Below, piece after piece: positions 1 to 64,000 of a DNA stretch of 64,000 nucleotides. The stretch is from assembly GCF_033096445.1 (NCBI RefSeq), contig NZ_AP028155.1, forward strand, positions 1,121,880 to 1,185,879, given 5' to 3'. Position 1 is the first letter of the stretch, and each line of letters begins with the position of its first letter. A program made the translations under genes and the position numbers. This DNA comes from Butyricimonas faecihominis (GTDB taxonomy: Bacteria; Bacteroidota; Bacteroidia; Bacteroidales; Marinifilaceae). The notes under the pieces were generated by a model, which was given only the letters and a program-made list of their open reading frames with translations, was not told the origin of the DNA and ran no database searches.

Positions 1-330
1 CTTCCTTGACAGAAATCTTATTCGTATGAAAGAAAGTTTGAAAGGAAGGAAATCCCTCATATTCATGTGGGAAAGACAGAACCAATGCTGTCCATTATGT
101 GGAGAACCCATAACCAAAGACACACCGTGGCGCACGGTGATGCTGAACGTGGATGGTATATCCAAACTGCATCTTGCACATGAAACATGTTGTAAATCTC
201 TTAACAAGAAAGGAGGACTTTCATGAGCGTGCTTCATAGAAGTATTGAATTGCTTGAGCCGTATGATGGGAAACTATCATGTACGGTTCTTAGGGGGGAA
301 AGCGCCCGTAAGGGTGCCGACCTACCCGAT
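1..330 (+). mobile_element. Group II intron, 3' end (IEP tail, domains V and VI)
   Basis: Seen: a 34-nt domain V at 256-289 starting GAGCC with a GAAA tetraloop, then domain VI at 290-327 containing the inner stem GCGCCC/GGGTGC. A bulged A at 324, seven nucleotides from the 3' end, fits the branch point. The intron ends in the usual AY dinucleotide (GAT at 328-330), and the coding frame of the coupling protein resumes at 331. The 5' part of the intron and the 5' exon lie left of the window. Group II introns are self-splicing retroelements, so the interrupted gene can stay functional if splicing works. Confidence 0.9.
2..226 (+). CDS. Group II intron-encoded reverse transcriptase/maturase, C-terminal HNH end (partial)
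   Basis: The frame is open to the left edge, so the ATG at 26 is internal and this is the tail of a longer protein. The visible part carries the HNH/En signature: a WERQ lead, the zinc-binding pair in CCPLCGEPI, and a histidine-rich second half (LHLAHETCC). Intron-encoded proteins with this tail use reverse transcriptase for retrohoming, the X domain for splicing and HNH to nick the target. The stop is only about 30 nt before domain V, the standard position for an ORF ending in domain IV. The RT and X domains are outside the window. Confidence 0.85.
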   Translation, partial: FLDRNLIRMKESLKGRKSLIFMWERQNQCCPLCGEPITKDTPWRTVMLNVDGISKLHLAHETCCKSLNKKGGLS

Positions 331-1785
331 CCGACTTTGGCAACCAAATTATATTATCATTATAAGAAAAACCAGAAGCTCAGAAAGCTGCCCAAGGGGT
401 GCAAGTTCAACATAATCAATTTCGTTGATGTGGAATACAGCCGCAGGGTAAATCCTATCCAGTTGAAATACATCAACAATCTTGCTGCCGCATCTGAAAC
501 CGCAGAAACCCTGCTTGAGTCCTTACAAAAAGGCAAGAAAGAAGGAGGCGGTGGCAGTGACCAGTTCTTTCAGACATCCGCTGTCAACTTCCTTGCCGCC
601 TGCATCTATTTTTTCTGCAACTGGGGCAAAGAACCCTACGACAAGGACGGTAATATGCTCACGGCAGAGAAGGTACAGGACAAACAGACCAAGCGGATGA
701 TACCCACCGGACGGGTGTTCAATTCCGCAGGTGAGGAAGTGGAACCGGCTTATTGGCTCGGAAAGTATTCCGATATGCCACATATCCTGTCATTCCTCAA
801 TGAGAGTTACCAGACAATTTTCGAGGTATTGGAGACCGACAACGAGGTGGCACCGTTGCTCGGTCCGTTTCAAACCGCCCTGAAGAACAAGGCAATGGAA
901 CAGTTGGAAGGTATGATCGGTACGCTGCGTGTCTATACCTCTCGCCTTGCCACCAAGGAAAGCTACTGGATATTCCACAAGGACGGTGACGACTTCGACT
1001 TGAAAGTCTCTGACCCCAAGAATCCCTCTTACCTGTTGATAGCCAATGATCCGGAAATGGAAAGCATCATCGGTGCGCTGAACGCCCTTATCCTTAATCG
1101 TCTGGTTACACGAGTGAACACGGGACAAGGCAAGAATATCCCGGTAAGCATCATCGTGGATGAGTTGCCTACCCTGTATTTTCACAAGATAGACCGCCTT
1201 ATCGGTACGGCACGAAGTAACAAGGTGTCAGTGGCGTTGGGATTTCAGGAGTTACCGCAGCTCGAAGCGGACTATGGCAAGGTAGGTATGCAGAAGATTA
1301 TCACTACTGTCGGCAATGTGGTCAGCGGTTCTGCCCGTTCCAAAGAGACCTTGGAATGGTTGTCATCCGACATCTTCGGTAAGGTGGTACAACTCAAAAA
1401 AGGCGTGACCATCGACCGGGACAAGACTTCCATCAACCTCAATGAGAACATGGACAGCCTTGTTCCTGCATCCAAAATCTCCGATATGCCGACCGGATGG
1501 ATATGCGGTCAGACAGCCCGTGACTTTGTGCAAACAAAAACAGGAAGCGGTGGAAGCATGAACATTCAGGAAAGCGAGGAGTTCAAGACCTCCAAGTTCT
1601 ACTGCAAGACGGATTTCGATATGAAGGAGATAAAAAAGGAGGAAGCCAGCTATGTACCGCTTCCCAAGTTTTACACCTTCAAATCAAGGGATGAACGGGA
1701 GCGCATCCTTTACAAGAACTTTGTACAAGTTGGAGAGGATGTCAAGGAAATGATACAAGAGATTCAGAAGTATAAAGTGAAATAG
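331..1785 (+). CDS. VirD4-type conjugative coupling ATPase, C-terminal exon
   Basis: T4CPs dock the relaxase-DNA complex to the mating channel and pump DNA with ATP. Here the Walker B-like segment IIVDELPTLYF and the following GFQELPQLEADYG match the T4CP pattern DE(L/F)P ... LGxQ..QL...YG. The Walker A loop is missing because it is encoded 5' of the intron, outside the window. The frame looks open from an ATG at 223, but codons before 331 are intron sequence; exon 2 begins at PTLATKLYY. The Bacteroides homologue is usually called MobC (sometimes TraG), about 650-700 aa, so roughly 485 residues are present. A strong terminator follows. Confidence 0.85.
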   Translation, partial: PTLATKLYYHYKKNQKLRKLPKGCKFNIINFVDVEYSRRVNPIQLKYINNLAAASETAETLLESLQKGKKEGGGGSDQFFQTSAVNFLAACIYFFCNWGKEPYDKDGNMLTAEKVQDKQTKRMIPTGRVFNSAGEEVEPAYWLGKYSDMPHILSFLNESYQTIFEVLETDNEVAPLLGPFQTALKNKAMEQLEGMIGTLRVYTSRLATKESYWIFHKDGDDFDLKVSDPKNPSYLLIANDPEMESIIGALNALILNRLVTRVNTGQGKNIPVSIIVDELPTLYFHKIDRLIGTARSNKVSVALGFQELPQLEADYGKVGMQKIITTVGNVVSGSARSKETLEWLSSDIFGKVVQLKKGVTIDRDKTSINLNENMDSLVPASKISDMPTGWICGQTARDFVQTKTGSGGSMNIQESEEFKTSKFYCKTDFDMKEIKKEEASYVPLPKFYTFKSRDERERILYKNFVQVGEDVKEMIQEIQKYKVK

Positions 1786-1795
1786 TTTCTCTAAT

Positions 1796-1828
1796 GGGGG
1801 CAGTACCAAATTATCAGTCATTGCCCCC
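1796..1828 (+). terminator. Terminator hairpin after the coupling-protein gene
   Basis: Inverted repeat GGGGGCA (1796-1802) and TGCCCCC (1822-1828) with a 19-nt loop, followed by an AT-rich run. It sits between two convergent genes, ending at 1785 (+) and 1844 (-), and may serve both. Confidence 0.65.
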
Positions 1829-1843
1829 TATTCAATTTATCAA

Positions 1844-2218
1844 TTACCAAAATCGAGGGTCTGTACTAATATCATCCCCGGAAAAATCAAATTGAATATC
1901 TTGTATCCTACCGACATATCCAACACTTCTTTTTTCTTGAAATTTTGGATATCGTTGTAAATCATCTGCATATATGCTTACATATACAGGCGTATCAAAT
2001 AATTCACGAACTCCATCTCCTAACCTTTTCCAAAATGATTGAGTATAGTGATTCTTAAATTCTTCACTAAATTTAGTCTTAACTATCCATACGCTTCTGT
2101 TGTCAAGCGATTGATCCAATATTCCTCCGTGAAATAAACAAATTTTAGAGAGCTTAGCAGCCATAGTCTCTTCTGACATAGGAGTATTACCTACATTTAT
2201 AAACACGAGTATTTTCAT
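1844..2218 (-). CDS. Hypothetical protein, 124 aa
   Basis: Not recognised. A soluble, mixed alpha/beta-looking protein without signal peptide or membrane segment, starting MKILVFINVGN, a beta strand that could open a Rossmann-like or nuclease-like fold. It lies 55 bp downstream of the large STAND NTPase gene on the same strand and shares its AT-rich composition, unlike the GC-richer conjugation gene at its left. I infer it belongs with the NTPase as a two-gene unit. No catalytic motif is evident. Confidence 0.6.
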   Translation of the reverse strand: MKILVFINVGNTPMSEETMAAKLSKICLFHGGILDQSLDNRSVWIVKTKFSEEFKNHYTQSFWKRLGDGVRELFDTPVYVSIYADDLQRYPKFQEKRSVGYVGRIQDIQFDFSGDDISTDPRFW

Positions 2219-2273
2219 CTTGCATAAATTGTTCTAATATCCATAACTCTATAAAATCATAATAGAAACTTTG

Positions 2274-5200
2274 TCATTTCTTGCTTTTCTTGTTTTTCTT
2301 AACTTTAGTATTTTGTTTTGGCAATCCTGTTTCAACACCACTACTACATTTACAATCCGTCAGTAAGACAGAAGTATGAGGTAAATCTTTGTACTCTAGT
2401 CTTAATTTTTCGAATTCAGAACGTTTGCTGCTTTCTCTATGAACATCAAACACCCAAAATACAGACAAACAAGTACCAGTTGCATTTGTGTACTGAATAA
2501 ACTTATTTCTGTATTCTCGACGTTTCTTCTCTTCCTGAATTTCTTTATTGTGAAGTAGTTTAAGCTCTACCATAATAGGATTACACAAGCCGTATCGAAT
2601 GAGAATATTTGTACGCTTATTATCTTGTAGAGCAACCTCCCGATCTACACGAACAGCCTCTAATCCCATTTGGCAGCATTTATTAATGATGGTATTTTTC
2701 AACTCCCTTTGAATAAAATCTTCACTTAAAGCATCTGGACGAACTAATGTGTAAATACCTTGGTCTTGTATCTCTTTTTGGACTTCAGAGTGTATTTCTG
2801 TAAAATAACGTCTTAAATCACCGTCATTCCGGATATTTAAATATGATTCTTCAATACATTTGTTGTATTGTTTAATAGCTCTACCGATGGTAATCTTTTC
2901 ATTTACTAAAAACAGCATTTCTGCATTATTCATAATACTGGTAGCGAGATAACTTACACTTTTCGCATTATGAGCCTCTATCTTTTTTCTTAATGTAGAA
3001 ATGTAATCAACATTGTTTAAATTCACGAAGAAAAGATATATTTGGTTAAGGAGATAACGTGCGTATTCTAATGTATCAGTGTTTTCACATAATGTCAATC
3101 CAAAATCGAACAAATCCGACATTTGGTTAGCCAACGTTTCATTATCTTTTATACTCATGAAGCATCTGAACATATGTGGATTTGGGCTTATTATTTCGGA
3201 CTCCTCATATGAAATCGCACGAGCATGTCCTGTGTCATTATGGAAGGTCTTTATAATATGCTCTCTAAAATACTCAATCCGCCATTTAATGGCATCTGTA
3301 TCCTTAAACTTTTCAATCATTACAGCATTACACTTCATCTTTATGCTTGTAATACCATCATCTTTGAGAGAATCGAATAAGTCTCGGTACTTGTCTATAC
3401 CCCAATAACTGTAATCAGATATGACATCTAATGCCTTGGAAGCTGCAATGCTGTAATCAAGATTTTGATTAACTTTATATTGTTCTATATACTCTTCCAA
3501 CTTATATGACAATGCCTCAATCCCATAATCAGTGATACAGGCACATATATCATCCGAACTTACATTCATAAAATCATCTTCCCTTGACTTCCACCATTCT
3601 ACAAGTTGTTTCTTCTCCTCATCGCTAATACTACCAATAACGGACTTGTATATATTCTTCACATCTTTGACATCATAATTTCTCGTGAAGCAAACATTTG
3701 GCAATGTTTTAGCCAAAATTATTCTATAAGAGCTCAGTAAATCTTTAGCACCTAAATAATATAAAAACTTTACAAAAACAGGAATTTTGGGTAAAGACAT
3801 AGAAAGAGTAAAGGAATTTTGTGTTTCCCTTTCTAATGTCATTTTGTCTAAATCAAGTTCCTCAAAAAAAACTTTAACAATATCTATCAGAGGATTACAA
3901 TCTTGTTTTTGAACAAATTCAATATTTTTTGACAACTCATACGCAGCCTCATATTTATAGTACTTTGACACATTCGGGTCTAAGATATTTCGATAAGCCT
4001 CAATAAGTTGTTGATTTTGTGAATTTACTTTTCCATCTTCTAATTTTTGTGATTCCTTATCCCAATGCTCAAATGTGTCTGCATAACGTGCTATGTACTT
4101 AGCTATGGAAGTCCTTTTATCTGCATCGTTTCTAATTTTGTTAATGAGTGTGGTGAGAATATTATCTATATACCAAGTTTCTATCTCCTTTTCGCTCAAC
4201 AAAATATCCATTGACGATATAAGTTCTAAATCAACAAATTCTGCATCGAAACGTCGAAATAAATCTTCTAAATCCCATGTTCTATCAAAACTTGCAATAA
4301 ACAAGGCTCCTGTCTTTTTTTCAAGCAATATTCGCCTAATGATTTCATACATATCACTATAGGTAATGTAAGTATGATTGGATATAAGACCTGCAATTAT
4401 TCTTGTAATGAGTTGTTTGCTATCTGTGTCTCCTTTCCAAACAATATCAAATTGTCTATTTAAATACAATTCATAACAAACGACTAGTGTACCCTTTTTA
4501 TTAAAAAATTCATACAGCTTACCATTTTCTATGATGTTATTATAGGCATAAACTATTGTAGATAAATCTTCTATACATAAAACTGCATTTATTGCGTATG
4601 GATTACCTACATAACAATCATTCAACCAACAATCAACGACATCTATTTCGGTCATTTTGCTGTAACCTGTTACTTCACAATACTTTTCTTTTAATTCTTG
4701 GGTAAATCCGCTATATGATTTTGATAATTGTATAAGTTCGTCTTTACATTTAAGTGCATTATACAAGTCTAAAGCCGCCAACTGCTTTTCCTCATCGTTG
4801 GTTGCCATCAGACCATTTGCTGCATTAATCCAATGATCCGAAACGCATTTGCTTAAATTGCTGTTTTCAACAAGCGTATCAAGAACGACATAAATATTGG
4901 ATAATTGAATCTTATTGAGGTAGTCGAATGGCAATAACATCTGAGCATCACAATTTACCGTATAACACTCATGCAATAATTCAGAAATCGAACCTCTCCA
5001 CATAATATATACAGGTATTCGTTGGTAGTGTTCAAAAATTATTGAAAATAAATCTTCTTTCTGCTGAAGTGAAAGTACAGATGAATCAACGTATTTCAAT
5101 AGATTTTCAAATGATTCATTATCAAGATTTGATTCGTATGATACAATAAGTCTAAACACATTAATAAAAGTCTGGATTCTATCATTTGAATATGAGATAT

Positions 5201-6248
5201 GAGGAATAACATCATACCAGTTGGGATAGATATGTTTCAAATCTTTCTGTACAGCAACATCATAAAGTACACTCTCTATATTGTCCTGTCTACACAACTC
5301 CTTTGCTGCAAGATATTCTTGTAACTCAGTATTTTCAAAACATAGCATATCATTTGTATCTTTCAATATTCGACTCTCAAAGAACAGTAAATCAAAATTG
5401 GCAATGAGCATCTGCGTCATATTGCCTTTTATACCATCTAAAATCGTATATAGGTCATCTTTTGAGATTTGGTCTCTTCGACTTATCTCCATAACGAAAG
5501 CCACTTTCTCCAATGTTCTCTGCACCAATATCTTATTATTTTCATTATATTCAATGTCTTTCCGAGCTTTTACTGCTGCCTGTATTGAACGAGCAATTAT
5601 GTACTCAAAAAGCTCTCCGATATTCACACCACTACCTTCTTTTTTGTTCCATTCCAATAAAAAGGTCAAATATCTTGGGATAGTTATAAGTGTTCTTAAT
5701 TTCGGGCTTTTACTTATGTGCTCTATTGTTGTCTCAGAGCACTTGCTTTTAACCACATTCATTACCTCTCCCTCATTCAACCTACATATTTCTACAAATC
5801 GCAAATTCCTACAATTGGAAAAATGCTTTGCATAAGATGCCACATAATGCTTTCTACAAGTGAATATTATCTTAACATCACGATACGCTTCTTTATATTG
5901 CTTTATCGTTTGTAGTATATCATAGAATGAGTTTCCATCAACTTCATCCAAAGCGTCTATAATGCAATAGTCTGTTTCCGTTGAAAGAACCTTGTGCTTC
6001 AACTCAGATGCGGTACAATGGTACAAATTTTCAGAAACACGTTTCTTTATTTCTTCAACGAGTCTACTTTTACCTATGCCTGGTTCTCCCACAACACAAA
6101 CGAAGCTTTCTTCAAGCAGTTTGTCAACAGACAAATTCTCTGTCACATCAAAAAATGTGCGCTGCCTATTATTCTCTAACAGGTCATCAATATTTTGATA
6201 TTTTACAATCTGTGGCGTAATATAGTTCAATATCTTTTCGGATTCCAT
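2274..6248 (-). CDS. STAND/NACHT-like NTPase with C-terminal nuclease-like domain
   Basis: A 1,324-aa candidate anti-phage sensor-effector. Seen: Walker A GEPGIGKS at residues 54-61, Walker B YCIIDALDEVD at 94-104, an arginine-containing sensor strand IIFTCRKHY, then about 1,000 residues rich in helices that look like a repeat-type sensor. The last 130 residues resemble a PD-(D/E)XK nuclease: TNILIRYG ... PIMVELKLL gives the E-x-K pair near 1228-1230, but the Asp usually found in the RTDI-type strand is Asn. A lysine-rich tail ends the protein. In the family, the NTPase oligomerises after sensing a phage protein and activates the fused effector; that role is inferred here. Confidence 0.75.
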   Translation of the reverse strand: MESEKILNYITPQIVKYQNIDDLLENNRQRTFFDVTENLSVDKLLEESFVCVVGEPGIGKSRLVEEIKKRVSENLYHCTASELKHKVLSTETDYCIIDALDEVDGNSFYDILQTIKQYKEAYRDVKIIFTCRKHYVASYAKHFSNCRNLRFVEICRLNEGEVMNVVKSKCSETTIEHISKSPKLRTLITIPRYLTFLLEWNKKEGSGVNIGELFEYIIARSIQAAVKARKDIEYNENNKILVQRTLEKVAFVMEISRRDQISKDDLYTILDGIKGNMTQMLIANFDLLFFESRILKDTNDMLCFENTELQEYLAAKELCRQDNIESVLYDVAVQKDLKHIYPNWYDVIPHISYSNDRIQTFINVFRLIVSYESNLDNESFENLLKYVDSSVLSLQQKEDLFSIIFEHYQRIPVYIMWRGSISELLHECYTVNCDAQMLLPFDYLNKIQLSNIYVVLDTLVENSNLSKCVSDHWINAANGLMATNDEEKQLAALDLYNALKCKDELIQLSKSYSGFTQELKEKYCEVTGYSKMTEIDVVDCWLNDCYVGNPYAINAVLCIEDLSTIVYAYNNIIENGKLYEFFNKKGTLVVCYELYLNRQFDIVWKGDTDSKQLITRIIAGLISNHTYITYSDMYEIIRRILLEKKTGALFIASFDRTWDLEDLFRRFDAEFVDLELISSMDILLSEKEIETWYIDNILTTLINKIRNDADKRTSIAKYIARYADTFEHWDKESQKLEDGKVNSQNQQLIEAYRNILDPNVSKYYKYEAAYELSKNIEFVQKQDCNPLIDIVKVFFEELDLDKMTLERETQNSFTLSMSLPKIPVFVKFLYYLGAKDLLSSYRIILAKTLPNVCFTRNYDVKDVKNIYKSVIGSISDEEKKQLVEWWKSREDDFMNVSSDDICACITDYGIEALSYKLEEYIEQYKVNQNLDYSIAASKALDVISDYSYWGIDKYRDLFDSLKDDGITSIKMKCNAVMIEKFKDTDAIKWRIEYFREHIIKTFHNDTGHARAISYEESEIISPNPHMFRCFMSIKDNETLANQMSDLFDFGLTLCENTDTLEYARYLLNQIYLFFVNLNNVDYISTLRKKIEAHNAKSVSYLATSIMNNAEMLFLVNEKITIGRAIKQYNKCIEESYLNIRNDGDLRRYFTEIHSEVQKEIQDQGIYTLVRPDALSEDFIQRELKNTIINKCCQMGLEAVRVDREVALQDNKRTNILIRYGLCNPIMVELKLLHNKEIQEEKKRREYRNKFIQYTNATGTCLSVFWVFDVHRESSKRSEFEKLRLEYKDLPHTSVLLTDCKCSSGVETGLPKQNTKVKKNKKSKK

Positions 6249-6274
6249 AATATCTAATCTTTCAAGTTATTGTA

Positions 6275-6282
6275 CAAAGGTA
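6275..6282 (-). promoter_or_regulatory. Bacteroidales -7 element for the STAND NTPase gene
   Basis: TACCTTTG on the minus strand, 27 bp upstream of the ATG at 6248. The -33 element is not clear. Confidence 0.6.
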
Positions 6283-6391
6283 ATCCTTTTAGTTGAGTTA
6301 GCAGAACTCTTTTGTGATAAAAATTGAAGTAATCCGCAATTTTTATAGCAAATAGTCTTACTTATATAATGGCTGATTGAATTTAATTTAG

Positions 6392-6399
6392 TACTTTTG
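6392..6399 (+). promoter_or_regulatory. Bacteroidales -7 element for the XRE/WYL operon
   Basis: TACTTTTG on the plus strand, 28 bp before the ATG at 6427, matching TAnnTTTG. It is divergent from the NTPase promoter in the same 178-bp intergenic region, so the XRE protein could control both. Confidence 0.55.
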
Positions 6400-6426
6400 C
6401 AATGTATGGAGAAATAATAAACCAAA

Positions 6427-6678
6427 ATGGAAGAGACGAAAGATATAAATCGAATCAAAGTTGTTCTTGTTGAAAAGAAGCGAACCAACAAATGGCTGGC
6501 AGAACAATTGGGCAAGGATCCGGCAACAGTGTCTAAATGGTGTACGAACACTTCGCAACCGGGATTGGAAACACTGTTGCAGATTGCCGGTGTTCTTGAT
6601 GTTGATGTGAAAGATTTACTTCATTCAACAAAAGAGGATGCTATGTATATTAAAGTTCCAACCAATCTAACGATGTAA
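6427..6678 (+). CDS. XRE-family helix-turn-helix regulator
   Basis: An 83-aa DNA-binding protein. The Cro/C1 fold is visible over residues 7-65: NRIKVVLVEKKRTNKWLAEQ, then the recognition region GKDPATVSKWC, and LETLLQIAGVLDVDVKDLL. There is no extra sensor domain. It heads the plus-strand defence island, 12 bp before a WYL regulator, and faces the NTPase promoter. I infer that it represses one or both divergent promoters, as small XRE proteins next to restriction-modification genes usually do. Confidence 0.85.
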   Translation: MEETKDINRIKVVLVEKKRTNKWLAEQLGKDPATVSKWCTNTSQPGLETLLQIAGVLDVDVKDLLHSTKEDAMYIKVPTNLTM

Positions 6679-6690
6679 CATAAAGACATT

Positions 6691-7749
6691 ATGCCCAAAA
6701 ACAAGAATGCCGAATATAGGTTCATGGTCTTAGACCGATGCTTTAGCGACTTTCGTCATAAATACACTATTGAAGACCTATTGGAAAAGGTCAACGATAA
6801 ATTATATGATGCAAACGGAAGCAAGTCCATGATTATGGAGCGGCAATTGCGAGGAGATTTAAATGCCATTCGCAAGATGCTCCCGGACGGCATATATCTT
6901 GAAGCCATACCGCATGATGGTAAGAAGTGTTACTATCGTTATTCTGAACCGAATTTTTCTATCTACAAAAACGAACTATCAGTAGCAGAAGTGCAGAACC
7001 TCCGTTCAACAATAGAAATGTTAGGTAAATACAGAGGTTTACCTTCGAACGGATGGTTGGAAGAGGTTATCTCCAACCTCGAAATTAGATTTGGAGTCAA
7101 AGGTAATGCAGAAAATCTTGTTTCTTTTGGGCAGAATGATCAGTTAAAAGGGATTGAATATCTCTCTGACATTATTGATGCGACCATCAACCATCAGCCG
7201 TTAGATATTGAATATATTTCAGCCAACGGAAACCATCACCAACATACATTACATCCATATTTTGTTAAACAATATAATGGAAGATGGTATCTGTTCGGGC
7301 TTGACGAAAAAGAAGACAGGATTAAGAGTCTTGCCTTTGACCGTATTCAAAGTATGGTAAATAATAATTGTGCATTCCGAAAAAATGAAAAGATTGATTT
7401 CAATACATATTTCGACAATGTAGTTGGTGTAACTGTTCCATATGAGGGAGAATCAAACTTGGAAGTTTTTCAATTAAAGTTTTCTCCAAAACGTTTCAAA
7501 TATGTAACCTCAAAGCCTATACATAAATCACAGGAAATTATAAGCGAAGAGGATTGTATAATTTCACTACAGTTATATCACACATTAGAATTGGAGCAAC
7601 AGATTTTCTCTTTCGGACCAGATGTGGAAGTCCTTTCACCTACATGGTTTCGCGAGGCTTTTAGCAAGAAAATTGCAGAATGTATGAAAAAATATTTTTC
7701 TATGCAGAACCTTTGCATAGACAACAACGACCTTTGCAGTGTCAAATGA
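6691..7749 (+). CDS. WYL-domain transcriptional regulator
   Basis: A 352-aa protein with an N-terminal winged-helix part (about residues 1-95) and a WYL domain centred on GRWYLFGLDEKEDRIKSLAF with the downstream FDRIQSM strand, then a C-terminal WCX-like segment (VEVLSPTWFREAF). WYL domains bind nucleic-acid or nucleotide ligands and control defence operons such as BREX, CBASS and CRISPR. It sits just ahead of the methylase-kinase fusion and type I system, which makes it their probable regulator. A second, unrelated WYL gene lies at the right end of the window. Confidence 0.88.
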   Translation: MPKNKNAEYRFMVLDRCFSDFRHKYTIEDLLEKVNDKLYDANGSKSMIMERQLRGDLNAIRKMLPDGIYLEAIPHDGKKCYYRYSEPNFSIYKNELSVAEVQNLRSTIEMLGKYRGLPSNGWLEEVISNLEIRFGVKGNAENLVSFGQNDQLKGIEYLSDIIDATINHQPLDIEYISANGNHHQHTLHPYFVKQYNGRWYLFGLDEKEDRIKSLAFDRIQSMVNNNCAFRKNEKIDFNTYFDNVVGVTVPYEGESNLEVFQLKFSPKRFKYVTSKPIHKSQEIISEEDCIISLQLYHTLELEQQIFSFGPDVEVLSPTWFREAFSKKIAECMKKYFSMQNLCIDNNDLCSVK

Positions 7750-7786
7750 AATCAGTATTAAAGTTTAACTCTAAAATTTCAAAACA

Positions 7787-10159
7787 ATGACACAGTTCGC
7801 AAGACTTTCCGTTGAAGCTCAAAACATAGTGAACAAATTCTCTAATAGTATTTGGAGTAAAGGTTTTACCAATAATCCTTCAATGATATTGGGCGCAAGC
7901 CTTTATGCCACTAATCCTAATGCCAAGTCTTCGGTCGTAAAAGAATTGGATAAATACATCATCGATTTAAAAGAAGAATTACCTTCTGAGCAAATAGACA
8001 TTTTAAAGAACGAATACAGAAATGTCATTCTTTCTTGTTTTGACCAAGATTCAGAGAATTTCTTGCGTAATGGCGCAACTCAAATTACGCCATCAGGATT
8101 AGTTGACCTGTGTCTGAAAATAGCAGAATGCGAGCCTAATAGTGAGGTATATTTACCTTATAATGGTACTGGGGAATTTTCTCATAAACTGATTGGCTGC
8201 AAGTGTGACGGCTATGAGCAAGGCATTATCAACTGGGCTATATCAGAGATTCTTAATTCCGCAGTAGGAGTAGAATGTAACATCGAGTGTGTTGCCTTCC
8301 CAATTGTTATGACTACCAAGGAGTACGATTATATATTTACATGTCCTCCTTTCGGTCAAAGACGAGAAACTATAAGTAGTTTAATTCATCTCTTAGAGAC
8401 AAATCTCAAAAAAGATGGGGAACTTTACGCTATTGTACCTTTTGATGTTTGTACTACTCTTAGTGGAAATTACGGCTTTGATTTTAGGAAAACAGCAGCA
8501 GATTTAAATGTTAGTATCGCTGTTTTGGCTTTACCTTCAGAGACCTTCCAACCATACACTGGAGTAAAAACTTGCCTTATTCATATCAAAAAAGATGGAT
8601 TAGGAAATGTAATCCTTGCAGATTTTAGCAGTTCAACATTTGTATCAAGGACAAATGTCGTAGGTCGTAAAAGATACACACTCAAAACCGAAAGCATCAT
8701 AGAATCGTTGAAAGAGCGTGATGAGAAATTAGTTTGGTGCGGAAAGTATCCTGACCTGACAGGCTCGCTATCCTTCTCCCCAAATAGATATTTGCCTACA
8801 ATCAATGCCCCAATACTTGCTGCCGGAGAAAAGTTGGTCAAATTAGGTGAGCTAATAGAACGAGTTCCTGCAACAAGGCTAACTGTTAAAGCCGTTAGAC
8901 CACTCGTTGGTAACAGGGAATTATTTGACGATTATCTTAATTGCATATTATCTGCCGATAATACTCTTGCCAGCGTTAAAGAAACCAATAGTGTCATAGA
9001 CCAGAACTGTCTTTTGATTGGATTTATAGGGGGGAAAGTTAAGGTTGCAAGATTGAAAAATGCCACTCAAACTAACTCTGTTTCTTTGAGAAGTGAGATT
9101 TTCCCTGTTAAGATTGTGTCAAACATCATAACAGAGGATTATCTATTGCGCTCTTTATTGTGCGATTATTCTAAGGAACAAATTGTTAAGCTATCAACCG
9201 GAAGTGTCATAAGTCGAATTTCTTTCAGAGATTTATGCGACATACTTATCAAAGTTCCGTCATTGGAGGAGCAGGAAAAAGTATGTTACAATGAAGCGCA
9301 TGCTGGTATTCAAGAAGCCGACATTACACTTCAAAAGATATATGAAGATTTCCGTAAGGATATTCATATGAAAAAACATGCTATAGGTCAGACATTATCA
9401 AATTTCAAGAACTGGTGGAGATTGTTAGAACAGGTAAGAAAAGACAACAATGGTATCATTGACGAGAATGCCATAGTCGGTCGTATTCACAAAGTCTCAG
9501 TTAAAGAAATTTTTGAGAATTTGGAAACTTCGATGTCAAAACTTTCTACACAGTTTAACAAGTTTGACACAGGTTATGGCTTGCCAAAAGAAGATATAGC
9601 TTTGACTGAATTCATTGAGAATTACATTCACGGAAATAAAAGTCCTCTATTTCGATATGAGTACAGTTCAGCAGATCATCGCTGTATAGAGGATATTCCA
9701 GAGATAGATATTGATAGTAATCTAAATGGTAAACTTACCGGTAATTATGTTCTGAGAAAAGGCGATCCTATTGAATATGTTAAGTTTTCCAAGGAAGCTC
9801 TTACCACTATATTCAATAATATCGTTAGCAATGCGTGTGCTCACGGATTTGTAAATAGAGAGGATGCCGATAACATCATAAAAATTGAGATTGGCTCCGA
9901 AGGATCGGACTACATCGTTTCAATATCAAATAACGGTGAGCCATTAGTTCCTCAAATGAGTTGCAGCGACATAACTGTTTATGGTCAGACTTCTGGCAAT
10001 TCTAATACTCATTTTGGTATTGGAGGATACGAAATCAAAAAACTCATGGAAGAGTTTGGTGATAACTTAGAGATTATTTCAGAGCCTGAAAATGAGTTTA
10101 CTATTACTTATAAACTTATTTTTCACGATACTAACATAGATTCATCTTTTGAATTATGA
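7787..10159 (+). CDS. Fusion of degenerate HsdM methylase, HsdS-like domain and GHKL ATPase
   Basis: 790 aa in three parts. Residues 1-270 resemble HsdM: YLPYNGTGEF (122-131) at the SAM motif I position, and TCPPFG (185-190) where NPPF is expected, so the catalytic Asn is Cys and methylation is doubtful. Residues 280-500 resemble an HsdS target-recognition half ending in SVISRISFRD and VPSLEEQEKV. A helical hairpin with KKHAIGQTL (DHp-like, possible phospho-His) leads to a GHKL ATPase with N box NNIVSNACAHG (about 677-687), G1 NNGEPLV and G2 HFGIGGYEIK. The stop overlaps the next ATG (ATGA), and that next gene is a receiver-domain protein, so a DNA-reading sensor kinase paired with a response regulator is inferred. 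Confidence 0.75.
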   Translation: MTQFARLSVEAQNIVNKFSNSIWSKGFTNNPSMILGASLYATNPNAKSSVVKELDKYIIDLKEELPSEQIDILKNEYRNVILSCFDQDSENFLRNGATQITPSGLVDLCLKIAECEPNSEVYLPYNGTGEFSHKLIGCKCDGYEQGIINWAISEILNSAVGVECNIECVAFPIVMTTKEYDYIFTCPPFGQRRETISSLIHLLETNLKKDGELYAIVPFDVCTTLSGNYGFDFRKTAADLNVSIAVLALPSETFQPYTGVKTCLIHIKKDGLGNVILADFSSSTFVSRTNVVGRKRYTLKTESIIESLKERDEKLVWCGKYPDLTGSLSFSPNRYLPTINAPILAAGEKLVKLGELIERVPATRLTVKAVRPLVGNRELFDDYLNCILSADNTLASVKETNSVIDQNCLLIGFIGGKVKVARLKNATQTNSVSLRSEIFPVKIVSNIITEDYLLRSLLCDYSKEQIVKLSTGSVISRISFRDLCDILIKVPSLEEQEKVCYNEAHAGIQEADITLQKIYEDFRKDIHMKKHAIGQTLSNFKNWWRLLEQVRKDNNGIIDENAIVGRIHKVSVKEIFENLETSMSKLSTQFNKFDTGYGLPKEDIALTEFIENYIHGNKSPLFRYEYSSADHRCIEDIPEIDIDSNLNGKLTGNYVLRKGDPIEYVKFSKEALTTIFNNIVSNACAHGFVNREDADNIIKIEIGSEGSDYIVSISNNGEPLVPQMSCSDITVYGQTSGNSNTHFGIGGYEIKKLMEEFGDNLEIISEPENEFTITYKLIFHDTNIDSSFEL

Positions 10160-11497
10160 GAGAAGAAACATTTTATAAAGTACTTTGGGTAGAAGATGAC
10201 CTTAGCATTATACAAGGTTATCAAATTATTGCTGAGTCAAAAGACATAGAGCTTGATGTGGCAACAAATTGGGAAGAAGCGGAGGAAAAACTGCGCATCA
10301 ATTTCAAAGAATACTCTGCCATCATCTTGGACGCTCAATGTAAAATTAAAAAAGCAGATACAGTAGCATCAAAGCTATTCTTGGGACAATGTCTCTGTTC
10401 GCTTATCAAGAATTTTCGGAGAAAAGCATAAATTCATACCTTGGTATGTTCTTTCTGCTGGAACAATGGATGATTTCAGCATAGTATTGGAATTGATTTA
10501 CACCGAAGAAAGACAAAACTTTGATTCATTGTGGGGACCTATGAAATATATCAAGGCCAAAGATGAGGAAATTGATGGCAAAAAGGTCGCACAAGAAGAA
10601 ATACTTTTTGATAATATTAGACGAGTAGCTTCATCCACAGGTATCAATACGGTATTGTTCAGACATTCTGATGTATTCAAATATCTTGGCGAGGGACGTG
10701 TATTTGGTTATATAAAAGCACGCACTTATATGTTGAAGATGCTTTCCGCACTTTACTATCCGGAAGAAAATTTGAACTTTGTATATGAGGGTAACCCACT
10801 CCGCAAGGTAATAGAATATCTATTTCGTGGTGCAAATAAATTTGGTCTTCTTCCTGACGATTTCTTTGACACTAATGGTCATATTGTGTCGCTAGATGCC
10901 AGTAGATTCATGGCAGGTCTGGAGACTAATGTTTATGATGGAAGAACTATCAAAAACAAAGTAAGATTTGGGGAGCCTGATGATTGTATTTTCAATCAAG
11001 AAATAGCAATGTTTGTCAAAAACATCTTGAATTATTCTAGTTCAGACTCACATACAAATGAAGATGATCCATACATAATTGAGGAAGATAAGAAAGAAAT
11101 TTTCTTTGGATATGTCCTTCAGCTATGCCATGTGATTAAATGGCTTGGCGAGTATATCAACTCTAATCCGGACATTAAGACAAACAAATCCAAGATAAAA
11201 ATTATTCCATTACCGGCACCTAGCACAACTATAACAGACATTGGAAAGAAAAAAGATATTAAGGTTGTGGAAGGAAAGGTTGTGGAGTTTCCTTCTATAG
11301 ATTCTTTGATAGGGACGGAATGTAATATTATGTACCACAGAAGCGGAAAGTTGACATGTGGTCCATATTGCAAATTAGATTCTAAATACAGCCCTATGCT
11401 CAGGAAGAAAGCGATTCTAAAGAATATCATTCAGAACGAAGGTATGGATATGGCTGAATTGCCTTATATAGTAACAGAAATAGAAATTGTACAGTAA
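10156..11497 (+). pseudogene. Response-regulator-like protein, split by a +1 frameshift
   Basis: Frame 1 from 10156 gives a receiver start with the acidic pocket VLWVEDDLS and the phospho-acceptor strand AIILDAQ, then stops at 10431. The other frame continues with IFGEKHKFIPWYVLSAGTMD, the SAG strand of the same receiver domain, and runs to 11497 as a long C-terminal region of unknown function. The frame changes around 10400-10415; removing one A near 10408 restores one ORF of about 446 codons. An indel or sequencing error is the simplest reading. The gene is translationally coupled (ATGA) to the fusion kinase upstream and ends 4 bp before hsdM. Confidence 0.7.
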
Positions 11498-11501
11498 GCA
11501 T

Positions 11502-12998
11502 ATGATAACAGGAGAAAAGAAACAACAAGTCGATAATATATGGCAGACATTTTGGAACAATGGCTTCACACAGCCTTCGGCAATCTTTGAGCAGATCACC
11601 TATTTGCTCTTTATGAAGATGCTTGATGAGAAGCAACTGGAAAAGGAGGCCATTGCCAACCTGACAGGCGATAAATTGCTAAACCCCACTTTCCCAGAAG
11701 GAATGTGGCACAACCCGAATACAGACCAAGAAGTGCCATACAGCGAGATGCGTTGGCACAACTTCAAGGATATGGAATCTGCAAAGATGCTGAACCGTGT
11801 CCGTAACGATGCGTTTATCTTCCTGCGGCATATCGGGGGCGAAGGCTCGGCATATAGTCAGGCAATGGAGGATACTGTCTTTCAGATAACCAATGCACGA
11901 TTGTTGTCACGTGTAGTCGAGGGTATAGAAGAGTTGGCATCCGACGGTGCGGACATGATGGGCGACATATACGAGTATATGCTTGGCAAGATGGCGGCAT
12001 CGGGAACCAACGGACAATTCCGCACCCCTCGCCACATTATCCGCATGATGGTGGAACTGATGCGTCCCACGCTTGATGACATCATTTGTGACCCTGCCAT
12101 GGGTTCGGCAGGGTTCATTATGGAAGCGGCAAAATACATTGCGGAACATCAGGGCGACGAACTGCTGAATATCGACAACCGAAACAGATACCGGAACGAG
12201 ATTTTCCACGGTTCGGATTCCGATGCCTCGATGATGCGCATCGGCTGCATGAACATGATGCTCCATGATGTGGATGAGCCACAACTGCACTATCGCAACT
12301 CGTTATCGAACGAGAACAACGACACTAACAAATACACGCTTTGCCTCGCCAACCCGCCATTCGCAGGAAGCCTTGATGCCGATGATATCGCGCACACATT
12401 GAAAGCTGCTGTCAAGACGAAAAAGACAGAACTGCTGTTCCTTGCTCTGATGATGCGGATGTTGCAGACGGGCGGCCGATGCGCTTCTGTCGTTCCCGAC
12501 ACGGTGCTTACAGGCGATGCACAAGCCTATAAGACCATACGTTCCGCATTGGTGGATAATCACTGTCTGCAAGCTGTTATCACCATGCCATCAGGCGTGT
12601 TCCAGCCTTACAGTGGGGTATCCACAGCCATCATAATCTTCACCAAGACCGGAACGGGTGGAACGAACAGGGTTTGGTTTTACGATATGCGTGCCGATGG
12701 CTATTCTCTAACGACACAACGCACTCCTACCCCGGAGCAAAACGATGTCCCTGACATTGTCTCCCGTTTCCATAATCTCGAAGCGGAAGCCGACCGCAGC
12801 CGCAGGGAGCAATCATTCTTTGTAACTGCCGATGAAATACGCGAAAACGGCTACGACCTCAGTTATAAGCGTTATCACGAAGTGGAGCGTGAGGCAGTAG
12901 TATATGATGCGCCCGAGGTGATTATGGCTCGTATGGAGGAACGGCAAAAGACTATTGATGCAGCCTTTGCCGAGTTTAAGAAACTGCTTAATTCGTGA
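11502..12998 (+). CDS. hsdM: Type I restriction-modification methylase subunit HsdM
   Basis: Transfers methyl from SAM to N6 of adenine in the M2S complex. Seen: the N-terminal HsdM bundle (IWQTFWNNGF ... FEQITYLLFMKML), QFRTPRHI, SAM-binding DPAMGSAGF (about 197-205) and catalytic NPPFAGSLD (from 284), all intact, unlike the degenerate copy upstream. The reading frame extends to a TTG at 11487, but the ATG at 11502, 4 bp after the preceding stop, is the better start, giving 498 aa. It is followed 4 bp later by hsdS. Confidence 0.95.
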   Translation: MITGEKKQQVDNIWQTFWNNGFTQPSAIFEQITYLLFMKMLDEKQLEKEAIANLTGDKLLNPTFPEGMWHNPNTDQEVPYSEMRWHNFKDMESAKMLNRVRNDAFIFLRHIGGEGSAYSQAMEDTVFQITNARLLSRVVEGIEELASDGADMMGDIYEYMLGKMAASGTNGQFRTPRHIIRMMVELMRPTLDDIICDPAMGSAGFIMEAAKYIAEHQGDELLNIDNRNRYRNEIFHGSDSDASMMRIGCMNMMLHDVDEPQLHYRNSLSNENNDTNKYTLCLANPPFAGSLDADDIAHTLKAAVKTKKTELLFLALMMRMLQTGGRCASVVPDTVLTGDAQAYKTIRSALVDNHCLQAVITMPSGVFQPYSGVSTAIIIFTKTGTGGTNRVWFYDMRADGYSLTTQRTPTPEQNDVPDIVSRFHNLEAEADRSRREQSFFVTADEIRENGYDLSYKRYHEVEREAVVYDAPEVIMARMEERQKTIDAAFAEFKKLLNS

Positions 12999-13002
12999 GG
13001 GT

Positions 13003-14172
13003 ATGAAAGTGGATAAATCAAGATGGCACAGAGATTTACTTGGAAATCTTTGTAATATTAAACGTGGCGGTTCACCTCGTCCTATTCAAAAATTTCTAAC
13101 CGATGCCCCTGATGGTATCAATTGGATTAAAATAGGAGATGCCGGAGATTCAAAATTTATATCCTCCTGCAAGGAAAAAATCATTCCTGAAGGTGTAAGT
13201 AAATCCCGTTTCGTTCACAAAGGAGATTTTCTACTGTCAAACTCTATGTCATTTGGCAGACCCTATATTCTCAATGTTGATGGTTGCATACATGACGGTT
13301 GGCTTGTGTTAGAACAGCCGAAACAGTTTGATAAATCCTACCTATATTATCTCCTTGGATCAGCTCCTATGTATGAAAAATTTGCTCAGAAAGCACAAGG
13401 AGCTGTTGTAAATAATCTAAATATTGATAGAGTTGCTTCTGTTGAAATAATATATCCTCCGCTGGATATTCAACAAGCGATAGCAGCAGAGTTGGATGCT
13501 GTGCAAGCGATGATTGACGGCTACAAAGCGCAATTAGAGGACTTGGATGCACTGGCGCAATCCATTTTTCTGGATATGTTCGGTGACCCGGTGAGTAATC
13601 CGAAAGGATGGGAAAAGGGATCTTTAAATAAATATGCATCCATAGGAACAGGTGCAACTCCAAGTCGCAAAATAGTATCATACTATGAAGGAGATATTCC
13701 ATGGGTTAAATCTACGGAAGTACATAATTCATATATTTGGGAGACTCAGGAGCACATAACTAAAGAAGCTATAGATAATTCCAATTGTTCGATTTATCTT
13801 CCTGATACCATACTTGTTGCGATGTATGGACAAGGTAAAACAAGAGGTCAAGTCGGGTTATTAAGAATTAAAGCAGCAACAAATCAAGCATGTGCAGCCA
13901 TACAATGTAAAGACTCATTAAATCCTACTTTTTGTTATTGGCATTTTCAAATGTGTTATGAAGCTAATCGTGAATTAGGAAATGGAACAAACCAAAAAAA
14001 CATGAATCTTACTATTGTTGGAAATATCAAATTTATAATTCCCCCACTCTCTTTACAACAAGAATTTGCCTTCAAGATTGAATCCATTGAAAAACAGAAA
14101 GAGTTAATCTGCAAGCAATTGGAAGATGCCAAAACCATGATGGCAGAACGAATGCAATATTATTTTTCATAA
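13003..14172 (+). CDS. hsdS: Type I specificity subunit HsdS
   Basis: Determines the bipartite DNA target of the complex. A 389-aa protein with two target-recognition domains, the first around LGNLCNIKRGGSPRP to IIYPPLDIQQ, the second from KGWEKGSLNKYASIGTG to IIPPLSLQQ. They are separated by a long helix (AIAAELDAVQAMIDGYKAQL) and closed by another (IEKQKELICKQLEDAKTMMA). The ORF extends upstream to 12955, but that stretch overlaps hsdM; the ATG at 13003 follows its stop by 4 bp. The first domain is more AT-rich than hsdM, as is common for exchanged recognition domains. Confidence 0.93.
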   Translation: MKVDKSRWHRDLLGNLCNIKRGGSPRPIQKFLTDAPDGINWIKIGDAGDSKFISSCKEKIIPEGVSKSRFVHKGDFLLSNSMSFGRPYILNVDGCIHDGWLVLEQPKQFDKSYLYYLLGSAPMYEKFAQKAQGAVVNNLNIDRVASVEIIYPPLDIQQAIAAELDAVQAMIDGYKAQLEDLDALAQSIFLDMFGDPVSNPKGWEKGSLNKYASIGTGATPSRKIVSYYEGDIPWVKSTEVHNSYIWETQEHITKEAIDNSNCSIYLPDTILVAMYGQGKTRGQVGLLRIKAATNQACAAIQCKDSLNPTFCYWHFQMCYEANRELGNGTNQKNMNLTIVGNIKFIIPPLSLQQEFAFKIESIEKQKELICKQLEDAKTMMAERMQYYFS

Positions 14173-14181
14173 AGTAGCACA

Positions 14182-15201
14182 ATGGCAATGAAAGAGATAG
14201 ATAAAAAATTAAAAGATACCATCCACCGATATTCCGGTTCAGGTATTGAGCAACAGGTAGATTACGACAAATTCTACCTCTATTCGCTTATCACGCACTC
14301 CACAGCCATCGAGGGTTCTACCGTTACCGAGGTGGAAAACCAACTTCTGTTTGATGAAGGAATTGCCGCCAAGGGAAGAAGCCTCATGGAGCAGATGATG
14401 AATGTGGACTTGAAGAACGCCTATCTCTTTGGATTTGAATGGGTAAAATCTGCTCGGCCTTACACGGTTGAATTCTTGTGTGAGCTGTCTGCTAAAGTCA
14501 TGCGGCGTACCGGTTCGGAATACTCCACATTAGGCGGCACATTCGATTCCTCCAAAGGCGAGTTGCGCCGTTGCAATGTGAGTGCCGGTATCGGAGGAAA
14601 GAGCTATCTGGCTTTTCAAAAAGTTCCTAAAGCAACGGCTGAGTTTTGTGAGTGGCTGAATGAGGCATTGTCATCCATTGACAAAAACGACATGGCCGCC
14701 TGTTATCGCCTGAGTTTTGAAGCCCATTTCCGCTTGGTTACCATTCATCCGTGGGTGGACGGCAACGGTCGCACCACACGCCTATTAATGAACATGGTGC
14801 AACGGCAGTTGGGACTTATCCCCTCCATTGTGACGAAAGAAGCAAAAGGAGAATATATACAGGCACTGATAGACAGCCGCGAGCATGAAGACAGTACCAT
14901 TATTCAAGATGTAATGATGGCACAACATATTACCAATCTCGAAAATCGGACTTTACAGTATCAAAAGGCCACAAGTGATACTGTAAATGATACTGCAAGT
15001 GATACTGTAAAAACCAACGACACCACTTCACGGCTTGTCACCGCAATAAAAGAGCATCCAGAATACACATACGATGAATATGCACAGATGCTGGGTATCA
15101 GTCGCGCCACCGTTGCCCGACATATCAAGAAACTAAATGGAACAGTAATACATCGAGTCGGTTCGGACAAAGATGGTTATTGGCAATTTATAAAAGACTG
15201 A
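14182..15201 (+). CDS. Fic/DOC-family protein with C-terminal winged helix
   Basis: Fic enzymes transfer AMP or similar groups from nucleotides to target proteins. The catalytic loop HPWVDGNGRTTR (189-200) fits HxFx(D/E)GNGRxxR, and an intramolecular inhibitory helix is present as STAIEG (40-45), matching (S/T)xxxE(G/N), so the enzyme is probably self-inhibited until triggered. A repeat of Asp-Thr-Val units near residue 265-275 links to a winged helix (YAQMLGISRATVARHIKKLN). It sits between hsdS and hsdR, 4 bp from the latter. Fic genes within type I loci are recurrent in Bacteroidales; their role there is not settled. Confidence 0.92.
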   Translation: MAMKEIDKKLKDTIHRYSGSGIEQQVDYDKFYLYSLITHSTAIEGSTVTEVENQLLFDEGIAAKGRSLMEQMMNVDLKNAYLFGFEWVKSARPYTVEFLCELSAKVMRRTGSEYSTLGGTFDSSKGELRRCNVSAGIGGKSYLAFQKVPKATAEFCEWLNEALSSIDKNDMAACYRLSFEAHFRLVTIHPWVDGNGRTTRLLMNMVQRQLGLIPSIVTKEAKGEYIQALIDSREHEDSTIIQDVMMAQHITNLENRTLQYQKATSDTVNDTASDTVKTNDTTSRLVTAIKEHPEYTYDEYAQMLGISRATVARHIKKLNGTVIHRVGSDKDGYWQFIKD

Positions 15202-15204
15202 GTT

Positions 15205-18200
15205 ATGAGGAATTTCGACATCATAAAAGGCATTGACGGATTAGGGACAATCTATCGGTATTGTGCAACAGCCGAGGATTTTCAAGTAAACAATCCGATG
15301 ATTTCGGCACAGCAGGCACGGCTTGCGTTAGAAACAATGGTGAAGACCGTTTACCGTCTGAAAGGGTGGCAAATAGGCGAACGGGCTTCGTTGCTTTCGC
15401 TAACCACCGATGAGCGTTTCACCGGTTTCATAGACAGCGAAGACCTGATGAAGCGCATTCACTATATCCGCAAAATCGGCAATACCGCAGCTCACGCCGG
15501 TGATGGCTTCGTCGGGCGCAGAGAATCGTTCTTTGCCGTATTGAACCTCTATTACATCATTGGCTCTATCATGCTGGCTTGGCAAGTGATTGACAGTTTG
15601 CCTGATTTTGATAAAGGATTGATACCGCAAACGCCACAGACAAATCCTCTCGCCATTGTTCCTCAAACAGACCAAGTAAACACAACCACCACACGAGCAG
15701 CCACCACTGCTGCACAAGCGGTGGAAGAAAGCTCCGATGCACAGCCTGCAACGGTAGAAGCACAGCCGGTAGTAAACGACCTGTCGGAAGCGGAGACACG
15801 ACGGCTGTATATCGATTTGCTACTGCATGAAGCCGGTTGGAAAATATCTGAGCGCAAAGGGGAAACCATAGCACGGCAGGCTTGCATCGAGGTTGAAGTA
15901 CAGGGTATGCCAAATGAAAGCGGAGTGGGTTATGCCGATTATGTATTGTTCAATGCCGGTGGAATACCGTTGGCTGTCATCGAAGCCAAACGCACAAGCA
16001 AGAATGCCGCAGAAGGGCGTCATCAAGCGGAATTGTACGCTGACTGCTTGGCTGCACGCTATGCCTGTCCCAGACCGGTAATCTATTATACCAATGGATT
16101 TGAAACCAATATAATAGACGGCATAGGGTATCCATCGCGTAAAGTAATGGGATTTCATACCATCGATGAACTGCAACGCATGATTTCGCAAAGAGGGCGC
16201 AATGACATTACAGACCTTACCATCTCCGACAAGATAACCAACCGTAATTATCAGAAACGGGTTATTGCCTCTGTCTGCAACCATTACAACAAGAAGCACA
16301 GGCGAGCATTGCTGGTGATGGCTACAGGGACGGGGAAGACACGTGTCAGTATCTCGCTCGTAGATGTATTGGTGCGGAACAACTGGGTAAAGAACGTACT
16401 GTTCCTTGCCGACCGAATTGAACTGGTTAATCAAGCACAGAAGAACTATACAAAATTATTGCCTGACATAACGGTCAGTTCCTTGCGGGACAGCGATGTG
16501 GATACGTCAGCACGCATCCTGTTCTCTACCTACCAAACCATGATAGGTCATCTGGACAAGGATTCCAAGACATTCTCATTAGGCAGGTTTGACCTTATCA
16601 TCATAGACGAGGCCCATCGCAGTGTGTTTGGTAAGTATGGAGCCATATTCGATTATTTTGACGGACTCCTCTTAGGCTTGACGGCAACGCCACGCGATGA
16701 AGTCGATCGTTCCACATACGACCTTTTCGGCATGGAACAAGGCGAACCGACAGACAGCTACGAATACGATGAAGCAGTAGCAGATGGTTATTTGAATCCA
16801 TTCAAGGCAATCAAAGACAATTCGCAAATCCTGACCGAAGGGATTAATCCTGAACAACTTTCTCCGGAAGAGCGCAAACAATTGGAAGAGATTTTCGAAT
16901 ATGAAAAAATGATGGCCGGGTTGGAACCGGACGACCCATATAGCCGCACCATCAACGCAACAGAAATTTTCAAATATATTTTCAACCAAGATACAGTTGA
17001 CCATGTATTGAATAGATTAATGAACGAAGGTGTCCGGGTAAATGAAGACACCATGATTGGCAAAACCATCATATTCGCTTATAATCACAAACATGCCGTG
17101 TTTATTGCCGAACGGTTTGTCGCTCTTTACTCCGACCTGGGACCGGATTTCTGTCGGGTGATTGACAATTACGAAAAGTATTCATCAGACCTGCTTGATA
17201 AGTTTGCCGATAAAGAGAAGCAACCTCAAATTGCAGTATCGGTAGATATGCTCGACACAGGCATTGATGTTCCTGAAATTGTAAACTTGGTATTCTTTAA
17301 GCCTATTCATTCCAAGATTAAGTTTTGGCAAATGATAGGCAGAGGCACACGCCTGTGCGAAAACTTGTTTGGTGAAGGCTTGGACAAGAAAGAGTTTCTG
17401 ATATTTGACTTCTACCGCAATTTTGAATATTTCGAGATGAATCCCGAAGGTGTCAGGCCAACACAGTCGCAGTCTATCGTAAGTCTGCTGTTCAATTTGC
17501 GCACGGATATAAAATTCGCCTTGCAAGACGGAGAACATCAGACCAATGAGGAAACCAAGGCTTTTCATGACAACCTTGCCGACATTTTGCACCGGCAGAT
17601 AGACGGACTGAATAGGAATCGGATTGATGTCCGGCTACAACTGAGAGCAGTAGAAACATACGCCACCCCGGAATCTATGGTATGCCTGACACTTGGCGAT
17701 GTAATGGCAATGAAAGGGAAAATATCGCCATTGCTTAAAAACACAACCACCGACACAGCTGCGCTAAAGTTTGACGCATTGGTACTGAAATCACAACTTG
17801 CATTGGTAGATGATACCGTCAACTCCGCATCTTCTGAGCGGAAAATAATGGATATAGCCGGTTATCTCAAAGAAAAGAAAGCGTCCATTCCGCAAGTAAT
17901 GGCTAAGATGGATGTATTGGACGAAGTGCTATCTGTCCATTTCTGGGAATCGAAAAGCCTTGGTTCTCTTGAACGCGTCAGGAAGGAACTTCGTGACCTT
18001 ATTCAATACTTGGATAGTAGCACAACAGGACAAACATTTACCATTAATGTAAAAGACACGTTTGAAGAAGATAATTCAAGCGTTAATATCACTCCTATAC
18101 GCACCTATCGCCGCAGAGTGGAAGATTATCTTAAGGAACATCTGTCAGACGATGATGCCTTACAGAAGATATATCATCTTGAACCGCTTTCAGAACAGGA

Positions 18201-18555
18201 CATCAACCGATTGGAACAGATTTTCTGGGAAGAGTTGGGCTCAAAGGAAGAGTTTGAGGCACAAACAAGGACAAAACCATACCAACACAATGTGGCCGCC
18301 TTTATCCGTTCAATCATTGGCGTGGAACAAAATGTTGCGCTGGAGAAATATCGCGCATTGATTTATGGCGCAGAACTGACCCGTATGCAGGAAGAATATC
18401 TGCGCACGCTTATCCGCTATGTATGCGAGAATGGTGATATTACCACTGTTGTATTGCAACAACCACCTTTCAATAAGTTTACAACCATCTTCCGCGATAG
18501 TCCCAAAGCGTTGATTGATTATGTGAAACTTATCAGTCAGGTGATTGCGGCATAA
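15205..18555 (+). CDS. hsdR: Type I restriction endonuclease subunit HsdR
   Basis: The translocase and nuclease of the type I complex, 1,116 aa. In order: a DUF4145-like N-terminal region (1-130), a low-complexity Thr/Ala/Gln linker (about 140-190), a PD-(D/E)XK nuclease with D245 in YADYVL and E260-x-K262 in VIEAKRT, then an SF2 motor with Walker A ATGTGKT (373-379), DEAH (468-471), TATPR and the arginine-finger motif QMIGRGTRLC, and a C-terminal region that binds the methylase core. All catalytic residues look intact. Together with hsdM and hsdS the system should be functional. Confidence 0.95.
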   Translation: MRNFDIIKGIDGLGTIYRYCATAEDFQVNNPMISAQQARLALETMVKTVYRLKGWQIGERASLLSLTTDERFTGFIDSEDLMKRIHYIRKIGNTAAHAGDGFVGRRESFFAVLNLYYIIGSIMLAWQVIDSLPDFDKGLIPQTPQTNPLAIVPQTDQVNTTTTRAATTAAQAVEESSDAQPATVEAQPVVNDLSEAETRRLYIDLLLHEAGWKISERKGETIARQACIEVEVQGMPNESGVGYADYVLFNAGGIPLAVIEAKRTSKNAAEGRHQAELYADCLAARYACPRPVIYYTNGFETNIIDGIGYPSRKVMGFHTIDELQRMISQRGRNDITDLTISDKITNRNYQKRVIASVCNHYNKKHRRALLVMATGTGKTRVSISLVDVLVRNNWVKNVLFLADRIELVNQAQKNYTKLLPDITVSSLRDSDVDTSARILFSTYQTMIGHLDKDSKTFSLGRFDLIIIDEAHRSVFGKYGAIFDYFDGLLLGLTATPRDEVDRSTYDLFGMEQGEPTDSYEYDEAVADGYLNPFKAIKDNSQILTEGINPEQLSPEERKQLEEIFEYEKMMAGLEPDDPYSRTINATEIFKYIFNQDTVDHVLNRLMNEGVRVNEDTMIGKTIIFAYNHKHAVFIAERFVALYSDLGPDFCRVIDNYEKYSSDLLDKFADKEKQPQIAVSVDMLDTGIDVPEIVNLVFFKPIHSKIKFWQMIGRGTRLCENLFGEGLDKKEFLIFDFYRNFEYFEMNPEGVRPTQSQSIVSLLFNLRTDIKFALQDGEHQTNEETKAFHDNLADILHRQIDGLNRNRIDVRLQLRAVETYATPESMVCLTLGDVMAMKGKISPLLKNTTTDTAALKFDALVLKSQLALVDDTVNSASSERKIMDIAGYLKEKKASIPQVMAKMDVLDEVLSVHFWESKSLGSLERVRKELRDLIQYLDSSTTGQTFTINVKDTFEEDNSSVNITPIRTYRRRVEDYLKEHLSDDDALQKIYHLEPLSEQDINRLEQIFWEELGSKEEFEAQTRTKPYQHNVAAFIRSIIGVEQNVALEKYRALIYGAELTRMQEEYLRTLIRYVCENGDITTVVLQQPPFNKFTTIFRDSPKALIDYVKLISQVIAA

Positions 18556-18567
18556 ACCATTAATATT

Positions 18568-19365
18568 ATGAATAATATGAACCAGTACATAAAGAATGTA
18601 GTTAAACGAATGTATCAAATAGATGTTGATACAGCATCGAAAGAGCAACTTGAAGCCATTGAAGAAATCAATGTCAGTGATATTACTATGAATAGTGAGG
18701 TTACGACATGGAATTTCTCTGAATTCCCGAATCTAAAAAAGATTGATTGCAGTTATCTGTTCATCAAAGATTTGATAACAACGGGATGTACTGAACTAGA
18801 ATATCTTCGGTGGGAAGGAGTTAGAGGTAATGACATACACTTAGACCTTTCAACGAATAAGAAGTTGAAGAAAGTTGTCGGTGGGCAGGATGGAATTGTC
18901 GAACTTGATTTTTCTTTCAACCCCTTACTTGAAGAAGTATCTATGTCTTTATCACAAAGTTTACGTTGGATAGAACTATCTCATTGTAACAACCTAAAGA
19001 GACTAACATTGTTCGGAGTTTTAATCCCATTTGTGGATTTGACAGCATTACATAATCTGGAGTATGTAAACATTAGCTATATGAATCAATATAGAAATAT
19101 GGCAGATGAATATGGGGATGGTTATCCACGCCCAATTTTGTTTGTGAATGAAGATTTTAACGAATCTATCATAGAAGACCACACACGTCAATATTCATAC
19201 TACACATACAAACTCATTAAAGTCTCAGAAGGTTCTAAAGAACAAAAATTCTTAAATGAGGTAAAAGCTATGAAGGAGAAAATCCTCTCTATCCCTGTTG
19301 ACCGTAAAGGTAAATATGTGGCTATTTTACATTATGCTCTTATGGATAAATTAAACAATCTATGA
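18568..19365 (+). CDS. Leucine-rich-repeat-like protein
   Basis: A 265-aa soluble protein. Residues 45-165 form irregular LRR-type turns: FPNLKKIDCSYL, CTELEYLRWEG, NKKLKKVVGG, NPLLEEVSMS, CNNLKRLTLFG, LHNLEYVNIS. The C-terminal 80 residues are charged and helical. There is no signal peptide, so it acts in the cytoplasm, unlike exported BspA-type LRR proteins. It follows hsdR by 12 bp and is probably co-transcribed. LRRs are protein-binding scaffolds; the partner is unknown. Confidence 0.7.
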   Translation: MNNMNQYIKNVVKRMYQIDVDTASKEQLEAIEEINVSDITMNSEVTTWNFSEFPNLKKIDCSYLFIKDLITTGCTELEYLRWEGVRGNDIHLDLSTNKKLKKVVGGQDGIVELDFSFNPLLEEVSMSLSQSLRWIELSHCNNLKRLTLFGVLIPFVDLTALHNLEYVNISYMNQYRNMADEYGDGYPRPILFVNEDFNESIIEDHTRQYSYYTYKLIKVSEGSKEQKFLNEVKAMKEKILSIPVDRKGKYVAILHYALMDKLNNL

Positions 19366-19385
19366 AGGACTTAATTGATTAATAT

Positions 19386-19784
19386 ATGGAATCAATACGG
19401 ATATTCCTATTAAAAGGAAAAGAGAACATGATAGACCATGTAAAGAGCATTCAAACACTTGGATGTGCCTACTGGAAAAAAGCTCGTAACAAAAATTTGA
19501 AAATTGGAGATATATGCTACCTCTATCTAAGCGGTAAAGGACATTACCAAGTTCGCTATCGTCTTGAAGTCGTTGACACCAGCTGTACTCGCGAAGATAG
19601 TTCATGCTGGGTTACTCCTTTTAGGGCTGACAATGATTGTTATAAACTCACTCCAACATCTGCTATGTATGAGGGAAAAGAGTTGTCATTAGATGCACTC
19701 GAAGGAATCGGTATCAATCGATATACTCAATTCAAGGAACTCAATGAATACCAAGAAGATTTTTTAAGCAAATACTTTATGTGA
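19386..19784 (+). CDS. EVE/PUA-like domain protein
   Basis: 132 aa that look like a single EVE-type domain: AYWKKARNKNLKIGDICYLY followed by YQVRYRLEVVDTS, the beta-barrel core in which modified bases are flipped. EVE and related PUA-like domains bind modified bases in DNA or RNA and are often fused or linked to restriction systems. The location right behind a type I system supports that reading. The identification is from the pattern only; substrate unknown. Confidence 0.6.
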   Translation: MESIRIFLLKGKENMIDHVKSIQTLGCAYWKKARNKNLKIGDICYLYLSGKGHYQVRYRLEVVDTSCTREDSSCWVTPFRADNDCYKLTPTSAMYEGKELSLDALEGIGINRYTQFKELNEYQEDFLSKYFM

Positions 19785-19785
19785 A

Positions 19786-20352
19786 ATGAGTATGCCAGAC
19801 GATAGAAGACCAAGAATTATCAACGTAACACGCAAGCCAACAAAATGTCCGAATTGCGGAGAAAAGGTCGTTGATATAGTGTATGGTACAGGAGATATGA
19901 CTGAAATTGAGTTTGCACTTCAATACCGAAAGGAAGCCATAATGGGTGGAGATAACATACCTCGTCGTCCTCCGATATGGTGTTGCTCGTGTGGATGCAA
20001 GCGGTTTCGGAAAGTGAATCCCGACGGAACAGATGTAGCTGTGAAAGTAAAAATGCTAAAAGACACCCGTAAAGCACCTGCATCCGTTATAAATTGGTCT
20101 TCTTCAATGGTTGATAGAGCACTGAAGAATAATCAGATAGACTCAATACATAAATACACTTTGGATATAACTACAGATTTTGATGAACAAGAGACTTTAG
20201 TCATCACTGCTGTAAGCCAAACAGATGCAGAACTTCTTGCAAGAGATTTGGTTAGGAATGGAGCAGTTGGACTTAAAGGTCGTAGGTGTATAAAAGTAGA
20301 AGTAATTTCTGAACATCCACAATATAAATGTTATCACGATAATGCTCAGTAA
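19786..20352 (+). CDS. Zinc-ribbon protein, function unknown
   Basis: 188 aa with four cysteines in a zinc-ribbon arrangement: CPNCG near residue 20 and CCSCGC near residue 68. After it come a positively charged linker and a beta-rich C-terminal domain of about 80 residues. The gene starts one base after the EVE-like gene stop and overlaps the following gene by 11 bp, which argues for co-translation. I do not recognise the family; a nucleic-acid-binding accessory protein is possible. Confidence 0.6.
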   Translation: MSMPDDRRPRIINVTRKPTKCPNCGEKVVDIVYGTGDMTEIEFALQYRKEAIMGGDNIPRRPPIWCCSCGCKRFRKVNPDGTDVAVKVKMLKDTRKAPASVINWSSSMVDRALKNNQIDSIHKYTLDITTDFDEQETLVITAVSQTDAELLARDLVRNGAVGLKGRRCIKVEVISEHPQYKCYHDNAQ

Positions 20353-22123
20353 AAAAGACATTGAAGAACTAGCCACAGGTGCTGTCAAAAGATATTTCAA
20401 CACATGTAACCTCATTTCTCCTCAAATTCAAGAAAATGACAAAACTCCAGATTGGGACGGCTATTTGAATATTTACAAAGAGAAGAAAGATGTTCGAAGG
20501 AATTTTATTGGTTGCATCAGGATACAAGTAAAAGGTATTCAAGTTAATGACTTTAAGAAAACAGAATCTTTTCCTATAGAGACTGTATTTCTTAACAATG
20601 CCCGTAGTGAAGGATTTGTGTTTTTTGTTGTGGAAGTAAAAGAAGACGGCACCTCCACAATATTTTATAGAATGATGGCACCAATAGAAATAAGAGCTGA
20701 ATTATCTAAATTAAAGAATGATCAGAAGACTAAAAATTTTCATTTTGAGATATTAGATAGCGATAAGGATTTTATAACTAGACAATTAGCTGAATTTCTT
20801 ATTGACTGTATTAAACAAAAGAGTTTTGCTATCAAAGATGAATTTAAGATAGAGGATATAAAAGATGCGACAGAATATCAATGGGGATTTACTATGTTAG
20901 GAAAGAAAGAAAACTTTGCTAAGGATATATTTGATGGATTTAAGTCTTTCTTGTATGCGAAAACAAAAGAAGGTGTAGAAATTCCCGTAGGAAATAGTCG
21001 TATGACTGTTTGTATTCCTGAGATTACAGGTATACAGCAAGAACCCGTAGTAACAGACAATATAATAGCCAACGAATATACTCTTAAATATTCAAAAGAT
21101 TTTATCACCTATGAGATTCAAAATTTGCTATCATTCAAGATATTGAACAACGTGAATGTGAAAGAAAATAATGTAACTATTGATATACTTGCAAAAACGA
21201 CAGAACAATACATAGAAGCATATAGTATTTTTTTATCATTATTAAGAGTTAGACAAATAAAGTTCGGAAGTCATTGCCATACTCTAAAAACAAAAAACAC
21301 AGATAGAATAATATCGGATTTAGAAAATAGAATTTCTAATTTTAAAAAGCACGCGGAAGTTATTAAAGTATTGAACATTAAAACACCACTTGACTATGGC
21401 ATCTTTTCAAAAGAAGATAACAAATCTATTCTTCAATTACATAAGGCATTAATTGAACATCAACCCATTGGATTAAACAAACCCAAAGCATTCTTTAAAT
21501 TAGACATAGCGAACATCTGCATCCTTCTGACTTGCCAAAGTGATGGCAATGGAAAGTTTTATATTGATGATTTTTTCAAGAATTCAAATATAAAAGTAAG
21601 CCAGGATGGTAACAAAAAACCATTCCTGGTACCAATATTTTCATTTCTAGAAAAATTAGGCTATGTATTATTTGACAATATTCCTTATGACAAAATTTTG
21701 GATTCATATAAAGAATTTGTTGATATTGATTCTAGGGTATACACTCAAGCCAATTTAGACCTCTTGGAAATGCTTAAAGCCGCAGATGAATTACAAAATA
21801 AACAGATGCTCTCAAAAAGAAAAATTACATTAAATACTGCTTTAGAATTAGCTCAATGGCTAATTGAGAATGATAAGCAAACATCGTTAACAGATATACA
21901 CCTCATAAATTACTTACAAACAACTAAAAGACTCCGAGACTTGACTGATGAAGAAAGGAAACCGTTGATAAAAATGACCCAAAGCTCAGAACCTATGGTA
22001 AGAGCAGCAGCGAATATACTTTTAGGGGATACAGATGTGGCAAAATATATAATTGAAAACATGAAAAATGACGATAAAATTATATTTGTAAATTTTCCAA
22101 TTTATCACTTATTGTTGAAATAA
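20342..22123 (+). CDS. DUF4365-like N-terminal nuclease domain protein
   Basis: 593 aa. Residues 1-165 have the DUF4365 pattern: LATGAVKRYFN, PDWDGYLNIY, then IRIQVKGIQ, equivalent to the acidic and E/Q-x-K positions of the PD-(D/E)XK fold, with a following strand GFVFFVVEV. The rest is mainly helical with no recognised motif and ends in a stretch resembling alpha-helical repeats (RAAANILLGDTDVA). DUF4365 domains occur in many predicted defence proteins. It closes the defence island and is notably AT-rich. Confidence 0.65.
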   Translation: MLSKKDIEELATGAVKRYFNTCNLISPQIQENDKTPDWDGYLNIYKEKKDVRRNFIGCIRIQVKGIQVNDFKKTESFPIETVFLNNARSEGFVFFVVEVKEDGTSTIFYRMMAPIEIRAELSKLKNDQKTKNFHFEILDSDKDFITRQLAEFLIDCIKQKSFAIKDEFKIEDIKDATEYQWGFTMLGKKENFAKDIFDGFKSFLYAKTKEGVEIPVGNSRMTVCIPEITGIQQEPVVTDNIIANEYTLKYSKDFITYEIQNLLSFKILNNVNVKENNVTIDILAKTTEQYIEAYSIFLSLLRVRQIKFGSHCHTLKTKNTDRIISDLENRISNFKKHAEVIKVLNIKTPLDYGIFSKEDNKSILQLHKALIEHQPIGLNKPKAFFKLDIANICILLTCQSDGNGKFYIDDFFKNSNIKVSQDGNKKPFLVPIFSFLEKLGYVLFDNIPYDKILDSYKEFVDIDSRVYTQANLDLLEMLKAADELQNKQMLSKRKITLNTALELAQWLIENDKQTSLTDIHLINYLQTTKRLRDLTDEERKPLIKMTQSSEPMVRAAANILLGDTDVAKYIIENMKNDDKIIFVNFPIYHLLLK

Positions 22124-22181
22124 TAAAGATGCTGCAAGATTTAAAACAATAATCTATCGTCACCTCGTAATACCCCTATAA

Positions 22182-22829
22182 CTATTCTCTAACTCGTTTC
22201 ACATAACTAATCAAGATAAAAGGGTCTATACTATTTCCATTATATTTACAGGTTATATGCAGATGTTCCCCAGTGCTGCGCCCGGTATTGCCTGTAATCC
22301 CGACAACATCACCCGACAGAACGTCCTGCCCCTGTGATACGGAGATTTGAGACAAGTGACAATAACTGACGGTAAAGCCACCGTGCTGGATAGTAACATA
22401 TTTCCCGGACACCTTATCCTGTCCAACAGCAAAGACTCTCCCCTGCATCATGGCAAATACCTTGGAACTTCGGGCATGGAGGTCAATACCATTGTGAAAC
22501 TTCCTCTTCCCCGTGAATGGGTCTTTCCGATAACCGTAAGGCGAATTTATCTTGATATGTGAGAGCGGATAGCATACGCTGAGATAGCGAGCTACCTGCT
22601 CTTTCTTTTTTGTGTCAGTACTTGACAATGAAACCTTGTCGGGTACGGACTTTTCATTTACAGAGGTGATGCTTTCGGGTGTCGCCTCTGCTTTGTTTGT
22701 CGTCCGGGTGGGATTTTCAACAGTGACTTTATAGCGATTGCCCGGAAAGGAAACCGTGTTGAACTGCGCTTTCACATGGTTCCCGGATAATAACAAAAGA
22801 AGGGCTATAACGATTCGTGTATTACTCAT
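22182..22829 (-). CDS. Secreted M23 metallopeptidase
   Basis: Peptidoglycan endopeptidase probably opening the wall for the mating channel. The start at 22829 gives a clean signal peptide (MSNTRIVIALLLLLSGNHVKAQ); the ORF extends 60 bp further but that adds a poor N-terminus and runs through the promoter. LytM motifs: HNGIDLHA (first zinc His and Asp) and GEHLHITC (HxH). A strong promoter lies so close that the mRNA would be nearly leaderless. Transcribed divergently from the conjugation operon. Confidence 0.88.
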   Translation of the reverse strand: MSNTRIVIALLLLLSGNHVKAQFNTVSFPGNRYKVTVENPTRTTNKAEATPESITSVNEKSVPDKVSLSSTDTKKKEQVARYLSVCYPLSHIKINSPYGYRKDPFTGKRKFHNGIDLHARSSKVFAMMQGRVFAVGQDKVSGKYVTIQHGGFTVSYCHLSQISVSQGQDVLSGDVVGITGNTGRSTGEHLHITCKYNGNSIDPFILISYVKRVRE

Positions 22830-22834
22830 AGATG

Positions 22835-22867
22835 CAAATGTAGGAACAGTTCTCCGACCGTGCCAAA
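22835..22867 (-). promoter_or_regulatory. Promoter of the M23 peptidase gene
   Basis: Minus-strand -7 element TACATTTG (22835-22842) and -33 element TTTG (22864-22867), spaced 21 bp. The expected start site falls at or just before the ATG at 22829. Confidence 0.55.
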
Positions 22868-22912
22868 AGATGTCTTGATTTACCTCCAAAATATAACATT
22901 AAATAAGTTCAG

Positions 22913-22999
22913 AGTATGAATACTGCATTATAATCATACTTAAAGCATAAATAAACACAAATAATCAGGCTATTTAGAACTACACAAATTGAAGTATGA
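22913..22999. repeat. Cluster of AAGTATGA sites in the divergent promoter region
   Basis: AGTATGA at 22913-22919, the reverse complement TCATACTT at 22934-22941, and AAGTATGA at 22992-22999, lying between the divergent promoters of the peptidase and the conjugation operon. The same octamer recurs in the divergent region near 53600-53850. Candidate operator for an element-encoded regulator. Confidence 0.4.
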
Positions 23000-23018
23000 A
23001 CAATAGTATATACCTTTG
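22989..23018 (+). promoter_or_regulatory. Promoter of the conjugation-associated operon
   Basis: -33 TTG at 22989-22991 and -7 TACCTTTG at 23011-23018, spaced 19 bp, 31 bp before the ATG at 23050. The third AAGTATGA site overlaps this promoter. Confidence 0.65.
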
Positions 23019-23049
23019 TCAAAGTATAATCAAAATATCATATTAAAAT

Positions 23050-23808
23050 ATGAAACAAGTACGATTTGAATTTGAAGAACTGCCTTACGAAACTCTCTCG
23101 CAGTTCGGACTCACACAGGAAATGATTGAAGACCTTCCTATGCACATCTTGGAAGAACTCAGCCACGGCAGGCACTCGCCTGTACTTCCCATCAAGGTAA
23201 ACGATGATAACGGAAACACGGTCACCGACCGTAGCCGATTCGCTTTCGTGCGCAAGGAGAACGGAGAAGCCGATGTCGTGTTCTACCCAGTGCTGAAGAA
23301 ATCCTCCTTGGAGAAGTACAGCGAGGAACAACAGAGGCAGCTCCGTTCCGGCAAAGTCATTCTTGCCGACACGGTAACGGCTGACGGGCGAAAGACAAAA
23401 GCCTTCGTACAGATCGATACCGAAACCAATCAGGTCATGTCCGTCCCCACGCAGGTCATCGCCCGGAACCTACAGGTGATGGCAGAAGAACTGAAACTCA
23501 GCAATGCCGAAATCAAGGTGATGCAGCAGGGCGAACCGCTGACCTTTGTGATGCAAGACGAGCCTGTAACAGTCGGCATCAGCCTGCACGAGAAGGACGG
23601 TATCCGCTTCTGCCAGGGAGACACCAAGAAATGGAGCGAGCAGACCAAAAGAGAATGGGATAAATACACCTTCGGCTGTTACGGTTGCTGGATGATGGAC
23701 GATGACGGCAATCTCGACTATATCCCGGAAGAGCAATACACGGAAGAACTCTGGAACGAACAGAAAAAGAGTGCCCAACGCAATATGGGTGCGGGACTTC
23801 ACAAGTAA
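23050..23808 (+). CDS. DUF4099-like conjugative-element protein
   Basis: 252 aa, first gene of the operon. The N-terminal half (FEFEELPYETLSQFGLTQEM ... ILEELSHGRHSPVLPIKV) fits DUF4099, and the middle (KVILADTVTADGRKTKAFVQ ... RNLQVMAEELKLSNAEI) fits the DUF3945 type found in Bacteroides conjugative elements. No catalytic motif. It ends MGAGLHK, one of the shared hydrophobic-(H/R)-(R/K) tails of this operon. Confidence 0.7.
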   Translation: MKQVRFEFEELPYETLSQFGLTQEMIEDLPMHILEELSHGRHSPVLPIKVNDDNGNTVTDRSRFAFVRKENGEADVVFYPVLKKSSLEKYSEEQQRQLRSGKVILADTVTADGRKTKAFVQIDTETNQVMSVPTQVIARNLQVMAEELKLSNAEIKVMQQGEPLTFVMQDEPVTVGISLHEKDGIRFCQGDTKKWSEQTKREWDKYTFGCYGCWMMDDDGNLDYIPEEQYTEELWNEQKKSAQRNMGAGLHK

Positions 23809-23829
23809 AACCTTTCAAACACTGTAATT

Positions 23830-24054
23830 ATGGCACAAAACACCTATTATCCCGAAGAAGTGCTCATCGAGAAGATGGAGCGCGGAGAATACGGCTGGCT
23901 GGATTACGTCAACCACTTTTCTGCCGAATGGCAGGAAGAACTGGTGGAATACTGCAAGGCGCACTCGCTCACGATTGACGATGCGGCAGCCGAGCAATTC
24001 GTCCACTACAAGAGTGAACAATTAGAAGCCGCCATGGAAAGCGGTGAAGCATAA
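23830..24054 (+). CDS. Small hypothetical protein, 74 aa
   Basis: An acidic helical protein (EEVLIEKMERGEYGWLDYV, ACKAHS-like middle, acidic end) placed 21 bp after the previous gene and 9 bp before the next. Not recognised; conserved placement within such operons suggests an element-specific accessory role. Confidence 0.65.
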   Translation: MAQNTYYPEEVLIEKMERGEYGWLDYVNHFSAEWQEELVEYCKAHSLTIDDAAAEQFVHYKSEQLEAAMESGEA

Positions 24055-24063
24055 ACACGGACT

Positions 24064-25683
24064 ATGGCAATACGAACCAACACAAACCCGATGAGACCGG
24101 ACTTGCAACCCGAAATGCGTGCTCTTTTGATGCGCAACGGTATGCAAGCCCATGTCGTACCTGTGGGTGACAGCTACCAGCTGGTAGTACAGGGGCACGA
24201 TTCCCCACTGTTACGATACCCCATCAGCAGGCAGCAGATGCAGGCCCTGAGCGACTGGGGAACGAACCATGCCAACAAGAAAGCCTACGAGACCTTCACG
24301 GACATCGTAAAGGACGATTTTGATATGCCCCGCAACTTCGTCCACGCTCGCAACGCCAACGGTCGTGTGGCAATGGGACTTCACGGCTACCGTATCGGCA
24401 TCGGTGAGTATGGCAGGGTCGGCAGGTACGGTATGCCACCCTCTTTCCTCGGATGGACTCCCAGACAGCAGGAAGGCTATCACTTGCGCAGGGTCGGCGG
24501 CCGGCTTTTCTATGCAGGTACGCCTATGGTGGCAGAACGCCCGGACGGACGGATGAAACCCGGTGAAATGCAATCCGGCGGTTACGGATTCTACTACAAA
24601 GGGCATCGGCAACCACAAGAGCAGGTACAGCCAGTCCGACAGGATGTCTTGCAGGATTTGCAGGCAGTCATCACCCCGATGGTAAACAAGCCAAGAAGCG
24701 AAGAACCGGCAAAGCCTTACAAGGAGTTGATTACCTCACCCGTCTATTTCTCCAATGAGAAGTGGCAGGAATGCCTTTCGTCACACGGCATCATCGTGGA
24801 TACGGAAGCCGGAACACTGACCGTCCAGTCGGAAAAAGTCAGTGCCGATATGGTCTATGACCTGACAGAAGAGGAATTATCCGCACTGGTATCTAATTCC
24901 ATTGAAGAGCATCCGGTTGAGAAACGCCTGGAGATTCTGAACAATGTCATTCAAAATGACTATTCCGATAAAATCACATTGGAATCGCTGAACAGCAAGG
25001 AGCGCATCAGCATTGCCCTGCACCCCGAAGTGGAGCAGGATCTGGCTATGCGGAACCGGCAGGAACAGGACTTGCTCCTGCCATTGGAATCCGATAACAG
25101 CCTTGCACCGCACTCTACCGAACAGACAGTACTGCAAGAAGACGAACATATCATCAGAGAGCCACAAGAAGGAGCCTTGATTGACGGACGGGACTTGTCA
25201 TACATCAACGAAAACAAAGGCTGGTACCGGGAAGGAGAACATGGACGTGAGGTGGAAGTGGAAGCCATCGCCGTACAACCGGCAGAAACGGAGGGCAAAT
25301 ACAAGATGACCGCCATTATCAACGGAGAACCCATCACCCATGAAATCAGCCAGAAACAGTACGACAAGTTTCTGGCAGTCGATGACTACCACCGCATGAA
25401 GCTCTTTTCCAAGATATTCAACGAAGTGGATATGAAGACCCGTCCTGAAATGAGCAGCGGATTGGGTACGAAGATATTCGCCGCACTTGCCGCAGGTGCG
25501 GTAGTGCTGTCGGATGTCGCCCACGGGCTTCACCATCCCTGTCCGGAATTTTACGGAGAGCGTTTCTGTTCCGCACCCCGTCCTTATTTCAAGCCGGGAG
25601 TGGACTCGCCGATGGATGTGGCAGCAAGGAACTTTGAAGCGCAGATGAACAAGGAGGTGGCAGAGATGCGCAGAGGATTTTAA
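24064..25683 (+). CDS. Conjugative-element protein of unknown function, 539 aa
   Basis: No recognised domain. Residues 20-180 are Gly/Tyr/Arg-rich (HGYRIGIGEYGRVGRYGMPP) and may be a compact beta domain. The middle (VYDLTEEELSALVS) and a long charged region follow, then a short hydrophobic Ala/Gly helix near residue 470 (IFAALAAGAVVLSDVAHG) that could be a membrane segment. It ends MRRGF, only roughly like the operon's shared tails. It is 20 bp from the primase gene. Confidence 0.7.
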   Translation: MAIRTNTNPMRPDLQPEMRALLMRNGMQAHVVPVGDSYQLVVQGHDSPLLRYPISRQQMQALSDWGTNHANKKAYETFTDIVKDDFDMPRNFVHARNANGRVAMGLHGYRIGIGEYGRVGRYGMPPSFLGWTPRQQEGYHLRRVGGRLFYAGTPMVAERPDGRMKPGEMQSGGYGFYYKGHRQPQEQVQPVRQDVLQDLQAVITPMVNKPRSEEPAKPYKELITSPVYFSNEKWQECLSSHGIIVDTEAGTLTVQSEKVSADMVYDLTEEELSALVSNSIEEHPVEKRLEILNNVIQNDYSDKITLESLNSKERISIALHPEVEQDLAMRNRQEQDLLLPLESDNSLAPHSTEQTVLQEDEHIIREPQEGALIDGRDLSYINENKGWYREGEHGREVEVEAIAVQPAETEGKYKMTAIINGEPITHEISQKQYDKFLAVDDYHRMKLFSKIFNEVDMKTRPEMSSGLGTKIFAALAAGAVVLSDVAHGLHHPCPEFYGERFCSAPRPYFKPGVDSPMDVAARNFEAQMNKEVAEMRRGF

Positions 25684-25703
25684 GGAATAAAAGGAACACA
25701 CAG

Positions 25704-26876
25704 ATGGCAAACGGAGAACTGACATACGATGACTTCCTGCAACGGCTGGACATTCAGGATATACTGATGGACGCAGGCTATCACCTGAACAAGCGTGACG
25801 GCTTGCGTTATCCGTCCTATATCCGCACGGACAGCAACGGCACACGCATCCGTGGTGACAAGTTCATCGTCACGCCGAACGGCAAATGCTGTTTCCAGCC
25901 ACCACAGCAAAAGCTCTATAATATCATATCCTTTATCAAGGCATTCCCTGAGAAATTTGCGGAACACCGGAACGGCGTCTCTCCCGACAGGTTGGTCAAC
26001 CTTGTCTGCAACAGGCTGTTGAACCAACCCATCAATGACAGACCTTTGCGCATCATCCAACCCAGACGGGAGAACACTCCGTTCAGGCTGGATGATTACG
26101 ACATCCACCGTTTTGACGTGAAAGACAGAGAGACCCACAAACGTTTTTATCCCTATTTCAAGAACCGTGGCATCGACATCTTCACACAACGGGCTTTTGC
26201 CGACCATTTCTTTCTGGCTACCAGACACCGTTCAGACGGTTTGGCGTATGCCAACCTTGCCTTTCCACTGGTACTTCCCAAAGAGCCGAACAAGATTGCA
26301 GGACTGGAGGAACGAGGCCGTCCCAAGATGGACGGTAGCGGAAGTTACAAGGGCAAAGCCGAGGGCAGCAACAGCAGCGAGGGCTTATGGATAGCCAATT
26401 TCAGCGGTGAGCCTTTGCAAAAGGCAGGCGGCGTTGCGTGGTTTGAAAGTGCCTACGATGCAATGGCTTTCTACCAGATACACAGGAATGGTTTTCGGGA
26501 CAACCCTGACCTTTCCAAGAAAAGCGTGTTCGTCTCCACGGGCGGCACTCCCACCGATATGCAGATTCGCGGTATGCTTTCCGTCACTCCGGATATAAAC
26601 CACTACTTGTGTTTCGACAACGACAGTGCCGGGCGTGAGTTCGTGAAGAAGTTCCAAGCCATAGCGGAATCCATGCACATCAATTCCGACCGTATAAAAG
26701 TATTTCCCTTGATGCCCTGTTACAAGGACTGGAACGATGCCCTGCTTGGCAAGACAAGCGAGGAATACCTTGACAGCATCAAGGACGCGATTATCCCATT
26801 GGGAGCACCACTCGGTACCACAGGGTATGCAACCGACAAGGAAGAAGAACACCGACAACCAAATATACACAGATAA
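25704..26876 (+). CDS. Toprim-domain DNA primase-like protein
   Basis: 390 aa. The toprim core is clear: WFESAYDAMAFY with the catalytic Glu, then CFDNDSAGREF with the DxD metal site. Upstream is a DUF3991-like region (FKNRGIDIFTQRAFADHFF) where chromosomal primases carry polymerase parts; no CHC2 zinc finger is visible. Conjugative primases start complementary-strand synthesis in the recipient, and some (RP4 TraC, ColIb Sog) are known to be sent through the channel. It ends HRQPNIHR, matching the operon's tail pattern. Confidence 0.82.
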   Translation: MANGELTYDDFLQRLDIQDILMDAGYHLNKRDGLRYPSYIRTDSNGTRIRGDKFIVTPNGKCCFQPPQQKLYNIISFIKAFPEKFAEHRNGVSPDRLVNLVCNRLLNQPINDRPLRIIQPRRENTPFRLDDYDIHRFDVKDRETHKRFYPYFKNRGIDIFTQRAFADHFFLATRHRSDGLAYANLAFPLVLPKEPNKIAGLEERGRPKMDGSGSYKGKAEGSNSSEGLWIANFSGEPLQKAGGVAWFESAYDAMAFYQIHRNGFRDNPDLSKKSVFVSTGGTPTDMQIRGMLSVTPDINHYLCFDNDSAGREFVKKFQAIAESMHINSDRIKVFPLMPCYKDWNDALLGKTSEEYLDSIKDAIIPLGAPLGTTGYATDKEEEHRQPNIHR

Positions 26877-26881
26877 GAGCC

Positions 26882-27367
26882 ATGCAACAACCGATATACA
26901 GAGAGATTTCGCTACGACCGCAAACGGCACAGTTCTTCATTGACGAACTGCCCTTGCTGTTGCTTTGTCCCGTGGGACTGGTCTATGGAGGAATGAAGAA
27001 CGCCCCTCTTGCATCTATCGCCACCCTCCTTGCCGTTCTCCTTTCCCTCATTTTGATTTACCGGCTTATATACCTGAAACGCATACGCTATCACGTCGGT
27101 AGCGAACAGCTGACTGCCGAGCATGGCGTGTTCCAACGCAGTATCGGTTACATCGAATTGTACCGTGTGGTGGACTTCCACGAACAGCAGAGCTTGTTGC
27201 AGCAGATTTTCGGACTAAAGACTGTCACGGTGTTGTCTATGGACAGGACCACGCCCAAGCTGGAATTGACAGGTCTGCCCAAACGAATCAATATCGTGGA
27301 TATTATCAGAGAGCGTGTAGAGTTTAACAAACAACGAAAAGGAATCTATGAGATCACCAATCACTAA
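26882..27367 (+). CDS. Membrane protein with bacterial PH domain
   Basis: 161 aa. Two hydrophobic helices at about 20-37 and 40-60 (LPLLLLCPVGLVYGG and LASIATLLAVLLSLILIYRL), then a YdbS-like bacterial PH domain with RIRYHVGSEQLTAEHGVFQ and VVDFHEQQSLLQQIFG. These domains sit on the cytoplasmic face as binding modules. It overlaps the next gene by 20 bp. Role in transfer unknown. Confidence 0.72.
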   Translation: MQQPIYREISLRPQTAQFFIDELPLLLLCPVGLVYGGMKNAPLASIATLLAVLLSLILIYRLIYLKRIRYHVGSEQLTAEHGVFQRSIGYIELYRVVDFHEQQSLLQQIFGLKTVTVLSMDRTTPKLELTGLPKRINIVDIIRERVEFNKQRKGIYEITNH

Positions 27368-28037
27368 AATAGCGATGCTCCTATTCGGCATCATCTTGTC
27401 AGTCACGGCAAAGGCGCAGATTGTCACGACCAATCCGTTGGAATATGTGGCATTGGCAGAAGGCAACGAATTGATTCTCGGCAAAGTCAAAGACCAGATG
27501 GACGGGCAGAAGAAAACCGCCCTTTTGCAGAATACCATTGCCGCAGAGTTCGAGCAGATGCGCCAGTGGGAGAAGAAATACAACAGCTACCTTAAAACGG
27601 CAAGCGGTTTCGCATCCTCGCTGAAAGCCTGTACCCACCTGTACAATGACGGTGTGAGGATTTTTATCTCGCTATGCAAGTTGAAGAAAGCCATCAGCGA
27701 CAATCCACAGGGCATTGTCGCCGCAATGAGCATGAACAACCTGTATATCGAGACCACAACCGAACTGGTGACGGTATTCTCCCTGCTCCGTGATGCCGTG
27801 GCAAAAGGAGGTAAGGAGAATATGCTTACGGGAGCGGAACGGAGCCAGACCCTATGGGCATTGAACGACCAACTGTCCGCATTCCAAAAGAAACTCAACC
27901 TGCTTTACCTGAGCATCAGGACTTACACGATGACTGACGTGTGGAACAACGTGACGGCAGGTATGCTGGACAGGAACAATGGTGAAGTGGCACGAATGGC
28001 AATGAGCAGGTGGCGCAGGGCGGCAACAGCAAGATAA
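27348..28037 (+). CDS. Exported helical conjugation protein (TraI-like)
   Basis: 229 aa with a signal peptide (LLFGIILSVTAKAQ, cleavage about residue 24) and a helical periplasmic body. Paralogous to the next gene: both have ~30-residue coiled start (EGNELILGKVKDQM versus SKKTLKNQEKIML), a Tyr-rich middle and an end of type TDVWNNVTAG ... EVARMAMSRWRR. This matches signal-peptide proteins of Bacteroidales conjugation operons that probably belong to the mating apparatus. The family name is from memory. Confidence 0.7.
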   Translation: MRSPITKIAMLLFGIILSVTAKAQIVTTNPLEYVALAEGNELILGKVKDQMDGQKKTALLQNTIAAEFEQMRQWEKKYNSYLKTASGFASSLKACTHLYNDGVRIFISLCKLKKAISDNPQGIVAAMSMNNLYIETTTELVTVFSLLRDAVAKGGKENMLTGAERSQTLWALNDQLSAFQKKLNLLYLSIRTYTMTDVWNNVTAGMLDRNNGEVARMAMSRWRRAATAR

Positions 28038-28057
28038 AAAGATGGAGGAAAGAGAAA

Positions 28058-28738
28058 ATGAGACGGGCAATCTTTATCATAATCACACTGCTGTGCATAG
28101 GCGTGAAAGTCCACGCGCAGATAGACCCCACCCTTGCCGGAATGGTTCTCATCTATACCGAAAAGTCCAAGAAGACCTTGAAGAACCAAGAGAAAATCAT
28201 GCTCCTGCAAACCACCGGACACATCTGGACGAAAGAGGAGGTGGAAGCCGTCACCGACCTGCAACGGGAGTTCAATGATTATCTGGATTCATTCCGTTCG
28301 GTCATCAGTTACGCCGCACAGATATACGGCTTCTATCACGAGATAACCCATCTCACGGAAAACATGGGAGAGTTCACCGGGCAACTCAGGAAAAGTCCTG
28401 CCAATGCCGTGGCAGTAGCACTCTCCACGAACCGGAACAAGATATACCGGGAACTGATATACAACTCCATGGAAATTGTCAATGACATACGCACGGTCTG
28501 CCTGTCAGACAACAAGATGACGGAGAAACAGCGGATGGAAATCGTGTTCGGAATCCGTCCCAAGCTGCAACTGATGAACAAAAAGCTGCGACGGCTGACC
28601 ATGGCGGTGAAATACTCCTCGATGGGTGACGTGTGGGCAGAAATCACGGAACGGGAACAACCCAAAGCCAACAAAGCAGAGATAGCCAGGTCTGCCATGA
28701 AACGGTGGAAACGAAGCGGAAAGGCCGGTGCTTTTTAA
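28058..28738 (+). CDS. Exported helical conjugation protein, paralogue of the preceding gene
   Basis: 226 aa from the ATG at 28058, which gives a proper signal peptide (MRRAIFIIITLLCIGVKVHA); the longer frame from 28010 overlaps the previous gene and spoils it. The C-terminal motif GDVWAEITEREQ ... EIARSAMKRWKRS parallels TDVWNNVTAG ... VARMAMSRWRRA in the upstream gene, so the two arose by duplication. Predicted periplasmic. Confidence 0.7.
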   Translation: MRRAIFIIITLLCIGVKVHAQIDPTLAGMVLIYTEKSKKTLKNQEKIMLLQTTGHIWTKEEVEAVTDLQREFNDYLDSFRSVISYAAQIYGFYHEITHLTENMGEFTGQLRKSPANAVAVALSTNRNKIYRELIYNSMEIVNDIRTVCLSDNKMTEKQRMEIVFGIRPKLQLMNKKLRRLTMAVKYSSMGDVWAEITEREQPKANKAEIARSAMKRWKRSGKAGAF

Positions 28739-28766
28739 CATAACGGGAATATAAAAACAAAAAGAT

Positions 28767-29423
28767 ATGGGATTCTGGAGTTCATTATTAAAGACAGGCG
28801 GTAAAGCCGCAGGAGCGACAGGCAAAGCCGTTGGTGGAGCCGTATTGCACCCATCACAGACCTTGCGAGGGGCAGGAAGCGCATTGAAGACGGCAACCGT
28901 AGGAGCCGCGGCCGGATATGTCGGCTGGGAGAAACTGACCACCGACAAGAGCGTGGTGCGCATCGTGAGCGATGCCGTCATTGGAGAAGACACCACCAAC
29001 GCCATCAGCGGCACGGCGAAAGCGGCTACCGAAACGGTAAACAAACTTACCGGCAAAGCCGAACAGACTTTTGACAGCGTGAGCCAGGCGTCAAGTTCGC
29101 TCTCTTCCACGCTCGATGGAGCGTCCAATTTTTTAAGCGGTGTTTCCAACGGGAATGCCGGGAATATGTTAGGCAACTTTTTCAGCAACCTCGCGCATGG
29201 CAAAGTATCGGGATTAAGCATAGTCGGATTGATTGCCGGGGCATTCCTCGTGTTCGGACGTACAGGCTGGCTCGGCAAGATAGCCGGTATCTTCTTGACC
29301 ATGATGATGATTGGCAACAACACCCAACGCCAGCAAGAAGCGTCCGTTACCGACAACCAGCGTCAAGCCCGTCCACAGCAGGAACAGGAGGAACAGACCC
29401 ATAGCGGAGGAATGAGAAGATAA
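28767..29423 (+). CDS. Gly/Ala-rich membrane protein with shared basic tail
   Basis: 218 aa. Small-residue-rich N-terminus (GKAAGATGKAVGGAV), a helical middle, two membrane segments at about 152-168 and 172-188 (GLSIVGLIAGAFLVFG, IAGIFLTMMMIGN), and a Gln/Glu-rich tail ending SGGMRR. The membrane part resembles the end of the 610-aa protein encoded at 30592 (IASIVAGIFIK ... MMMIG). Unknown function in transfer; the tail matches those of both ArdC-like proteins downstream. Confidence 0.65.
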   Translation: MGFWSSLLKTGGKAAGATGKAVGGAVLHPSQTLRGAGSALKTATVGAAAGYVGWEKLTTDKSVVRIVSDAVIGEDTTNAISGTAKAATETVNKLTGKAEQTFDSVSQASSSLSSTLDGASNFLSGVSNGNAGNMLGNFFSNLAHGKVSGLSIVGLIAGAFLVFGRTGWLGKIAGIFLTMMMIGNNTQRQQEASVTDNQRQARPQQEQEEQTHSGGMRR

Positions 29424-29452
29424 GACAGTCATAACACAATAATATTCTACAA

Positions 29453-30588
29453 ATGAAATACACGGAAGAAATGATTCTACAGTCCCCAAGCGGCTATTGT
29501 ATGCCCTTTGAGGAAGAAAAGAATAAAGAAGTAACCTTGTCAAAAGGCTACGGAGAACTGAAAGATGCCGTCACCGGAGAGACATCCTTTCATCACGGCA
29601 TAGACTTCCATGCCAGTCACCGCCCTTTGGCGGCAGTGGCAAGCGGTGTCGTGTCAAGTATCGGTACGGACAAAGAGCATGGTGTATATATTGTCATACG
29701 CTACGGCAAATACGAAGTGACCTATGCGCATCTTGCTAATATATTCATCCGTTTCGGACAAAAGGTAAAAGCAGGTCAGACGGTAGCCATCAGTGGAAAC
29801 GACCTTCACATGGAAGTGGCGTTTGACGGCGAGGAACTGAATCCGATAGAGTTCCTGACCATGCTTTACGGCAATATCCAGGCACTCGGCAAATCGGGAC
29901 ACAGTGCGGCACACGAGTTCACTCCGTTTGACGGTGAGATTAAAACCAGGTACGACCGTGACAAGGAGGAAATCGAGGAACTGATGCTCCGCTTCCTTCC
30001 CGTCTATATGGAAGACCTGTTCCGTGGCGAGTACATCGTACCCGAATATACAGAACAGTCCCTGCGTAATGTGTTCACCGTGGGAGCGGCCAAGAACTAC
30101 TTCTTTGAGTCGATGCCGAGCATGGCAAACCCTTTGGGCATAGGCAGCCGTGCCTTGCCTTTGGCCGGCAAGGTACAGAATCTCCTGATAGCGGACTTTC
30201 TCAATTATCTCGCTCTCAGGCACAATGTCTATCTCTCTACCATGAGCGAGGAAGTAAAAAAAAACTTCAATCCGAGGCAGTAGCCAGCAGTGGCATTATC
30301 GACCCGTTGTCGGAACTGGAGATAGACGTACAGAGCTTCGATATTCCGAGAATGGTGTCCGTCTATCCCGACCGTGCCGGAGTCCGATGGTGGACGAAAG
30401 CATGGTTCAATAACCGGGAGGAAGGCGAACATTCCGTAGAAATCGACCGGATGGCCGCCATCCGTTTCATTCAGGACCGGATAGAAAAGGATGAATGGCT
30501 GGAAGAGTTCTTCCCCAAGCAGATGGAGATATACCACAACGCCATAGAACAAACCAAGGAACAACTGTTGAACCAATTGAATTATTAG
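29453..30588 (+). CDS. M23-like protein with a -1 frameshift at a run of nine A
   Basis: Frame 0 from 29453 stops at 30283 (276 aa). It has a degenerate LytM domain: HHGIDFHA keeps the first His and Asp and YAHL is present, but HxH is reduced to DLHMEV. No signal peptide. In the -1 frame translation continues without stop to 30588 with 100 further residues (SGIIDPLSELEIDVQSFD ... QLNY) that are clearly coding. The switch lies at A9 (30256-30264), which includes the slippery heptamer A-AAA-AAC (30259-30265), with a small stem GCCA/TGGC 17 nt later. Either programmed frameshifting, polymerase slippage, or a simple indel joins them. Confidence 0.65.
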
Positions 30589-30591
30589 AAC

Positions 30592-32424
30592 ATGGGCGAA
30601 ATCAAGCATACAGCACGCTTTGCGGAGATAGAAAGGATATTCGGTGACTACTTCAATAGTCACCTTGCCCCTGTCATGCGAGACACGCAGAACTATCTCA
30701 ACCGCAAACAAACGGAAGAAATGGCTGCATATTCCACCAGTACAGCCGGTATCCTCGGTTCTATGGCGGCAGCCGGTAATCCGATGATGGATCCGTACCA
30801 GACACTGAGAGTGACCGGGGAATGGAACTCCAAGACCTCGGAGGACTATCTGGAAATGTGCAGGGAGAAGATTGCAAACAATAAGGAGATACAGGCAGAC
30901 CTCGCATTGTTGGCAAACGAGTGGCGCACAACCGTGGTGGATGAAATCGGCAGGGAAAGATATGATGAACTGTCCGGGCAATTAGGGTGCGACCTCGCTT
31001 ACGCATATACGGAATACCGTATCGGAGAGTTGATGATGGGCAAGATGGTCAAAGACAATATGCCCAAGTCTTCCGCTGAATACATCATGCGCAAGGCGGC
31101 ACAGAACACGCTTTTCGGGCTGTCATACACATTGAACCAGTCACCGCTTGCCGCAGAAATCGAGCGACGTGGGGAAGCAGCCTACAAACCGTCCAAACTG
31201 GAAAAAGGGACAGGCAAAGTCATCGGTGCAAGCATCGATGCCATATCGCTCGGCGGTACGGGAAGTTGGGCGAGCTTCGCCAAATTTGTCGGGGCTGACC
31301 TGGCATTTTCAGCACTGACTTCCTCCAAGGACAAAACAGGAAACACTGCATCCGTTGAAGATTGCATCAGCAAGGGCGTATTCGGAAGTGAGAGGAATGT
31401 CTTTGACAGATTCCGTAAAGAAGCCTATGAAATTCGAGCCAATGACAATCCTTATATCATCGCCACCAATGAACGGCTGACCAAGAAGATTTCCGTACAG
31501 AGTTTTGATTTCAGGGACTGGATGAGCCATAACGCCCAAGCGAAAATGCCGTTTGATTTTATTGCCGGCCAAAAGATAAAAGATGAGCGATACAGGGATA
31601 TTCCGATGGTCATCGCTCCGGAATACATGGAAACTTATTTGCAGGATATGGAGAAGAAAGAAGAGGTTAAAGGTCAATCCGCGCTTGCAAGCAATCCGGG
31701 ACAATCGGGAAACATCCATACCGCACAATCCGTCCAACAAACCAATGAAACGGAAACGGCAGAAGAATCAAGGAAAGATACAGCCATTGAACCAGAACAG
31801 AACCGACAGGCAGGACAGCAAACCGCCAATGCCAACGAAAACGGCTGGGGCGATTTTTTCTCAACCTTGGGATTGAGTGGTATGGGAGACATAAGCAAAA
31901 ATTTGGGTTATGTGCTTGCCATGTTGCCGGATATTCTGGTGGGTATGTTTACGGGCAGGACAAAATCATTGGATTTGGGAGACAATGTACTGCCTATCGC
32001 CAGCATCGTCGCCGGTATATTCATTAAGAATCCTATTCTCAAAATGATGATGATCGGACTGGGCGGTGCCAATTTGTTGAACAAGGCAGGACACGAGGCA
32101 TTAGGATGGGAACGGAATGAAGATAACGGTTTGAATACGGGAAACCGTTCCGTCCGATACCGGGTCTATGCGGACGAACCGCTGAATCCACGGATTTCCG
32201 GTCCGATACTGCAAGGGAACAACCTTATCGCAACCATAGACCATGTACCTTGCACCATCCAGTTGCCTGAAAAAGTGGTGTCAGCTTACAATGCCGGGGC
32301 ATTGCCGCTTAATACCCTTGCCAATGCCATCCTTGCCAAGAGCGACCGTACCCAGCAACTGATGTCGCAGAATTACGAAGAGAACGACCGGGAAACGATT
32401 GTGCGTACCAGAGGAATACAATAA
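30592..32424 (+). CDS. Conjugative-element membrane protein, 610 aa
   Basis: Mainly helical and soluble over residues 1-370, with Ala/Gly stretches, then an acidic Gln/Glu/Thr-rich linker (about 360-410), then two or three membrane helices (YVLAMLPDILVGMFTG; VLPIASIVAGIFI; ILKMMMIGLGGANLL) and a beta-rich C-terminal 80 residues. Not recognised. The membrane portion echoes the 218-aa protein upstream. The start is 3 bp after the stop of the preceding frame. Confidence 0.68.
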   Translation: MGEIKHTARFAEIERIFGDYFNSHLAPVMRDTQNYLNRKQTEEMAAYSTSTAGILGSMAAAGNPMMDPYQTLRVTGEWNSKTSEDYLEMCREKIANNKEIQADLALLANEWRTTVVDEIGRERYDELSGQLGCDLAYAYTEYRIGELMMGKMVKDNMPKSSAEYIMRKAAQNTLFGLSYTLNQSPLAAEIERRGEAAYKPSKLEKGTGKVIGASIDAISLGGTGSWASFAKFVGADLAFSALTSSKDKTGNTASVEDCISKGVFGSERNVFDRFRKEAYEIRANDNPYIIATNERLTKKISVQSFDFRDWMSHNAQAKMPFDFIAGQKIKDERYRDIPMVIAPEYMETYLQDMEKKEEVKGQSALASNPGQSGNIHTAQSVQQTNETETAEESRKDTAIEPEQNRQAGQQTANANENGWGDFFSTLGLSGMGDISKNLGYVLAMLPDILVGMFTGRTKSLDLGDNVLPIASIVAGIFIKNPILKMMMIGLGGANLLNKAGHEALGWERNEDNGLNTGNRSVRYRVYADEPLNPRISGPILQGNNLIATIDHVPCTIQLPEKVVSAYNAGALPLNTLANAILAKSDRTQQLMSQNYEENDRETIVRTRGIQ

Positions 32425-32437
32425 AACAGCAACAGAT

Positions 32438-34423
32438 ATGAAAGAGAAATCACAGTTTGAGAAAAATGCCGCCGACAAACAAGTGGAACTGCTCTCCGGA
32501 GCGTTAAGCGGAGCGGTCAGCGCGGGCGGCCACTGGCTCAATGCCACAGGAAAGGGATATCCCAAGTTTTATCCGGCAGGCGTGGCGGTCAGTCCGTTCA
32601 ACGCCCTGTTCATGGCTCTGCACTCGGACAAGCACGGATGCAAGAGCAACCTCTTCACCTTATATAGCGAAGCAAAGGCAAGAGGCGAATCCGTCAAGGA
32701 ACACGAAAAAGGAGTACCGTTCCTGTTCTATAACTGGAACAAGTACGTGAACAGGAACAATCCCAACGAGGTCATATCAAGGGATGACTACCAAAAACTT
32801 TCTCCCGAAGAGAAGAACCGATACAAAGGCGTACACAACAGGGAGATACGCACATTGTTCAATATCGACCAGACTTTGCTGCCCCACGTTGACAGACAAG
32901 CATACGATGACGCATTGGCAAAATACGGCAACAGTGTCGAGCAAGGATTCGGAGAAAAGGAGTTGCGTGAACTCAGGCCGAAATTCAATGCCTTCGTACA
33001 GTCTATTTCGAGAAATCTGGCACCGGTTCGCACGGATGGCAGCGGTGTGGCGCATTATGACAGCCAGAAAGACGCGATATATATTCCACGGCAAAAGGAT
33101 TTCGCACATTACACCGATTACGCGCAGGAAACCCTTCGGCAAATCATAGCAGCCACCGGACACCAGCAACGCCTTGCCCGTGAGGGAATGGTGATGAAAA
33201 GCGGGATTCCCCCAACAGAGGATGCCGTCAAGCAGGAACGGCTGATTGCCGAAATCGCTTCGGGTATCAAGATGCTGGAAATGGGACTTCCGGCCCGGTT
33301 GTCGGACGAGAGTGTCAAACTGGTGGATTATTGGAACCGTGAACTGAAAGAGAACCCTTGTCTGATAGATGCCATCGAGAGCGATGTGAACAATGCGCTG
33401 GAAGTGATACGCAAAGCGGAACGGGGCGAGAAAATCGAGTATGCCACCTATCGTAACCACCGCCAGACAGAACAGATGCGGGAGCAAATGCCCAAGCATT
33501 TCTTCGTGGCTGACGAAATCAAGAAGCATCCCGACAAGGAAAACAAGACCATTGTCCTGGTCATCGACAAACAAGGCAGGAGTGCCGATGTGATACTCCC
33601 TGCCGGTGCATCCCTGGAGGTGAACAACGAGATCAAGGGAATGAGCAAACAGCGCATACAAAGCGCATTGGAGAAAAGCGGCATTGAAAAAGTGCGTTTC
33701 TATAATCCGGACGGTGCGTTGGGCTACCGTCCCGATGACCGTTACTTCGCCGAAAAGCAGATAGAGGTGGCGCGTCTGAAAAACTGGGCATTGGAAACAC
33801 TCTCCACCATCGATGCGCACCCCGCAGTGAAGCAAGCTGACAAACCCTGGTTTGAGAAGATACAGATGGTACAGGATGACAAGAACCGCTGGGCTTTGTT
33901 CATCAAGCCGGAAGGAAAAGCCGGTTACAGCGTCTATCCCGAAAAGGATGACCTGAACCGTTTCTTCACCACGCTGAAACAGTCATTGGATAATATAGAC
34001 AAGGTGCGTGGAGAACTGGCCAGAAAATACTACGCCCTTGCCGAGAGCAAGCCGGATCTAAAGGTGGACCTGTTCCATACGGCAGATGAAAGCATTGACT
34101 TGAACCGCATACAACGAGTGGCCGTGTTCAAGACAAAGAACGGGGCGATACTCTGCGCTCCCACCATTGACAACCGGAAGCCACAGCCCCGAAGTGTCAC
34201 ACCACAGCAATGGCAACGGATGTGGGTCGCCGAGGACAGGAACAGTTTCAAACAGCATCTGGCAGCAACGCTTTTCGCGGACGTGCTGAACAAAAGCCAG
34301 ACACAGGAACAGACCTCTTCCGAGAGACAGGAGGAGGAAGTGGAAACGAAAATCAGCCGTGACGAGGAAATCAAGCACGACCGGCCTAAAGAGGAAGAGG
34401 TATCAAAAGGAATGCACCGATAA
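32438..34423 (+). CDS. ArdC-N-like protein, 661 aa
   Basis: The ATG at 32438 follows the previous stop by 13 bp. Residues 25-140 look like the N-terminal ssDNA-binding domain of ArdC antirestriction proteins: YPKFYPAGVAVSPFNALFMA, VPFLFYNWNKYV, then FNIDQTLLP. Instead of the zincin HExxH the rest is helical with a charged region. The middle (ADVILPAGASLEVNNEIKG) may be an added small domain. It ends in a Glu-rich segment and KGMHR, the same tail as the true ArdC at 38560. Likely protects incoming single-stranded DNA; inferred. Confidence 0.65.
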   Translation: MKEKSQFEKNAADKQVELLSGALSGAVSAGGHWLNATGKGYPKFYPAGVAVSPFNALFMALHSDKHGCKSNLFTLYSEAKARGESVKEHEKGVPFLFYNWNKYVNRNNPNEVISRDDYQKLSPEEKNRYKGVHNREIRTLFNIDQTLLPHVDRQAYDDALAKYGNSVEQGFGEKELRELRPKFNAFVQSISRNLAPVRTDGSGVAHYDSQKDAIYIPRQKDFAHYTDYAQETLRQIIAATGHQQRLAREGMVMKSGIPPTEDAVKQERLIAEIASGIKMLEMGLPARLSDESVKLVDYWNRELKENPCLIDAIESDVNNALEVIRKAERGEKIEYATYRNHRQTEQMREQMPKHFFVADEIKKHPDKENKTIVLVIDKQGRSADVILPAGASLEVNNEIKGMSKQRIQSALEKSGIEKVRFYNPDGALGYRPDDRYFAEKQIEVARLKNWALETLSTIDAHPAVKQADKPWFEKIQMVQDDKNRWALFIKPEGKAGYSVYPEKDDLNRFFTTLKQSLDNIDKVRGELARKYYALAESKPDLKVDLFHTADESIDLNRIQRVAVFKTKNGAILCAPTIDNRKPQPRSVTPQQWQRMWVAEDRNSFKQHLAATLFADVLNKSQTQEQTSSERQEEEVETKISRDEEIKHDRPKEEEVSKGMHR

Positions 34424-34435
34424 ACAGACAAAGCA

Positions 34436-35974
34436 ATGAGCAAGAATAAAGAATATGCGGAAAAATACGCCGTTTTTGCGATGGAACAGATGCGCAAATA
34501 CGGCATCCCGGCTTCCGTGACCTTGGCACAGGGCATACTGGAGAGCAGCAACGGGCAAAGCCGTATGGCCCTGAACGAGAACAACCATTTCGGTATCAAA
34601 GCCACTCCGGGATGGATTGCGCAAGGTGGCAAATACGGTATTTACACCGATGACAAGCCCAATGAGAAGTTTTGCAGCTACGACAGCGTGGGCGATTCTT
34701 ACGAGCATCACTCCAAATTCCTTGTAGAGAACAAACGGTACGCGGAATGTTTTGACCTGTCTCCTGACGATTACAAGGGTTGGACGGAAGGACTTGCCAA
34801 GGCCGGGTATGCAAGTGGCGGCAATTATGCCCAAAGTCTGCAAAAAATCATTGAAGCAAACGGGCTGCAGAAGTATGACCGGATAGTCATGGCAGAAATG
34901 AAGGCAAAAGGACTGGAAACAGGAACCGGACAAGCGGTTACGACAAACGCCTATTCATTCCCGGTCGAGCGCGAAGAGTTCCTGTTTGTCACTTCACCGT
35001 TTGGAATGCGTACCGACCCTATGGATGCTGACAAACAGCAAATGCACAAGGGTATGGACATCCGTTGTAAGGGCGATGCGGTGTTGGCTACCGAGAATAA
35101 CGGCAAAGTGGTGGCAGTAAACCAAAATGCCAAAACCGCCGGAGGCAAGTCCGTAACCATTGAATACGAGAGGGCTGACGGAAACAAGATACAGAACACT
35201 TATATGCATCTGTTCTCTGTTGATGTCAAGGTGGGTGACAAGGTGCAAGCCGGACAGAGACTTGGTATGTCAGGCAACACCGGCACACGGACTACGGGCG
35301 AACACCTGCATTTCGGAGTGGCACAGATTACCGCTGACGGACAAAAGCGAGACATTGACCCCGCAATCTATCTGGCAGACATCGCCCAAAAGGGAAACAT
35401 CAAACTGCAAGCCTTGCATAATGGCAACGACCTGTTGGCTAAATACAAAACGGAGGTTACTGCCACTCCCCAGGAAACAAAATCACAAAGTCCTGAAGAG
35501 TGGATGAAGAAACTGTTATCATCGGAAGACAGCGGTGTCGGACTTTCAGGAACGAATGACCCGATTATGGATATGGTGGTCAAAGCCTTTTCCTCGCTGA
35601 TGATGCTGGCGGTAGTCATTGACAACAAGAACGAAGAGGAACAGAAAGAAGCTATTTCTGAAATGGCAGGTAGCCGGAAGGTGGAACTGACTTCATTGTT
35701 GCCCCACATGAGAAGCTGTGCCCTTGTCATCGGAGAGAACAACAAAGCCGTATTGCAGGCAGACAACGGTACCGTGCAAGTCTCACGGGAACTCAGTACC
35801 GTTGAGTTGAGCCGGATGTCTGCCACTTTGAATAATCCTGAACTCTCGGAGAAAAGCAAGCGTATGCGAGTGGCAGGAATGGTCAATGCCATTGTCCTTT
35901 CACAACAGGCTTCACAAAACTTCGAGCAGGGAATGTCGGAACAGCAGAGCCAGAACGAACAAATCAGAAGATAA
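34436..35974 (+). CDS. Two-domain peptidoglycan hydrolase: glucosaminidase plus M23 peptidase
   Basis: 512 aa. Residues 1-150 are a GH73-type N-acetylglucosaminidase (SVTLAQGILESSNGQS with the catalytic Glu at 36, then NNHFGIK). Residues 180-330 are a LytM peptidase with HKGMDIRC (H204, D208) and GEHLHFG, all zinc ligands present. The C-terminal 150 residues contain a hydrophobic helix (MVVKAFSSLMMLAVVI). There is no signal peptide even though its substrate is outside, so it must leave by another route, perhaps the conjugation channel. It ends QNEQIRR. It overlaps the next small gene by one base. Confidence 0.85.
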   Translation: MSKNKEYAEKYAVFAMEQMRKYGIPASVTLAQGILESSNGQSRMALNENNHFGIKATPGWIAQGGKYGIYTDDKPNEKFCSYDSVGDSYEHHSKFLVENKRYAECFDLSPDDYKGWTEGLAKAGYASGGNYAQSLQKIIEANGLQKYDRIVMAEMKAKGLETGTGQAVTTNAYSFPVEREEFLFVTSPFGMRTDPMDADKQQMHKGMDIRCKGDAVLATENNGKVVAVNQNAKTAGGKSVTIEYERADGNKIQNTYMHLFSVDVKVGDKVQAGQRLGMSGNTGTRTTGEHLHFGVAQITADGQKRDIDPAIYLADIAQKGNIKLQALHNGNDLLAKYKTEVTATPQETKSQSPEEWMKKLLSSEDSGVGLSGTNDPIMDMVVKAFSSLMMLAVVIDNKNEEEQKEAISEMAGSRKVELTSLLPHMRSCALVIGENNKAVLQADNGTVQVSRELSTVELSRMSATLNNPELSEKSKRMRVAGMVNAIVLSQQASQNFEQGMSEQQSQNEQIRR

Positions 35975-36147
35975 TGAAACGCGTGATGATGGAAATAGGA
36001 TTGTTAGTCGTCGGGCTGTCCCTTGCAGGACTGCACACCCTCGTATGCTATCGGCTGTTCGGCTTGGTGGTGACACTCGTGATTGTGGGTGTGCAGGTTG
36101 TCATTGCGTCAGGGATAGTCTGGATTAAAATCCGTGCGCCCGATTAA
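35974..36147 (+). CDS. 57-aa two-helix membrane protein
   Basis: Starts at an ATG overlapping the stop of the hydrolase gene (TAATG), ends at 36147. Sequence begins MKRVMMEIGLLVVGLSL, first helix about 7-24, then CYRLFG and a second helix (VVTLVIVGVQVVIASGIVW, 31-50) and a basic end. Coupling to a wall hydrolase and two membrane helices recalls a holin or small pore that helps the enzyme out; that is inference. Confidence 0.6.
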   Translation: MKRVMMEIGLLVVGLSLAGLHTLVCYRLFGLVVTLVIVGVQVVIASGIVWIKIRAPD

Positions 36148-36230
36148 AGACGGAACGTATATGCAGGTAGTTCACATTTAATAGGATATTCCGGTCAAAT
36201 GGTCTTGGTTAAAATAAAACTACAAGCAAT

Positions 36231-36842
36231 ATGATTAAGTGTAACGTAACAGTGTGCGGAACCATCAGCAAGGCGGCTGTAGTGCGCACCAACAATGAGA
36301 ACAAGGCATTCACGGCATTTGCCGTAAATTGCGTGATTCCGGCAAGAAACGGTATTAACAAAACGGTGGAAATCTCTGTTGCCAAGGATGGGGAGGAATA
36401 CAACCGGGCTGACTATACCGTAGGCAAGAGAGTGGAAATTTCCGGTGTATTGACTTTCAAGAAGCGTGGAGACAATCTCTATTTCAATATGTCGGCTTCA
36501 TCGGTCAATCTTACCGTGGCTTCAAACGAGGATTCCATTAAGGGCGAAATGCACTTCCGTGGAAAGACAGGCAAGAACATCGAGGAGAAGACAGACAAGA
36601 AAGGCAAGAATTTCTTGCAGTTCTCCGCATTTTCCGCGGAAAAGGTCAATGACGGCTTCGAGTACCTGTGGGTACGCTTCTTAGGCTTTGACCGTGAACG
36701 TGAGGAGTGGCTACAACCGCAGACCGGCATTGAGGCCAAAGGTGAACTGGAGCTGTCCGTCTATAACGACAAGCTGAACATTGCCTGCAAGGTATCGGAA
36801 ATGTCGGAATATGTGAAACAGCCGTATAACCCTAACAACTGA
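36231..36842 (+). CDS. Single-stranded DNA-binding (SSB-like) protein
   Basis: 203 aa. Two successive OB-fold-like segments: the first with IKCNVTVCGTISK ... FTAFAVNCVIP and KRVEISGVLTFKKRG, the second with NFLQFSAFSAEKV ... LWVRFLGFDRE and GIEAKGELELSVY. Proteins of this kind coat the incoming strand in the recipient. The usual acidic SSB tail is absent; it ends QPYNPNN. It lies 5 bp before ardC. Confidence 0.72.
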   Translation: MIKCNVTVCGTISKAAVVRTNNENKAFTAFAVNCVIPARNGINKTVEISVAKDGEEYNRADYTVGKRVEISGVLTFKKRGDNLYFNMSASSVNLTVASNEDSIKGEMHFRGKTGKNIEEKTDKKGKNFLQFSAFSAEKVNDGFEYLWVRFLGFDREREEWLQPQTGIEAKGELELSVYNDKLNIACKVSEMSEYVKQPYNPNN

Positions 36843-36847
36843 CAGTC

Positions 36848-38560
36848 ATGGCCGGTTACAGGAAAAACAGCAATGACGGTCCGTCCGCGGAGGACAAGGC
36901 TCTTGACCTCTTTGCGGAAATGATGATCGAGCGTATCGAGACCATCAGCAAGGACTGGACGAAACCGTGGATTACCGAGGGTAGTTTAGGGTGGCCGAAG
37001 AATCTGTCCGGACGTGAGTATAATGGGATGAACGCGCTGATGTTGCTTCTTCATTGCGAGAACGAGGGCTACAAGATACCGCGTTTCTGCACCTTTGACT
37101 GCGTGCAACGGATGAACAAACCGTCCGAAAAGCAGGCAAAGGAGGGCGTGGAGCTGCCAAGAGTTTCAGTGAACAAGGGCGAAAAATCCTTCCCCGTGAT
37201 GCTCACTACCTTTACCTGCATCCACAAGGAGACCAAGGAGAAGATCAAGTATGACGATTTTAAGAAACTCTCCGATGAAGAGAAGAAGATGTACAATGTA
37301 TATCCGAAGATGCAGGTCTTCCGGGTATTCAATGTAGCCCAAACCAATCTTCAGGAAGCCCGTCCGGAACTTTGGAACAAGCTGGCGAATGGGGATGCCG
37401 TAAAGTTGGATGAAAGCGAGAAGATGTCTTTTGAACCGATGGATGTGATGATTCGAGATAACCGCTGGATTTGCCCGATCAAGCCGATGCACCAGGACAA
37501 GGCATACTTTTCCATTTCCAAGAACGAGATTGTGGTTCCCGAAAAATCCCAGTTCAAGGACGGCGAATCCTATTATGGTACTCTTTGGCATGAGATGACC
37601 CACAGCACGGGCATTGAGGGGCAACTCGACCGTATCAAACCGTCCGGTTTCGGTTCGGACGAATACGCCCGTGAGGAACTGGTGGCAGAATTAGGCAGCG
37701 CATTGGTGGCACAGCGTTACGGTATGAGCAAGGCATTGAAAGAAGAGAGCTGCGCTTATCTGAAATCCTGGCTGGACCACTTGAAGGAATCGCCCCAGTT
37801 TATCAAGACCACACTTCTGGATGTAAACAGGGCTACCTCGCTCGTTACGCAGAATGTGGATAAAATAGTGCAGGAATTGGAACAGAATAGCAAGGTGCAG
37901 CAGGATAACGGACAGCGGAATGAGGTCAAACAGTCCGTACCCGAAGGAAAGGTGTTCTACTCTTCCGTAGCCTATCTGCAATCCACCGATGACACCTCAC
38001 GACTGGATGCGCTTCGGGAGAAAGGCGATTATGAGGGATTGCTCCGGCTTGCCAAGGAGTATTATGACGGCGATGGAATCAACGAGCAATATACCTTTGC
38101 CTCTCCTCGCCAGAACAAGGGTGATGACCTGCTGATAGAAGACAAGGATTTTGCCGTGGTCTATAACAACTGCGTGGGAGGAACTTACGAGGTGATGCTG
38201 AAATACTCGGAGCAGGAAATCCGTGACCATATTACACGGTATGGTGTCCGGCTGGCAAGCAGTGACATAAAAGAGGTTGCCAAAGACATGGCGGCCGAGC
38301 AGTTCTCTGCGATGACAAGGCAGCGTACTCCTGTCCTTGAAATGCCGAGCGGAGATATTCTCCATATCGGGTATAACAGGGATGCCGACACCCTTGATGT
38401 CGGCACGGCGACCAATGCCGGACTTGCCGTCAGTCACAGTTTCCCATACGACCACGACAATTCGCTCGATTCCAATCTCCAATCCGTCAATGAAAAACTG
38501 AATGAAATGGAGCAATATCAAAAAGAGGAGGTGGAATACAGCGGCGGGATGCACCGCTGA
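36848..38560 (+). CDS. ardC: ArdC-like antirestriction metalloprotein
   Basis: 570 aa. N-terminal ssDNA-binding domain (residues 15-165: WTKPWITEGSLGWPKNLSGR, REYNGMNALML, QVFRVFNVAQTN) and a zincin domain with HEMTHST (248-254) and the downstream glutamate in REELVAELGSA. A third part of about 230 residues after a charged linker is unrelated to plasmid ArdC. ArdC proteins shield entering DNA from type I enzymes, fitting an element that carries a type I system itself. It ends EYSGGMHR, the shared tail. Confidence 0.88.
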   Translation: MAGYRKNSNDGPSAEDKALDLFAEMMIERIETISKDWTKPWITEGSLGWPKNLSGREYNGMNALMLLLHCENEGYKIPRFCTFDCVQRMNKPSEKQAKEGVELPRVSVNKGEKSFPVMLTTFTCIHKETKEKIKYDDFKKLSDEEKKMYNVYPKMQVFRVFNVAQTNLQEARPELWNKLANGDAVKLDESEKMSFEPMDVMIRDNRWICPIKPMHQDKAYFSISKNEIVVPEKSQFKDGESYYGTLWHEMTHSTGIEGQLDRIKPSGFGSDEYAREELVAELGSALVAQRYGMSKALKEESCAYLKSWLDHLKESPQFIKTTLLDVNRATSLVTQNVDKIVQELEQNSKVQQDNGQRNEVKQSVPEGKVFYSSVAYLQSTDDTSRLDALREKGDYEGLLRLAKEYYDGDGINEQYTFASPRQNKGDDLLIEDKDFAVVYNNCVGGTYEVMLKYSEQEIRDHITRYGVRLASSDIKEVAKDMAAEQFSAMTRQRTPVLEMPSGDILHIGYNRDADTLDVGTATNAGLAVSHSFPYDHDNSLDSNLQSVNEKLNEMEQYQKEEVEYSGGMHR

Positions 38561-38586
38561 GTATAAAGTCTGCTATCTGTTCTGTT

Positions 38587-38617
38587 CAGCCGTAGAGAGT
38601 CATCCTCTCTGCGGCTG
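38587..38617 (+). terminator. Stable hairpin after ardC
   Basis: 13-bp stem from 38587-38599 and 38605-38617 (CAGCCGTAGAGAG against CTCTCTGCGGCTG, one G-T pair) with a 5-nt loop. No strong U-run follows, so it may end transcription poorly or protect the 3' end. Confidence 0.5.
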
Positions 38618-38692
38618 AATTGGTTTAGTCCCACTGATAAGTCCTACTTACACAAAAATGAGAGATTTTTCACCTTAATTAGTCGCAAAATA

Positions 38693-38734
38693 TCGGCACT
38701 ATTCTGAATTAGTGCCGAAAATTTGTTACCTTTG
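38693..38734 (+). promoter_or_regulatory. Promoter with inverted-repeat operator of the AbiE-like pair
   Basis: Perfect 9-bp inverted repeat TCGGCACTA (38693-38701) and TAGTGCCGA (38710-38718), 8-nt spacer, immediately upstream of the -7 element TACCTTTG (38727-38734). It covers where the -33 element should be, so a bound protein would block RNA polymerase. AbiEi antitoxins are known to autorepress through inverted repeats in their promoter. Confidence 0.65.
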
Positions 38735-38760
38735 CAGTCGAAGAAAGGAATAATAATCAC

Positions 38761-39483
38761 ATGAGCAACGAGACGACAACATTCATACTTGACTATGCTG
38801 AAGTTCATCATGACTTTAGTTTAGGAGATTTGTTTGCTTATCTACAAGAGAAGACAGGCATCAAAAAGTCTTCTTTGTCCTGGTATCTGTTCAAGCTCGT
38901 GAATGAAAATGTACTGGTCAGAACCGGGCGGGGAACGTATGCCAAAGTGATGAAGCAGGTCTTTTCACCCCAACCGATAGAGGAAGTGAAGGAGGTTTAC
39001 GGTTTGTTGCAATCGGATTTTCCGTTTGCGAAATTCTGTGTTTATCAAGGGGACATCATAGCCCCTTTGCAACATCACCTTTCATCCAACCGCATCATCT
39101 ACGTGGAAACGGACAGGGATTCGGCAGAAACCGTTTTCAATTTCCTGAAAGACAAGAACCATGATGTTTACTTGCGACCGGACAAAAATATGATATACCG
39201 ATATGTGGATATGGACAGTCGTGTCATTTTCGTGAAAAACCTTGTTTCGGAAGCTCCCTTGCAAGAAGTATCCGGCGTACCTATGCCCACGTTGGAAAAA
39301 CTGTTAGTGGATATATTGAGAGATACGGACTTTTTCTACCTGCAAGGCAGTGAGAGTGACCGTATCATAGAAAACGCTTTTAACCTGTACACAATCAACA
39401 GGAACAGGCTTTTCAGGTATGCCGACAGGCGTAAAGTGAAGAAAGAATTATCGTCAATTTTAGAAAACTTGAACATACAATGA
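38761..39483 (+). CDS. AbiEi-like antitoxin/regulator (DUF6577 type)
   Basis: 240 aa. N-terminal winged helix (FSLGDLFAYLQEKTGIKKSS, LSWYLFKLVNENVLVRTGRG) followed by an AbiEi_C-like domain (FCVYQGDIIAPLQHHL, then RVIFVKNLVSEAPLQ and VPMPTLEKLLVDIL). It acts as antitoxin and autorepressor of type IV toxin-antitoxin pairs. The stop overlaps the toxin start (ATGA at 39480-39483). The DUF number is recalled, not searched. Confidence 0.8.
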   Translation: MSNETTTFILDYAEVHHDFSLGDLFAYLQEKTGIKKSSLSWYLFKLVNENVLVRTGRGTYAKVMKQVFSPQPIEEVKEVYGLLQSDFPFAKFCVYQGDIIAPLQHHLSSNRIIYVETDRDSAETVFNFLKDKNHDVYLRPDKNMIYRYVDMDSRVIFVKNLVSEAPLQEVSGVPMPTLEKLLVDILRDTDFFYLQGSESDRIIENAFNLYTINRNRLFRYADRRKVKKELSSILENLNIQ

Positions 39484-40553
39484 TAAAGAAAGAGTGTTTT
39501 ACGACAGAATGGATTGAACAGGTTGCATCCGAACTGCACTACAATGACAAGAACCTCATAGAGAAAGTAATCCGTGCCTTGTCCCTGCTTGAAATGTTGG
39601 TTAAAGCCGGGTGTCCTCTCGTCTTCAAGGGTGGCACAGCACTTATGCTCATCCTTGGGAAATCTGCCCATCGTCTATCAATCGACATTGATGTCATCTG
39701 TCCTCCCGGAACCAATATAGAGGACTATCTGAAATCGTTTGCCGATTTTGGCTTTATCAATCTGGAACTCGTGGAGCGCAAGCAAAGGGACGACGCGGAC
39801 ATACCTAAAAGCCATTCCAAGTTTTTCTATCAGATAGCTTACCGGAACGACACGGACGCCCAATCCTATATTCTGCTGGACGTATTGTACGAGGACATTC
39901 ATTATTTCCAAACCCGGCAAATAGCCATTGATTGCCCGTTCATACGGCTGGAGGGAGAACCGTTAATGGTGACTGTTCCGTCCGCAGAAGATATTTTAGG
40001 GGATAAACTGACAGCTTTCGCTCCCAACACTACCGGAATACCTTATTACAAGAACGGCAGGTCCTGTTCGATGGAGATAGCCAAGCAACTTTATGACGTG
40101 GGGCGGTTGTTTGAAAATGTTTCAGGATTGCAGATTACCGCAGAGGCTTTCCGCAAGATTGCGGTAGTCGAACTCTCGTACCGGTCTTTGGGAACGGATA
40201 TCGGACAGGTCTTCAACGACATCCGTCAGACGGCACTCTGTATCTCCACACGAGGTAAATCCGGAGAAGGTGATTTCAACTTGATACAAGACGGAATCAT
40301 CCGTGTAAAGTCATTTATGTACAAACAACGGTATCTGATAGACAATGCTATTATTGATGCGGCACGGGCGGCTTATTTAGCCACGCTGATTGAAAAGGGA
40401 GTCACAGAAGTGGAACGCTATTCAAACAATCCGGTTGACATCAAGGATTTGGTTATTCGACCTTCGCTGACCAACAAACTGAACAAGTTGAAAAGCAATC
40501 TACCGGAAGCCTTCTATTATTGGGCAAAGACGAGTGAACTGTTGGAAGTATGA
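39480..40553 (+). CDS. AbiEii-type nucleotidyltransferase toxin
   Basis: 357 aa. The Pol-beta-type nucleotidyltransferase signature is intact: VFKGGTALMLILG with the GG(T/S) loop, then LSIDIDVIC with the two metal-binding Asp residues, and later LEGEPLMVTVPSAEDILGDK and TAFAPNTTGIP. Enzymes of this family (AbiEii, MenA) add nucleotides to tRNA or related targets and cause abortive infection or plasmid stabilisation when the antitoxin is lost. Confidence 0.87.
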   Translation: MIKKECFTTEWIEQVASELHYNDKNLIEKVIRALSLLEMLVKAGCPLVFKGGTALMLILGKSAHRLSIDIDVICPPGTNIEDYLKSFADFGFINLELVERKQRDDADIPKSHSKFFYQIAYRNDTDAQSYILLDVLYEDIHYFQTRQIAIDCPFIRLEGEPLMVTVPSAEDILGDKLTAFAPNTTGIPYYKNGRSCSMEIAKQLYDVGRLFENVSGLQITAEAFRKIAVVELSYRSLGTDIGQVFNDIRQTALCISTRGKSGEGDFNLIQDGIIRVKSFMYKQRYLIDNAIIDAARAAYLATLIEKGVTEVERYSNNPVDIKDLVIRPSLTNKLNKLKSNLPEAFYYWAKTSELLEV

Positions 40554-40652
40554 TTTTTTGTAAACAGCACGAAGGCTATTCCTTACATAATTCACGGTCA
40601 ATATGAACGAAAGGCTGGTATTTGTAATCCTGCTCGGTGTTATCAGTGTCCT

Positions 40653-41432
40653 ATGGTTATCGTTGGATATTGGCGGCGGAAAGCCGGAGAAACGGCGTTT
40701 TTAGCTGCGCAAAAGACCGAGAAGGAGGATGAACGTGACCGTTTATGCCGTTTGGCGGTAAGAGCCGGTCATCGGGATGCTTGTCGTATGTTCTGTTGTT
40801 TACATCCGGATTTATTCAAAGAACAGCCACCACTCAAACCATTCAAATTGCACGGTACAAAAGTAGTATTCTATGGGCAATATTATCCGTCCCGGTACAA
40901 ACCGTTTCTCAACGATGATCAGCAGGCGTTCTGCCATTCAGTCTATGAGTTCAAGGAGGGAAAAATACACGGCATTGAGTTTTTCAAATCTTGCATGAAC
41001 GCCTTACAAATGGATGACCACCATTTTCATATCATGTTCATGCCTTGTAGCGATGAGTTCAAATATATCCAGCGATTCAAGCGTTTGAACTGGTATGTCT
41101 GTACCCATTGTCCGGATTCGACATCAGGATTATACGATGTTGATGTGTTCGAGCCTCGTGAATGTTTGCATGAAGCCAAAGGTTATGAGAATCGAATACT
41201 TGAACGGAATTACCGAATCACAGGAGATATAAAAGGGAAAGATGTTATTATTGTTGACGATGTACTGACTACCGGGCAAAGTATGACCGACTACAAGGAG
41301 GAGATAGAACGGTGCGGTGGCAAGGTGGTAGCTGCCATTTTCTATGGCAAGACTATCACTTTGCCGCATCCGCTGATTGTCAAATTGGAGGTGTGGGGTG
41401 ACTATATTACCCGCTTTTCCAAATCAAATTAG
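40653..41432 (+). CDS. Phosphoribosyltransferase-like protein, start uncertain
   Basis: 259 aa. The PRPP-binding loop is clear near residue 205: KDVIIVDDVLTTGQSMTDY. The N-terminal region (FLAAQKTEKEDERDRLCRLA) is helical and repeat-like; the middle resembles a ComF-like arrangement without the zinc finger. In another frame an ATG at 40603 encodes a membrane-anchor-like start (MNERLVFVILLGVISVLWLS) that would fit upstream of YWRRKA if one frameshift is assumed, so the true N-terminus may be broken. Substrate unknown; it is not an obvious purine or pyrimidine salvage enzyme. Confidence 0.65.
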   Translation: MVIVGYWRRKAGETAFLAAQKTEKEDERDRLCRLAVRAGHRDACRMFCCLHPDLFKEQPPLKPFKLHGTKVVFYGQYYPSRYKPFLNDDQQAFCHSVYEFKEGKIHGIEFFKSCMNALQMDDHHFHIMFMPCSDEFKYIQRFKRLNWYVCTHCPDSTSGLYDVDVFEPRECLHEAKGYENRILERNYRITGDIKGKDVIIVDDVLTTGQSMTDYKEEIERCGGKVVAAIFYGKTITLPHPLIVKLEVWGDYITRFSKSN

Positions 41433-41469
41433 TCTCTTTCTTTGCGGTTGGATTGTTGTAGCTATATAG

Positions 41470-42096
41470 TCAGTCAATATCATAGCCTATCACGTATTCA
41501 TCGTTGATAAGCAGATAGTAATAGCCGTTGCCACAATTCCGGTATTCTTTGCTGAAGCCTGCCGACATATCGCCATTGTCCCGTGGCTCACACCAAAGCG
41601 TTCCGTCATAACCGCAAAAATCAAAGCGACAAGTGAAAAAACTCTCTTTGTTCTTCATCGCCTCTCTGAAACGCTGCATAGATGCCGTCCCACAATATTT
41701 TTCGATAGTGGCAAGCCCAATACATTTGCCGTCAATGCGTGTTCCGGTCGTGATGTGGTTCTCGTAAAGGGATTTATCCAAATCCGCATTTGCGATGTCA
41801 CGAAGCCAGGAATTTGTATGTGTGGCAAGCCGGGCAAGTTTCTGATATTTCAGAATGAGTTTCCTGTCCGTATTCGCCTCCTGCTCTTGCGAGGGATAGT
41901 ATATCTGCTCGATGCCTGACCAATCTGTGAATACATAACCTTTTGTCCTTTTGCCGGGCGCGATAATGCCAATAATACCCCTGTCCCTATTGATGAACAA
42001 GCGTCTGCGTTTTCCTGCAATCCTCACATATAGAGACGAAGGATTGGTTTCGTTGCGAAGATAGCTCTCCGCAGGATGAATAGTTGTCGTTTCCAT
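41470..42096 (-). CDS. Element backbone protein, 208 aa
   Basis: Not recognised. Mixed, soluble, with a basic segment (YVRIAGKRRRLFINRDRG) that recalls a small beta-barrel, and an aromatic end (NGYYYLLINDEYVIGYD). Last gene of a minus-strand cluster of small acidic proteins typical of Bacteroidales mobile elements, convergent with the phosphoribosyltransferase gene. Confidence 0.6.
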   Translation of the reverse strand: METTTIHPAESYLRNETNPSSLYVRIAGKRRRLFINRDRGIIGIIAPGKRTKGYVFTDWSGIEQIYYPSQEQEANTDRKLILKYQKLARLATHTNSWLRDIANADLDKSLYENHITTGTRIDGKCIGLATIEKYCGTASMQRFREAMKNKESFFTCRFDFCGYDGTLWCEPRDNGDMSAGFSKEYRNCGNGYYYLLINDEYVIGYDID

Positions 42097-42104
42097 ATCC
42101 GTAC

Positions 42105-42332
42105 CTATTTTTCAATATTTATTTTACCCGTCCTTACCTGTACTCCGTTACGGTAGAGTGTGATTTCTCCGGGCTTGAAACCCATTTCTCCGAAAGCTAT
42201 GTATTTGATATAATCCCGGTACTTCTCGTCTGAAAAGTTTTTACCGCACAAGTTGTTGAAAAACATGGGCATTGAAAACCCATCCTCTCCTGACAACACT
42301 GTTTTGCCGTTTTGTCTGATTTCGTCTAACAT
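42105..42332 (-). CDS. Small hypothetical protein, 75 aa
   Basis: The frame starts at a TTG at 42344 but the ATG at 42332 (MLDEIRQNGK) is preferred; it overlaps the stop of the upstream gene by 7 bp, implying coupled translation. Features MPMFFNNLCGKNFSDEKY and a basic end. Function unknown. Confidence 0.55.
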   Translation of the reverse strand: MLDEIRQNGKTVLSGEDGFSMPMFFNNLCGKNFSDEKYRDYIKYIAFGEMGFKPGEITLYRNGVQVRTGKINIEK

Positions 42333-42589
42333 ACCAATTTCCAATTTTCATCATCAATGGTAAGTTTGTTCATTTCCCAATCATACTCCACTTCCGGTGC
42401 ATTAGTATAGGGAAAATTGATGGTGTAGCCGATTTGTCCGTAGGAACAATGAAGCGGCGTAACACATATTTCCCTGCCAAAATAAAGGCTCGGTGTGCAG
42501 TATTTTCGCCAGTTAAAGCGGTCTGCAAGGATGTTCCTGCAAAGTCTTCTGTAATATGATTTGTCCGATAAAGTCATAGTTGTAAACAT
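42326..42589 (-). CDS. Small hypothetical protein, 87 aa
   Basis: Starts MFTTMTLSDKSYYRRLCRNI, then aromatic residues and IDDENWKLVC at the end. Overlaps its neighbours on both sides by a few bases, the upstream one by a single base at 42589. Function unknown. Confidence 0.55.
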   Translation of the reverse strand: MFTTMTLSDKSYYRRLCRNILADRFNWRKYCTPSLYFGREICVTPLHCSYGQIGYTINFPYTNAPEVEYDWEMNKLTIDDENWKLVC

Positions 42590-42951
42590 TAGATAAATTC
42601 AACTTCAAGTGCTTGCAGCAACTCGTATATCTGTTCTTCGGCATCTTCCATATCCGACACAATATCCTTGATATGATAAGGTGCGCCATTTCTGCCGTGT
42701 CCGTCATCGCCAATCCACAAATAGGCTTCATAATCCGGGTCAAAGTCCTCGTAATATCGCTTCATACCGGCAATAAGCGTGTCGATGTCTTCATCCAGCA
42801 TATCGGCATTGAAATTGAAATCCTGCCCGTATTTGGTATAGCGTTGAAACTCAAATTGTATGCTTGTCTTGTTCTCGTCTTCAACGCTTATGCTCCAGCC
42901 TTTTTCTTGGGCAATGTCCGTTACTTTCCGTATCTGTTCTTGGGTAGTCAT
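42589..42951 (-). CDS. Small acidic hypothetical protein, 120 aa
   Basis: Very acidic (EDIDTLIAGMKRYYEDFDPD, SDMEDAEEQIYELLQ), which in this setting recalls DNA-mimic antirestriction proteins, but I recognise no family. Starts MTTQEQIRKVTDIAQEKGWS. Single-domain, no membrane part. Confidence 0.6.
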   Translation of the reverse strand: MTTQEQIRKVTDIAQEKGWSISVEDENKTSIQFEFQRYTKYGQDFNFNADMLDEDIDTLIAGMKRYYEDFDPDYEAYLWIGDDGHGRNGAPYHIKDIVSDMEDAEEQIYELLQALEVEFI

Positions 42952-42999
42952 ACTCTTTGTTTTTGTGGGGAGACCTCTCCAATCTCCCCACTGGTTGAT

Positions 43000-43332
43000 T
43001 TAATCCGTTATCTCAAAATAATATTCCTGTTCCTCGTCCGACCATTCAGCGGTCATTGCATCCGCTTCCCTCCACAGTTTGTCATAGAGAATGGCTCTTT
43101 GGTTGTCTCTCTCGTGCCACTGCCATATCTTGTGATTGAGGACAAGGCAAAGTTCCGTCCAATACTTGTAGTTGTCTTTCCATTCAGACTTGGCTCGCCT
43201 GTATGTGTCGGCTATGGCATTGTTCCCAAACTTGTCGGCAATTGAGAAGTCCTGCCAAAAGGTAGTTATCGGCTCATAACCGCTGAACTCTGTTATGTTC
43301 CATCTTGGAATAGTGATTTGCAATGCTCCCAT
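43000..43332 (-). CDS. Small hypothetical protein, 110 aa
   Basis: Tryptophan-rich (PRWNITEF, FWQDFS, KSEWKDNYKYW, EADAMTAEWSDEE), soluble and acidic at the C-terminus. Same cluster, 5 bp after the upstream gene. Not recognised. Confidence 0.6.
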   Translation of the reverse strand: MGALQITIPRWNITEFSGYEPITTFWQDFSIADKFGNNAIADTYRRAKSEWKDNYKYWTELCLVLNHKIWQWHERDNQRAILYDKLWREADAMTAEWSDEEQEYYFEITD

Positions 43333-43337
43333 ACTTG

Positions 43338-43649
43338 TTATTGTTTATGGTTTTCGTAATACTCTTCGGGCAAATGATAGAGGTCGTTCTCTGCCAAATG
43401 GTCTATGGTTTCCGCTGCCAGACGGCACGCCCATTCGTTACGCTGGTCATATCTTCCCTTGTGCCAGTTCTCCGCCAACTGCTCCATAAAGTAGAACATT
43501 AGCTTGGCTTTTTCGTTTACCAAATAGCGGTGGTCATCCGCCAATGCCTTGCCCACCTTTCGGGGTGAAGCCATTTTTCCGTTCACATAGTTTGAGAACT
43601 CGTCTGCAAAGCGTTTGTCATTCTCCGATAATTGATTGTTGTACTCCAT
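43338..43649 (-). CDS. Small hypothetical protein, 103 aa
   Basis: Helical, acidic (MEYNNQLSENDKRFADEFSN; KAKLMFYFMEQLAENWHKG). First gene of this minus-strand group; its upstream region is the non-coding module at 43650-43900. Function unknown. Confidence 0.6.
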   Translation of the reverse strand: MEYNNQLSENDKRFADEFSNYVNGKMASPRKVGKALADDHRYLVNEKAKLMFYFMEQLAENWHKGRYDQRNEWACRLAAETIDHLAENDLYHLPEEYYENHKQ

Positions 43650-43744
43650 TTCTAAAGAATTTTGATGTTAAACATTTTTTTCTTTTCCCTTTGCTTGAAG
43701 CTGTCAAACTTCGCCACCAGGATATGTTTTATGTGCGTTAAAGA

Positions 43745-43890
43745 CTATGGTGTAAGGGAGATAAGACAAGTAAACAAACAGGGAGTTAATGAAATACCAC
43801 TAATGGCACATTCGTGGAAAGCTGTCGTTAAGTCCACTGAATTGTTAGCGTAGGCGGTACTTGGCATTCTACCTCCATAGTACCTTTGCA
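43745..43890. repeat. Intergenic module A (related to the one at 46675-46840)
   Basis: Shares blocks in the same order and spacing with 46675-46840: GATAAGACAAGTAAA, GAGTT-ATGAAATACC, GGAAAG-TGT-GT, AAGTCCAC, TTAGCG, GGTACTTGGC and AGTACCTTTGCA. Each copy lies immediately upstream of a minus-strand gene and ends in an outward plus-strand promoter. The 526-bp gap at 43650-44175 holds this module plus the structured region that follows. Confidence 0.7.
43861..43888 (+). promoter_or_regulatory. Promoter in module A
   Basis: -33 TTG at 43861-43863 and -7 TACCTTTG at 43881-43888, 17 bp apart, reading right with no annotated gene ahead on that strand. Confidence 0.65.
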
Positions 43891-44110
43891 CGATAAAACA
43901 ATGCCGTGTGGCGTGATGGCCGGCTCTAAGGAGAATCCTCCGATGACTATAATGGGAGATTATCCTATAAAGGTTTTAGGATATAAATTCGGCAATAGTT
44001 TTTATTTGTTGCCGACATTATACAAAAGGATATATATGCAGTACATTATAAAAGCCCATTTAAGTCCTATATAACAGAAATCGCTACGGTAATCAGCAAG
44101 TTACCGTAGC
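43891..44110 (+). ncRNA. Candidate structured RNA (or 57-codon ORF)
   Basis: Downstream of the module A promoter lie successive hairpins: GGAG/CTCC (43930-43941), TATCCTA/TAGGATA (43961-43983), TCGGCAA/TTGCCGA (43989-44015), and a perfect 10-bp stem GCTACGGTAA/TTACCGTAGC (44083-44110) that could end the transcript. The same stretch contains an ORF from ATG 43901 to 44074 (MPCGVMAGSKEN...), with no recognised relatives. The density of stems makes a regulatory RNA the better guess. The last stem may instead terminate the PcfJ gene from the other side. Confidence 0.35.
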
Positions 44111-44175
44111 CACGCATAAAGCCACCTGCTACAATGTGTGTCGTAACAAGTGGCTGACGAAAAGAACAGAACAGA

Positions 44176-45441
44176 TTATGCGGTCATTCGCTTACGGATT
44201 TGCCGGGCGTTCTTCTGAACAAGCCGGATAATTCGGTCGTGGTATTCCGTAGCCTTATTGCAAAGCCCTCTTGACTGCAATACCTTGAATGTTTCAAGGC
44301 TCAATTCAATGGTTTCAACACGCTGGTTGTCAATCCGTGCAGAAAACACCAACGACTGCGGTTTGAGATAATATTCGCATTGTCCGACACAATGATGCAG
44401 GGCGTTTCCCTCCTTGTAATAATCATCCACGCTCTCCAACACACTGACTACAATCAGTCCATCCGTGAATGACAGTCCGAAGAATTTGCTTTTCAACTCT
44501 CTGAAACGCTCCTCATTCTCCTTTGCCTTTTTTCTTTGTTCCTCACGCTCCTCCCGTTCTTGGATAATCCTTGCCCGTTCCTGATAGCGGTCGTGTTCGG
44601 ATTTCAAGTCTAATGGACAGACATAGTGGGCATTGTGAATGTCCTTGCCACACCTTTCAAGTAAGCGGATGTAATCTATCCAAAGAGAAATATCTGTTAT
44701 ATGATAGCCATTGCGTAAAACTATCTTGTAAGTGTTCCAATACAAATCAAAGTACATTGAATGTTGCAGGAAATAGTTCAAATCAGTTTTCCTGCCTGCC
44801 TTGAACATCGTTTCGGCTCTGCTGTCTGTCAACAAGGCTTCGATAAGCCGTGTCGGTTCGATGTCAGCCAATGAGCCTTGCAATCCGTTGCGTCTTAACT
44901 TTGGAGTGGCAGAATAATATGGATAGACCTTGCAATCGGCAATCCGTCTGTACACATAGTTGTCTCTCCGTAACTCCAGACAGCCGTCCAAAACAAAAGT
45001 ATCTGCGTAATGTCCGAGTGTGCGTTTCAATGCCGTTATCTCCGTCTTGCCGTTATCATCCACCCAATAGCGTGCAATCTCCATAGAATAATACTCCGCT
45101 TTCTTGCCTTTACGGAAGTTTGCGTTCATAAGAAATACACGCTGTACCTGTAAACCGTCCTGTGTGGCAAGTGTGGAATAATACGCTTTGTCCTTGAATG
45201 TCCTGCACTTGGTGTCCAGTATCTCCAGTCTTGCACCGCAATGTGGGCAACGGCACACCTTTTCGTTGCTCTCGTTCCATTGATAACCGCAATCCATACA
45301 GGTCGTTCCTCCATTTTTGGTGCGGTATGCGTAATGGCTGATACATTGACGGAATGCCCATAACTCCTGCTTCTTTGTCTGTGGCAGTAACCGTCCGTTG
45401 GCGGTTACTACCTTATGCTGTAATCTCGTTTTCGCTCTCAT
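44176..45441 (-). CDS. PcfJ-domain protein
   Basis: 421 aa. A Cys-rich N-terminal zinc ribbon (CMDCGYQW, CRCPHCGARL) and a C-terminal PcfJ signature (LVVSVLESVDDYYKEGNALHHCVG; YYLKPQSLVFSARI). PcfJ was named from the conjugative plasmid pCF10 and its relatives are widespread on mobile elements; its biochemical role is not known. Overlaps the upstream pcfK-like gene by 4 bp (ATGA). Confidence 0.85.
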   Translation of the reverse strand: MRAKTRLQHKVVTANGRLLPQTKKQELWAFRQCISHYAYRTKNGGTTCMDCGYQWNESNEKVCRCPHCGARLEILDTKCRTFKDKAYYSTLATQDGLQVQRVFLMNANFRKGKKAEYYSMEIARYWVDDNGKTEITALKRTLGHYADTFVLDGCLELRRDNYVYRRIADCKVYPYYSATPKLRRNGLQGSLADIEPTRLIEALLTDSRAETMFKAGRKTDLNYFLQHSMYFDLYWNTYKIVLRNGYHITDISLWIDYIRLLERCGKDIHNAHYVCPLDLKSEHDRYQERARIIQEREEREEQRKKAKENEERFRELKSKFFGLSFTDGLIVVSVLESVDDYYKEGNALHHCVGQCEYYLKPQSLVFSARIDNQRVETIELSLETFKVLQSRGLCNKATEYHDRIIRLVQKNARQIRKRMTA

Positions 45442-45878
45442 AGTCCTAAATCAAATAATGTCGGTTGTTCGGGTTCTTGTCTGACCGCTTTCGGGGTCGG
45501 CTTCGGTTTGCTGTTTCGCTGTTGGATTTTACGCAGTTCCTCGTTTTGGTAGGCTTTGAGTGCATTCTCCCTCGCTTCGGCTTGTTCTTCGGGAGATAGT
45601 TCTACTCTATGGTTGACTATCACTCCGCAGTTGACCGCCTTTCCCACTTCTATATCATCTTCATCATAGTAATGTACTCCAAGAGAATAAACCTCGTCAT
45701 CGGTCATACCGCAACCGCCCTCTTTACAGATTGCCATTGCCTGGTTGAGTATGAATGTCACGCAATCGTCCAAATTCTTGTTCTCTTTGGCATACGATAC
45801 AGCAAAGAGTTCATCGGTCTTGGCTCTTTCGTCCAGATATGCCTTAATTGCCTGCTTAAAATGTTCTGTTCCTTTCAT
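45438..45878 (-). CDS. PcfK-like protein
   Basis: 146 aa beginning MKGTEHFKQAIKAYLDERAK, the usual PcfK-like start, with a middle FILNQAMAICKEGGCGMTDDEVYSL and a C-terminal basic/proline linker ending TLFDLGL. The end resembles a peptide clamp-binding motif (QPTLFDLGL is close to QxxLF), which might recruit the replication sliding clamp. Always paired with PcfJ in Bacteroidales elements, as here. Confidence 0.82.
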   Translation of the reverse strand: MKGTEHFKQAIKAYLDERAKTDELFAVSYAKENKNLDDCVTFILNQAMAICKEGGCGMTDDEVYSLGVHYYDEDDIEVGKAVNCGVIVNHRVELSPEEQAEARENALKAYQNEELRKIQQRNSKPKPTPKAVRQEPEQPTLFDLGL

Positions 45879-45886
45879 AATGTCTG

Positions 45887-46078
45887 TTATTTTGCTTGAT
45901 AATAGATACTTGGTTCACTTGAAACATTGTATATGTACGCTCCGCACCTTACCAAAAGTGCTTGGTTTCCGTAGTACATCCGTTTCATTCCTTTAATACT
46001 GCCTGTGTGGTGGAAATTGGAAAATCGGCTGATATTGCACCGCTTTCCTTGTTCCTTTGTCATTCGTCTTGTCCTCAT
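45887..46078 (-). CDS. Small basic hypothetical protein, 63 aa
   Basis: Basic start (MRTRRMTKEQGKRCNISRFS) and a Tyr-rich end. It fills the 205-bp space between two same-strand genes with 8 bp and 5 bp spacing, which supports it being real. No family recognised. Confidence 0.5.
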   Translation of the reverse strand: MRTRRMTKEQGKRCNISRFSNFHHTGSIKGMKRMYYGNQALLVRCGAYIYNVSSEPSIYYQAK

Positions 46079-46083
46079 AGCGT

Positions 46084-46569
46084 TTAGAAATGATAGTCAA
46101 TAACTCCACCGATGTAAAGTAGTTTTCCCGGCTCGAACTGGCTGACCGTCTGTAAAAACGAGTACGATTGTTCGGCATAGCCATTAACGCCATGCTCGTC
46201 CATATAGAACTGATAACCGAGGTCAAGCGGATTTTTGAGAAATTTTTCAAGTTGGTACACCGCCCCAATCCACATCATGCAGTTTTCAACGGTAACGGCT
46301 TGTGCCTTTTCTTGGATGGCTGTAACAAATTCCTTTTTCCACTTGTCCGCACCGCCATTGTATCGGATTGTGTTTTCTCCCACAAGAGTGAACATCCCTT
46401 TTGGCAATGCCTTTTCTATCAGATTGGCAATATGGAATTTGCGTTCTTCCTCGTCTATCTCCGAACAATAGTCGTAATAGTGTCCGTCCCCTTGTTCAAG
46501 GGTGTCCTCGTTCAAGTAGTTGTCCCTGTCAACTCTTGTTTCCGTGATTTGAAAAATCTTGCTGTGCAT
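46084..46569 (-). CDS. Hypothetical element protein, 161 aa
   Basis: Acidic soluble protein, MHSKIFQITETRVDRDNYLN at the start, with NLIEKALPKGMFTLVGENTI and a repeated Gly/Tyr-rich end. Located directly downstream of intergenic module B, as the 103-aa gene is of module A. Function unknown. Confidence 0.6.
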   Translation of the reverse strand: MHSKIFQITETRVDRDNYLNEDTLEQGDGHYYDYCSEIDEEERKFHIANLIEKALPKGMFTLVGENTIRYNGGADKWKKEFVTAIQEKAQAVTVENCMMWIGAVYQLEKFLKNPLDLGYQFYMDEHGVNGYAEQSYSFLQTVSQFEPGKLLYIGGVIDYHF

Positions 46570-46674
46570 AATCAGTCTGTTTTAATCGTTGAACTTTTGT
46601 CTTTTTCTTTTCCCTTATTTTGAAGCCTTTATCGGCTTTCTTGTCGGGATCTGAATTTTACGTGCTATCAAGAG

Positions 46675-46840
46675 ACTGAGGAAACAGAGGGATAAGACAA
46701 GTAAATGGCAGAGGAGTTGATGAAATACCCAATTTACGCTTGACGGAAATTGCGGAAAGTTGTTGTCAAGTCCACCAAGCCATTAGCGAGCAGACCTGCA
46801 TAGCGGTACTTGGCGTTCCCTCACCGCAGTACCTTTGCAA
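46675..46840. repeat. Intergenic module B (related to the one at 43745-43890)
   Basis: Second copy of the module described at 43745. The 456-bp gap 46570-47025 holds it, a short stem CCGGC/GCCGG at 46853-46869, and the terminator of the OmpA-like gene. No ORF of note is seen on either strand after the promoter. Confidence 0.7.
46810..46837 (+). promoter_or_regulatory. Promoter in module B
   Basis: -33 TTG at 46810-46812, 17-bp spacer, -7 TACCTTTG at 46830-46837, the same geometry as in module A. A transcript would run about 120 nt to the hairpin at 46939-46967. Confidence 0.65.
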
Positions 46841-46938
46841 AGGAAAATAGAGCCGGCAAGATGAGCCGGAGGAGTTCATGATTTGTAAAGCACAGCCTTT
46901 GTATAAGGGGCGATAAATTTGTACTATATCAAAAACAA

Positions 46939-46967
46939 GAGAGCCGATCCATCACGGACAGGCTCTC
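46939..46967 (-). terminator. Terminator of the OmpA-like gene
   Basis: Stem GAGAGCC (46939-46945) with GGCTCTC (46961-46967) and an inner TCC/GGA pair; in the minus direction it is followed by a U-rich tract (TTGTTTTTG). It could also stop the module B transcript. Confidence 0.65.
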
Positions 46968-47025
46968 CCTTCAAAAGAATTGACATTTAACTAATCAATT
47001 TGAACAAAAAGAATCTTACACTTTA

Positions 47026-48528
47026 CTATTTCATATATAGCATGACTTTGGTATGTCTGTTAGCTTCAGTGGGTACATAATTGGAAATACCTCCTTGACT
47101 GACCTTTGTTATATTTTCAACGGCCACTCCGCGCCTGCGCAACTCCGTGGCAATATAATCGGCTCTCGATGCGCTCAACTTATTGTTTATATCGGCAGTT
47201 CCAGTGGCAGCGTCAGCCGCACCTGCAACAGTCACGGATAATCCGTATTTCTTTGTCACACGCGCCAGTTCATCCAGATTGATCAACTGGGATTTATCGG
47301 TCAGTTGAACCGTGCCGAGTTCAAAGAAGAAATAGACAGGTGAACCGATGCACTCGTTACCGGAACCTATAAAGGAGAGATAATCCGAATGGCTATAAAT
47401 GGAAATGCTGTCATTATTCATATCCGGAGACAGCAGGGAATCGGCACCTGTGACATAGAAGCCGTTTACAACGCTACCGTCATTATTGGGTATGGCATTG
47501 ACAAATTCAGACTTACTGAACAAACTGTCATTGGACAATGGAGACTTGCCATCCCAATGCCTGTTTTTCAATCTTGCCCGGAGCGAGTTCAGTCCGCTGT
47601 AATCGTTTCTCGGATAGACATTGCCCAAACTCTCCCGGTCATCAAACATCCTGCTATATTTATCAAGCAAACCCTCAATTTCCAAAATCTTCTTCAATTC
47701 GTTTATCGTTCTCATCGCCCTGTCATGTTGCCCGGTGTATCTGCGATTACTCTCCGATAGCTGTGTGGCGTAACCAATCAGCCACTCGTTCTGCCGGATG
47801 TAAGGACTCGCATCAACGGCACGTTTCCAGCCGGCCTTTCCAATAGTAAACGACAAGCCGACTGACACGGAGAGTATATTATCTCCGAAACGATTGGATT
47901 TGCCATAGCCGTCAAAGTCCTGGAATGTGGAAATATTGCCAATTTCCAATAATGCAGACAGCCGTTTACAGATACGGTATTGTCCCTGTACTCCGTATGA
48001 AACGGCAAACGGATTATGTCCGTTCTGCGGATTGTGCAATAGTCCCAATCCTATGTATGGAATGATTCCCCAACGAGGATTCTCCACCTTGCCATACCGA
48101 CATCCAAGCACATTCCACATCAAGTCAGCATGAAAGTGATGGTAGTCATTTGTGACCAGTTCGCAGTCTTTGAACTGCCAACCTCCATAACCGATTCTTG
48201 CTCCGATCTGCGGAGTGAACCACTTGCCGAGCGATGCGGAAATAGTAGGCTTTATCCTGTCAAATAAGTCGGCACAACCAACAGGTTTGCCAATGAACGC
48301 ACTTGCACCACCTTGAAGACTGACAAACCAGTTACCGTTCCAAGGCGATGTCACGAATACACCCTTGTGGTAAGTCGGCTCCAAAGGCCGGAGCATCTGT
48401 TCGATATCCGTGTACGACTCCAGCTGTACAGTGTCCTTTGTCACAGGTGATACAGCCGCTTTCATTTGCAGTGAACAGCCCATACCTGCCACTGCCAGAA
48501 TTAAAAATATTTTCTTTGTCATATTCAA
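47026..48528 (-). CDS. OmpA-family outer membrane protein
   Basis: 500 aa with a signal peptide (KKIFLILAVAGMGCSLQMKA, cut near residue 25). Residues 60-250 look like an outer-membrane beta barrel (alternating aromatic strands, GNWFVSLQGGASAFIG, IIPYIGLGLLHN, ILSVSVGLSFTIG). A linker leads to an OmpA/MotB peptidoglycan-binding domain (YFFFELGTVQL; DAATGTADINNKLSASRADY; RRRGVAVENI). Accessory OmpA proteins are common on Bacteroidales conjugative elements and may stabilise mating contacts. Confidence 0.85.
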   Translation of the reverse strand: MNMTKKIFLILAVAGMGCSLQMKAAVSPVTKDTVQLESYTDIEQMLRPLEPTYHKGVFVTSPWNGNWFVSLQGGASAFIGKPVGCADLFDRIKPTISASLGKWFTPQIGARIGYGGWQFKDCELVTNDYHHFHADLMWNVLGCRYGKVENPRWGIIPYIGLGLLHNPQNGHNPFAVSYGVQGQYRICKRLSALLEIGNISTFQDFDGYGKSNRFGDNILSVSVGLSFTIGKAGWKRAVDASPYIRQNEWLIGYATQLSESNRRYTGQHDRAMRTINELKKILEIEGLLDKYSRMFDDRESLGNVYPRNDYSGLNSLRARLKNRHWDGKSPLSNDSLFSKSEFVNAIPNNDGSVVNGFYVTGADSLLSPDMNNDSISIYSHSDYLSFIGSGNECIGSPVYFFFELGTVQLTDKSQLINLDELARVTKKYGLSVTVAGAADAATGTADINNKLSASRADYIATELRRRGVAVENITKVSQGGISNYVPTEANRHTKVMLYMK

Positions 48529-48576
48529 CGCATTATTTTGTTTTGTTATCCATTGCAGAAAAACATATTCTGCCGA

Positions 48577-50040
48577 TTACCTCTTTTGCTTCTTGCCGGA
48601 AGCTGGTCGCATCATTCTGCTTGCCATCATCATGCAACGCCTTGCCCACGCACGGTTATCCTCGTCATCATCCTTTCCCCATTTAAGGTTGCTTTTGCTT
48701 CCTCCACCGCCATGCGTTTCTGCAAATGTAGTGGCATCGTTGACCATACCAAGGAAGAGGAGCGTGGCGCAGTGCATCACTTCCGCCCCTTGCTCGGTCA
48801 GGCTCTGCAACAAAGAACCGTCAAAGACGGATTGTTCCGCAGCTCCCATTTCAGCCACTCTTTCCGAATGCTCTCCAACCAATGTTTCCAGCATTACATC
48901 TTTGAGCAGCACATCCACGTTGGAATGGATTTCACGGCTGTACTTATAGGCTTCGCCTTTCAGTTCCTCCGTGCGCTCGCCAATGGCATCCATGTCCCTT
49001 TTAAGGGCTTCAAGCTGTTGGTCAGCCGTCCGTAGCTTATCCTGCTTGTCTTCCAGTTTTATTTGGATAGAAGCCAGTTCTTTTTCCAACCGTTCCCTCT
49101 CGGCTATAATGGTAGCCGTATCTCCCTGATGGGATTGAAGGGTGCGTTCCAATGCCGATAGTTGGGATTCCTTTTCCGCTTTCGCCTTTCTGAGGTTGTC
49201 CACCATTGAGGTCAAGCCTTTCACCCTGCGCTCTGCCAGACTTATTTCCACTTTAAGGTCGGACAGTGCTTTTTTGTGTTGGACAACCTGTTCCTCTATA
49301 TTGGTACATTCTTCCGATAGGTGTCGGCGGTATTCTTCAGTGGTGCGATGTTTTGCACCGGTCTCGGAAATATTCCTGCCCCTTTTCAGATTCCACTTTC
49401 TGTTCACTTCCGCAAGCTCGTCATGCAACTTCTTCGTCCTTGCCGAGAACTCCAGCTTGTCCTTTCCTGCAAACATCTTCTTGAACGCAAACTTACCGTC
49501 TTGGATTGGCAATAAGGTAAGGTGCATATGTGGAGAGAGTTCGTCAAGATGTACATAACAACCGACGATATTCTCCTCACCGAAACGCTCACTCATAAAC
49601 CAGTACATATCCTTTGCCCATTGTTCTATTTCGGGCATTCTTTTGAGCGTGGCATTTTCCAAATTATTGCCGGGTTCATATACCACGTCCTGATCCCCGA
49701 ATGCCAGTTGCCGTATCGTATTCTGTGAACCGCTCAGAATAAAATCCACGACAGTCCGGTATTTCGGCTCGGCCAGACCCTCATTCGGATCTTTTATGCC
49801 ACGTTGCAAAAGGCTTTCAGCCATCCGTTCCGGAATGGACTGCCTCTTGTCTATTTCTTGAATCTTGCCGCCCTTGACAACCTCAAAATTCAGGCGTTCC
49901 CTTTGACGGTCATACCTTCCTTTTTCCAGGGCGAAGTCCCAGCCCCGTTCGGTCCAGTTGCGCTGGTGTTCGTTGCTTTGGGCGGTGGTTATGCCTTTCA
50001 TCACGTTCATGTGCATCACCTGCCATGATTTTTCAGCCAT
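48577..50040 (-). CDS. MobV-family relaxase (Pre/Mob)
   Basis: 487 aa from the ATG at 50040; the frame continues 195 bp upstream but into the oriT-like region. N-terminal start AEKSWQVMHMNVMKG is typical of Pre/Mob. The metal-binding motif HLDELSPHMH (about 164-173) fits HxDExxPHxH. The C-terminal half is a long coiled coil (LERTLQSHQGDTATIIAERE). Relaxases nick oriT and lead the strand into the recipient. An element with both a T4CP and a MobV is self-transmissible if the rest of the channel lies outside the window. Confidence 0.9.
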   Translation of the reverse strand: MAEKSWQVMHMNVMKGITTAQSNEHQRNWTERGWDFALEKGRYDRQRERLNFEVVKGGKIQEIDKRQSIPERMAESLLQRGIKDPNEGLAEPKYRTVVDFILSGSQNTIRQLAFGDQDVVYEPGNNLENATLKRMPEIEQWAKDMYWFMSERFGEENIVGCYVHLDELSPHMHLTLLPIQDGKFAFKKMFAGKDKLEFSARTKKLHDELAEVNRKWNLKRGRNISETGAKHRTTEEYRRHLSEECTNIEEQVVQHKKALSDLKVEISLAERRVKGLTSMVDNLRKAKAEKESQLSALERTLQSHQGDTATIIAERERLEKELASIQIKLEDKQDKLRTADQQLEALKRDMDAIGERTEELKGEAYKYSREIHSNVDVLLKDVMLETLVGEHSERVAEMGAAEQSVFDGSLLQSLTEQGAEVMHCATLLFLGMVNDATTFAETHGGGGSKSNLKWGKDDDEDNRAWARRCMMMASRMMRPASGKKQKR

Positions 50041-50235
50041 ATTATCCGTTTTTATCGGACAACCGATTTGCCCCAGCTTGCTGCTTGTCCGGCAACCGCT
50101 CCCACCGACCGTAGTCGTGTGGGGTATTGAGTTACCCATGCTTCCCTCTGTTTGGTCAACGTGCAAGCACTGCTGCACGCTTAAAATGGCAAGCCTACAA
50201 GTGTAGAGCATCACGGCTCGTCCGTGGTTATACAA
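50041..50235. other. Candidate oriT upstream of the MobV gene
   Basis: Non-coding stretch dense in inverted repeats: CGGACAA/TTGTCCG (50056-50062, 50085-50091), GGGTA/TACCC (50122-50126, 50133-50137), GTGCA/TGCAC (50161-50165, 50174-50178) and CTACA/TGTAG (50195-50199, 50202-50206). MobV relaxases act at stem-loops just upstream of their own gene. The nick site cannot be fixed from the sequence alone. Nothing else is visible between 50041 and 50268. Confidence 0.45.
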
Positions 50236-50268
50236 TAGTCTTTTGACTTACAACACCGGTTGTGAAGT

Positions 50269-51120
50269 CTATAAAAGGGTGGAATCACGCTCCTGATACT
50301 TTGCCCACAACGCCCTAAACGGCTGTCGGAGCGTGGCAAGCATATCCGTTTCGCTCGAACTATTGGCCGCGCCGTCGTTTCCAGCGTCCAGAATCATCTT
50401 GGCGATTATCTTGGATGCCTCCAAAAGTGAAGTCCAGTCACCTTCCAGTTCTTTGTGAAAGAACTCCAGGAAATCGGTCGGGTCATCGAAGCGCGAATTT
50501 CGTATGGCGCGTTTCAGTCCGGCTACGGCTACACGTTCGACAATCTCTTGGGCTAACTCCGTTTCTGCACCTGCCTTTATTGCCGGCTTGTCGCCCGAAT
50601 GAACTTTGCCGGATTCATCGGCAAGCCGTTTCCGCCCGGCTTCATGATACTGTCCACAAATCTCTCCCATATCTTCGTCAGACAGATTGCCATTTATCCA
50701 TTCGGACAAAGCCTTGTCCAAATCATCGGCAAGTCCGGACCCTGTATGACCGGTATAAGAGGCAGTAGTTTCGCCACTGGAGAATGGCGCAAAAGTCACG
50801 GTAATGACCACACTCTTTGCGAACCTTGTCCGACGAATATATCCCATCTCCTCCAGTTTGTCAAGGAACGCCCTGACGGTAGCCCTGTGCCAATGCCATT
50901 CCACCGCAAGGTCTGAAATGGTCACATGACACTGGTCAGCCTGCAACACATACTCGTGGTTCTTCAAAAAGGGAGCGATAAAACCTGCCGTTGCTTTCTC
51001 CAACAGGTCGTAGTAAGCACCGGTCTTTGTCTTCCGTTCACCGACTTTCTCTTTGAGGTAGTCGAAAAACATCATATCTGCCAATACCTGATTGGCGGCT
51101 CTATTCTTGTCTTTCATCAT
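50269..51120 (-). CDS. Winged-helix protein of the mobilisation module
   Basis: 283 aa. A winged helix is likely at residues 65-115 (HVTISDLAVEWHWHRATVRA; FLDKLEEMGYIRRTRFAKS). A charged linker and a helical C-terminus follow. It sits 5' of the relaxase gene across the oriT-like region and is in line with accessory mobilisation or replication proteins, but the family is not one I can name. Confidence 0.65.
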   Translation of the reverse strand: MMKDKNRAANQVLADMMFFDYLKEKVGERKTKTGAYYDLLEKATAGFIAPFLKNHEYVLQADQCHVTISDLAVEWHWHRATVRAFLDKLEEMGYIRRTRFAKSVVITVTFAPFSSGETTASYTGHTGSGLADDLDKALSEWINGNLSDEDMGEICGQYHEAGRKRLADESGKVHSGDKPAIKAGAETELAQEIVERVAVAGLKRAIRNSRFDDPTDFLEFFHKELEGDWTSLLEASKIIAKMILDAGNDGAANSSSETDMLATLRQPFRALWAKYQERDSTLL

Positions 51121-51203
51121 TTCATTTGATTTTTATTTGACTATATGTGGATTCTATCAACCTGCCACTATCCACTTATTCGTGGCAGTTTCGCGTGATG
51201 ATG

Positions 51204-51698
51204 TCAGTAGTAATGTTCGGACATTGTTTTTGGATTTTCTTTCAAATGCTTGCGCGTGTCTTCATCCTGCCATTCGGCTAACACACGGCAAGAGGGATAG
51301 AACATGGCAGCCAAAAGAAGAAAGGCAAGCGTGAACGCCGTGGTGTGCAGATGTGGTACAGCGCAGATGACCAATGTAATCAAGGCTGCCATAACGATCC
51401 TTTTCTTATCCTCGTGGAGTCTGTGCATCCACCTGTCGGCACGTCTGAACGAGAACAGAACGGCACAGGGTATGGTGGATATCAGAACTCCCCACTCTCC
51501 GAAGTGTCCGCCTGCATAGACATAGTGATATAGCAGGAGGAAGATAAGCATACACTGCACATAGAGTTTCCTTGCACTCTCGCTACCCGCCATTCTGAGG
51601 TAAAACTTTGCCATAAAAAACAGGTTGCTCCTGTGCAATGACATGGGCAGTATAATGAGCAATGCCGGAAATAACATTTCGATGACAATCAAAATCAT
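51204..51698 (-). CDS. Polytopic membrane protein, 164 aa
   Basis: About four membrane segments (EMLFPALLIILPMSL; YVQCMLIFLLLYHYVY; GVLISTIPCAVLFSF; LITLVICAVPHL with FTLAFLLLAAMFY) and a charged C-terminus (EWQDEDTRKHLKENPK). Not recognised. It lies within the mobilisation cluster. Confidence 0.65.
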   Translation of the reverse strand: MILIVIEMLFPALLIILPMSLHRSNLFFMAKFYLRMAGSESARKLYVQCMLIFLLLYHYVYAGGHFGEWGVLISTIPCAVLFSFRRADRWMHRLHEDKKRIVMAALITLVICAVPHLHTTAFTLAFLLLAAMFYPSCRVLAEWQDEDTRKHLKENPKTMSEHYY

Positions 51699-51718
51699 AA
51701 TCGTAATCCTTTGTGTAA

Positions 51719-52099
51719 TCAGTATTGTTTGAATAATGGCAGTTCGGTCAGTTCCAGTTTGACCAGCCCATAGGTGGCAATCTCTATAATGGCTTCCACA
51801 TCCTTGGCTTCGAGATATGACGCTCCCTTTTTAAGCCGTGCCTTTAGCTCGTGATTCTTTTGACGATACCTTGCCAATGCCTTGTCCAACTCGTATTCGG
51901 ATATGCTCCATTTCGTGCCACGCTCATAGCCATTGTGCTTATAAGTGGAACGGAGCCGGAGCATACGGCACACGCAGGAAACCGGTCTGCCCCGTCTGAA
52001 CACGACACTTTGCCTGTATCCATATCCGTCATCAACGACTATCCAACTCCTGTACATATTAATAATGTATAGCATTTGCAGGTAAATCGTCCGTCTCAT
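51719..52099 (-). CDS. Hypothetical protein, 126 aa
   Basis: Basic N-terminal half (YRQSVVFRRGRPVSCVCRML) and a helical C-terminus (ELDKALARYRQKNHELKARL). Overlaps the upstream gene by 4 bp (ATGA). No family recognised. Confidence 0.55.
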   Translation of the reverse strand: MRRTIYLQMLYIINMYRSWIVVDDGYGYRQSVVFRRGRPVSCVCRMLRLRSTYKHNGYERGTKWSISEYELDKALARYRQKNHELKARLKKGASYLEAKDVEAIIEIATYGLVKLELTELPLFKQY

Positions 52100-52542
52100 A
52101 TAAATTCGGCAAGCAACTCCTCCTTGGTCTTGCGGTACTTGAAATGACCGGTCTTTTCGTGAAGTTTCAAGTCAAGACAGATGTCAGAACACATGAACTC
52201 CAGGGATTCATAGATGGTCACATCAATGCGGTCAACCTTGCCGGTATCAGAAACTCTCGCGTTCATCTTGAACATCTGTCCGAAAGCCGGATTGGAATAG
52301 GCACAGGTGCTGCTTCCGAATGTCGTTGCGCTTGAAGGAATATGATGATAAAGGGTTATCAGCTCCATGTCGTCCTCGAAGATGTCCATCACTTCTTCCA
52401 GATCGTATGGGTCGGCAAGCGGAAACGAAAGGAGGACGTAATCGTCATAGAACTGCGGCTGTTCCATTGTGGTTACATCCAGCAACTGCGGAAGCTGGAG
52501 CGGCACAAAGGAGAGAAAGTCATCGTAAAAAAGTTGTAGCAT
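52096..52542 (-). CDS. Hypothetical protein, 148 aa
   Basis: The ATG at 52542 (MLQLFYDDFLSFVPLQLPQL) is chosen over the longer frame to 52623, which overlaps the lipoprotein gene. Acidic, mixed alpha/beta, with DPYDLEEVMDIFEDDMELI. It shares a probable operon with the lipoprotein gene 29 bp upstream. Function unknown. Confidence 0.55.
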   Translation of the reverse strand: MLQLFYDDFLSFVPLQLPQLLDVTTMEQPQFYDDYVLLSFPLADPYDLEEVMDIFEDDMELITLYHHIPSSATTFGSSTCAYSNPAFGQMFKMNARVSDTGKVDRIDVTIYESLEFMCSDICLDLKLHEKTGHFKYRKTKEELLAEFI

Positions 52543-52571
52543 AACTGTTGTGTTTATTTGTTTCTGGTTCG

Positions 52572-53624
52572 TCAAATGGATGTGAGCATTATCTTGATCA
52601 GTACTCCGGGCAATACCCGCCATTGGTCATTGTCCGTCCCGGCGGTCTTGTTGAGTTTGGCTATCATCTGAGGTGTCCGGTCAGCGACTGCATGAAGTGT
52701 TGTCCTTTCCATATCGGACAGAACAGCCACGCTGAAACCATCCAAGGCAACATACGGCTGCAACAACATCCAAACGTAAGCCCTTGCCTGCGCTTCGGTT
52801 TTTACATTTCCTTGGTTGATGTCATTACGGCAAGCCAAAGCGTTGAGTATGATTCTCCGGTTGGTTCGCCTGGCTGTATATATCAAGGCATCACGATAAG
52901 AGATTTTGCCGTCTTCTGCCGATTGGAACACAGACAGGCAGCATTTCTCCGTGTCGCGCGTAATGGCAGAAAGGTCGGCATCGGCAAGCTTCGGAAGATG
53001 GCTCAGGAAAGAACGGAACAGCCAGTCTTCCTCTTGTATAAAGGCTAACATCTTGTCCTTGGAGTCTATTCCGGATTTCAGAGTATTGGCAAGAAAGGAT
53101 TGGTAGGCTGACACTGTTTGTTTTGCGTTTCCGTGACACGGTGCTACTGAATCCAACGACCTGAAGAAAGATTCTGCATCTGTTACCGCTTGTGCCAGTT
53201 CTGTGTCTTGTCGATATTGGGAAGTCTTTTCTTTGATGAGCAACACATCAGCGAAAGTTCTCGACTTCTCCAGAGCCAGACGGGTAAATTCAATGCGCAA
53301 CGAATCGTGCAATCCACGAATTTCGCTTTCGTAATTGGCGTGGATACAGTTTGCCGTGTCTTTGGCGATACAGGCAGATACTGAATCCCGAAGCGACTGC
53401 CAGTCGTTTATTTTTTCAATCAGACGCTCTGTTGGCAGGTTTTCTTCCTTTCGCACCTCGGACAGGTATGACCTGTAAGCATCGGCAGCATTTTTGACGG
53501 CCTGAAACATACTGTTGCCAGTCTTTTCTCCGCACGATGCCAATATAAAGATGGCAAAACATACGGCAACACCTTTGGCAAGAACGGATTGCTTTTTTAA
53601 GTATGATATAACATCAACACCCAT
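52572..53624 (-). CDS. Predicted lipoprotein, helical
   Basis: 350 aa from the ATG at 53624 (MGVDVISYLKKQSVLAKGVA), which gives a type II signal peptide with lipobox ILASC; the frame also allows an ATG at 53666. The mature part is helical with regular heptads (LPTERLIEKINDWQSLRDSV; SLRIEFTRLALEKSRTFADV). No enzymatic motif. It is divergent from the recombinase-like gene and may be under the shared AAGTATGA sites. Confidence 0.7.
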   Translation of the reverse strand: MGVDVISYLKKQSVLAKGVAVCFAIFILASCGEKTGNSMFQAVKNAADAYRSYLSEVRKEENLPTERLIEKINDWQSLRDSVSACIAKDTANCIHANYESEIRGLHDSLRIEFTRLALEKSRTFADVLLIKEKTSQYRQDTELAQAVTDAESFFRSLDSVAPCHGNAKQTVSAYQSFLANTLKSGIDSKDKMLAFIQEEDWLFRSFLSHLPKLADADLSAITRDTEKCCLSVFQSAEDGKISYRDALIYTARRTNRRIILNALACRNDINQGNVKTEAQARAYVWMLLQPYVALDGFSVAVLSDMERTTLHAVADRTPQMIAKLNKTAGTDNDQWRVLPGVLIKIMLTSI

Positions 53625-53846
53625 GATTTTTCTCTCTGATTTCACTTTGAATAAGCCTTTGCACATACGATTATTATTGATTTATGGCTGCAAAGGTAAG
53701 TATAAAAGTTTGTATAATAATACTTAATAATCAAACTTTAATATACTTTCTTTTTCATACTTACGTGTATGACGGGCAAAACAAACAAGAGCAAAACAAA
53801 TGAAAATACAGAGTATAATTATTGCAAATTATTTTCGTAAGTATGA
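53599..53846. repeat. AAGTATGA sites and 11-bp inverted repeat in a divergent promoter region
   Basis: AAGTATGA at 53599-53606, TCATACTTACG at 53755-53765 and its exact reverse complement CGTAAGTATGA at 53836-53846, 70 nt apart. They lie between or at the edges of the promoters of the lipoprotein (minus) and recombinase-like (plus) genes. The octamer also clusters at 22913-22999. Confidence 0.45.
53691..53698 (-). promoter_or_regulatory. -7 element of the lipoprotein operon
   Basis: TACCTTTG on the minus strand, 67 bp upstream of the ATG at 53624. Confidence 0.6.
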
Positions 53847-53867
53847 TTTTATTCAGATTAAACTTTG

Positions 53868-53875
53868 TACCTTTG
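53868..53875 (+). promoter_or_regulatory. -7 element of the recombinase-like gene
   Basis: TACCTTTG, 31 bp before the ATG at 53907. Because transcription should begin near 53882, the longer frame from 53865 cannot be the real start. Confidence 0.65.
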
Positions 53876-53906
53876 CAGTTGGTATCATTTAGCATTGAAC
53901 ATCAGT

Positions 53907-54533
53907 ATGGCAAAAGTAGGTTACATATTCAAGGCATCCGGTTATGACGGCTTCGACACTGACAAGAAGTGGATGGAGCAATACGGCTGTGTACAAGTGA
54001 TAGAGGAAGAGAACGGACACGAGAAACTGCGCCCTCAATGGAAACAGCTGATGGCAAGTCTGGAGCGTGGGGACGAGTTGGTTATCTCAAAGTTCAGCAA
54101 TGCCCTGCGTGGCTCCCGTGAGCTGGCAACATTCATCGAGTTCTGCCGGGTAAAGGTGGTTCGGATTGTCTCCATTCACGACAAGATTGACAGCCGTGGG
54201 GATTTGTTTCCGGAAACCAAAGCCTCCGATGTACTGGAGATGTTCGGTTCTTTGCCGGAGGAATGTGCCATGCTGCGCAAGGCTTCAGCCCACATCATCC
54301 ATCTGAAACAGAACATAAACCAGCCGTCCAAAGAGAAAAACATCAGCAAGGCGGAAAGGGAGAAAACCATCGTGGCGATGTACAATAACGGGCATTCAAT
54401 CGATGACATCTGGAAAGTAAGCGGATTCAGCAGCCGCAGCTCCGTGTTCCGCATCCTCAATAAATACGGCGTTTCACTCAATCGAGGCAAGTTCAGCGGG
54501 CCGCTTGGGAAACGTAAACCAAAAGATGAGTAA
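53907..54533 (+). CDS. Serine-recombinase-like protein with HTH
   Basis: 208 aa from ATG 53907. Residues 1-115 follow the resolvase N-terminal fold: MAKVGYIFKASGYDGFDTDK, with Ser at the usual catalytic place, LMASLERGDELVISKFSNAL, ALRGSRELATFIEFCRVKVV and IVSIHDKIDSRG. The arginines are only partly in consensus. Residues 150-190 form an HTH (MYNNGHSIDDIWKVSGFSSR, SSVFRILNKYG). It may be an active DNA invertase/resolvase or a regulator derived from one. Confidence 0.7.
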   Translation: MAKVGYIFKASGYDGFDTDKKWMEQYGCVQVIEEENGHEKLRPQWKQLMASLERGDELVISKFSNALRGSRELATFIEFCRVKVVRIVSIHDKIDSRGDLFPETKASDVLEMFGSLPEECAMLRKASAHIIHLKQNINQPSKEKNISKAEREKTIVAMYNNGHSIDDIWKVSGFSSRSSVFRILNKYGVSLNRGKFSGPLGKRKPKDE

Positions 54534-54840
54534 CGATATGGTAAAAAACCGTATTGAAGAGGAGAAGAAGGTAGTAAAACAAATGATTTTTTTATACTGC
54601 CTAAAAAAGGAAGGCAATGCAAGCCTATGTCCGGCTTGCCACGAGTTGTTGACATACGCAAGGGACAGACTTAACCATTGCAAATTCGGAAACGACAAGC
54701 CAACTTGTAAAAAGTGTCCTGTACATTGTTATCGCCCGGATATGAAAAAGCGGATAAAAATGGTTATGCGATGGTCCGGTCCGAGAATGCTTTTTTATCA
54801 TCCTGTCTCAGCCGTCAAACATCTGTTGAGAGAATTGTAA
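54526..54840 (+). CDS. YgbA-like (nitrous-oxide-stimulated promoter) family protein
   Basis: About 104 aa. Four cysteines in CPACHELLTYARDRLNHCKFG and CKKCPVHCYRPDM, then the family's end MRWSGPRMLFYHPVSAVKHL. The family (YgbA_NO) responds to nitrosative stress in enterobacteria; its function remains unclear and the metal-binding arrangement suggests a redox or zinc role. The ATG at 54526 overlaps the upstream stop by 8 bp; an ATG at 54538 is an alternative. Confidence 0.75.
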   Translation: MSNDMVKNRIEEEKKVVKQMIFLYCLKKEGNASLCPACHELLTYARDRLNHCKFGNDKPTCKKCPVHCYRPDMKKRIKMVMRWSGPRMLFYHPVSAVKHLLREL

Positions 54841-54859
54841 TTGCAACAACTTTTATCCG

Positions 54860-55390
54860 ATGAACAAACGAGAAAACATACAAGAAACCGAACGGCTGGC
54901 TATCCGCAAACTCACCCATGACGACTTTGAGACTTTGATAGCAATAATGGGCAAGCCGGAAGTTATGTACGCTTGGGAACATGGCTTCAGTGAAGATGAT
55001 GTACGATCCTGGATAGAGCGACAGCTTACACGATATACAAAAGACGGCATCGGATATTTTGCCGTAGAGTTAAAGGAGAGCGGACAACTGATAGGCCAGG
55101 CCGGACTTATGAAAACAACAATGAACGGGAATGAAGTCGTTGAGATCGGCTACATATTTGACAACACATATTGGCACAACGGTTACGCGACAGAAGCCGC
55201 CGAATCTCTCATAGCCTATGCTTTTGACTGCTTGGAATTACCGGCTGTATATTGTAGCATCCGTCCGGAAAACAAGGCTTCCATCCGAGTAGCAAAACGA
55301 CTTGGCATGGAATCTTGTGGCAACCATACCGTTGTTTATCGAGGTAAAGAAATGCCCCATATCATATACAAATTAGAAAATCCGAAATAG
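54860..55390 (+). CDS. GNAT N-acetyltransferase (RimJ/RimL type)
   Basis: 176 aa. Start ETERLAIRKLTHDDFETLIA, acetyl-CoA-binding region EIGYIFDNTYWHNGYATEAA and the N-[KR]-[AP]S motif in ENKASIRVAKRLGM, the common arrangement of the RimJ/RimL group. Acceptor unknown; such enzymes modify N-termini or small molecules. It is one base apart from the FKBP gene. Confidence 0.85.
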   Translation: MNKRENIQETERLAIRKLTHDDFETLIAIMGKPEVMYAWEHGFSEDDVRSWIERQLTRYTKDGIGYFAVELKESGQLIGQAGLMKTTMNGNEVVEIGYIFDNTYWHNGYATEAAESLIAYAFDCLELPAVYCSIRPENKASIRVAKRLGMESCGNHTVVYRGKEMPHIIYKLENPK

Positions 55391-55391
55391 A

Positions 55392-55790
55392 ATGAGCAAA
55401 AAAGAATACATACAGACCAACAAGGAATGGCTGGAGACAAAGGCAAAGGAAGAGGGCGTAAAACCTCTCCCGAAAGGAATCTATTACAAGGTCATCAATG
55501 AGGGAAAGGACGACGGCAAACATCCCTCGCCCCGCAGTATCGTTACTGCACACTACACGGGGTGGACTATAAACGGAAAGAAGTTCGACACCAGTCGTGG
55601 TGGAACACCAATAGCGTTCCGTTTGAACGAACTGATAGAGGGTTGGATTATCGCAATGCAACAGATGTGCATAGGAGATAAATGGGAGATATACATTCCG
55701 GCAGAAATGGGATATGGCAAGTTCTCGCAACCAAACATCCCCGGTGGTTCAACCTTGATATTTGAGATTGAACTGTTTGGTATTGCCTAG
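55392..55790 (+). CDS. FKBP-type peptidyl-prolyl isomerase
   Basis: 132 aa. The FKBP fold is clear: VTAHYTGWTINGKKFDTSRG, LIEGWIIAMQQMCIGDKWEI, PAEMGYGKFS and IPGGSTLIFEIELF. There is no signal peptide, so it is cytoplasmic, unlike most Bacteroidales FKBPs. A single-domain enzyme that speeds proline isomerisation during protein folding. Confidence 0.88.
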   Translation: MSKKEYIQTNKEWLETKAKEEGVKPLPKGIYYKVINEGKDDGKHPSPRSIVTAHYTGWTINGKKFDTSRGGTPIAFRLNELIEGWIIAMQQMCIGDKWEIYIPAEMGYGKFSQPNIPGGSTLIFEIELFGIA

Positions 55791-55902
55791 TCTGAGAAAT
55801 ATATGAAAGAATAGAGTAACCTATAAAACATACTGCACATTCGGATATTTGCAGTACCCTTACAAGGTAAATGTATTTGTGTTATATGTATAATTAACAA
55901 AA

Positions 55903-56679
55903 ATGACCGACATTAACAAAATTATAATCCTTATAGATTCTTACCTCGAAATGAAGGGGTTGGAATATGTGGAGCCTAATGAAATCTCCAAATTTCTAGA
56001 CAAATATGGAGTATTGAGTTACTCTACAAAAGGACAACCTCTACGTAAACTCTTGCGTGAAGGGGTTATACCTAATGCTTTTAAAATTTCGGGGAATAGA
56101 TGGGTAATAGGACATTCCAATAAAGTTCGCATTGTAAATACGCAACCTATAAAAGAAGAACCTATCATTAGAAAAATTTATTCCCCTAAAAGTATAGTGA
56201 AATGTCTTAATCCGATTGCAGATGTAAACTCCCAGATTCTAATCATAGGAACCTTGCCAGGGAAAATCTCGTTACAGACAAAAGAATACTATGCTTCTCC
56301 AAACAATCAGTTCTGGGGAATAATAGCCGAAATACTCAAAGAGGCGTTACCTCTTTCATATAATGCGAAACTTACGATGTTAAAGAAACATCATATCGCT
56401 CTTTGGGATGTCCTCTATTCGGCTAATAGAGTAGGAAGTCTTGACGCTGACATTAAGAATCCTATCGCTAACGACATAGTAGGATTTGTTACCACTCATC
56501 CATCGTTACAAAAAATAGTATTCAATGGTAAAGAGGCTGAGAAAAAGTTTTATGAACTTATAGGCACCAGAGATATTCCCGAACATATTAAATTTATATC
56601 TATGCCTAGTACAAGTCATATGAACACCCATTTTTCATTGGAAGACAAGAAAAAACATTGGTCTTGCATATTAGAATAA
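55903..56679 (+). CDS. Uracil/hypoxanthine-DNA glycosylase-like protein with N-terminal winged helix
   Basis: 258 aa. Residues 110-258 match the UDG superfamily, closest to the hypoxanthine-DNA glycosylase type: ILIIGTLPGKISLQTKEYYA, SPNNQFWGIIAEIL, HHIALWDVLYSANRVGSLD and the C-terminal SMPSTSHMNTHF. The N-terminal 80 residues look like a winged helix, which is unusual for a stand-alone glycosylase. It removes deaminated bases from DNA; the link to the element is unclear. Confidence 0.78.
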   Translation: MTDINKIIILIDSYLEMKGLEYVEPNEISKFLDKYGVLSYSTKGQPLRKLLREGVIPNAFKISGNRWVIGHSNKVRIVNTQPIKEEPIIRKIYSPKSIVKCLNPIADVNSQILIIGTLPGKISLQTKEYYASPNNQFWGIIAEILKEALPLSYNAKLTMLKKHHIALWDVLYSANRVGSLDADIKNPIANDIVGFVTTHPSLQKIVFNGKEAEKKFYELIGTRDIPEHIKFISMPSTSHMNTHFSLEDKKKHWSCILE

Positions 56680-56810
56680 AAGGCACAAGCTTTAATCAAA
56701 GCATTAAAATTGTATCACATATTGCATTGATATTTAACGCCATACATTCGTTTATGTCGTGATTTTTTCGTATCTTTACATACAAGAAATAACGAAAATA
56801 TAACAGCAAT

Positions 56811-56915
56811 ATGGGAGAAACTATAATTGTATTATTGGCATTTTGGGTGTTCATCAAAATCTTAAAAGTGCTTTTTAGAGGCTGGAGCAAAAGCGACTAT
56901 CGAAGAGATAGATAA
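56811..56915 (+). CDS. 34-aa single-pass membrane protein
   Basis: ATG 56811 to TAA 56913-56915. One membrane helix (TIIVLLAFWVFIKILKVLF) and a basic C-terminus (SKSDYRRDR). A TATCTTTA element 33 bp upstream (56771-56778) is near the -7 consensus. The rest of the 400-bp gap 56680-57079 shows no other coding signal. Could be a type I toxin-like or regulatory peptide. Confidence 0.4.
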   Translation: MGETIIVLLAFWVFIKILKVLFRGWSKSDYRRDR

Positions 56916-57079
56916 CAGGTCTTTGGGTGACGCATAACTGATCCGTGTTCATTTGTATCAGCAAAGGGGCTATGAAGAGTAATTACATTTTCCCTCTGCT
57001 CAAAAGATTTTACCAATCATATTCGGGTGGGTAGAAAATTCGTATATTTTGTAAATAAATATTGTCGGCATAAAAATAC

Positions 57080-57673
57080 TCAAATCTCAATCAAATGCCA
57101 TGGTTGCAAATCTCCGTAAATTTCATTCACAATTGCCGAATTCACAAAGGTTGTAAAACCACCTTCTTCAACGCCATTATTTGAATGAATGTGACCGAAA
57201 AGGTGATAATGTGGTCTTATTCTCTCAACTGCAGTTAACAATTCCTTTGAGCCATAATGAATATTATCATCAAAATCTAAAATTTCAAATGGTGGGCAAT
57301 GAGTTATGAGTATGTCCGTATCTAGACTGATATTCCTAATCGCTGTATTATTCAATCCTGACACACAATCCTGTACGAACATTGGAATGCCATGAAACTT
57401 CACACCTTCTATATTGACAGAAGAGTATCTAAGACCATAACAATTATTTGGAAGACCATCTATTTCGCTATTCCAAAGACAATCGTCATGGTTGCCCGCA
57501 ATAAAAATCTTATACTTATACGGCAGGTCACAGAACCAATTCAAAAAATCCAAAACTTCTCTTTCTGATCCTCCAAAGGTAAAATCACCCGAATGCACAA
57601 TCACATCGGCCTCAGGCAACCCTTTAAGTCGATTATGCTGACCATGCGTATCTGATAAATGAAGTATTTTCAT
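57080..57673 (-). CDS. Metallophosphoesterase
   Basis: 197 aa from the ATG at 57673; the frame allows a TTG at 57682, but the ATG overlaps the upstream stop as ATGA. All calcineurin-type metal motifs are seen: DTHGQ, HSGDF, GNHDD, THCPP and GHIH. These enzymes hydrolyse phosphodiesters or nucleotides such as cyclic dinucleotides, or remove 2',3'-cyclic phosphates. Directly coupled to the SLOG gene, and last in the RtcB cluster. Confidence 0.88.
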   Translation of the reverse strand: MKILHLSDTHGQHNRLKGLPEADVIVHSGDFTFGGSEREVLDFLNWFCDLPYKYKIFIAGNHDDCLWNSEIDGLPNNCYGLRYSSVNIEGVKFHGIPMFVQDCVSGLNNTAIRNISLDTDILITHCPPFEILDFDDNIHYGSKELLTAVERIRPHYHLFGHIHSNNGVEEGGFTTFVNSAIVNEIYGDLQPWHLIEI

Positions 57674-58164
57674 TTTATGCAATTATATTTATTTGTCTTT
57701 TTATACTGGAATACCCAAACTGGAATTCTTTTCTCACGGGCAATTTCTATCATGTGCTTTGTCCCATGAGACATTCCATCCCAAAACGCTACCAAATGGG
57801 TTGCGATAGACAACATATCTTCATTTCTAAGAATACCAGCCATACGAGGATGTGACTTCCAATTGGCAGGAAACAAGATTTTTGTCAATTCATACTCATC
57901 GGCATAACGGATTGCTAACGTATCTGCACCTTTCGCCATGCCAGATATTATTTTAATGGGATATTCATCAAAAATATCCGAAAGCCAAAAGAGTTCATTC
58001 AATTTAGCTGACATATATTCGTAGTCGTCAAAATCACGCCCTCCTGCTACAATGACCTTATAAGCATTGCGGTTACTGCTTTTAATCAGATATTTCATCA
58101 TCTCCTCTATTGCTTTACTTTCTTCTGGATTTATCTTAGTGATTTGCACAATTTTATTTTGCAT
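57670..58164 (-). CDS. DUF2493/YspA-type SLOG-family protein
   Basis: 164 aa. The Rossmann-like SLOG pattern is visible: VIVAGGRDFDDY (37-48), ISGMAKGADTLAIRYA (73-88), FPANWKSHPRMAGILRN and VAFWDGMSHGTKHMIE. SLOG proteins are predicted to bind or process nucleotide signals, and many occur in conflict systems. Coupled by ATGA to the phosphoesterase, suggesting the two act in sequence on one nucleotide. Confidence 0.82.
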   Translation of the reverse strand: MQNKIVQITKINPEESKAIEEMMKYLIKSSNRNAYKVIVAGGRDFDDYEYMSAKLNELFWLSDIFDEYPIKIISGMAKGADTLAIRYADEYELTKILFPANWKSHPRMAGILRNEDMLSIATHLVAFWDGMSHGTKHMIEIAREKRIPVWVFQYKKTNKYNCIK

Positions 58165-58212
58165 AATTCCTTTTTGTTGCTTAAAATTTTCATGTGCTTC
58201 ATGCTAAAGCCT

Positions 58213-58503
58213 TTATTTGAAAATTTCTTTTAATTGTTTCCTAAACTCAGAGTCATATGAATCATCCCTGTCTTCATCGTCATCCTCTGCGCCATATTTC
58301 TCCTCAAATCTTACACAAGTTGCCAATTCCACAAGAATTGGATAGAACATCGGCCAAAACATAAAATGTCCTACAACAACACCGCATAATGCTTTTTGTA
58401 TACCAAAACCAGGTTTCCCGAGAAAGGAGAAACATCCACCGAGAACACCAAGGATAACACCATACCCAAGGACTGTGACTACTAACTTATCCTTGTACAT
58501 CAT
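58213..58503 (-). CDS. Small membrane protein with acidic tail, 96 aa
   Basis: Two membrane helices (LVVTVLGYGVILGVLGGCFS; ALCGVVVGHFMFWPMFYPIL) and a highly acidic cytoplasmic end (GAEDDDEDRDDSYDSEF). It overlaps the stop of the FtsZ-like B gene as ATGA. It could anchor the tubulin-like proteins to the membrane, as FtsA or ZipA do for FtsZ; inference only. Confidence 0.7.
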   Translation of the reverse strand: MMYKDKLVVTVLGYGVILGVLGGCFSFLGKPGFGIQKALCGVVVGHFMFWPMFYPILVELATCVRFEEKYGAEDDDEDRDDSYDSEFRKQLKEIFK

Positions 58504-59216
58504 GACTTTAATTCATTATAGGTTGTTATTATATCAATTCTAATGGATTCGCGCCTCATAGAGTCGGCAAAGGAAATGCCCCATACAATATCAATCTTTT
58601 GCGTAAGGCTTTCCACCCACTCTGATAATGAGGAAAAATCATCCATCATCAGTTGTGTTTCGTTATTGGGATTATGAACAAAATTTATGAGCAGCTTATT
58701 GCCATTCATTCCTTTATACCATTGGTCTATCTTCGGGACAGCTGTAGTAATTGGACTCTCTCCTTCTTGTTCTATACTCAATACATTGAATTTGCCAGAA
58801 TTCCTCAATATTTTGCAGATGTCATAAAAGTCTATGGAAATTTGGTTTGGCAATTGGAGATTATCCAAAATGGCTCTGATGCCGGAATAGAGTTCGGTTG
58901 TATTGCCCACCATGAGGCTATCAACTCCTTTTGGAAATGTAACTTCTTGTGTGCTAAAAACAAGCAGTAGTTGTACTTTGTCAGCGAAAACGGACACAGC
59001 TTCTGACAATCCATTGAAATAGCCATCTACAATGAAAATTCCCATTACTTCTCCATTGAATGACAAAACTCTGTTTCCATCAAATTTATCAATACTTATG
59101 ATTCGACCATATTTTGATTTTAACTCATTTAGAATGTAGCTAGTATTACCTAATCCTATGATTTTTACAAGTGGGTGTAATGTCATGTGATCATTAAATA
59201 TATTCTTTTCTTCCAT
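58500..59216 (-). CDS. FtsZ/tubulin-like protein B (T7 loop and C-terminal domain)
   Basis: 238 aa. The C-terminal half aligns by eye with FtsZ: SIDFYDICKIL (127-137) matches the T7 loop NVDFADV with both catalytic Asp positions (129, 132), then SPITTAVPKIDQW matches the segment before the C-terminal sheet, KLLINFVHNPN, and IVWGISFADSMRRESIRIDI matches the IIWG ... RVTVIAT end. The N-terminus starts with KIIGLGN but the GGGTGTG (T4) loop is absent and the domain is shortened. It would not bind GTP well alone. Located one base after the exonuclease gene. Confidence 0.72.
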   Translation of the reverse strand: MEEKNIFNDHMTLHPLVKIIGLGNTSYILNELKSKYGRIISIDKFDGNRVLSFNGEVMGIFIVDGYFNGLSEAVSVFADKVQLLLVFSTQEVTFPKGVDSLMVGNTTELYSGIRAILDNLQLPNQISIDFYDICKILRNSGKFNVLSIEQEGESPITTAVPKIDQWYKGMNGNKLLINFVHNPNNETQLMMDDFSSLSEWVESLTQKIDIVWGISFADSMRRESIRIDIITTYNELKS

Positions 59217-59217
59217 A

Positions 59218-59709
59218 TTATAAGAGCTTTAATGCTATGGCAGCACAGGCCTCTGCATCAGCAATAGCATTGTGGTGATTGATGAGATTGTAGTCACAAG
59301 TTTCAGCGACTGTATCAAGACGATGGTTGGGTAATTCCGGTTGGAGCTTACGTGAAGCTCTTAGAGTACAATAAAATGTATATTCCGGATATACCATTTC
59401 ATATATCTCAAACACAGCTCGGAGACACCCCTCATCAAAAGAACTATTGTGAGCCACAAACGGTAATCCCTTAATAAGAGGCTCTATTTTCCTCCAAACT
59501 TCAGGAAAGGTCGGAGCACTATCGGTGTCTTCGTATGTCAAACCATAGCTCTCACTCGCCCAATGAGTATAGTAATTTGGTAACGGATGAATAAGATTGT
59601 AGAATCTATCAACAATCTTACCACTACGAACGATTACAACTCCTATACTACATACGCTTGAACGGTATTGGTTGGCCGTTTCAAAATCTATGGCTACAAA
59701 ATTGGTCAT
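59218..59709 (-). CDS. DEDDh 3'-5' exonuclease (DnaQ-like)
   Basis: 163 aa. All four motif residues are present: DFE in VAIDFETANQY, the second Asp in VAHNSSFDEGCLR, and HNAIADAEACA with the His and last Asp. Stand-alone members degrade DNA or RNA 3' ends (e.g. RNase T, oligoribonuclease, epsilon). In a cluster with RtcB a function trimming RNA ends before ligation is reasonable, though a DNA substrate is not excluded. Confidence 0.87.
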   Translation of the reverse strand: MTNFVAIDFETANQYRSSVCSIGVVIVRSGKIVDRFYNLIHPLPNYYTHWASESYGLTYEDTDSAPTFPEVWRKIEPLIKGLPFVAHNSSFDEGCLRAVFEIYEMVYPEYTFYCTLRASRKLQPELPNHRLDTVAETCDYNLINHHNAIADAEACAAIALKLL

Positions 59710-59719
59710 ATTTACAATA

Positions 59720-60571
59720 TTAGTCCCACCATTTATGTATTTCTTTCTCTAATAGTTTAAAAACAAGATGGCATGCTTTTGCCGCACGAAGTTCACAAGT
59801 TTGACTGTCTATAATATCTTTATCATCTGACAACTCATCTTTTTTGAAACGATGTGCATTTCTGTAATTCAGATAAAACTTTTGTCCAGATATTCCATCG
59901 TCAATGGCAATGTCAATCAATTTACAACACAATTCCATTCGCGATACATCCACATCCCAACCTACATAGCGTTGATGATAATACCAGTAACCAATATTAA
60001 ACTCAATCTTGCGTCTTAGAATTATGAGTATTGGACTCCAATCATAAGCGTAGTCGTAATTAATGGTGTGTTTCCAAAAATATTGTTTTTTCCTTTCAAG
60101 GCTTTTTGCCTCTGCTTTATTTCTATCGGTATCTGATTGAATGCGTTGTGGCTCATCATCTTTCAAAGATTTCAACCAGTCTGCCATTGCTTTATCTGCT
60201 TGTCTGCCTGTTTCAAATCCATGTAGAGTAGACATGTACAGTATTAAAGCGAGAATTTCTTCATCTTTAATTTTCTGTTCAGTAGAAACTTTTACCTTTT
60301 GGTCGATAAGAACCTCTTGACGATAACACACATTGTCCACACTCAAGTATAGCAATTTTTCTGACAACGTTTCCCTGTCAAAATCATATACTTCTCTGAT
60401 TTGAATAGGCTTACCATTAGGACTTTTAGGCAAGGATTTAAGTTCCTCATATAAGTCAATGTAGAATTGCTTTACATCCTCTGTTTCACCGTATTGAGAC
60501 CTCAAAATATCCCAGACTTTGTTGAATGATGTCTGTTCTATGTATTGTCTATATGTTTTGATTTTTTCCAT
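59720..60571 (-). CDS. Hypothetical protein of the RtcB cluster, 283 aa
   Basis: Soluble, helical, charged; no recognised family. A helical middle (SLERKKQYFWKHTINYDYAY) precedes a Trp/Tyr-rich region (FNIGYWYYHQRYVGWDVDVS) and a C-terminal helix pair (LRAAKACHLVFKLLEKEIHK). It lies 4 bp from rtcB and 10 bp from the exonuclease gene, so it is co-translated with them and is likely a partner of one of the two. Confidence 0.65.
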   Translation of the reverse strand: MEKIKTYRQYIEQTSFNKVWDILRSQYGETEDVKQFYIDLYEELKSLPKSPNGKPIQIREVYDFDRETLSEKLLYLSVDNVCYRQEVLIDQKVKVSTEQKIKDEEILALILYMSTLHGFETGRQADKAMADWLKSLKDDEPQRIQSDTDRNKAEAKSLERKKQYFWKHTINYDYAYDWSPILIILRRKIEFNIGYWYYHQRYVGWDVDVSRMELCCKLIDIAIDDGISGQKFYLNYRNAHRFKKDELSDDKDIIDSQTCELRAAKACHLVFKLLEKEIHKWWD

Positions 60572-60575
60572 ATTA

Positions 60576-61829
60576 TTAGTGTGCTTTGAAGTTGAATATT
60601 GGATGGATGATTTTTCTTATAGAAACCGTATCAGTAATATTTGCGATAATCTCTTCAGCCGGCTTATAAACCATAGGAGATTCGTCACGAGTAAAGTCGT
60701 TCACACTCTCCGAGTAGATTCCCTCCATTGATTTTTCAAACTCCTCCAATTTGATTTGCTCATAAGCTTGGGTACGGCTGAGTACACGACCAGCGCCATG
60801 TGGCGCAGAGTAGTTCCAATCTGGATTTCCTTTACCTATGCAGAGCAAAGAACCATCACGCATATTCAGCGGAATGATGCATCGTTCGCCCTCAACGGCT
60901 GAAATAGCACCTTTGCGTACCATATTGTCATCACTGATGTAGTTGTGTATACTCTCGAACTCTTCCAAAATTTCAATGTTTGGGAAAAACTTAAGCAAGA
61001 GTCGGGATATGAGTTTACGATTGAGTACCGCCCAATGTTGACAGAGGCGCATATCGTAGAGATAATCCTCACGTGCCTGATTCTCAACATAACAAAGCTC
61101 TGCCAGAATTATCGGTTCCGCTTCGTTATGTTCCTTTCGCATTCTTTTGATGACAGACTGAAGTTCCGACCTACGCCCTGCAGCCTTGTACTCCTCAATA
61201 GTACGTTTAATCAACTCTTCTAATTCGTCATATCCTTCCGTTAGGTGATGAACAGCCACAGTCTGATAGATATCAGCCACCTGCTTACCGAGATTCCGGC
61301 TACCGGTATGAATCACGAGATACACGTTTCCGTCATCGTCCCTATCCAGTTCTATGAAGTGGTTTCCACCACCGAGCGAACCGATAGCTTTATTGATACG
61401 GTTGCTATCCTTCAGTGAGCGATAACATCGTAATGATGCAACAATCTGTTTAGCCTCGCGATAGATATCCATTTCCTCACCAATGAGAGGACTAAAGCCA
61501 AATCGGTCTTCTCTGACAATCATTCCAGACGGAATGTTGCTATAAATAAAATTATGGAACGCATGAAAATCAATGTCCGATACTTTTCCAAGATTAAGAA
61601 CGCGCATACCGCAGCCAATGTCAACGCCAACGATATTTGGAATTATCTTATCGCCAAGATTACCTGTAAAGCCTATTACACATCCGGCACCAGCATGAAC
61701 GTCTGGCATAATACGTATCTTCTTGTCCGAAAAGACATCTATGGATAATAATCTTTTTACTTGCTCCAATGCATTTTCATCAATCGTGTCTGTGAATATC
61801 TTTACGTCATATCCTTCTATAGTTCTCAT
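60576..61829 (-). CDS. rtcB: RNA-splicing ligase RtcB
   Basis: 417 aa. Joins a 2',3'-cyclic phosphate or 3'-phosphate RNA end to a 5'-OH using GTP and manganese. Motifs: PDVHAGAG (42-49), GVDIGCGM (68-75) with the metal Cys, GGGNHFIE (153-160), HTGSRNLG (174-181) and HGAGR (344-348), whose His344 is the guanylated nucleophile. Every catalytic position appears intact. It is shorter than the 480-aa archaeal type and near the compact bacterial type. It is the enzymatic core of the cluster. Confidence 0.96.
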   Translation of the reverse strand: MRTIEGYDVKIFTDTIDENALEQVKRLLSIDVFSDKKIRIMPDVHAGAGCVIGFTGNLGDKIIPNIVGVDIGCGMRVLNLGKVSDIDFHAFHNFIYSNIPSGMIVREDRFGFSPLIGEEMDIYREAKQIVASLRCYRSLKDSNRINKAIGSLGGGNHFIELDRDDDGNVYLVIHTGSRNLGKQVADIYQTVAVHHLTEGYDELEELIKRTIEEYKAAGRRSELQSVIKRMRKEHNEAEPIILAELCYVENQAREDYLYDMRLCQHWAVLNRKLISRLLLKFFPNIEILEEFESIHNYISDDNMVRKGAISAVEGERCIIPLNMRDGSLLCIGKGNPDWNYSAPHGAGRVLSRTQAYEQIKLEEFEKSMEGIYSESVNDFTRDESPMVYKPAEEIIANITDTVSIRKIIHPIFNFKAH

Positions 61830-61930
61830 ATCTTTTATTGTTAAGGAGCATATTCAATATGTAATCTTTCTGTGTCACTTATTTTGCACAAAGCCGCAAC
61901 TTTAAAAGCCTATTAGCAGTATTTTTTTCA

Positions 61931-62437
61931 TCATTTTTCCTGAAATATTTCCGCATATTTGCTACAGAGTATCGCATCCATATCAATCATACTGAGGTCT
62001 CCATCAAGTTTATCATTCTCCTGAATGATGACATCGTCACACAAAATTTTCAAGTTTTCAAGACAACCCATAGCAACAGCTTGCTTATCCTCACCCTCAA
62101 ATGAGAATGGCATTGCGACAAAGGCTATTACGTTCTCCACATTCATATCTTCACTAGACCATGCAGCACAAAGTGCATATGTACCACCTGTTTTACCACT
62201 GAGTCCTGCTGTTATAATAAGAGTTTCAACCCCATTGAGAACCCCATTGAAATACTCCTCGGCTTTTGCTTCTTCTGGCAAAAGGATGTGTGTATCAGTT
62301 TCTCTTCCATGCATATAAAGCGACTCCTTGTCTGTATCATAATAGACAAACTCGGCATCACCAACACCGATGCCTTGTTTTCTGATGGAGTCAGCGATAT
62401 TGCCACCAGCGTTTCCAATCGCAACTATCTTTTTCAT
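61931..62437 (-). CDS. FtsZ/tubulin-like protein A (nucleotide-binding half)
   Basis: 168 aa. Aligns with the GTPase domain of FtsZ: T1 AIGNAGGN (6-13), T2 YYDTDKESL (32-40), T4 signature AGLSGKTGGT (77-86, against AGMGGGTGTG), MPFSFEGEDKQ (109-119, FtsZ PFNFEG), and ENDKL (140-144, FtsZ PNDKL). The protein ends right after this point; the H7 helix, T7 loop and C-terminal domain are missing, and these are found in protein B three genes downstream. It probably binds GTP but needs a partner for hydrolysis. Confidence 0.8.
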   Translation of the reverse strand: MKKIVAIGNAGGNIADSIRKQGIGVGDAEFVYYDTDKESLYMHGRETDTHILLPEEAKAEEYFNGVLNGVETLIITAGLSGKTGGTYALCAAWSSEDMNVENVIAFVAMPFSFEGEDKQAVAMGCLENLKILCDDVIIQENDKLDGDLSMIDMDAILCSKYAEIFQEK

Positions 62438-62459
62438 ATTTAATATTAAAGGTCTGCGA

Positions 62460-62489
62460 GGGGTTCACAATAACTACATTGTAAACCCC
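62460..62489. other. Stem-loop between two genes of the RtcB cluster
   Basis: 12-bp near-perfect stem GGGGTTCACAAT (62460-62471) with ATTGTAAACCCC (62478-62489), one mismatch and a 6-nt loop, no U-run. A processing site, attenuator or translation control element upstream of protein A. Confidence 0.5.
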
Positions 62490-62515
62490 TGAATAACTAC
62501 AAATATTGAATGCCT

Positions 62516-62740
62516 TTACTTAGACATTGTGTAATCCAAATAGCTTGCAGTGAGCATCTGCGCTTTTTTCATATCAACTCCATACTTTGTCATGAAGGCA
62601 GTAGCAATTTGTTCTCGTCCCTGCGGGTTGTTAAGTGGGTTAGATGTCGTAGGTGTAACGACTTCAACGGTCATCCCTTTTTCGACAAATACGCCATTGC
62701 ATTGGCGCTTGTTTTTTGTTGTAAAATTCCAGAGTGGCAT
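62516..62740 (-). CDS. Small hypothetical protein, 74 aa (DUF6140-like)
   Basis: Begins MPLWNFTTKNKRQCNGVFVE, then KGMTVEVVTPTTSNPLNN and a helix KYGVDMKKAQMLTASYLDY. This pattern (a short beta part followed by KGM-VEVVT) recalls DUF6140-type proteins of Bacteroidales, a name from memory. Placed 21 bp after the repeat-protein gene. Unknown function. Confidence 0.6.
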   Translation of the reverse strand: MPLWNFTTKNKRQCNGVFVEKGMTVEVVTPTTSNPLNNPQGREQIATAFMTKYGVDMKKAQMLTASYLDYTMSK

Positions 62741-62761
62741 ACTAATGTAAATTAGAGTTAT

Positions 62762-63274
62762 TTAGATTGAGTAAATTGTTTCTTTCAGAAGTTGCTCAGC
62801 CTTGTTTTCTACGAGTTTATCCCATAGTCGCGAGGTCTGTAACTTATTGAGAGGAATGTATTGTTGGTAGCGTTCCACAAACTCTTCGGCATGTTCAATA
62901 TCCCAATTATCAATGATGTCGGCCCAGTCCATCATATCGACAAACTTGTCAAGTAATTTCCAATTGTTATAGATTTCATCGCGAGCCGAAAGGTTTTTCC
63001 AGTTCCATTTTTCCTTGAACTTGTTAAGATTCTCATCCGTAAGGATGTTCGCATTGCAGCACTGCGAAAAATCAGACCAGTTAATCTTGCCCGCAAATTT
63101 GGCAATACCAGTGGCTGTCCATAAGATATTTCGGTTCTGCGATAGTGTTTCCCAATCGAGTTTGTCCTGAAACTTATCGATCATCTCCATGCTCAAACTT
63201 TCGTCTGAAACTTTCTTCCAAGCCTCTGCATATAGTACGGAGGTGAGGAACTCATTGTTGGTTATCTGTCCCAT
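62762..63274 (-). CDS. Tryptophan-repeat protein, 170 aa
   Basis: Four imperfect repeats with the pattern (I/L)xKFxxK(L/I)(D/N)WxxxS: IDKFQDKLDWETLS, IAKFAGKINWSDFS, LNKFKEKWNWKNLS and LDKFVDMMDWADII, in a helical protein, spaced 20-35 residues. Probably an alpha-solenoid binding module. It is the first gene of the RtcB cluster, close behind a promoter. Confidence 0.7.
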   Translation of the reverse strand: MGQITNNEFLTSVLYAEAWKKVSDESLSMEMIDKFQDKLDWETLSQNRNILWTATGIAKFAGKINWSDFSQCCNANILTDENLNKFKEKWNWKNLSARDEIYNNWKLLDKFVDMMDWADIIDNWDIEHAEEFVERYQQYIPLNKLQTSRLWDKLVENKAEQLLKETIYSI

Positions 63275-63302
63275 ATTTAACGATTTTGTTGTTTTGATGA
63301 TG

Positions 63303-63337
63303 CAAAGTTAGGTTTCATAACTGCCACTTTACGGCAG
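63303..63337 (-). promoter_or_regulatory. Promoter and inverted repeat ahead of the RtcB cluster
   Basis: -7 element TAACTTTG on the minus strand (63303-63310), 28 bp upstream of the ATG at 63274. A CTGCC/GGCAG inverted repeat (63321-63325 and 63333-63337) covers the region just upstream, where a WYL regulator or other factor could bind. Confidence 0.6.
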
Positions 63338-63356
63338 CATAACAATTATTTTCAAA

Positions 63357-63394
63357 AAAAATCCCGATGTTTTATCGTCAACAACAGGATTTTT
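63357..63394. terminator. Terminator after the WYL gene
   Basis: Inverted repeat AAAAATCC (63357-63364) and GGATTTTT (63387-63394) enclosing CGAT/ATCG, with U-runs in both directions. It separates the WYL gene from the RtcB cluster promoter. Confidence 0.6.
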
Positions 63395-63412
63395 CAGTTA
63401 TGATTCAAATCA

Positions 63413-64000
63413 TTATTTATAAAGTTCGTTCATATCGGTAGCTATTTTTGCGAACTGATTACGAAGCTCTAATGGCTGAATCACCTCTACATCAGCTCCA
63501 TATCTTAGAAGCTCCTGGATGAAATCGAATGTTGGCCGCAGAAAAAAAGTAAACGTAGAGGAATACATTTCTGTATGTGCTTCATATTGAGTATGATGTA
63601 ACGGAAGCGAACGGAAATAGTTCTGTTGACCATTTGAAACTTTAATTTCAATGACTTCGGGTTTATCATTCGTACCAATGATAATGCCTATAACATCATT
63701 GAAGTAGCTTTCAGCATCAAATCCTTTGGGTAGATTGAACGTGCTCTCGTTCTGCTCAATAGAATGAATGCGGTCAAGTCCATAAATACGAATATTTCCA
63801 TCCCATGTACTCCGTGCAAGAAGATACCAGCGTTGTTTGAAGACCTTAACACAATACGGTTCAACTTCAAACGTAGAAGGTCGCTCTCGATGAAAGCTTT
63901 GATATGTAATTGTCAATGTGTAATTATCTCGCATTGCCTCAATTATCGGAGTAAGGAATCGCTGTCCAGAAGGGATTTGTTCAAACAGAATCCGCTGCTT
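63413..64000 (-). CDS. WYL-domain regulator, N-terminus beyond the window
   Basis: The frame stays open to the right edge; the ATG at 63934 is internal (residues before it read RFLTPIIEA). The visible 195 residues contain FKQRWYLLARSTWDGNIRIY and GLDRIHSIEQ, the WYL core, then a WCX-like C-terminal part (FIQELLRYGADVEVIQPLEL). WYL proteins sense nucleic-acid ligands and often control RNA-repair and defence operons; RtcB operons are known from other bacteria to be governed by dedicated regulators. It is the likely regulator of the downstream cluster. Confidence 0.88.
   Translation of the reverse strand, partial: KQRILFEQIPSGQRFLTPIIEAMRDNYTLTITYQSFHRERPSTFEVEPYCVKVFKQRWYLLARSTWDGNIRIYGLDRIHSIEQNESTFNLPKGFDAESYFNDVIGIIIGTNDKPEVIEIKVSNGQQNYFRSLPLHHTQYEAHTEMYSSTFTFFLRPTFDFIQELLRYGADVEVIQPLELRNQFAKIATDMNELYK

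What the first reader, a model, noticed from the sequence alone, without database searches (positions are those of the whole stretch)
58500..62437. A tubulin/FtsZ protein split over two genes that flank RtcB
Protein A (61931-62437) carries FtsZ loops T1, T2, T4 and the PFxFEG and NDKL motifs, then stops. Protein B (58500-59216) has no T4 loop but has a T7-like loop with both catalytic Asp positions (IDFYD) and the FtsZ C-terminal domain. In FtsZ, GTP is hydrolysed only when the T7 loop of one subunit meets the nucleotide of the next. Splitting these parts into separate proteins would give a GTPase that is active only when A and B meet: a switch or an obligate heteropolymer. I know of no described split of this kind, but I cannot search.
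Basis: partly seen in the sequence, partly recalled or inferred. Interest (0 to 1): 0.92.

Follow-up and report, generated by a model that had tools for sequence, protein, structure and literature searches.

The report
Two half-FtsZ proteins beside RNA-repair genes
Some gut Bacteroidales bacteria carry, in gene clusters that look built for repairing broken RNA, two separate relatives of the cell-division protein FtsZ that each keep only one of the two faces needed to make its working joint, which points to a GTP-dependent pairing switch or a cap for FtsZ itself.

Summary
Protein A (61931-62437, -) is a free-standing FtsZ GTP-binding domain. Protein B (58500-59216, -) is an FtsZ relative with a vestigial N-domain, no GTP loops, an FtsZ C-domain and a T7 loop. 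Both lie in a WYL/RtcB/exonuclease cluster. I found 12 A genes (11 intact) and 24 B genes (22 aligned); each aligned set forms one clade (support 0.989, 0.999), with dN/dS below 0.42 in the close pairs tested. A lacks T7, C-domain and the T3 glycine in 11 of 11 but keeps T1, T4, T5, T6. B lacks T4 and T5 in 22 of 22, but the second T7 aspartate (SaFtsZ D213) is present in 22 of 22, one of two invariant columns. A occurs in 11 of 22 genomes with B and 1 of 58 without (p=7e-7).

Corrections: not one protein cut in two (B keeps an N-domain remnant); pairing is not obligate (B without A in half the genomes); A and B subtypes reassort; T3 loss argues against brisk GTP hydrolysis; RtcB mostly occurs without either. 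Best reading: two complementary one-face FtsZ derivatives that form a dead-end FtsZ-type interface with each other or host FtsZ, linked to RNA repair. No structure could be predicted.

The parts
61931..62437 (-). Protein A: free-standing FtsZ-type GTP-binding domain (168 aa), ends before T7
   Evidence: PF00091 over cut-off; FtsZ 21-187; family of 12, 11 intact
62183..62206 (-). A, T4 loop (GLSGKTGG)
   Evidence: alignment to FtsZ AGMGGGTGTGAAP; coordinates worked out by hand
58500..59216 (-). Protein B: FtsZ relative with vestigial N-domain, T7 loop and C-domain (238 aa)
   Evidence: TIGR00065 194-323; family of 24, 22 aligned
58821..58841 (-). B, T7 loop (ISIDFYD); the last Asp is invariant in 22 of 22 aligned B proteins
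   Evidence: coordinates worked out by hand
58213..58503 (-). Small hydrophobic, glycine-rich protein (TM) overlapping the end of B; possible membrane anchor
   Evidence: beside B on 12 of 24 B stretches; hydropathy maximum 2.21; no Pfam hit over cut-off
60576..61829 (-). RtcB-type RNA ligase
   Evidence: PF01139 E 3.7e-58; an RtcB is on 13 of 24 B stretches, two of them (L224, L225) only of a divergent type
59218..59709 (-). DEDDh-type exonuclease (EXO)
   Evidence: PF00929 E 6.5e-20; PADLOC DEDDh model 1.6e-24; on 9 of 24 B stretches
59720..60571 (-). DUF6557-like protein (X557); its L097 relative has an inserted HAD domain of 'Swiss Army Knife RNA repair proteins'
   Evidence: PF20194 below cut-off; PF18143 E 1e-15 in L097
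62516..62740 (-). DUF6140 protein; its relatives lie between A and B in L210 and L218
   Evidence: PF19637 E 7.9e-21
62762..63274 (-). 170-aa protein of unknown function (P170), also in L154 and L216
63413..64000 (-). WYL-WCX regulator (gene continues beyond the window)
   Evidence: PF13280 E 1.7e-17 (as L037:19293-19880); WYL on 17 of 24 B stretches
57670..58164 (-). YspA-type SLOG protein
   Evidence: PF10686 E 4.4e-14
57080..57682 (-). Calcineurin-type phosphoesterase (MPE)
   Evidence: PF00149 E 2e-13; directly downstream of A in L154, L221, L249, L253

Best explanation
A and B are two dedicated FtsZ derivatives, each reduced to one face of the FtsZ longitudinal contact. A is the GTP-side face: T1, T4, T5, T6 and the basic residue after FEG, with no T7 and no C-domain. 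B is the opposite face: C-domain and T7 with its second aspartate, with no recognisable nucleotide site. Shown by sequence: anatomy, conservation, co-occurrence, cluster context. Inferred: B docks its T7 loop onto a GTP held by another FtsZ-fold protein, which is A where A is present and host FtsZ otherwise. The contact is a dead end, because neither protein offers the face needed to add a further subunit, so it works as a GTP-dependent clamp, switch or filament cap and not as a polymer. The overlapping TM gene probably ties B to the membrane. The WYL and RtcB neighbours suggest that the switch is deployed when RNA has been cut, for instance to hold division or to gather repair proteins at the membrane until RNA is mended.
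For: Motifs: A keeps the T1 Asn, T4 Thr, P[FY]x[FY]EG and T6 Asn in 11 of 11 and a basic residue at the SaFtsZ R143 place in 10 of 11 (Bacteroidales FtsZ: R 11, K 12 of 23); T7 and C-domain 0 of 11. B has lost the T4 loop and PFxFEG in 22 of 22, yet the D213 place is Asp in 22 of 22 and D210 in 17 of 22, at median 29% pairwise identity; only 2 columns are invariant. In SaFtsZ filaments D213 of one subunit is water-bridged to R143 of the next, and R143K still assembles, with reduced GTPase (PMC8936486, passages). Co-occurrence 11/22 against 1/58. In a row on one strand: A-DUF6140-B-TM in L210 and L218, A-340aa-B-TM in L214 and (B broken) L217. dN/dS 0.10-0.16 in 6 A pairs, 0.13-0.41 in 20 B pairs (pairs over 55% identity among 11 A and 13 B). 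RtcB on 13 of 24 B stretches, WYL on 17.
Against: No structure or complex could be predicted. The T3 glycine (SaFtsZ G72, which helps hold the attacking water, PMC8936486) is absent in 11 of 11 A; the T7 Asn is kept in only 3 of 22 B; catalysis may be slow or lost. B stands without A in 11 of 22 genomes. A and B subtypes do not track each other: L210 and L154 share B at 84% but A at 28%; over 28 pairs of 8 genomes Spearman 0.08, Pearson 0.38 (p 0.047), and without the one close pair -0.01 and 0.03. Most RtcB loci lack A and B: 2 of 69 RtcB-centred stretches hold B, none A. D213 also begins helix H8 (recalled) and could be kept as a helix cap. Co-occurrence could reflect shared islands only. 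A role in RNA repair or division is inferred from neighbours.
Confidence: 0.45

Rival explanations
1. A and B both act on host FtsZ, not on each other: B caps the GTP face of FtsZ and A caps its T7 face. They are division inhibitors for RNA damage, as SulA is for DNA damage.
For: Canonical FtsZ is present in the two A/B host genomes searched with the ftsZ model (G000 two copies; G445 one). B without A keeps both T7 Asp in G502 (L216). A and B subtypes reassort. A peptide docked on the T7 loop and the peptide MciZ are described as FtsZ inhibitors (PMC8456036, passages); SulA is recalled.
Against: No interaction data. A and B co-occur more than independent inhibitors need and stand in a row on one strand in 4 loci.
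Confidence: 0.25
2. A and B are decoys or guards: FtsZ mimics that bind phage-encoded FtsZ inhibitors and so protect FtsZ or trigger the RNA-directed cluster.
For: A phage FtsZ inhibitor in complex with FtsZ activates a bacterial immune protein (PMC13423816, abstract). In the window genome the cluster sits near JetC/JetD and GmrSD/DUF262-like genes (L038).
Against: A decoy need not keep exactly the two catalytic faces; no fast evolution seen in the close pairs (dN/dS 0.10-0.41); no PADLOC model matches A.
Confidence: 0.12
3. The pair is a fast composite GTPase: GTP bound by A is hydrolysed efficiently only when B's T7 loop joins it.
For: Catalytic-face residues kept on both sides; co-occurrence.
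Against: T3 glycine absent in 11 of 11 A; D210 lost in 5 of 22 B and N208 in 19 of 22.
Confidence: 0.12
4. Island linkage only: A and B are unrelated cargo of the same modular islands and have separate jobs.
For: Gene content of the islands is very mixed; A and B sit on different contigs in G627, G558 and G622; distant A-like frames occur on their own (L258 in G351).
Against: Loss of exactly opposite faces in all aligned members would be a coincidence.
Confidence: 0.06

Closest known systems
FtsZ (cell division protein, TIGR00065)
   Same: A matches its GTP-binding domain, B its T7 loop and C-domain
   Different: Each keeps one face only; scores far below the family cut-off of 295.2 bits (51.3 and 29.9); normal FtsZ is also present in the genome
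FtsZl1 and FtsZl2 families (Makarova and Koonin 2010, PMC2875224)
   Same: FtsZl1 too has an FtsZ N-domain without recognisable T6-H7 or FtsZ C-domain (part 1 of the Findings section)
   Different: FtsZl1 is long, with coiled coil and helical domain, and is tied to membrane-remodelling genes; A is a bare 168-232 aa protein in RtcB/WYL clusters and keeps T6; no B-like partner appears in the part read
alpha/beta-tubulin
   Same: Two related proteins share the longitudinal GTP interface (recalled)
   Different: Both tubulins bind GTP, have both faces and polymerise (recalled); A and B each lack one face
SulA, MciZ and other FtsZ inhibitors
   Same: Possible mode of action on one FtsZ face (a lead, partly recalled; passages)
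   Different: They are not FtsZ-fold (recalled); A and B are FtsZ-related
RtcB RNA-repair operons (RtcAB/RtcR)
   Same: RtcB ligase beside a ligand-sensing type of regulator
   Different: WYL-WCX regulator instead of the CARF protein RtcR; exonuclease, phosphoesterase and FtsZ derivatives added; RtcA not looked for

Membership tests
Tubulin/FtsZ superfamily, GTPase domain (PF00091) | Sequence match over the curated cut-off (A) | tested here: met
   window A 42 bits against 33; 7 of 7 A members given match at E<=0.001 (7 of the 11 intact)
Tubulin/FtsZ superfamily, GTPase domain (PF00091) | T4 signature and other nucleotide loops (B) | tested here: not met
   T4 and T5 deleted in 22 of 22 B; no Pfam match over cut-off for window B
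FtsZ proper (TIGR00065) | Full-length match over cut-off 295.2 bits | tested here: not met
   A 51.3, B 29.9 bits
FtsZ proper (TIGR00065) | Both faces (GTP site and T7) in one chain | tested here: not met
   A: T7 0 of 11; B: T4 and T5 loops 0 of 22
FtsZ proper (TIGR00065) | GTP-dependent polymerisation | not testable with these tools
   needs protein
FtsZl1 | N-terminal FtsZ-like domain followed by coiled coil and helical domain | tested here: not met
   A is 168-232 aa, too short for these; definition from PMC2875224
FtsZl2 | N-domain motifs with T7 plus about 300 aa C-terminal region | tested here: not met
   no T7 in A; no T4 or T5 in B
FtsZ-type C-domain (B) | Homology to the FtsZ C-domain | tested here: met
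   profile against PDB FtsZ 3.3e-16; 15 of 22 members match TIGR00065 at E<=0.001, 7 do not
RtcB RNA ligase | PF01139 match | tested here: met
   198 bits against 27
RtcB RNA ligase | Ligase activity | not testable with these tools
   needs protein
Known anti-phage defence system | PADLOC model match for A or B | tested here: not met
   A none; B only Cas6b2 at E 0.0064, taken as chance

The most novel reading that the evidence does not exclude
FtsZ has been reduced to a single longitudinal interface shared by two proteins: a GTP-loaded half (A) and a membrane-tied T7 half (B) that can only pair, never polymerise. Deployed by WYL-controlled RNA-repair clusters, the pair (or each half on host FtsZ) stops or times cell division while broken RNA is mended: an RNA-damage checkpoint made out of the division machine itself.
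Probability: 0.25. Interest if true: 0.92.

Novelty: new variant of a known kind. Interest (0 to 1): 0.72.

Why it matters
FtsZ and tubulin hydrolyse GTP at a joint between neighbours, which is hard to study apart from polymerisation. A natural pair in which one protein keeps the GTP side and the other the catalytic-loop side would let that joint be studied as a simple two-body reaction. It would also link RNA damage and repair in gut Bacteroidales to the cell-division machinery, and adds two families to the FtsZ superfamily.

Tried and rejected
Chance fragments or pseudogenes of host FtsZ: rejected by single-clade trees, dN/dS well below 1 in the close pairs and repeated neighbours. A and B as literally complementary pieces of one chain: rejected, because B has an N-domain remnant. 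MT837522 and MT836225 first looked like phage-borne B or A but are ordinary FtsZ genes. Segatella plasmid hit: full FtsZ. Haloarcula virus HJTV-2 hit at E 0.1: region opened, not pursued. Two weak plasmid hits with a divergent B (24-25% identity; one annotated as FtsZ, one without annotation): not followed. IMG/VR scans with A, B (15, 37, 38) and host FtsZ (68) found nothing, and with a two-B profile only the L097 record again (54). tblastn: A in plasmids and phages none (10, 11), window B in phages none (12), long A in phages none (126), L214 B in phages only MT837932 (127). Ten RtcB relatives of the order (L084-L093) have no A or B on the fetched stretches. The co-variation test of A with B was not supportive.
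Full report
CHECK OF THE OBSERVATION. A (168 aa) scores over the Pfam Tubulin/FtsZ cut-off, and a profile comparison puts it on FtsZ residues 21-187 at probability 99.4. B (238 aa) matches only the second half of the ftsZ model. Singly it is weak against solved structures (best E 0.36), but a profile of 22 B reaches 3.3e-16 against FtsZ. That profile also picks up, weakly (scores 16.9 and 5.4), positions 6-66 and 116-161 of the FtsZ chain, so B seems to retain a shrunken N-domain. Between A and B lie rtcB, a DUF6557-like gene and an exonuclease; around them are DUF6140, a WYL-WCX regulator, a small hydrophobic protein overlapping B, a SLOG protein and a phosphoesterase. The host genome has two ordinary ftsZ genes in tandem.

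FINDING THE FAMILIES. Close relatives are rare near the host. In the family, 54 of the other 55 genomes match A, but only in frames of 323 aa or more, that is, their FtsZ. In 393 genomes of the order, B frames were found only in G000 at E<=1e-14. The RtcB protein was the better handle. At about 80% identity it led to MT837932 and an IMG/VR record (L097), both with a B next to it. A profile of these two B led to a Bacteroidales MAG carrying both A and B (L154). Searching 198 genomes of that MAG's family gave B in 21. Their neighbourhoods and a last search with an A profile gave A in 12 genomes in all. Duplicate coordinates (G365 = G450, G080 = G458) suggest that this family is one labelled 'same order' as the window genome; that is my inference.

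ANATOMY ACROSS THE FAMILIES. In 11 intact A proteins: T1 Asn 11, T4 Thr 11, P[FY]x[FY]EG 11, T6 Asn 11, basic residue at the SaFtsZ R143 place 10 (8 K, 2 R, 1 T; the 23 Bacteroidales FtsZ compared have 11 R and 12 K), D46 place Asp in 7, Q48 place Gln in none, loop T3 glycine absent in 11, T7 and C-domain in none. Five A proteins, of 226-232 aa, carry a C-terminal extension with no recognisable T7. In 22 B proteins: T4 loop deleted 22, T5 deleted 22, T7 Asn in 3, first T7 Asp in 17, second T7 Asp in 22. Median pairwise identity of B is 29% and only two columns are invariant, one of them that Asp. Two further B (L217, L223) and one A (L251) are broken and were left out; the L222 B is cut by a contig end but kept. 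Loop roles follow PMC8936486 and PMC8456036 (passages).

ARE THEY REAL, SEPARATE FAMILIES? Trees place all 11 A in one clade against 33 FtsZ (support 0.989) and all 22 B in one clade against 33 FtsZ (0.999), so neither looks like repeated, recent truncation (long branches are a caveat). Pairs over 55% identity show dN/dS 0.10-0.16 (6 pairs among 11 A) and 0.13-0.41 (20 pairs among 13 B).

DO A AND B GO TOGETHER? Of 22 B-bearing genomes (G000 plus 21 of 198), 11 have A, one of these broken; of 58 genomes without B, 1 has A (G471); Fisher p 6.9e-7. The 58 are the first by handle of the 177 B-free ones, because 80 handles was the limit. Caveats: 7 of the 11 A were in the profile, genomes are related, many are fragmented, and joint presence in mobile islands would give the same signal. 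On single stretches, 8 of 24 B loci also hold A; A-DUF6140-B-TM stand in a row in L210 and L218, A-340aa-B-TM in L214 and, with a broken B, L217. Against a strict partnership: 11 of 22 B genomes lack A, including G502, whose B lies on a 3.3-Mb contig; in G627, G558 and G622 the two are on different contigs; and A and B subtypes reassort (L210 B is 84% identical to L154 B, its A 28%; Spearman 0.08 over 28 pairs, -0.01 without the closest pair).

CONTEXT. Of 24 B stretches, RtcB is on 13 (two only with a divergent RtcB), WYL on 17, phosphoesterase on 12, TM on 12, exonuclease on 9; of 13 A stretches (two of them one gene, G447), RtcB is on 8, WYL on 9, phosphoesterase on 8. Several stretches are cut by contig ends, so these are lower bounds. 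The converse does not hold: of 69 stretches centred on RtcB, only 2 hold a B and none an A. The L097 relative of the DUF6557-like gene has a HAD domain of 'Swiss Army Knife RNA repair proteins' inserted, and L154 has an RNA-type metallo-beta-lactamase (RMMBL) beside A. The RNA-repair label therefore rests on homology, not on experiment. JetC/JetD and GmrSD/DUF262-type genes lie upstream in the window genome.

HOW IT LIKELY WORKS. In FtsZ filaments the T7 aspartates of one subunit reach the GTP of the next; in S. aureus D213 is bridged through water to R143 across the joint, G72 of loop T3 and D210/D213 hold the attacking water, and R143K still assembles while D210N, D213N, N208L and R143Q do not (PMC8936486, passages). 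A has kept the R143 side, B the D213 side. I infer that B docks on a GTP-loaded FtsZ-fold partner: A where it exists, host FtsZ where it does not. Since A has no T7/C-domain and B no GTP site, the contact cannot grow. Loss of the T3 glycine in A and of D210 or N208 in many B suggests a slow or non-hydrolysing clamp; with host FtsZ as partner, T3 would be present. The overlap of B and TM suggests tethering. The biological purpose, holding division or localising repair, is the least certain step.

NOVELTY. Ten full-text searches listed no paper whose title or shown abstract describes a free-standing FtsZ N-domain, a T7-only FtsZ relative, or FtsZ derivatives in RtcB clusters. Beyond listings I saw part 1 of the Findings section of PMC2875224, passages of PMC7824862, PMC8456036, PMC7159879, PMC11090510 and PMC8936486 and the abstract of PMC13423816; none was read whole. 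The survey of RNA-repair systems that I recall as most relevant (NAR 2016, doi 10.1093/nar/gkw722) is not held, so a prior mention of these neighbours there cannot be excluded.

Recounting changed the statement on the order sample (capped list; five frames opened), added the RtcB counter-count and the correlation without the closest pair.

Noticed in passing
L036:7924-8364 (+), G000 C1:4753423-4753860: A 146-aa free-standing FtsZ C-domain with T7 (LDRGD) in the same genome, far from A and B, beside fimbria-like genes (the fimbria label is from recall); aligns to FtsZ 205-320. A 99% copy is in G009 but not in the four other same-genus genomes searched; it falls outside the B clade.
   Followed up: partly
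L258:1236-1925 (-) in G351; L261:1393-2109 (-) in G585: Two more distant free-standing FtsZ-N-domain-like proteins (229 and 238 aa), A profile E 1.1e-14 and 2.6e-17; G585 also has a normal A.
   Followed up: partly
G000 C1:1489775-1492111 (L001, L002): Two full-length ftsZ genes in tandem in G000; 49 of 52 family genomes give at least two FtsZ-type matches.
   Followed up: no
L038:13496-17439 (-) and L038:708-4866 (-): Wadjet-type JetC and JetD genes and a pair of GmrSD/DUF262-like genes just upstream of the RtcB cluster.
   Followed up: no
L217:2459-3186, L223:9548-9974, L251:4450-5019: Broken copies of B (two) and A (one), each read as two ORFs.
   Followed up: no
L220, L249, L250, L253, L224, L225: A second, divergent RtcB type lies near the WYL/phosphoesterase end of several clusters; L220, L249 and L250 hold both RtcB types.
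   Followed up: no
L097:11771-13219 (+): The DUF6557-like protein carries an inserted HAD_SAK_2 domain that was not found in the window copy.
   Followed up: no
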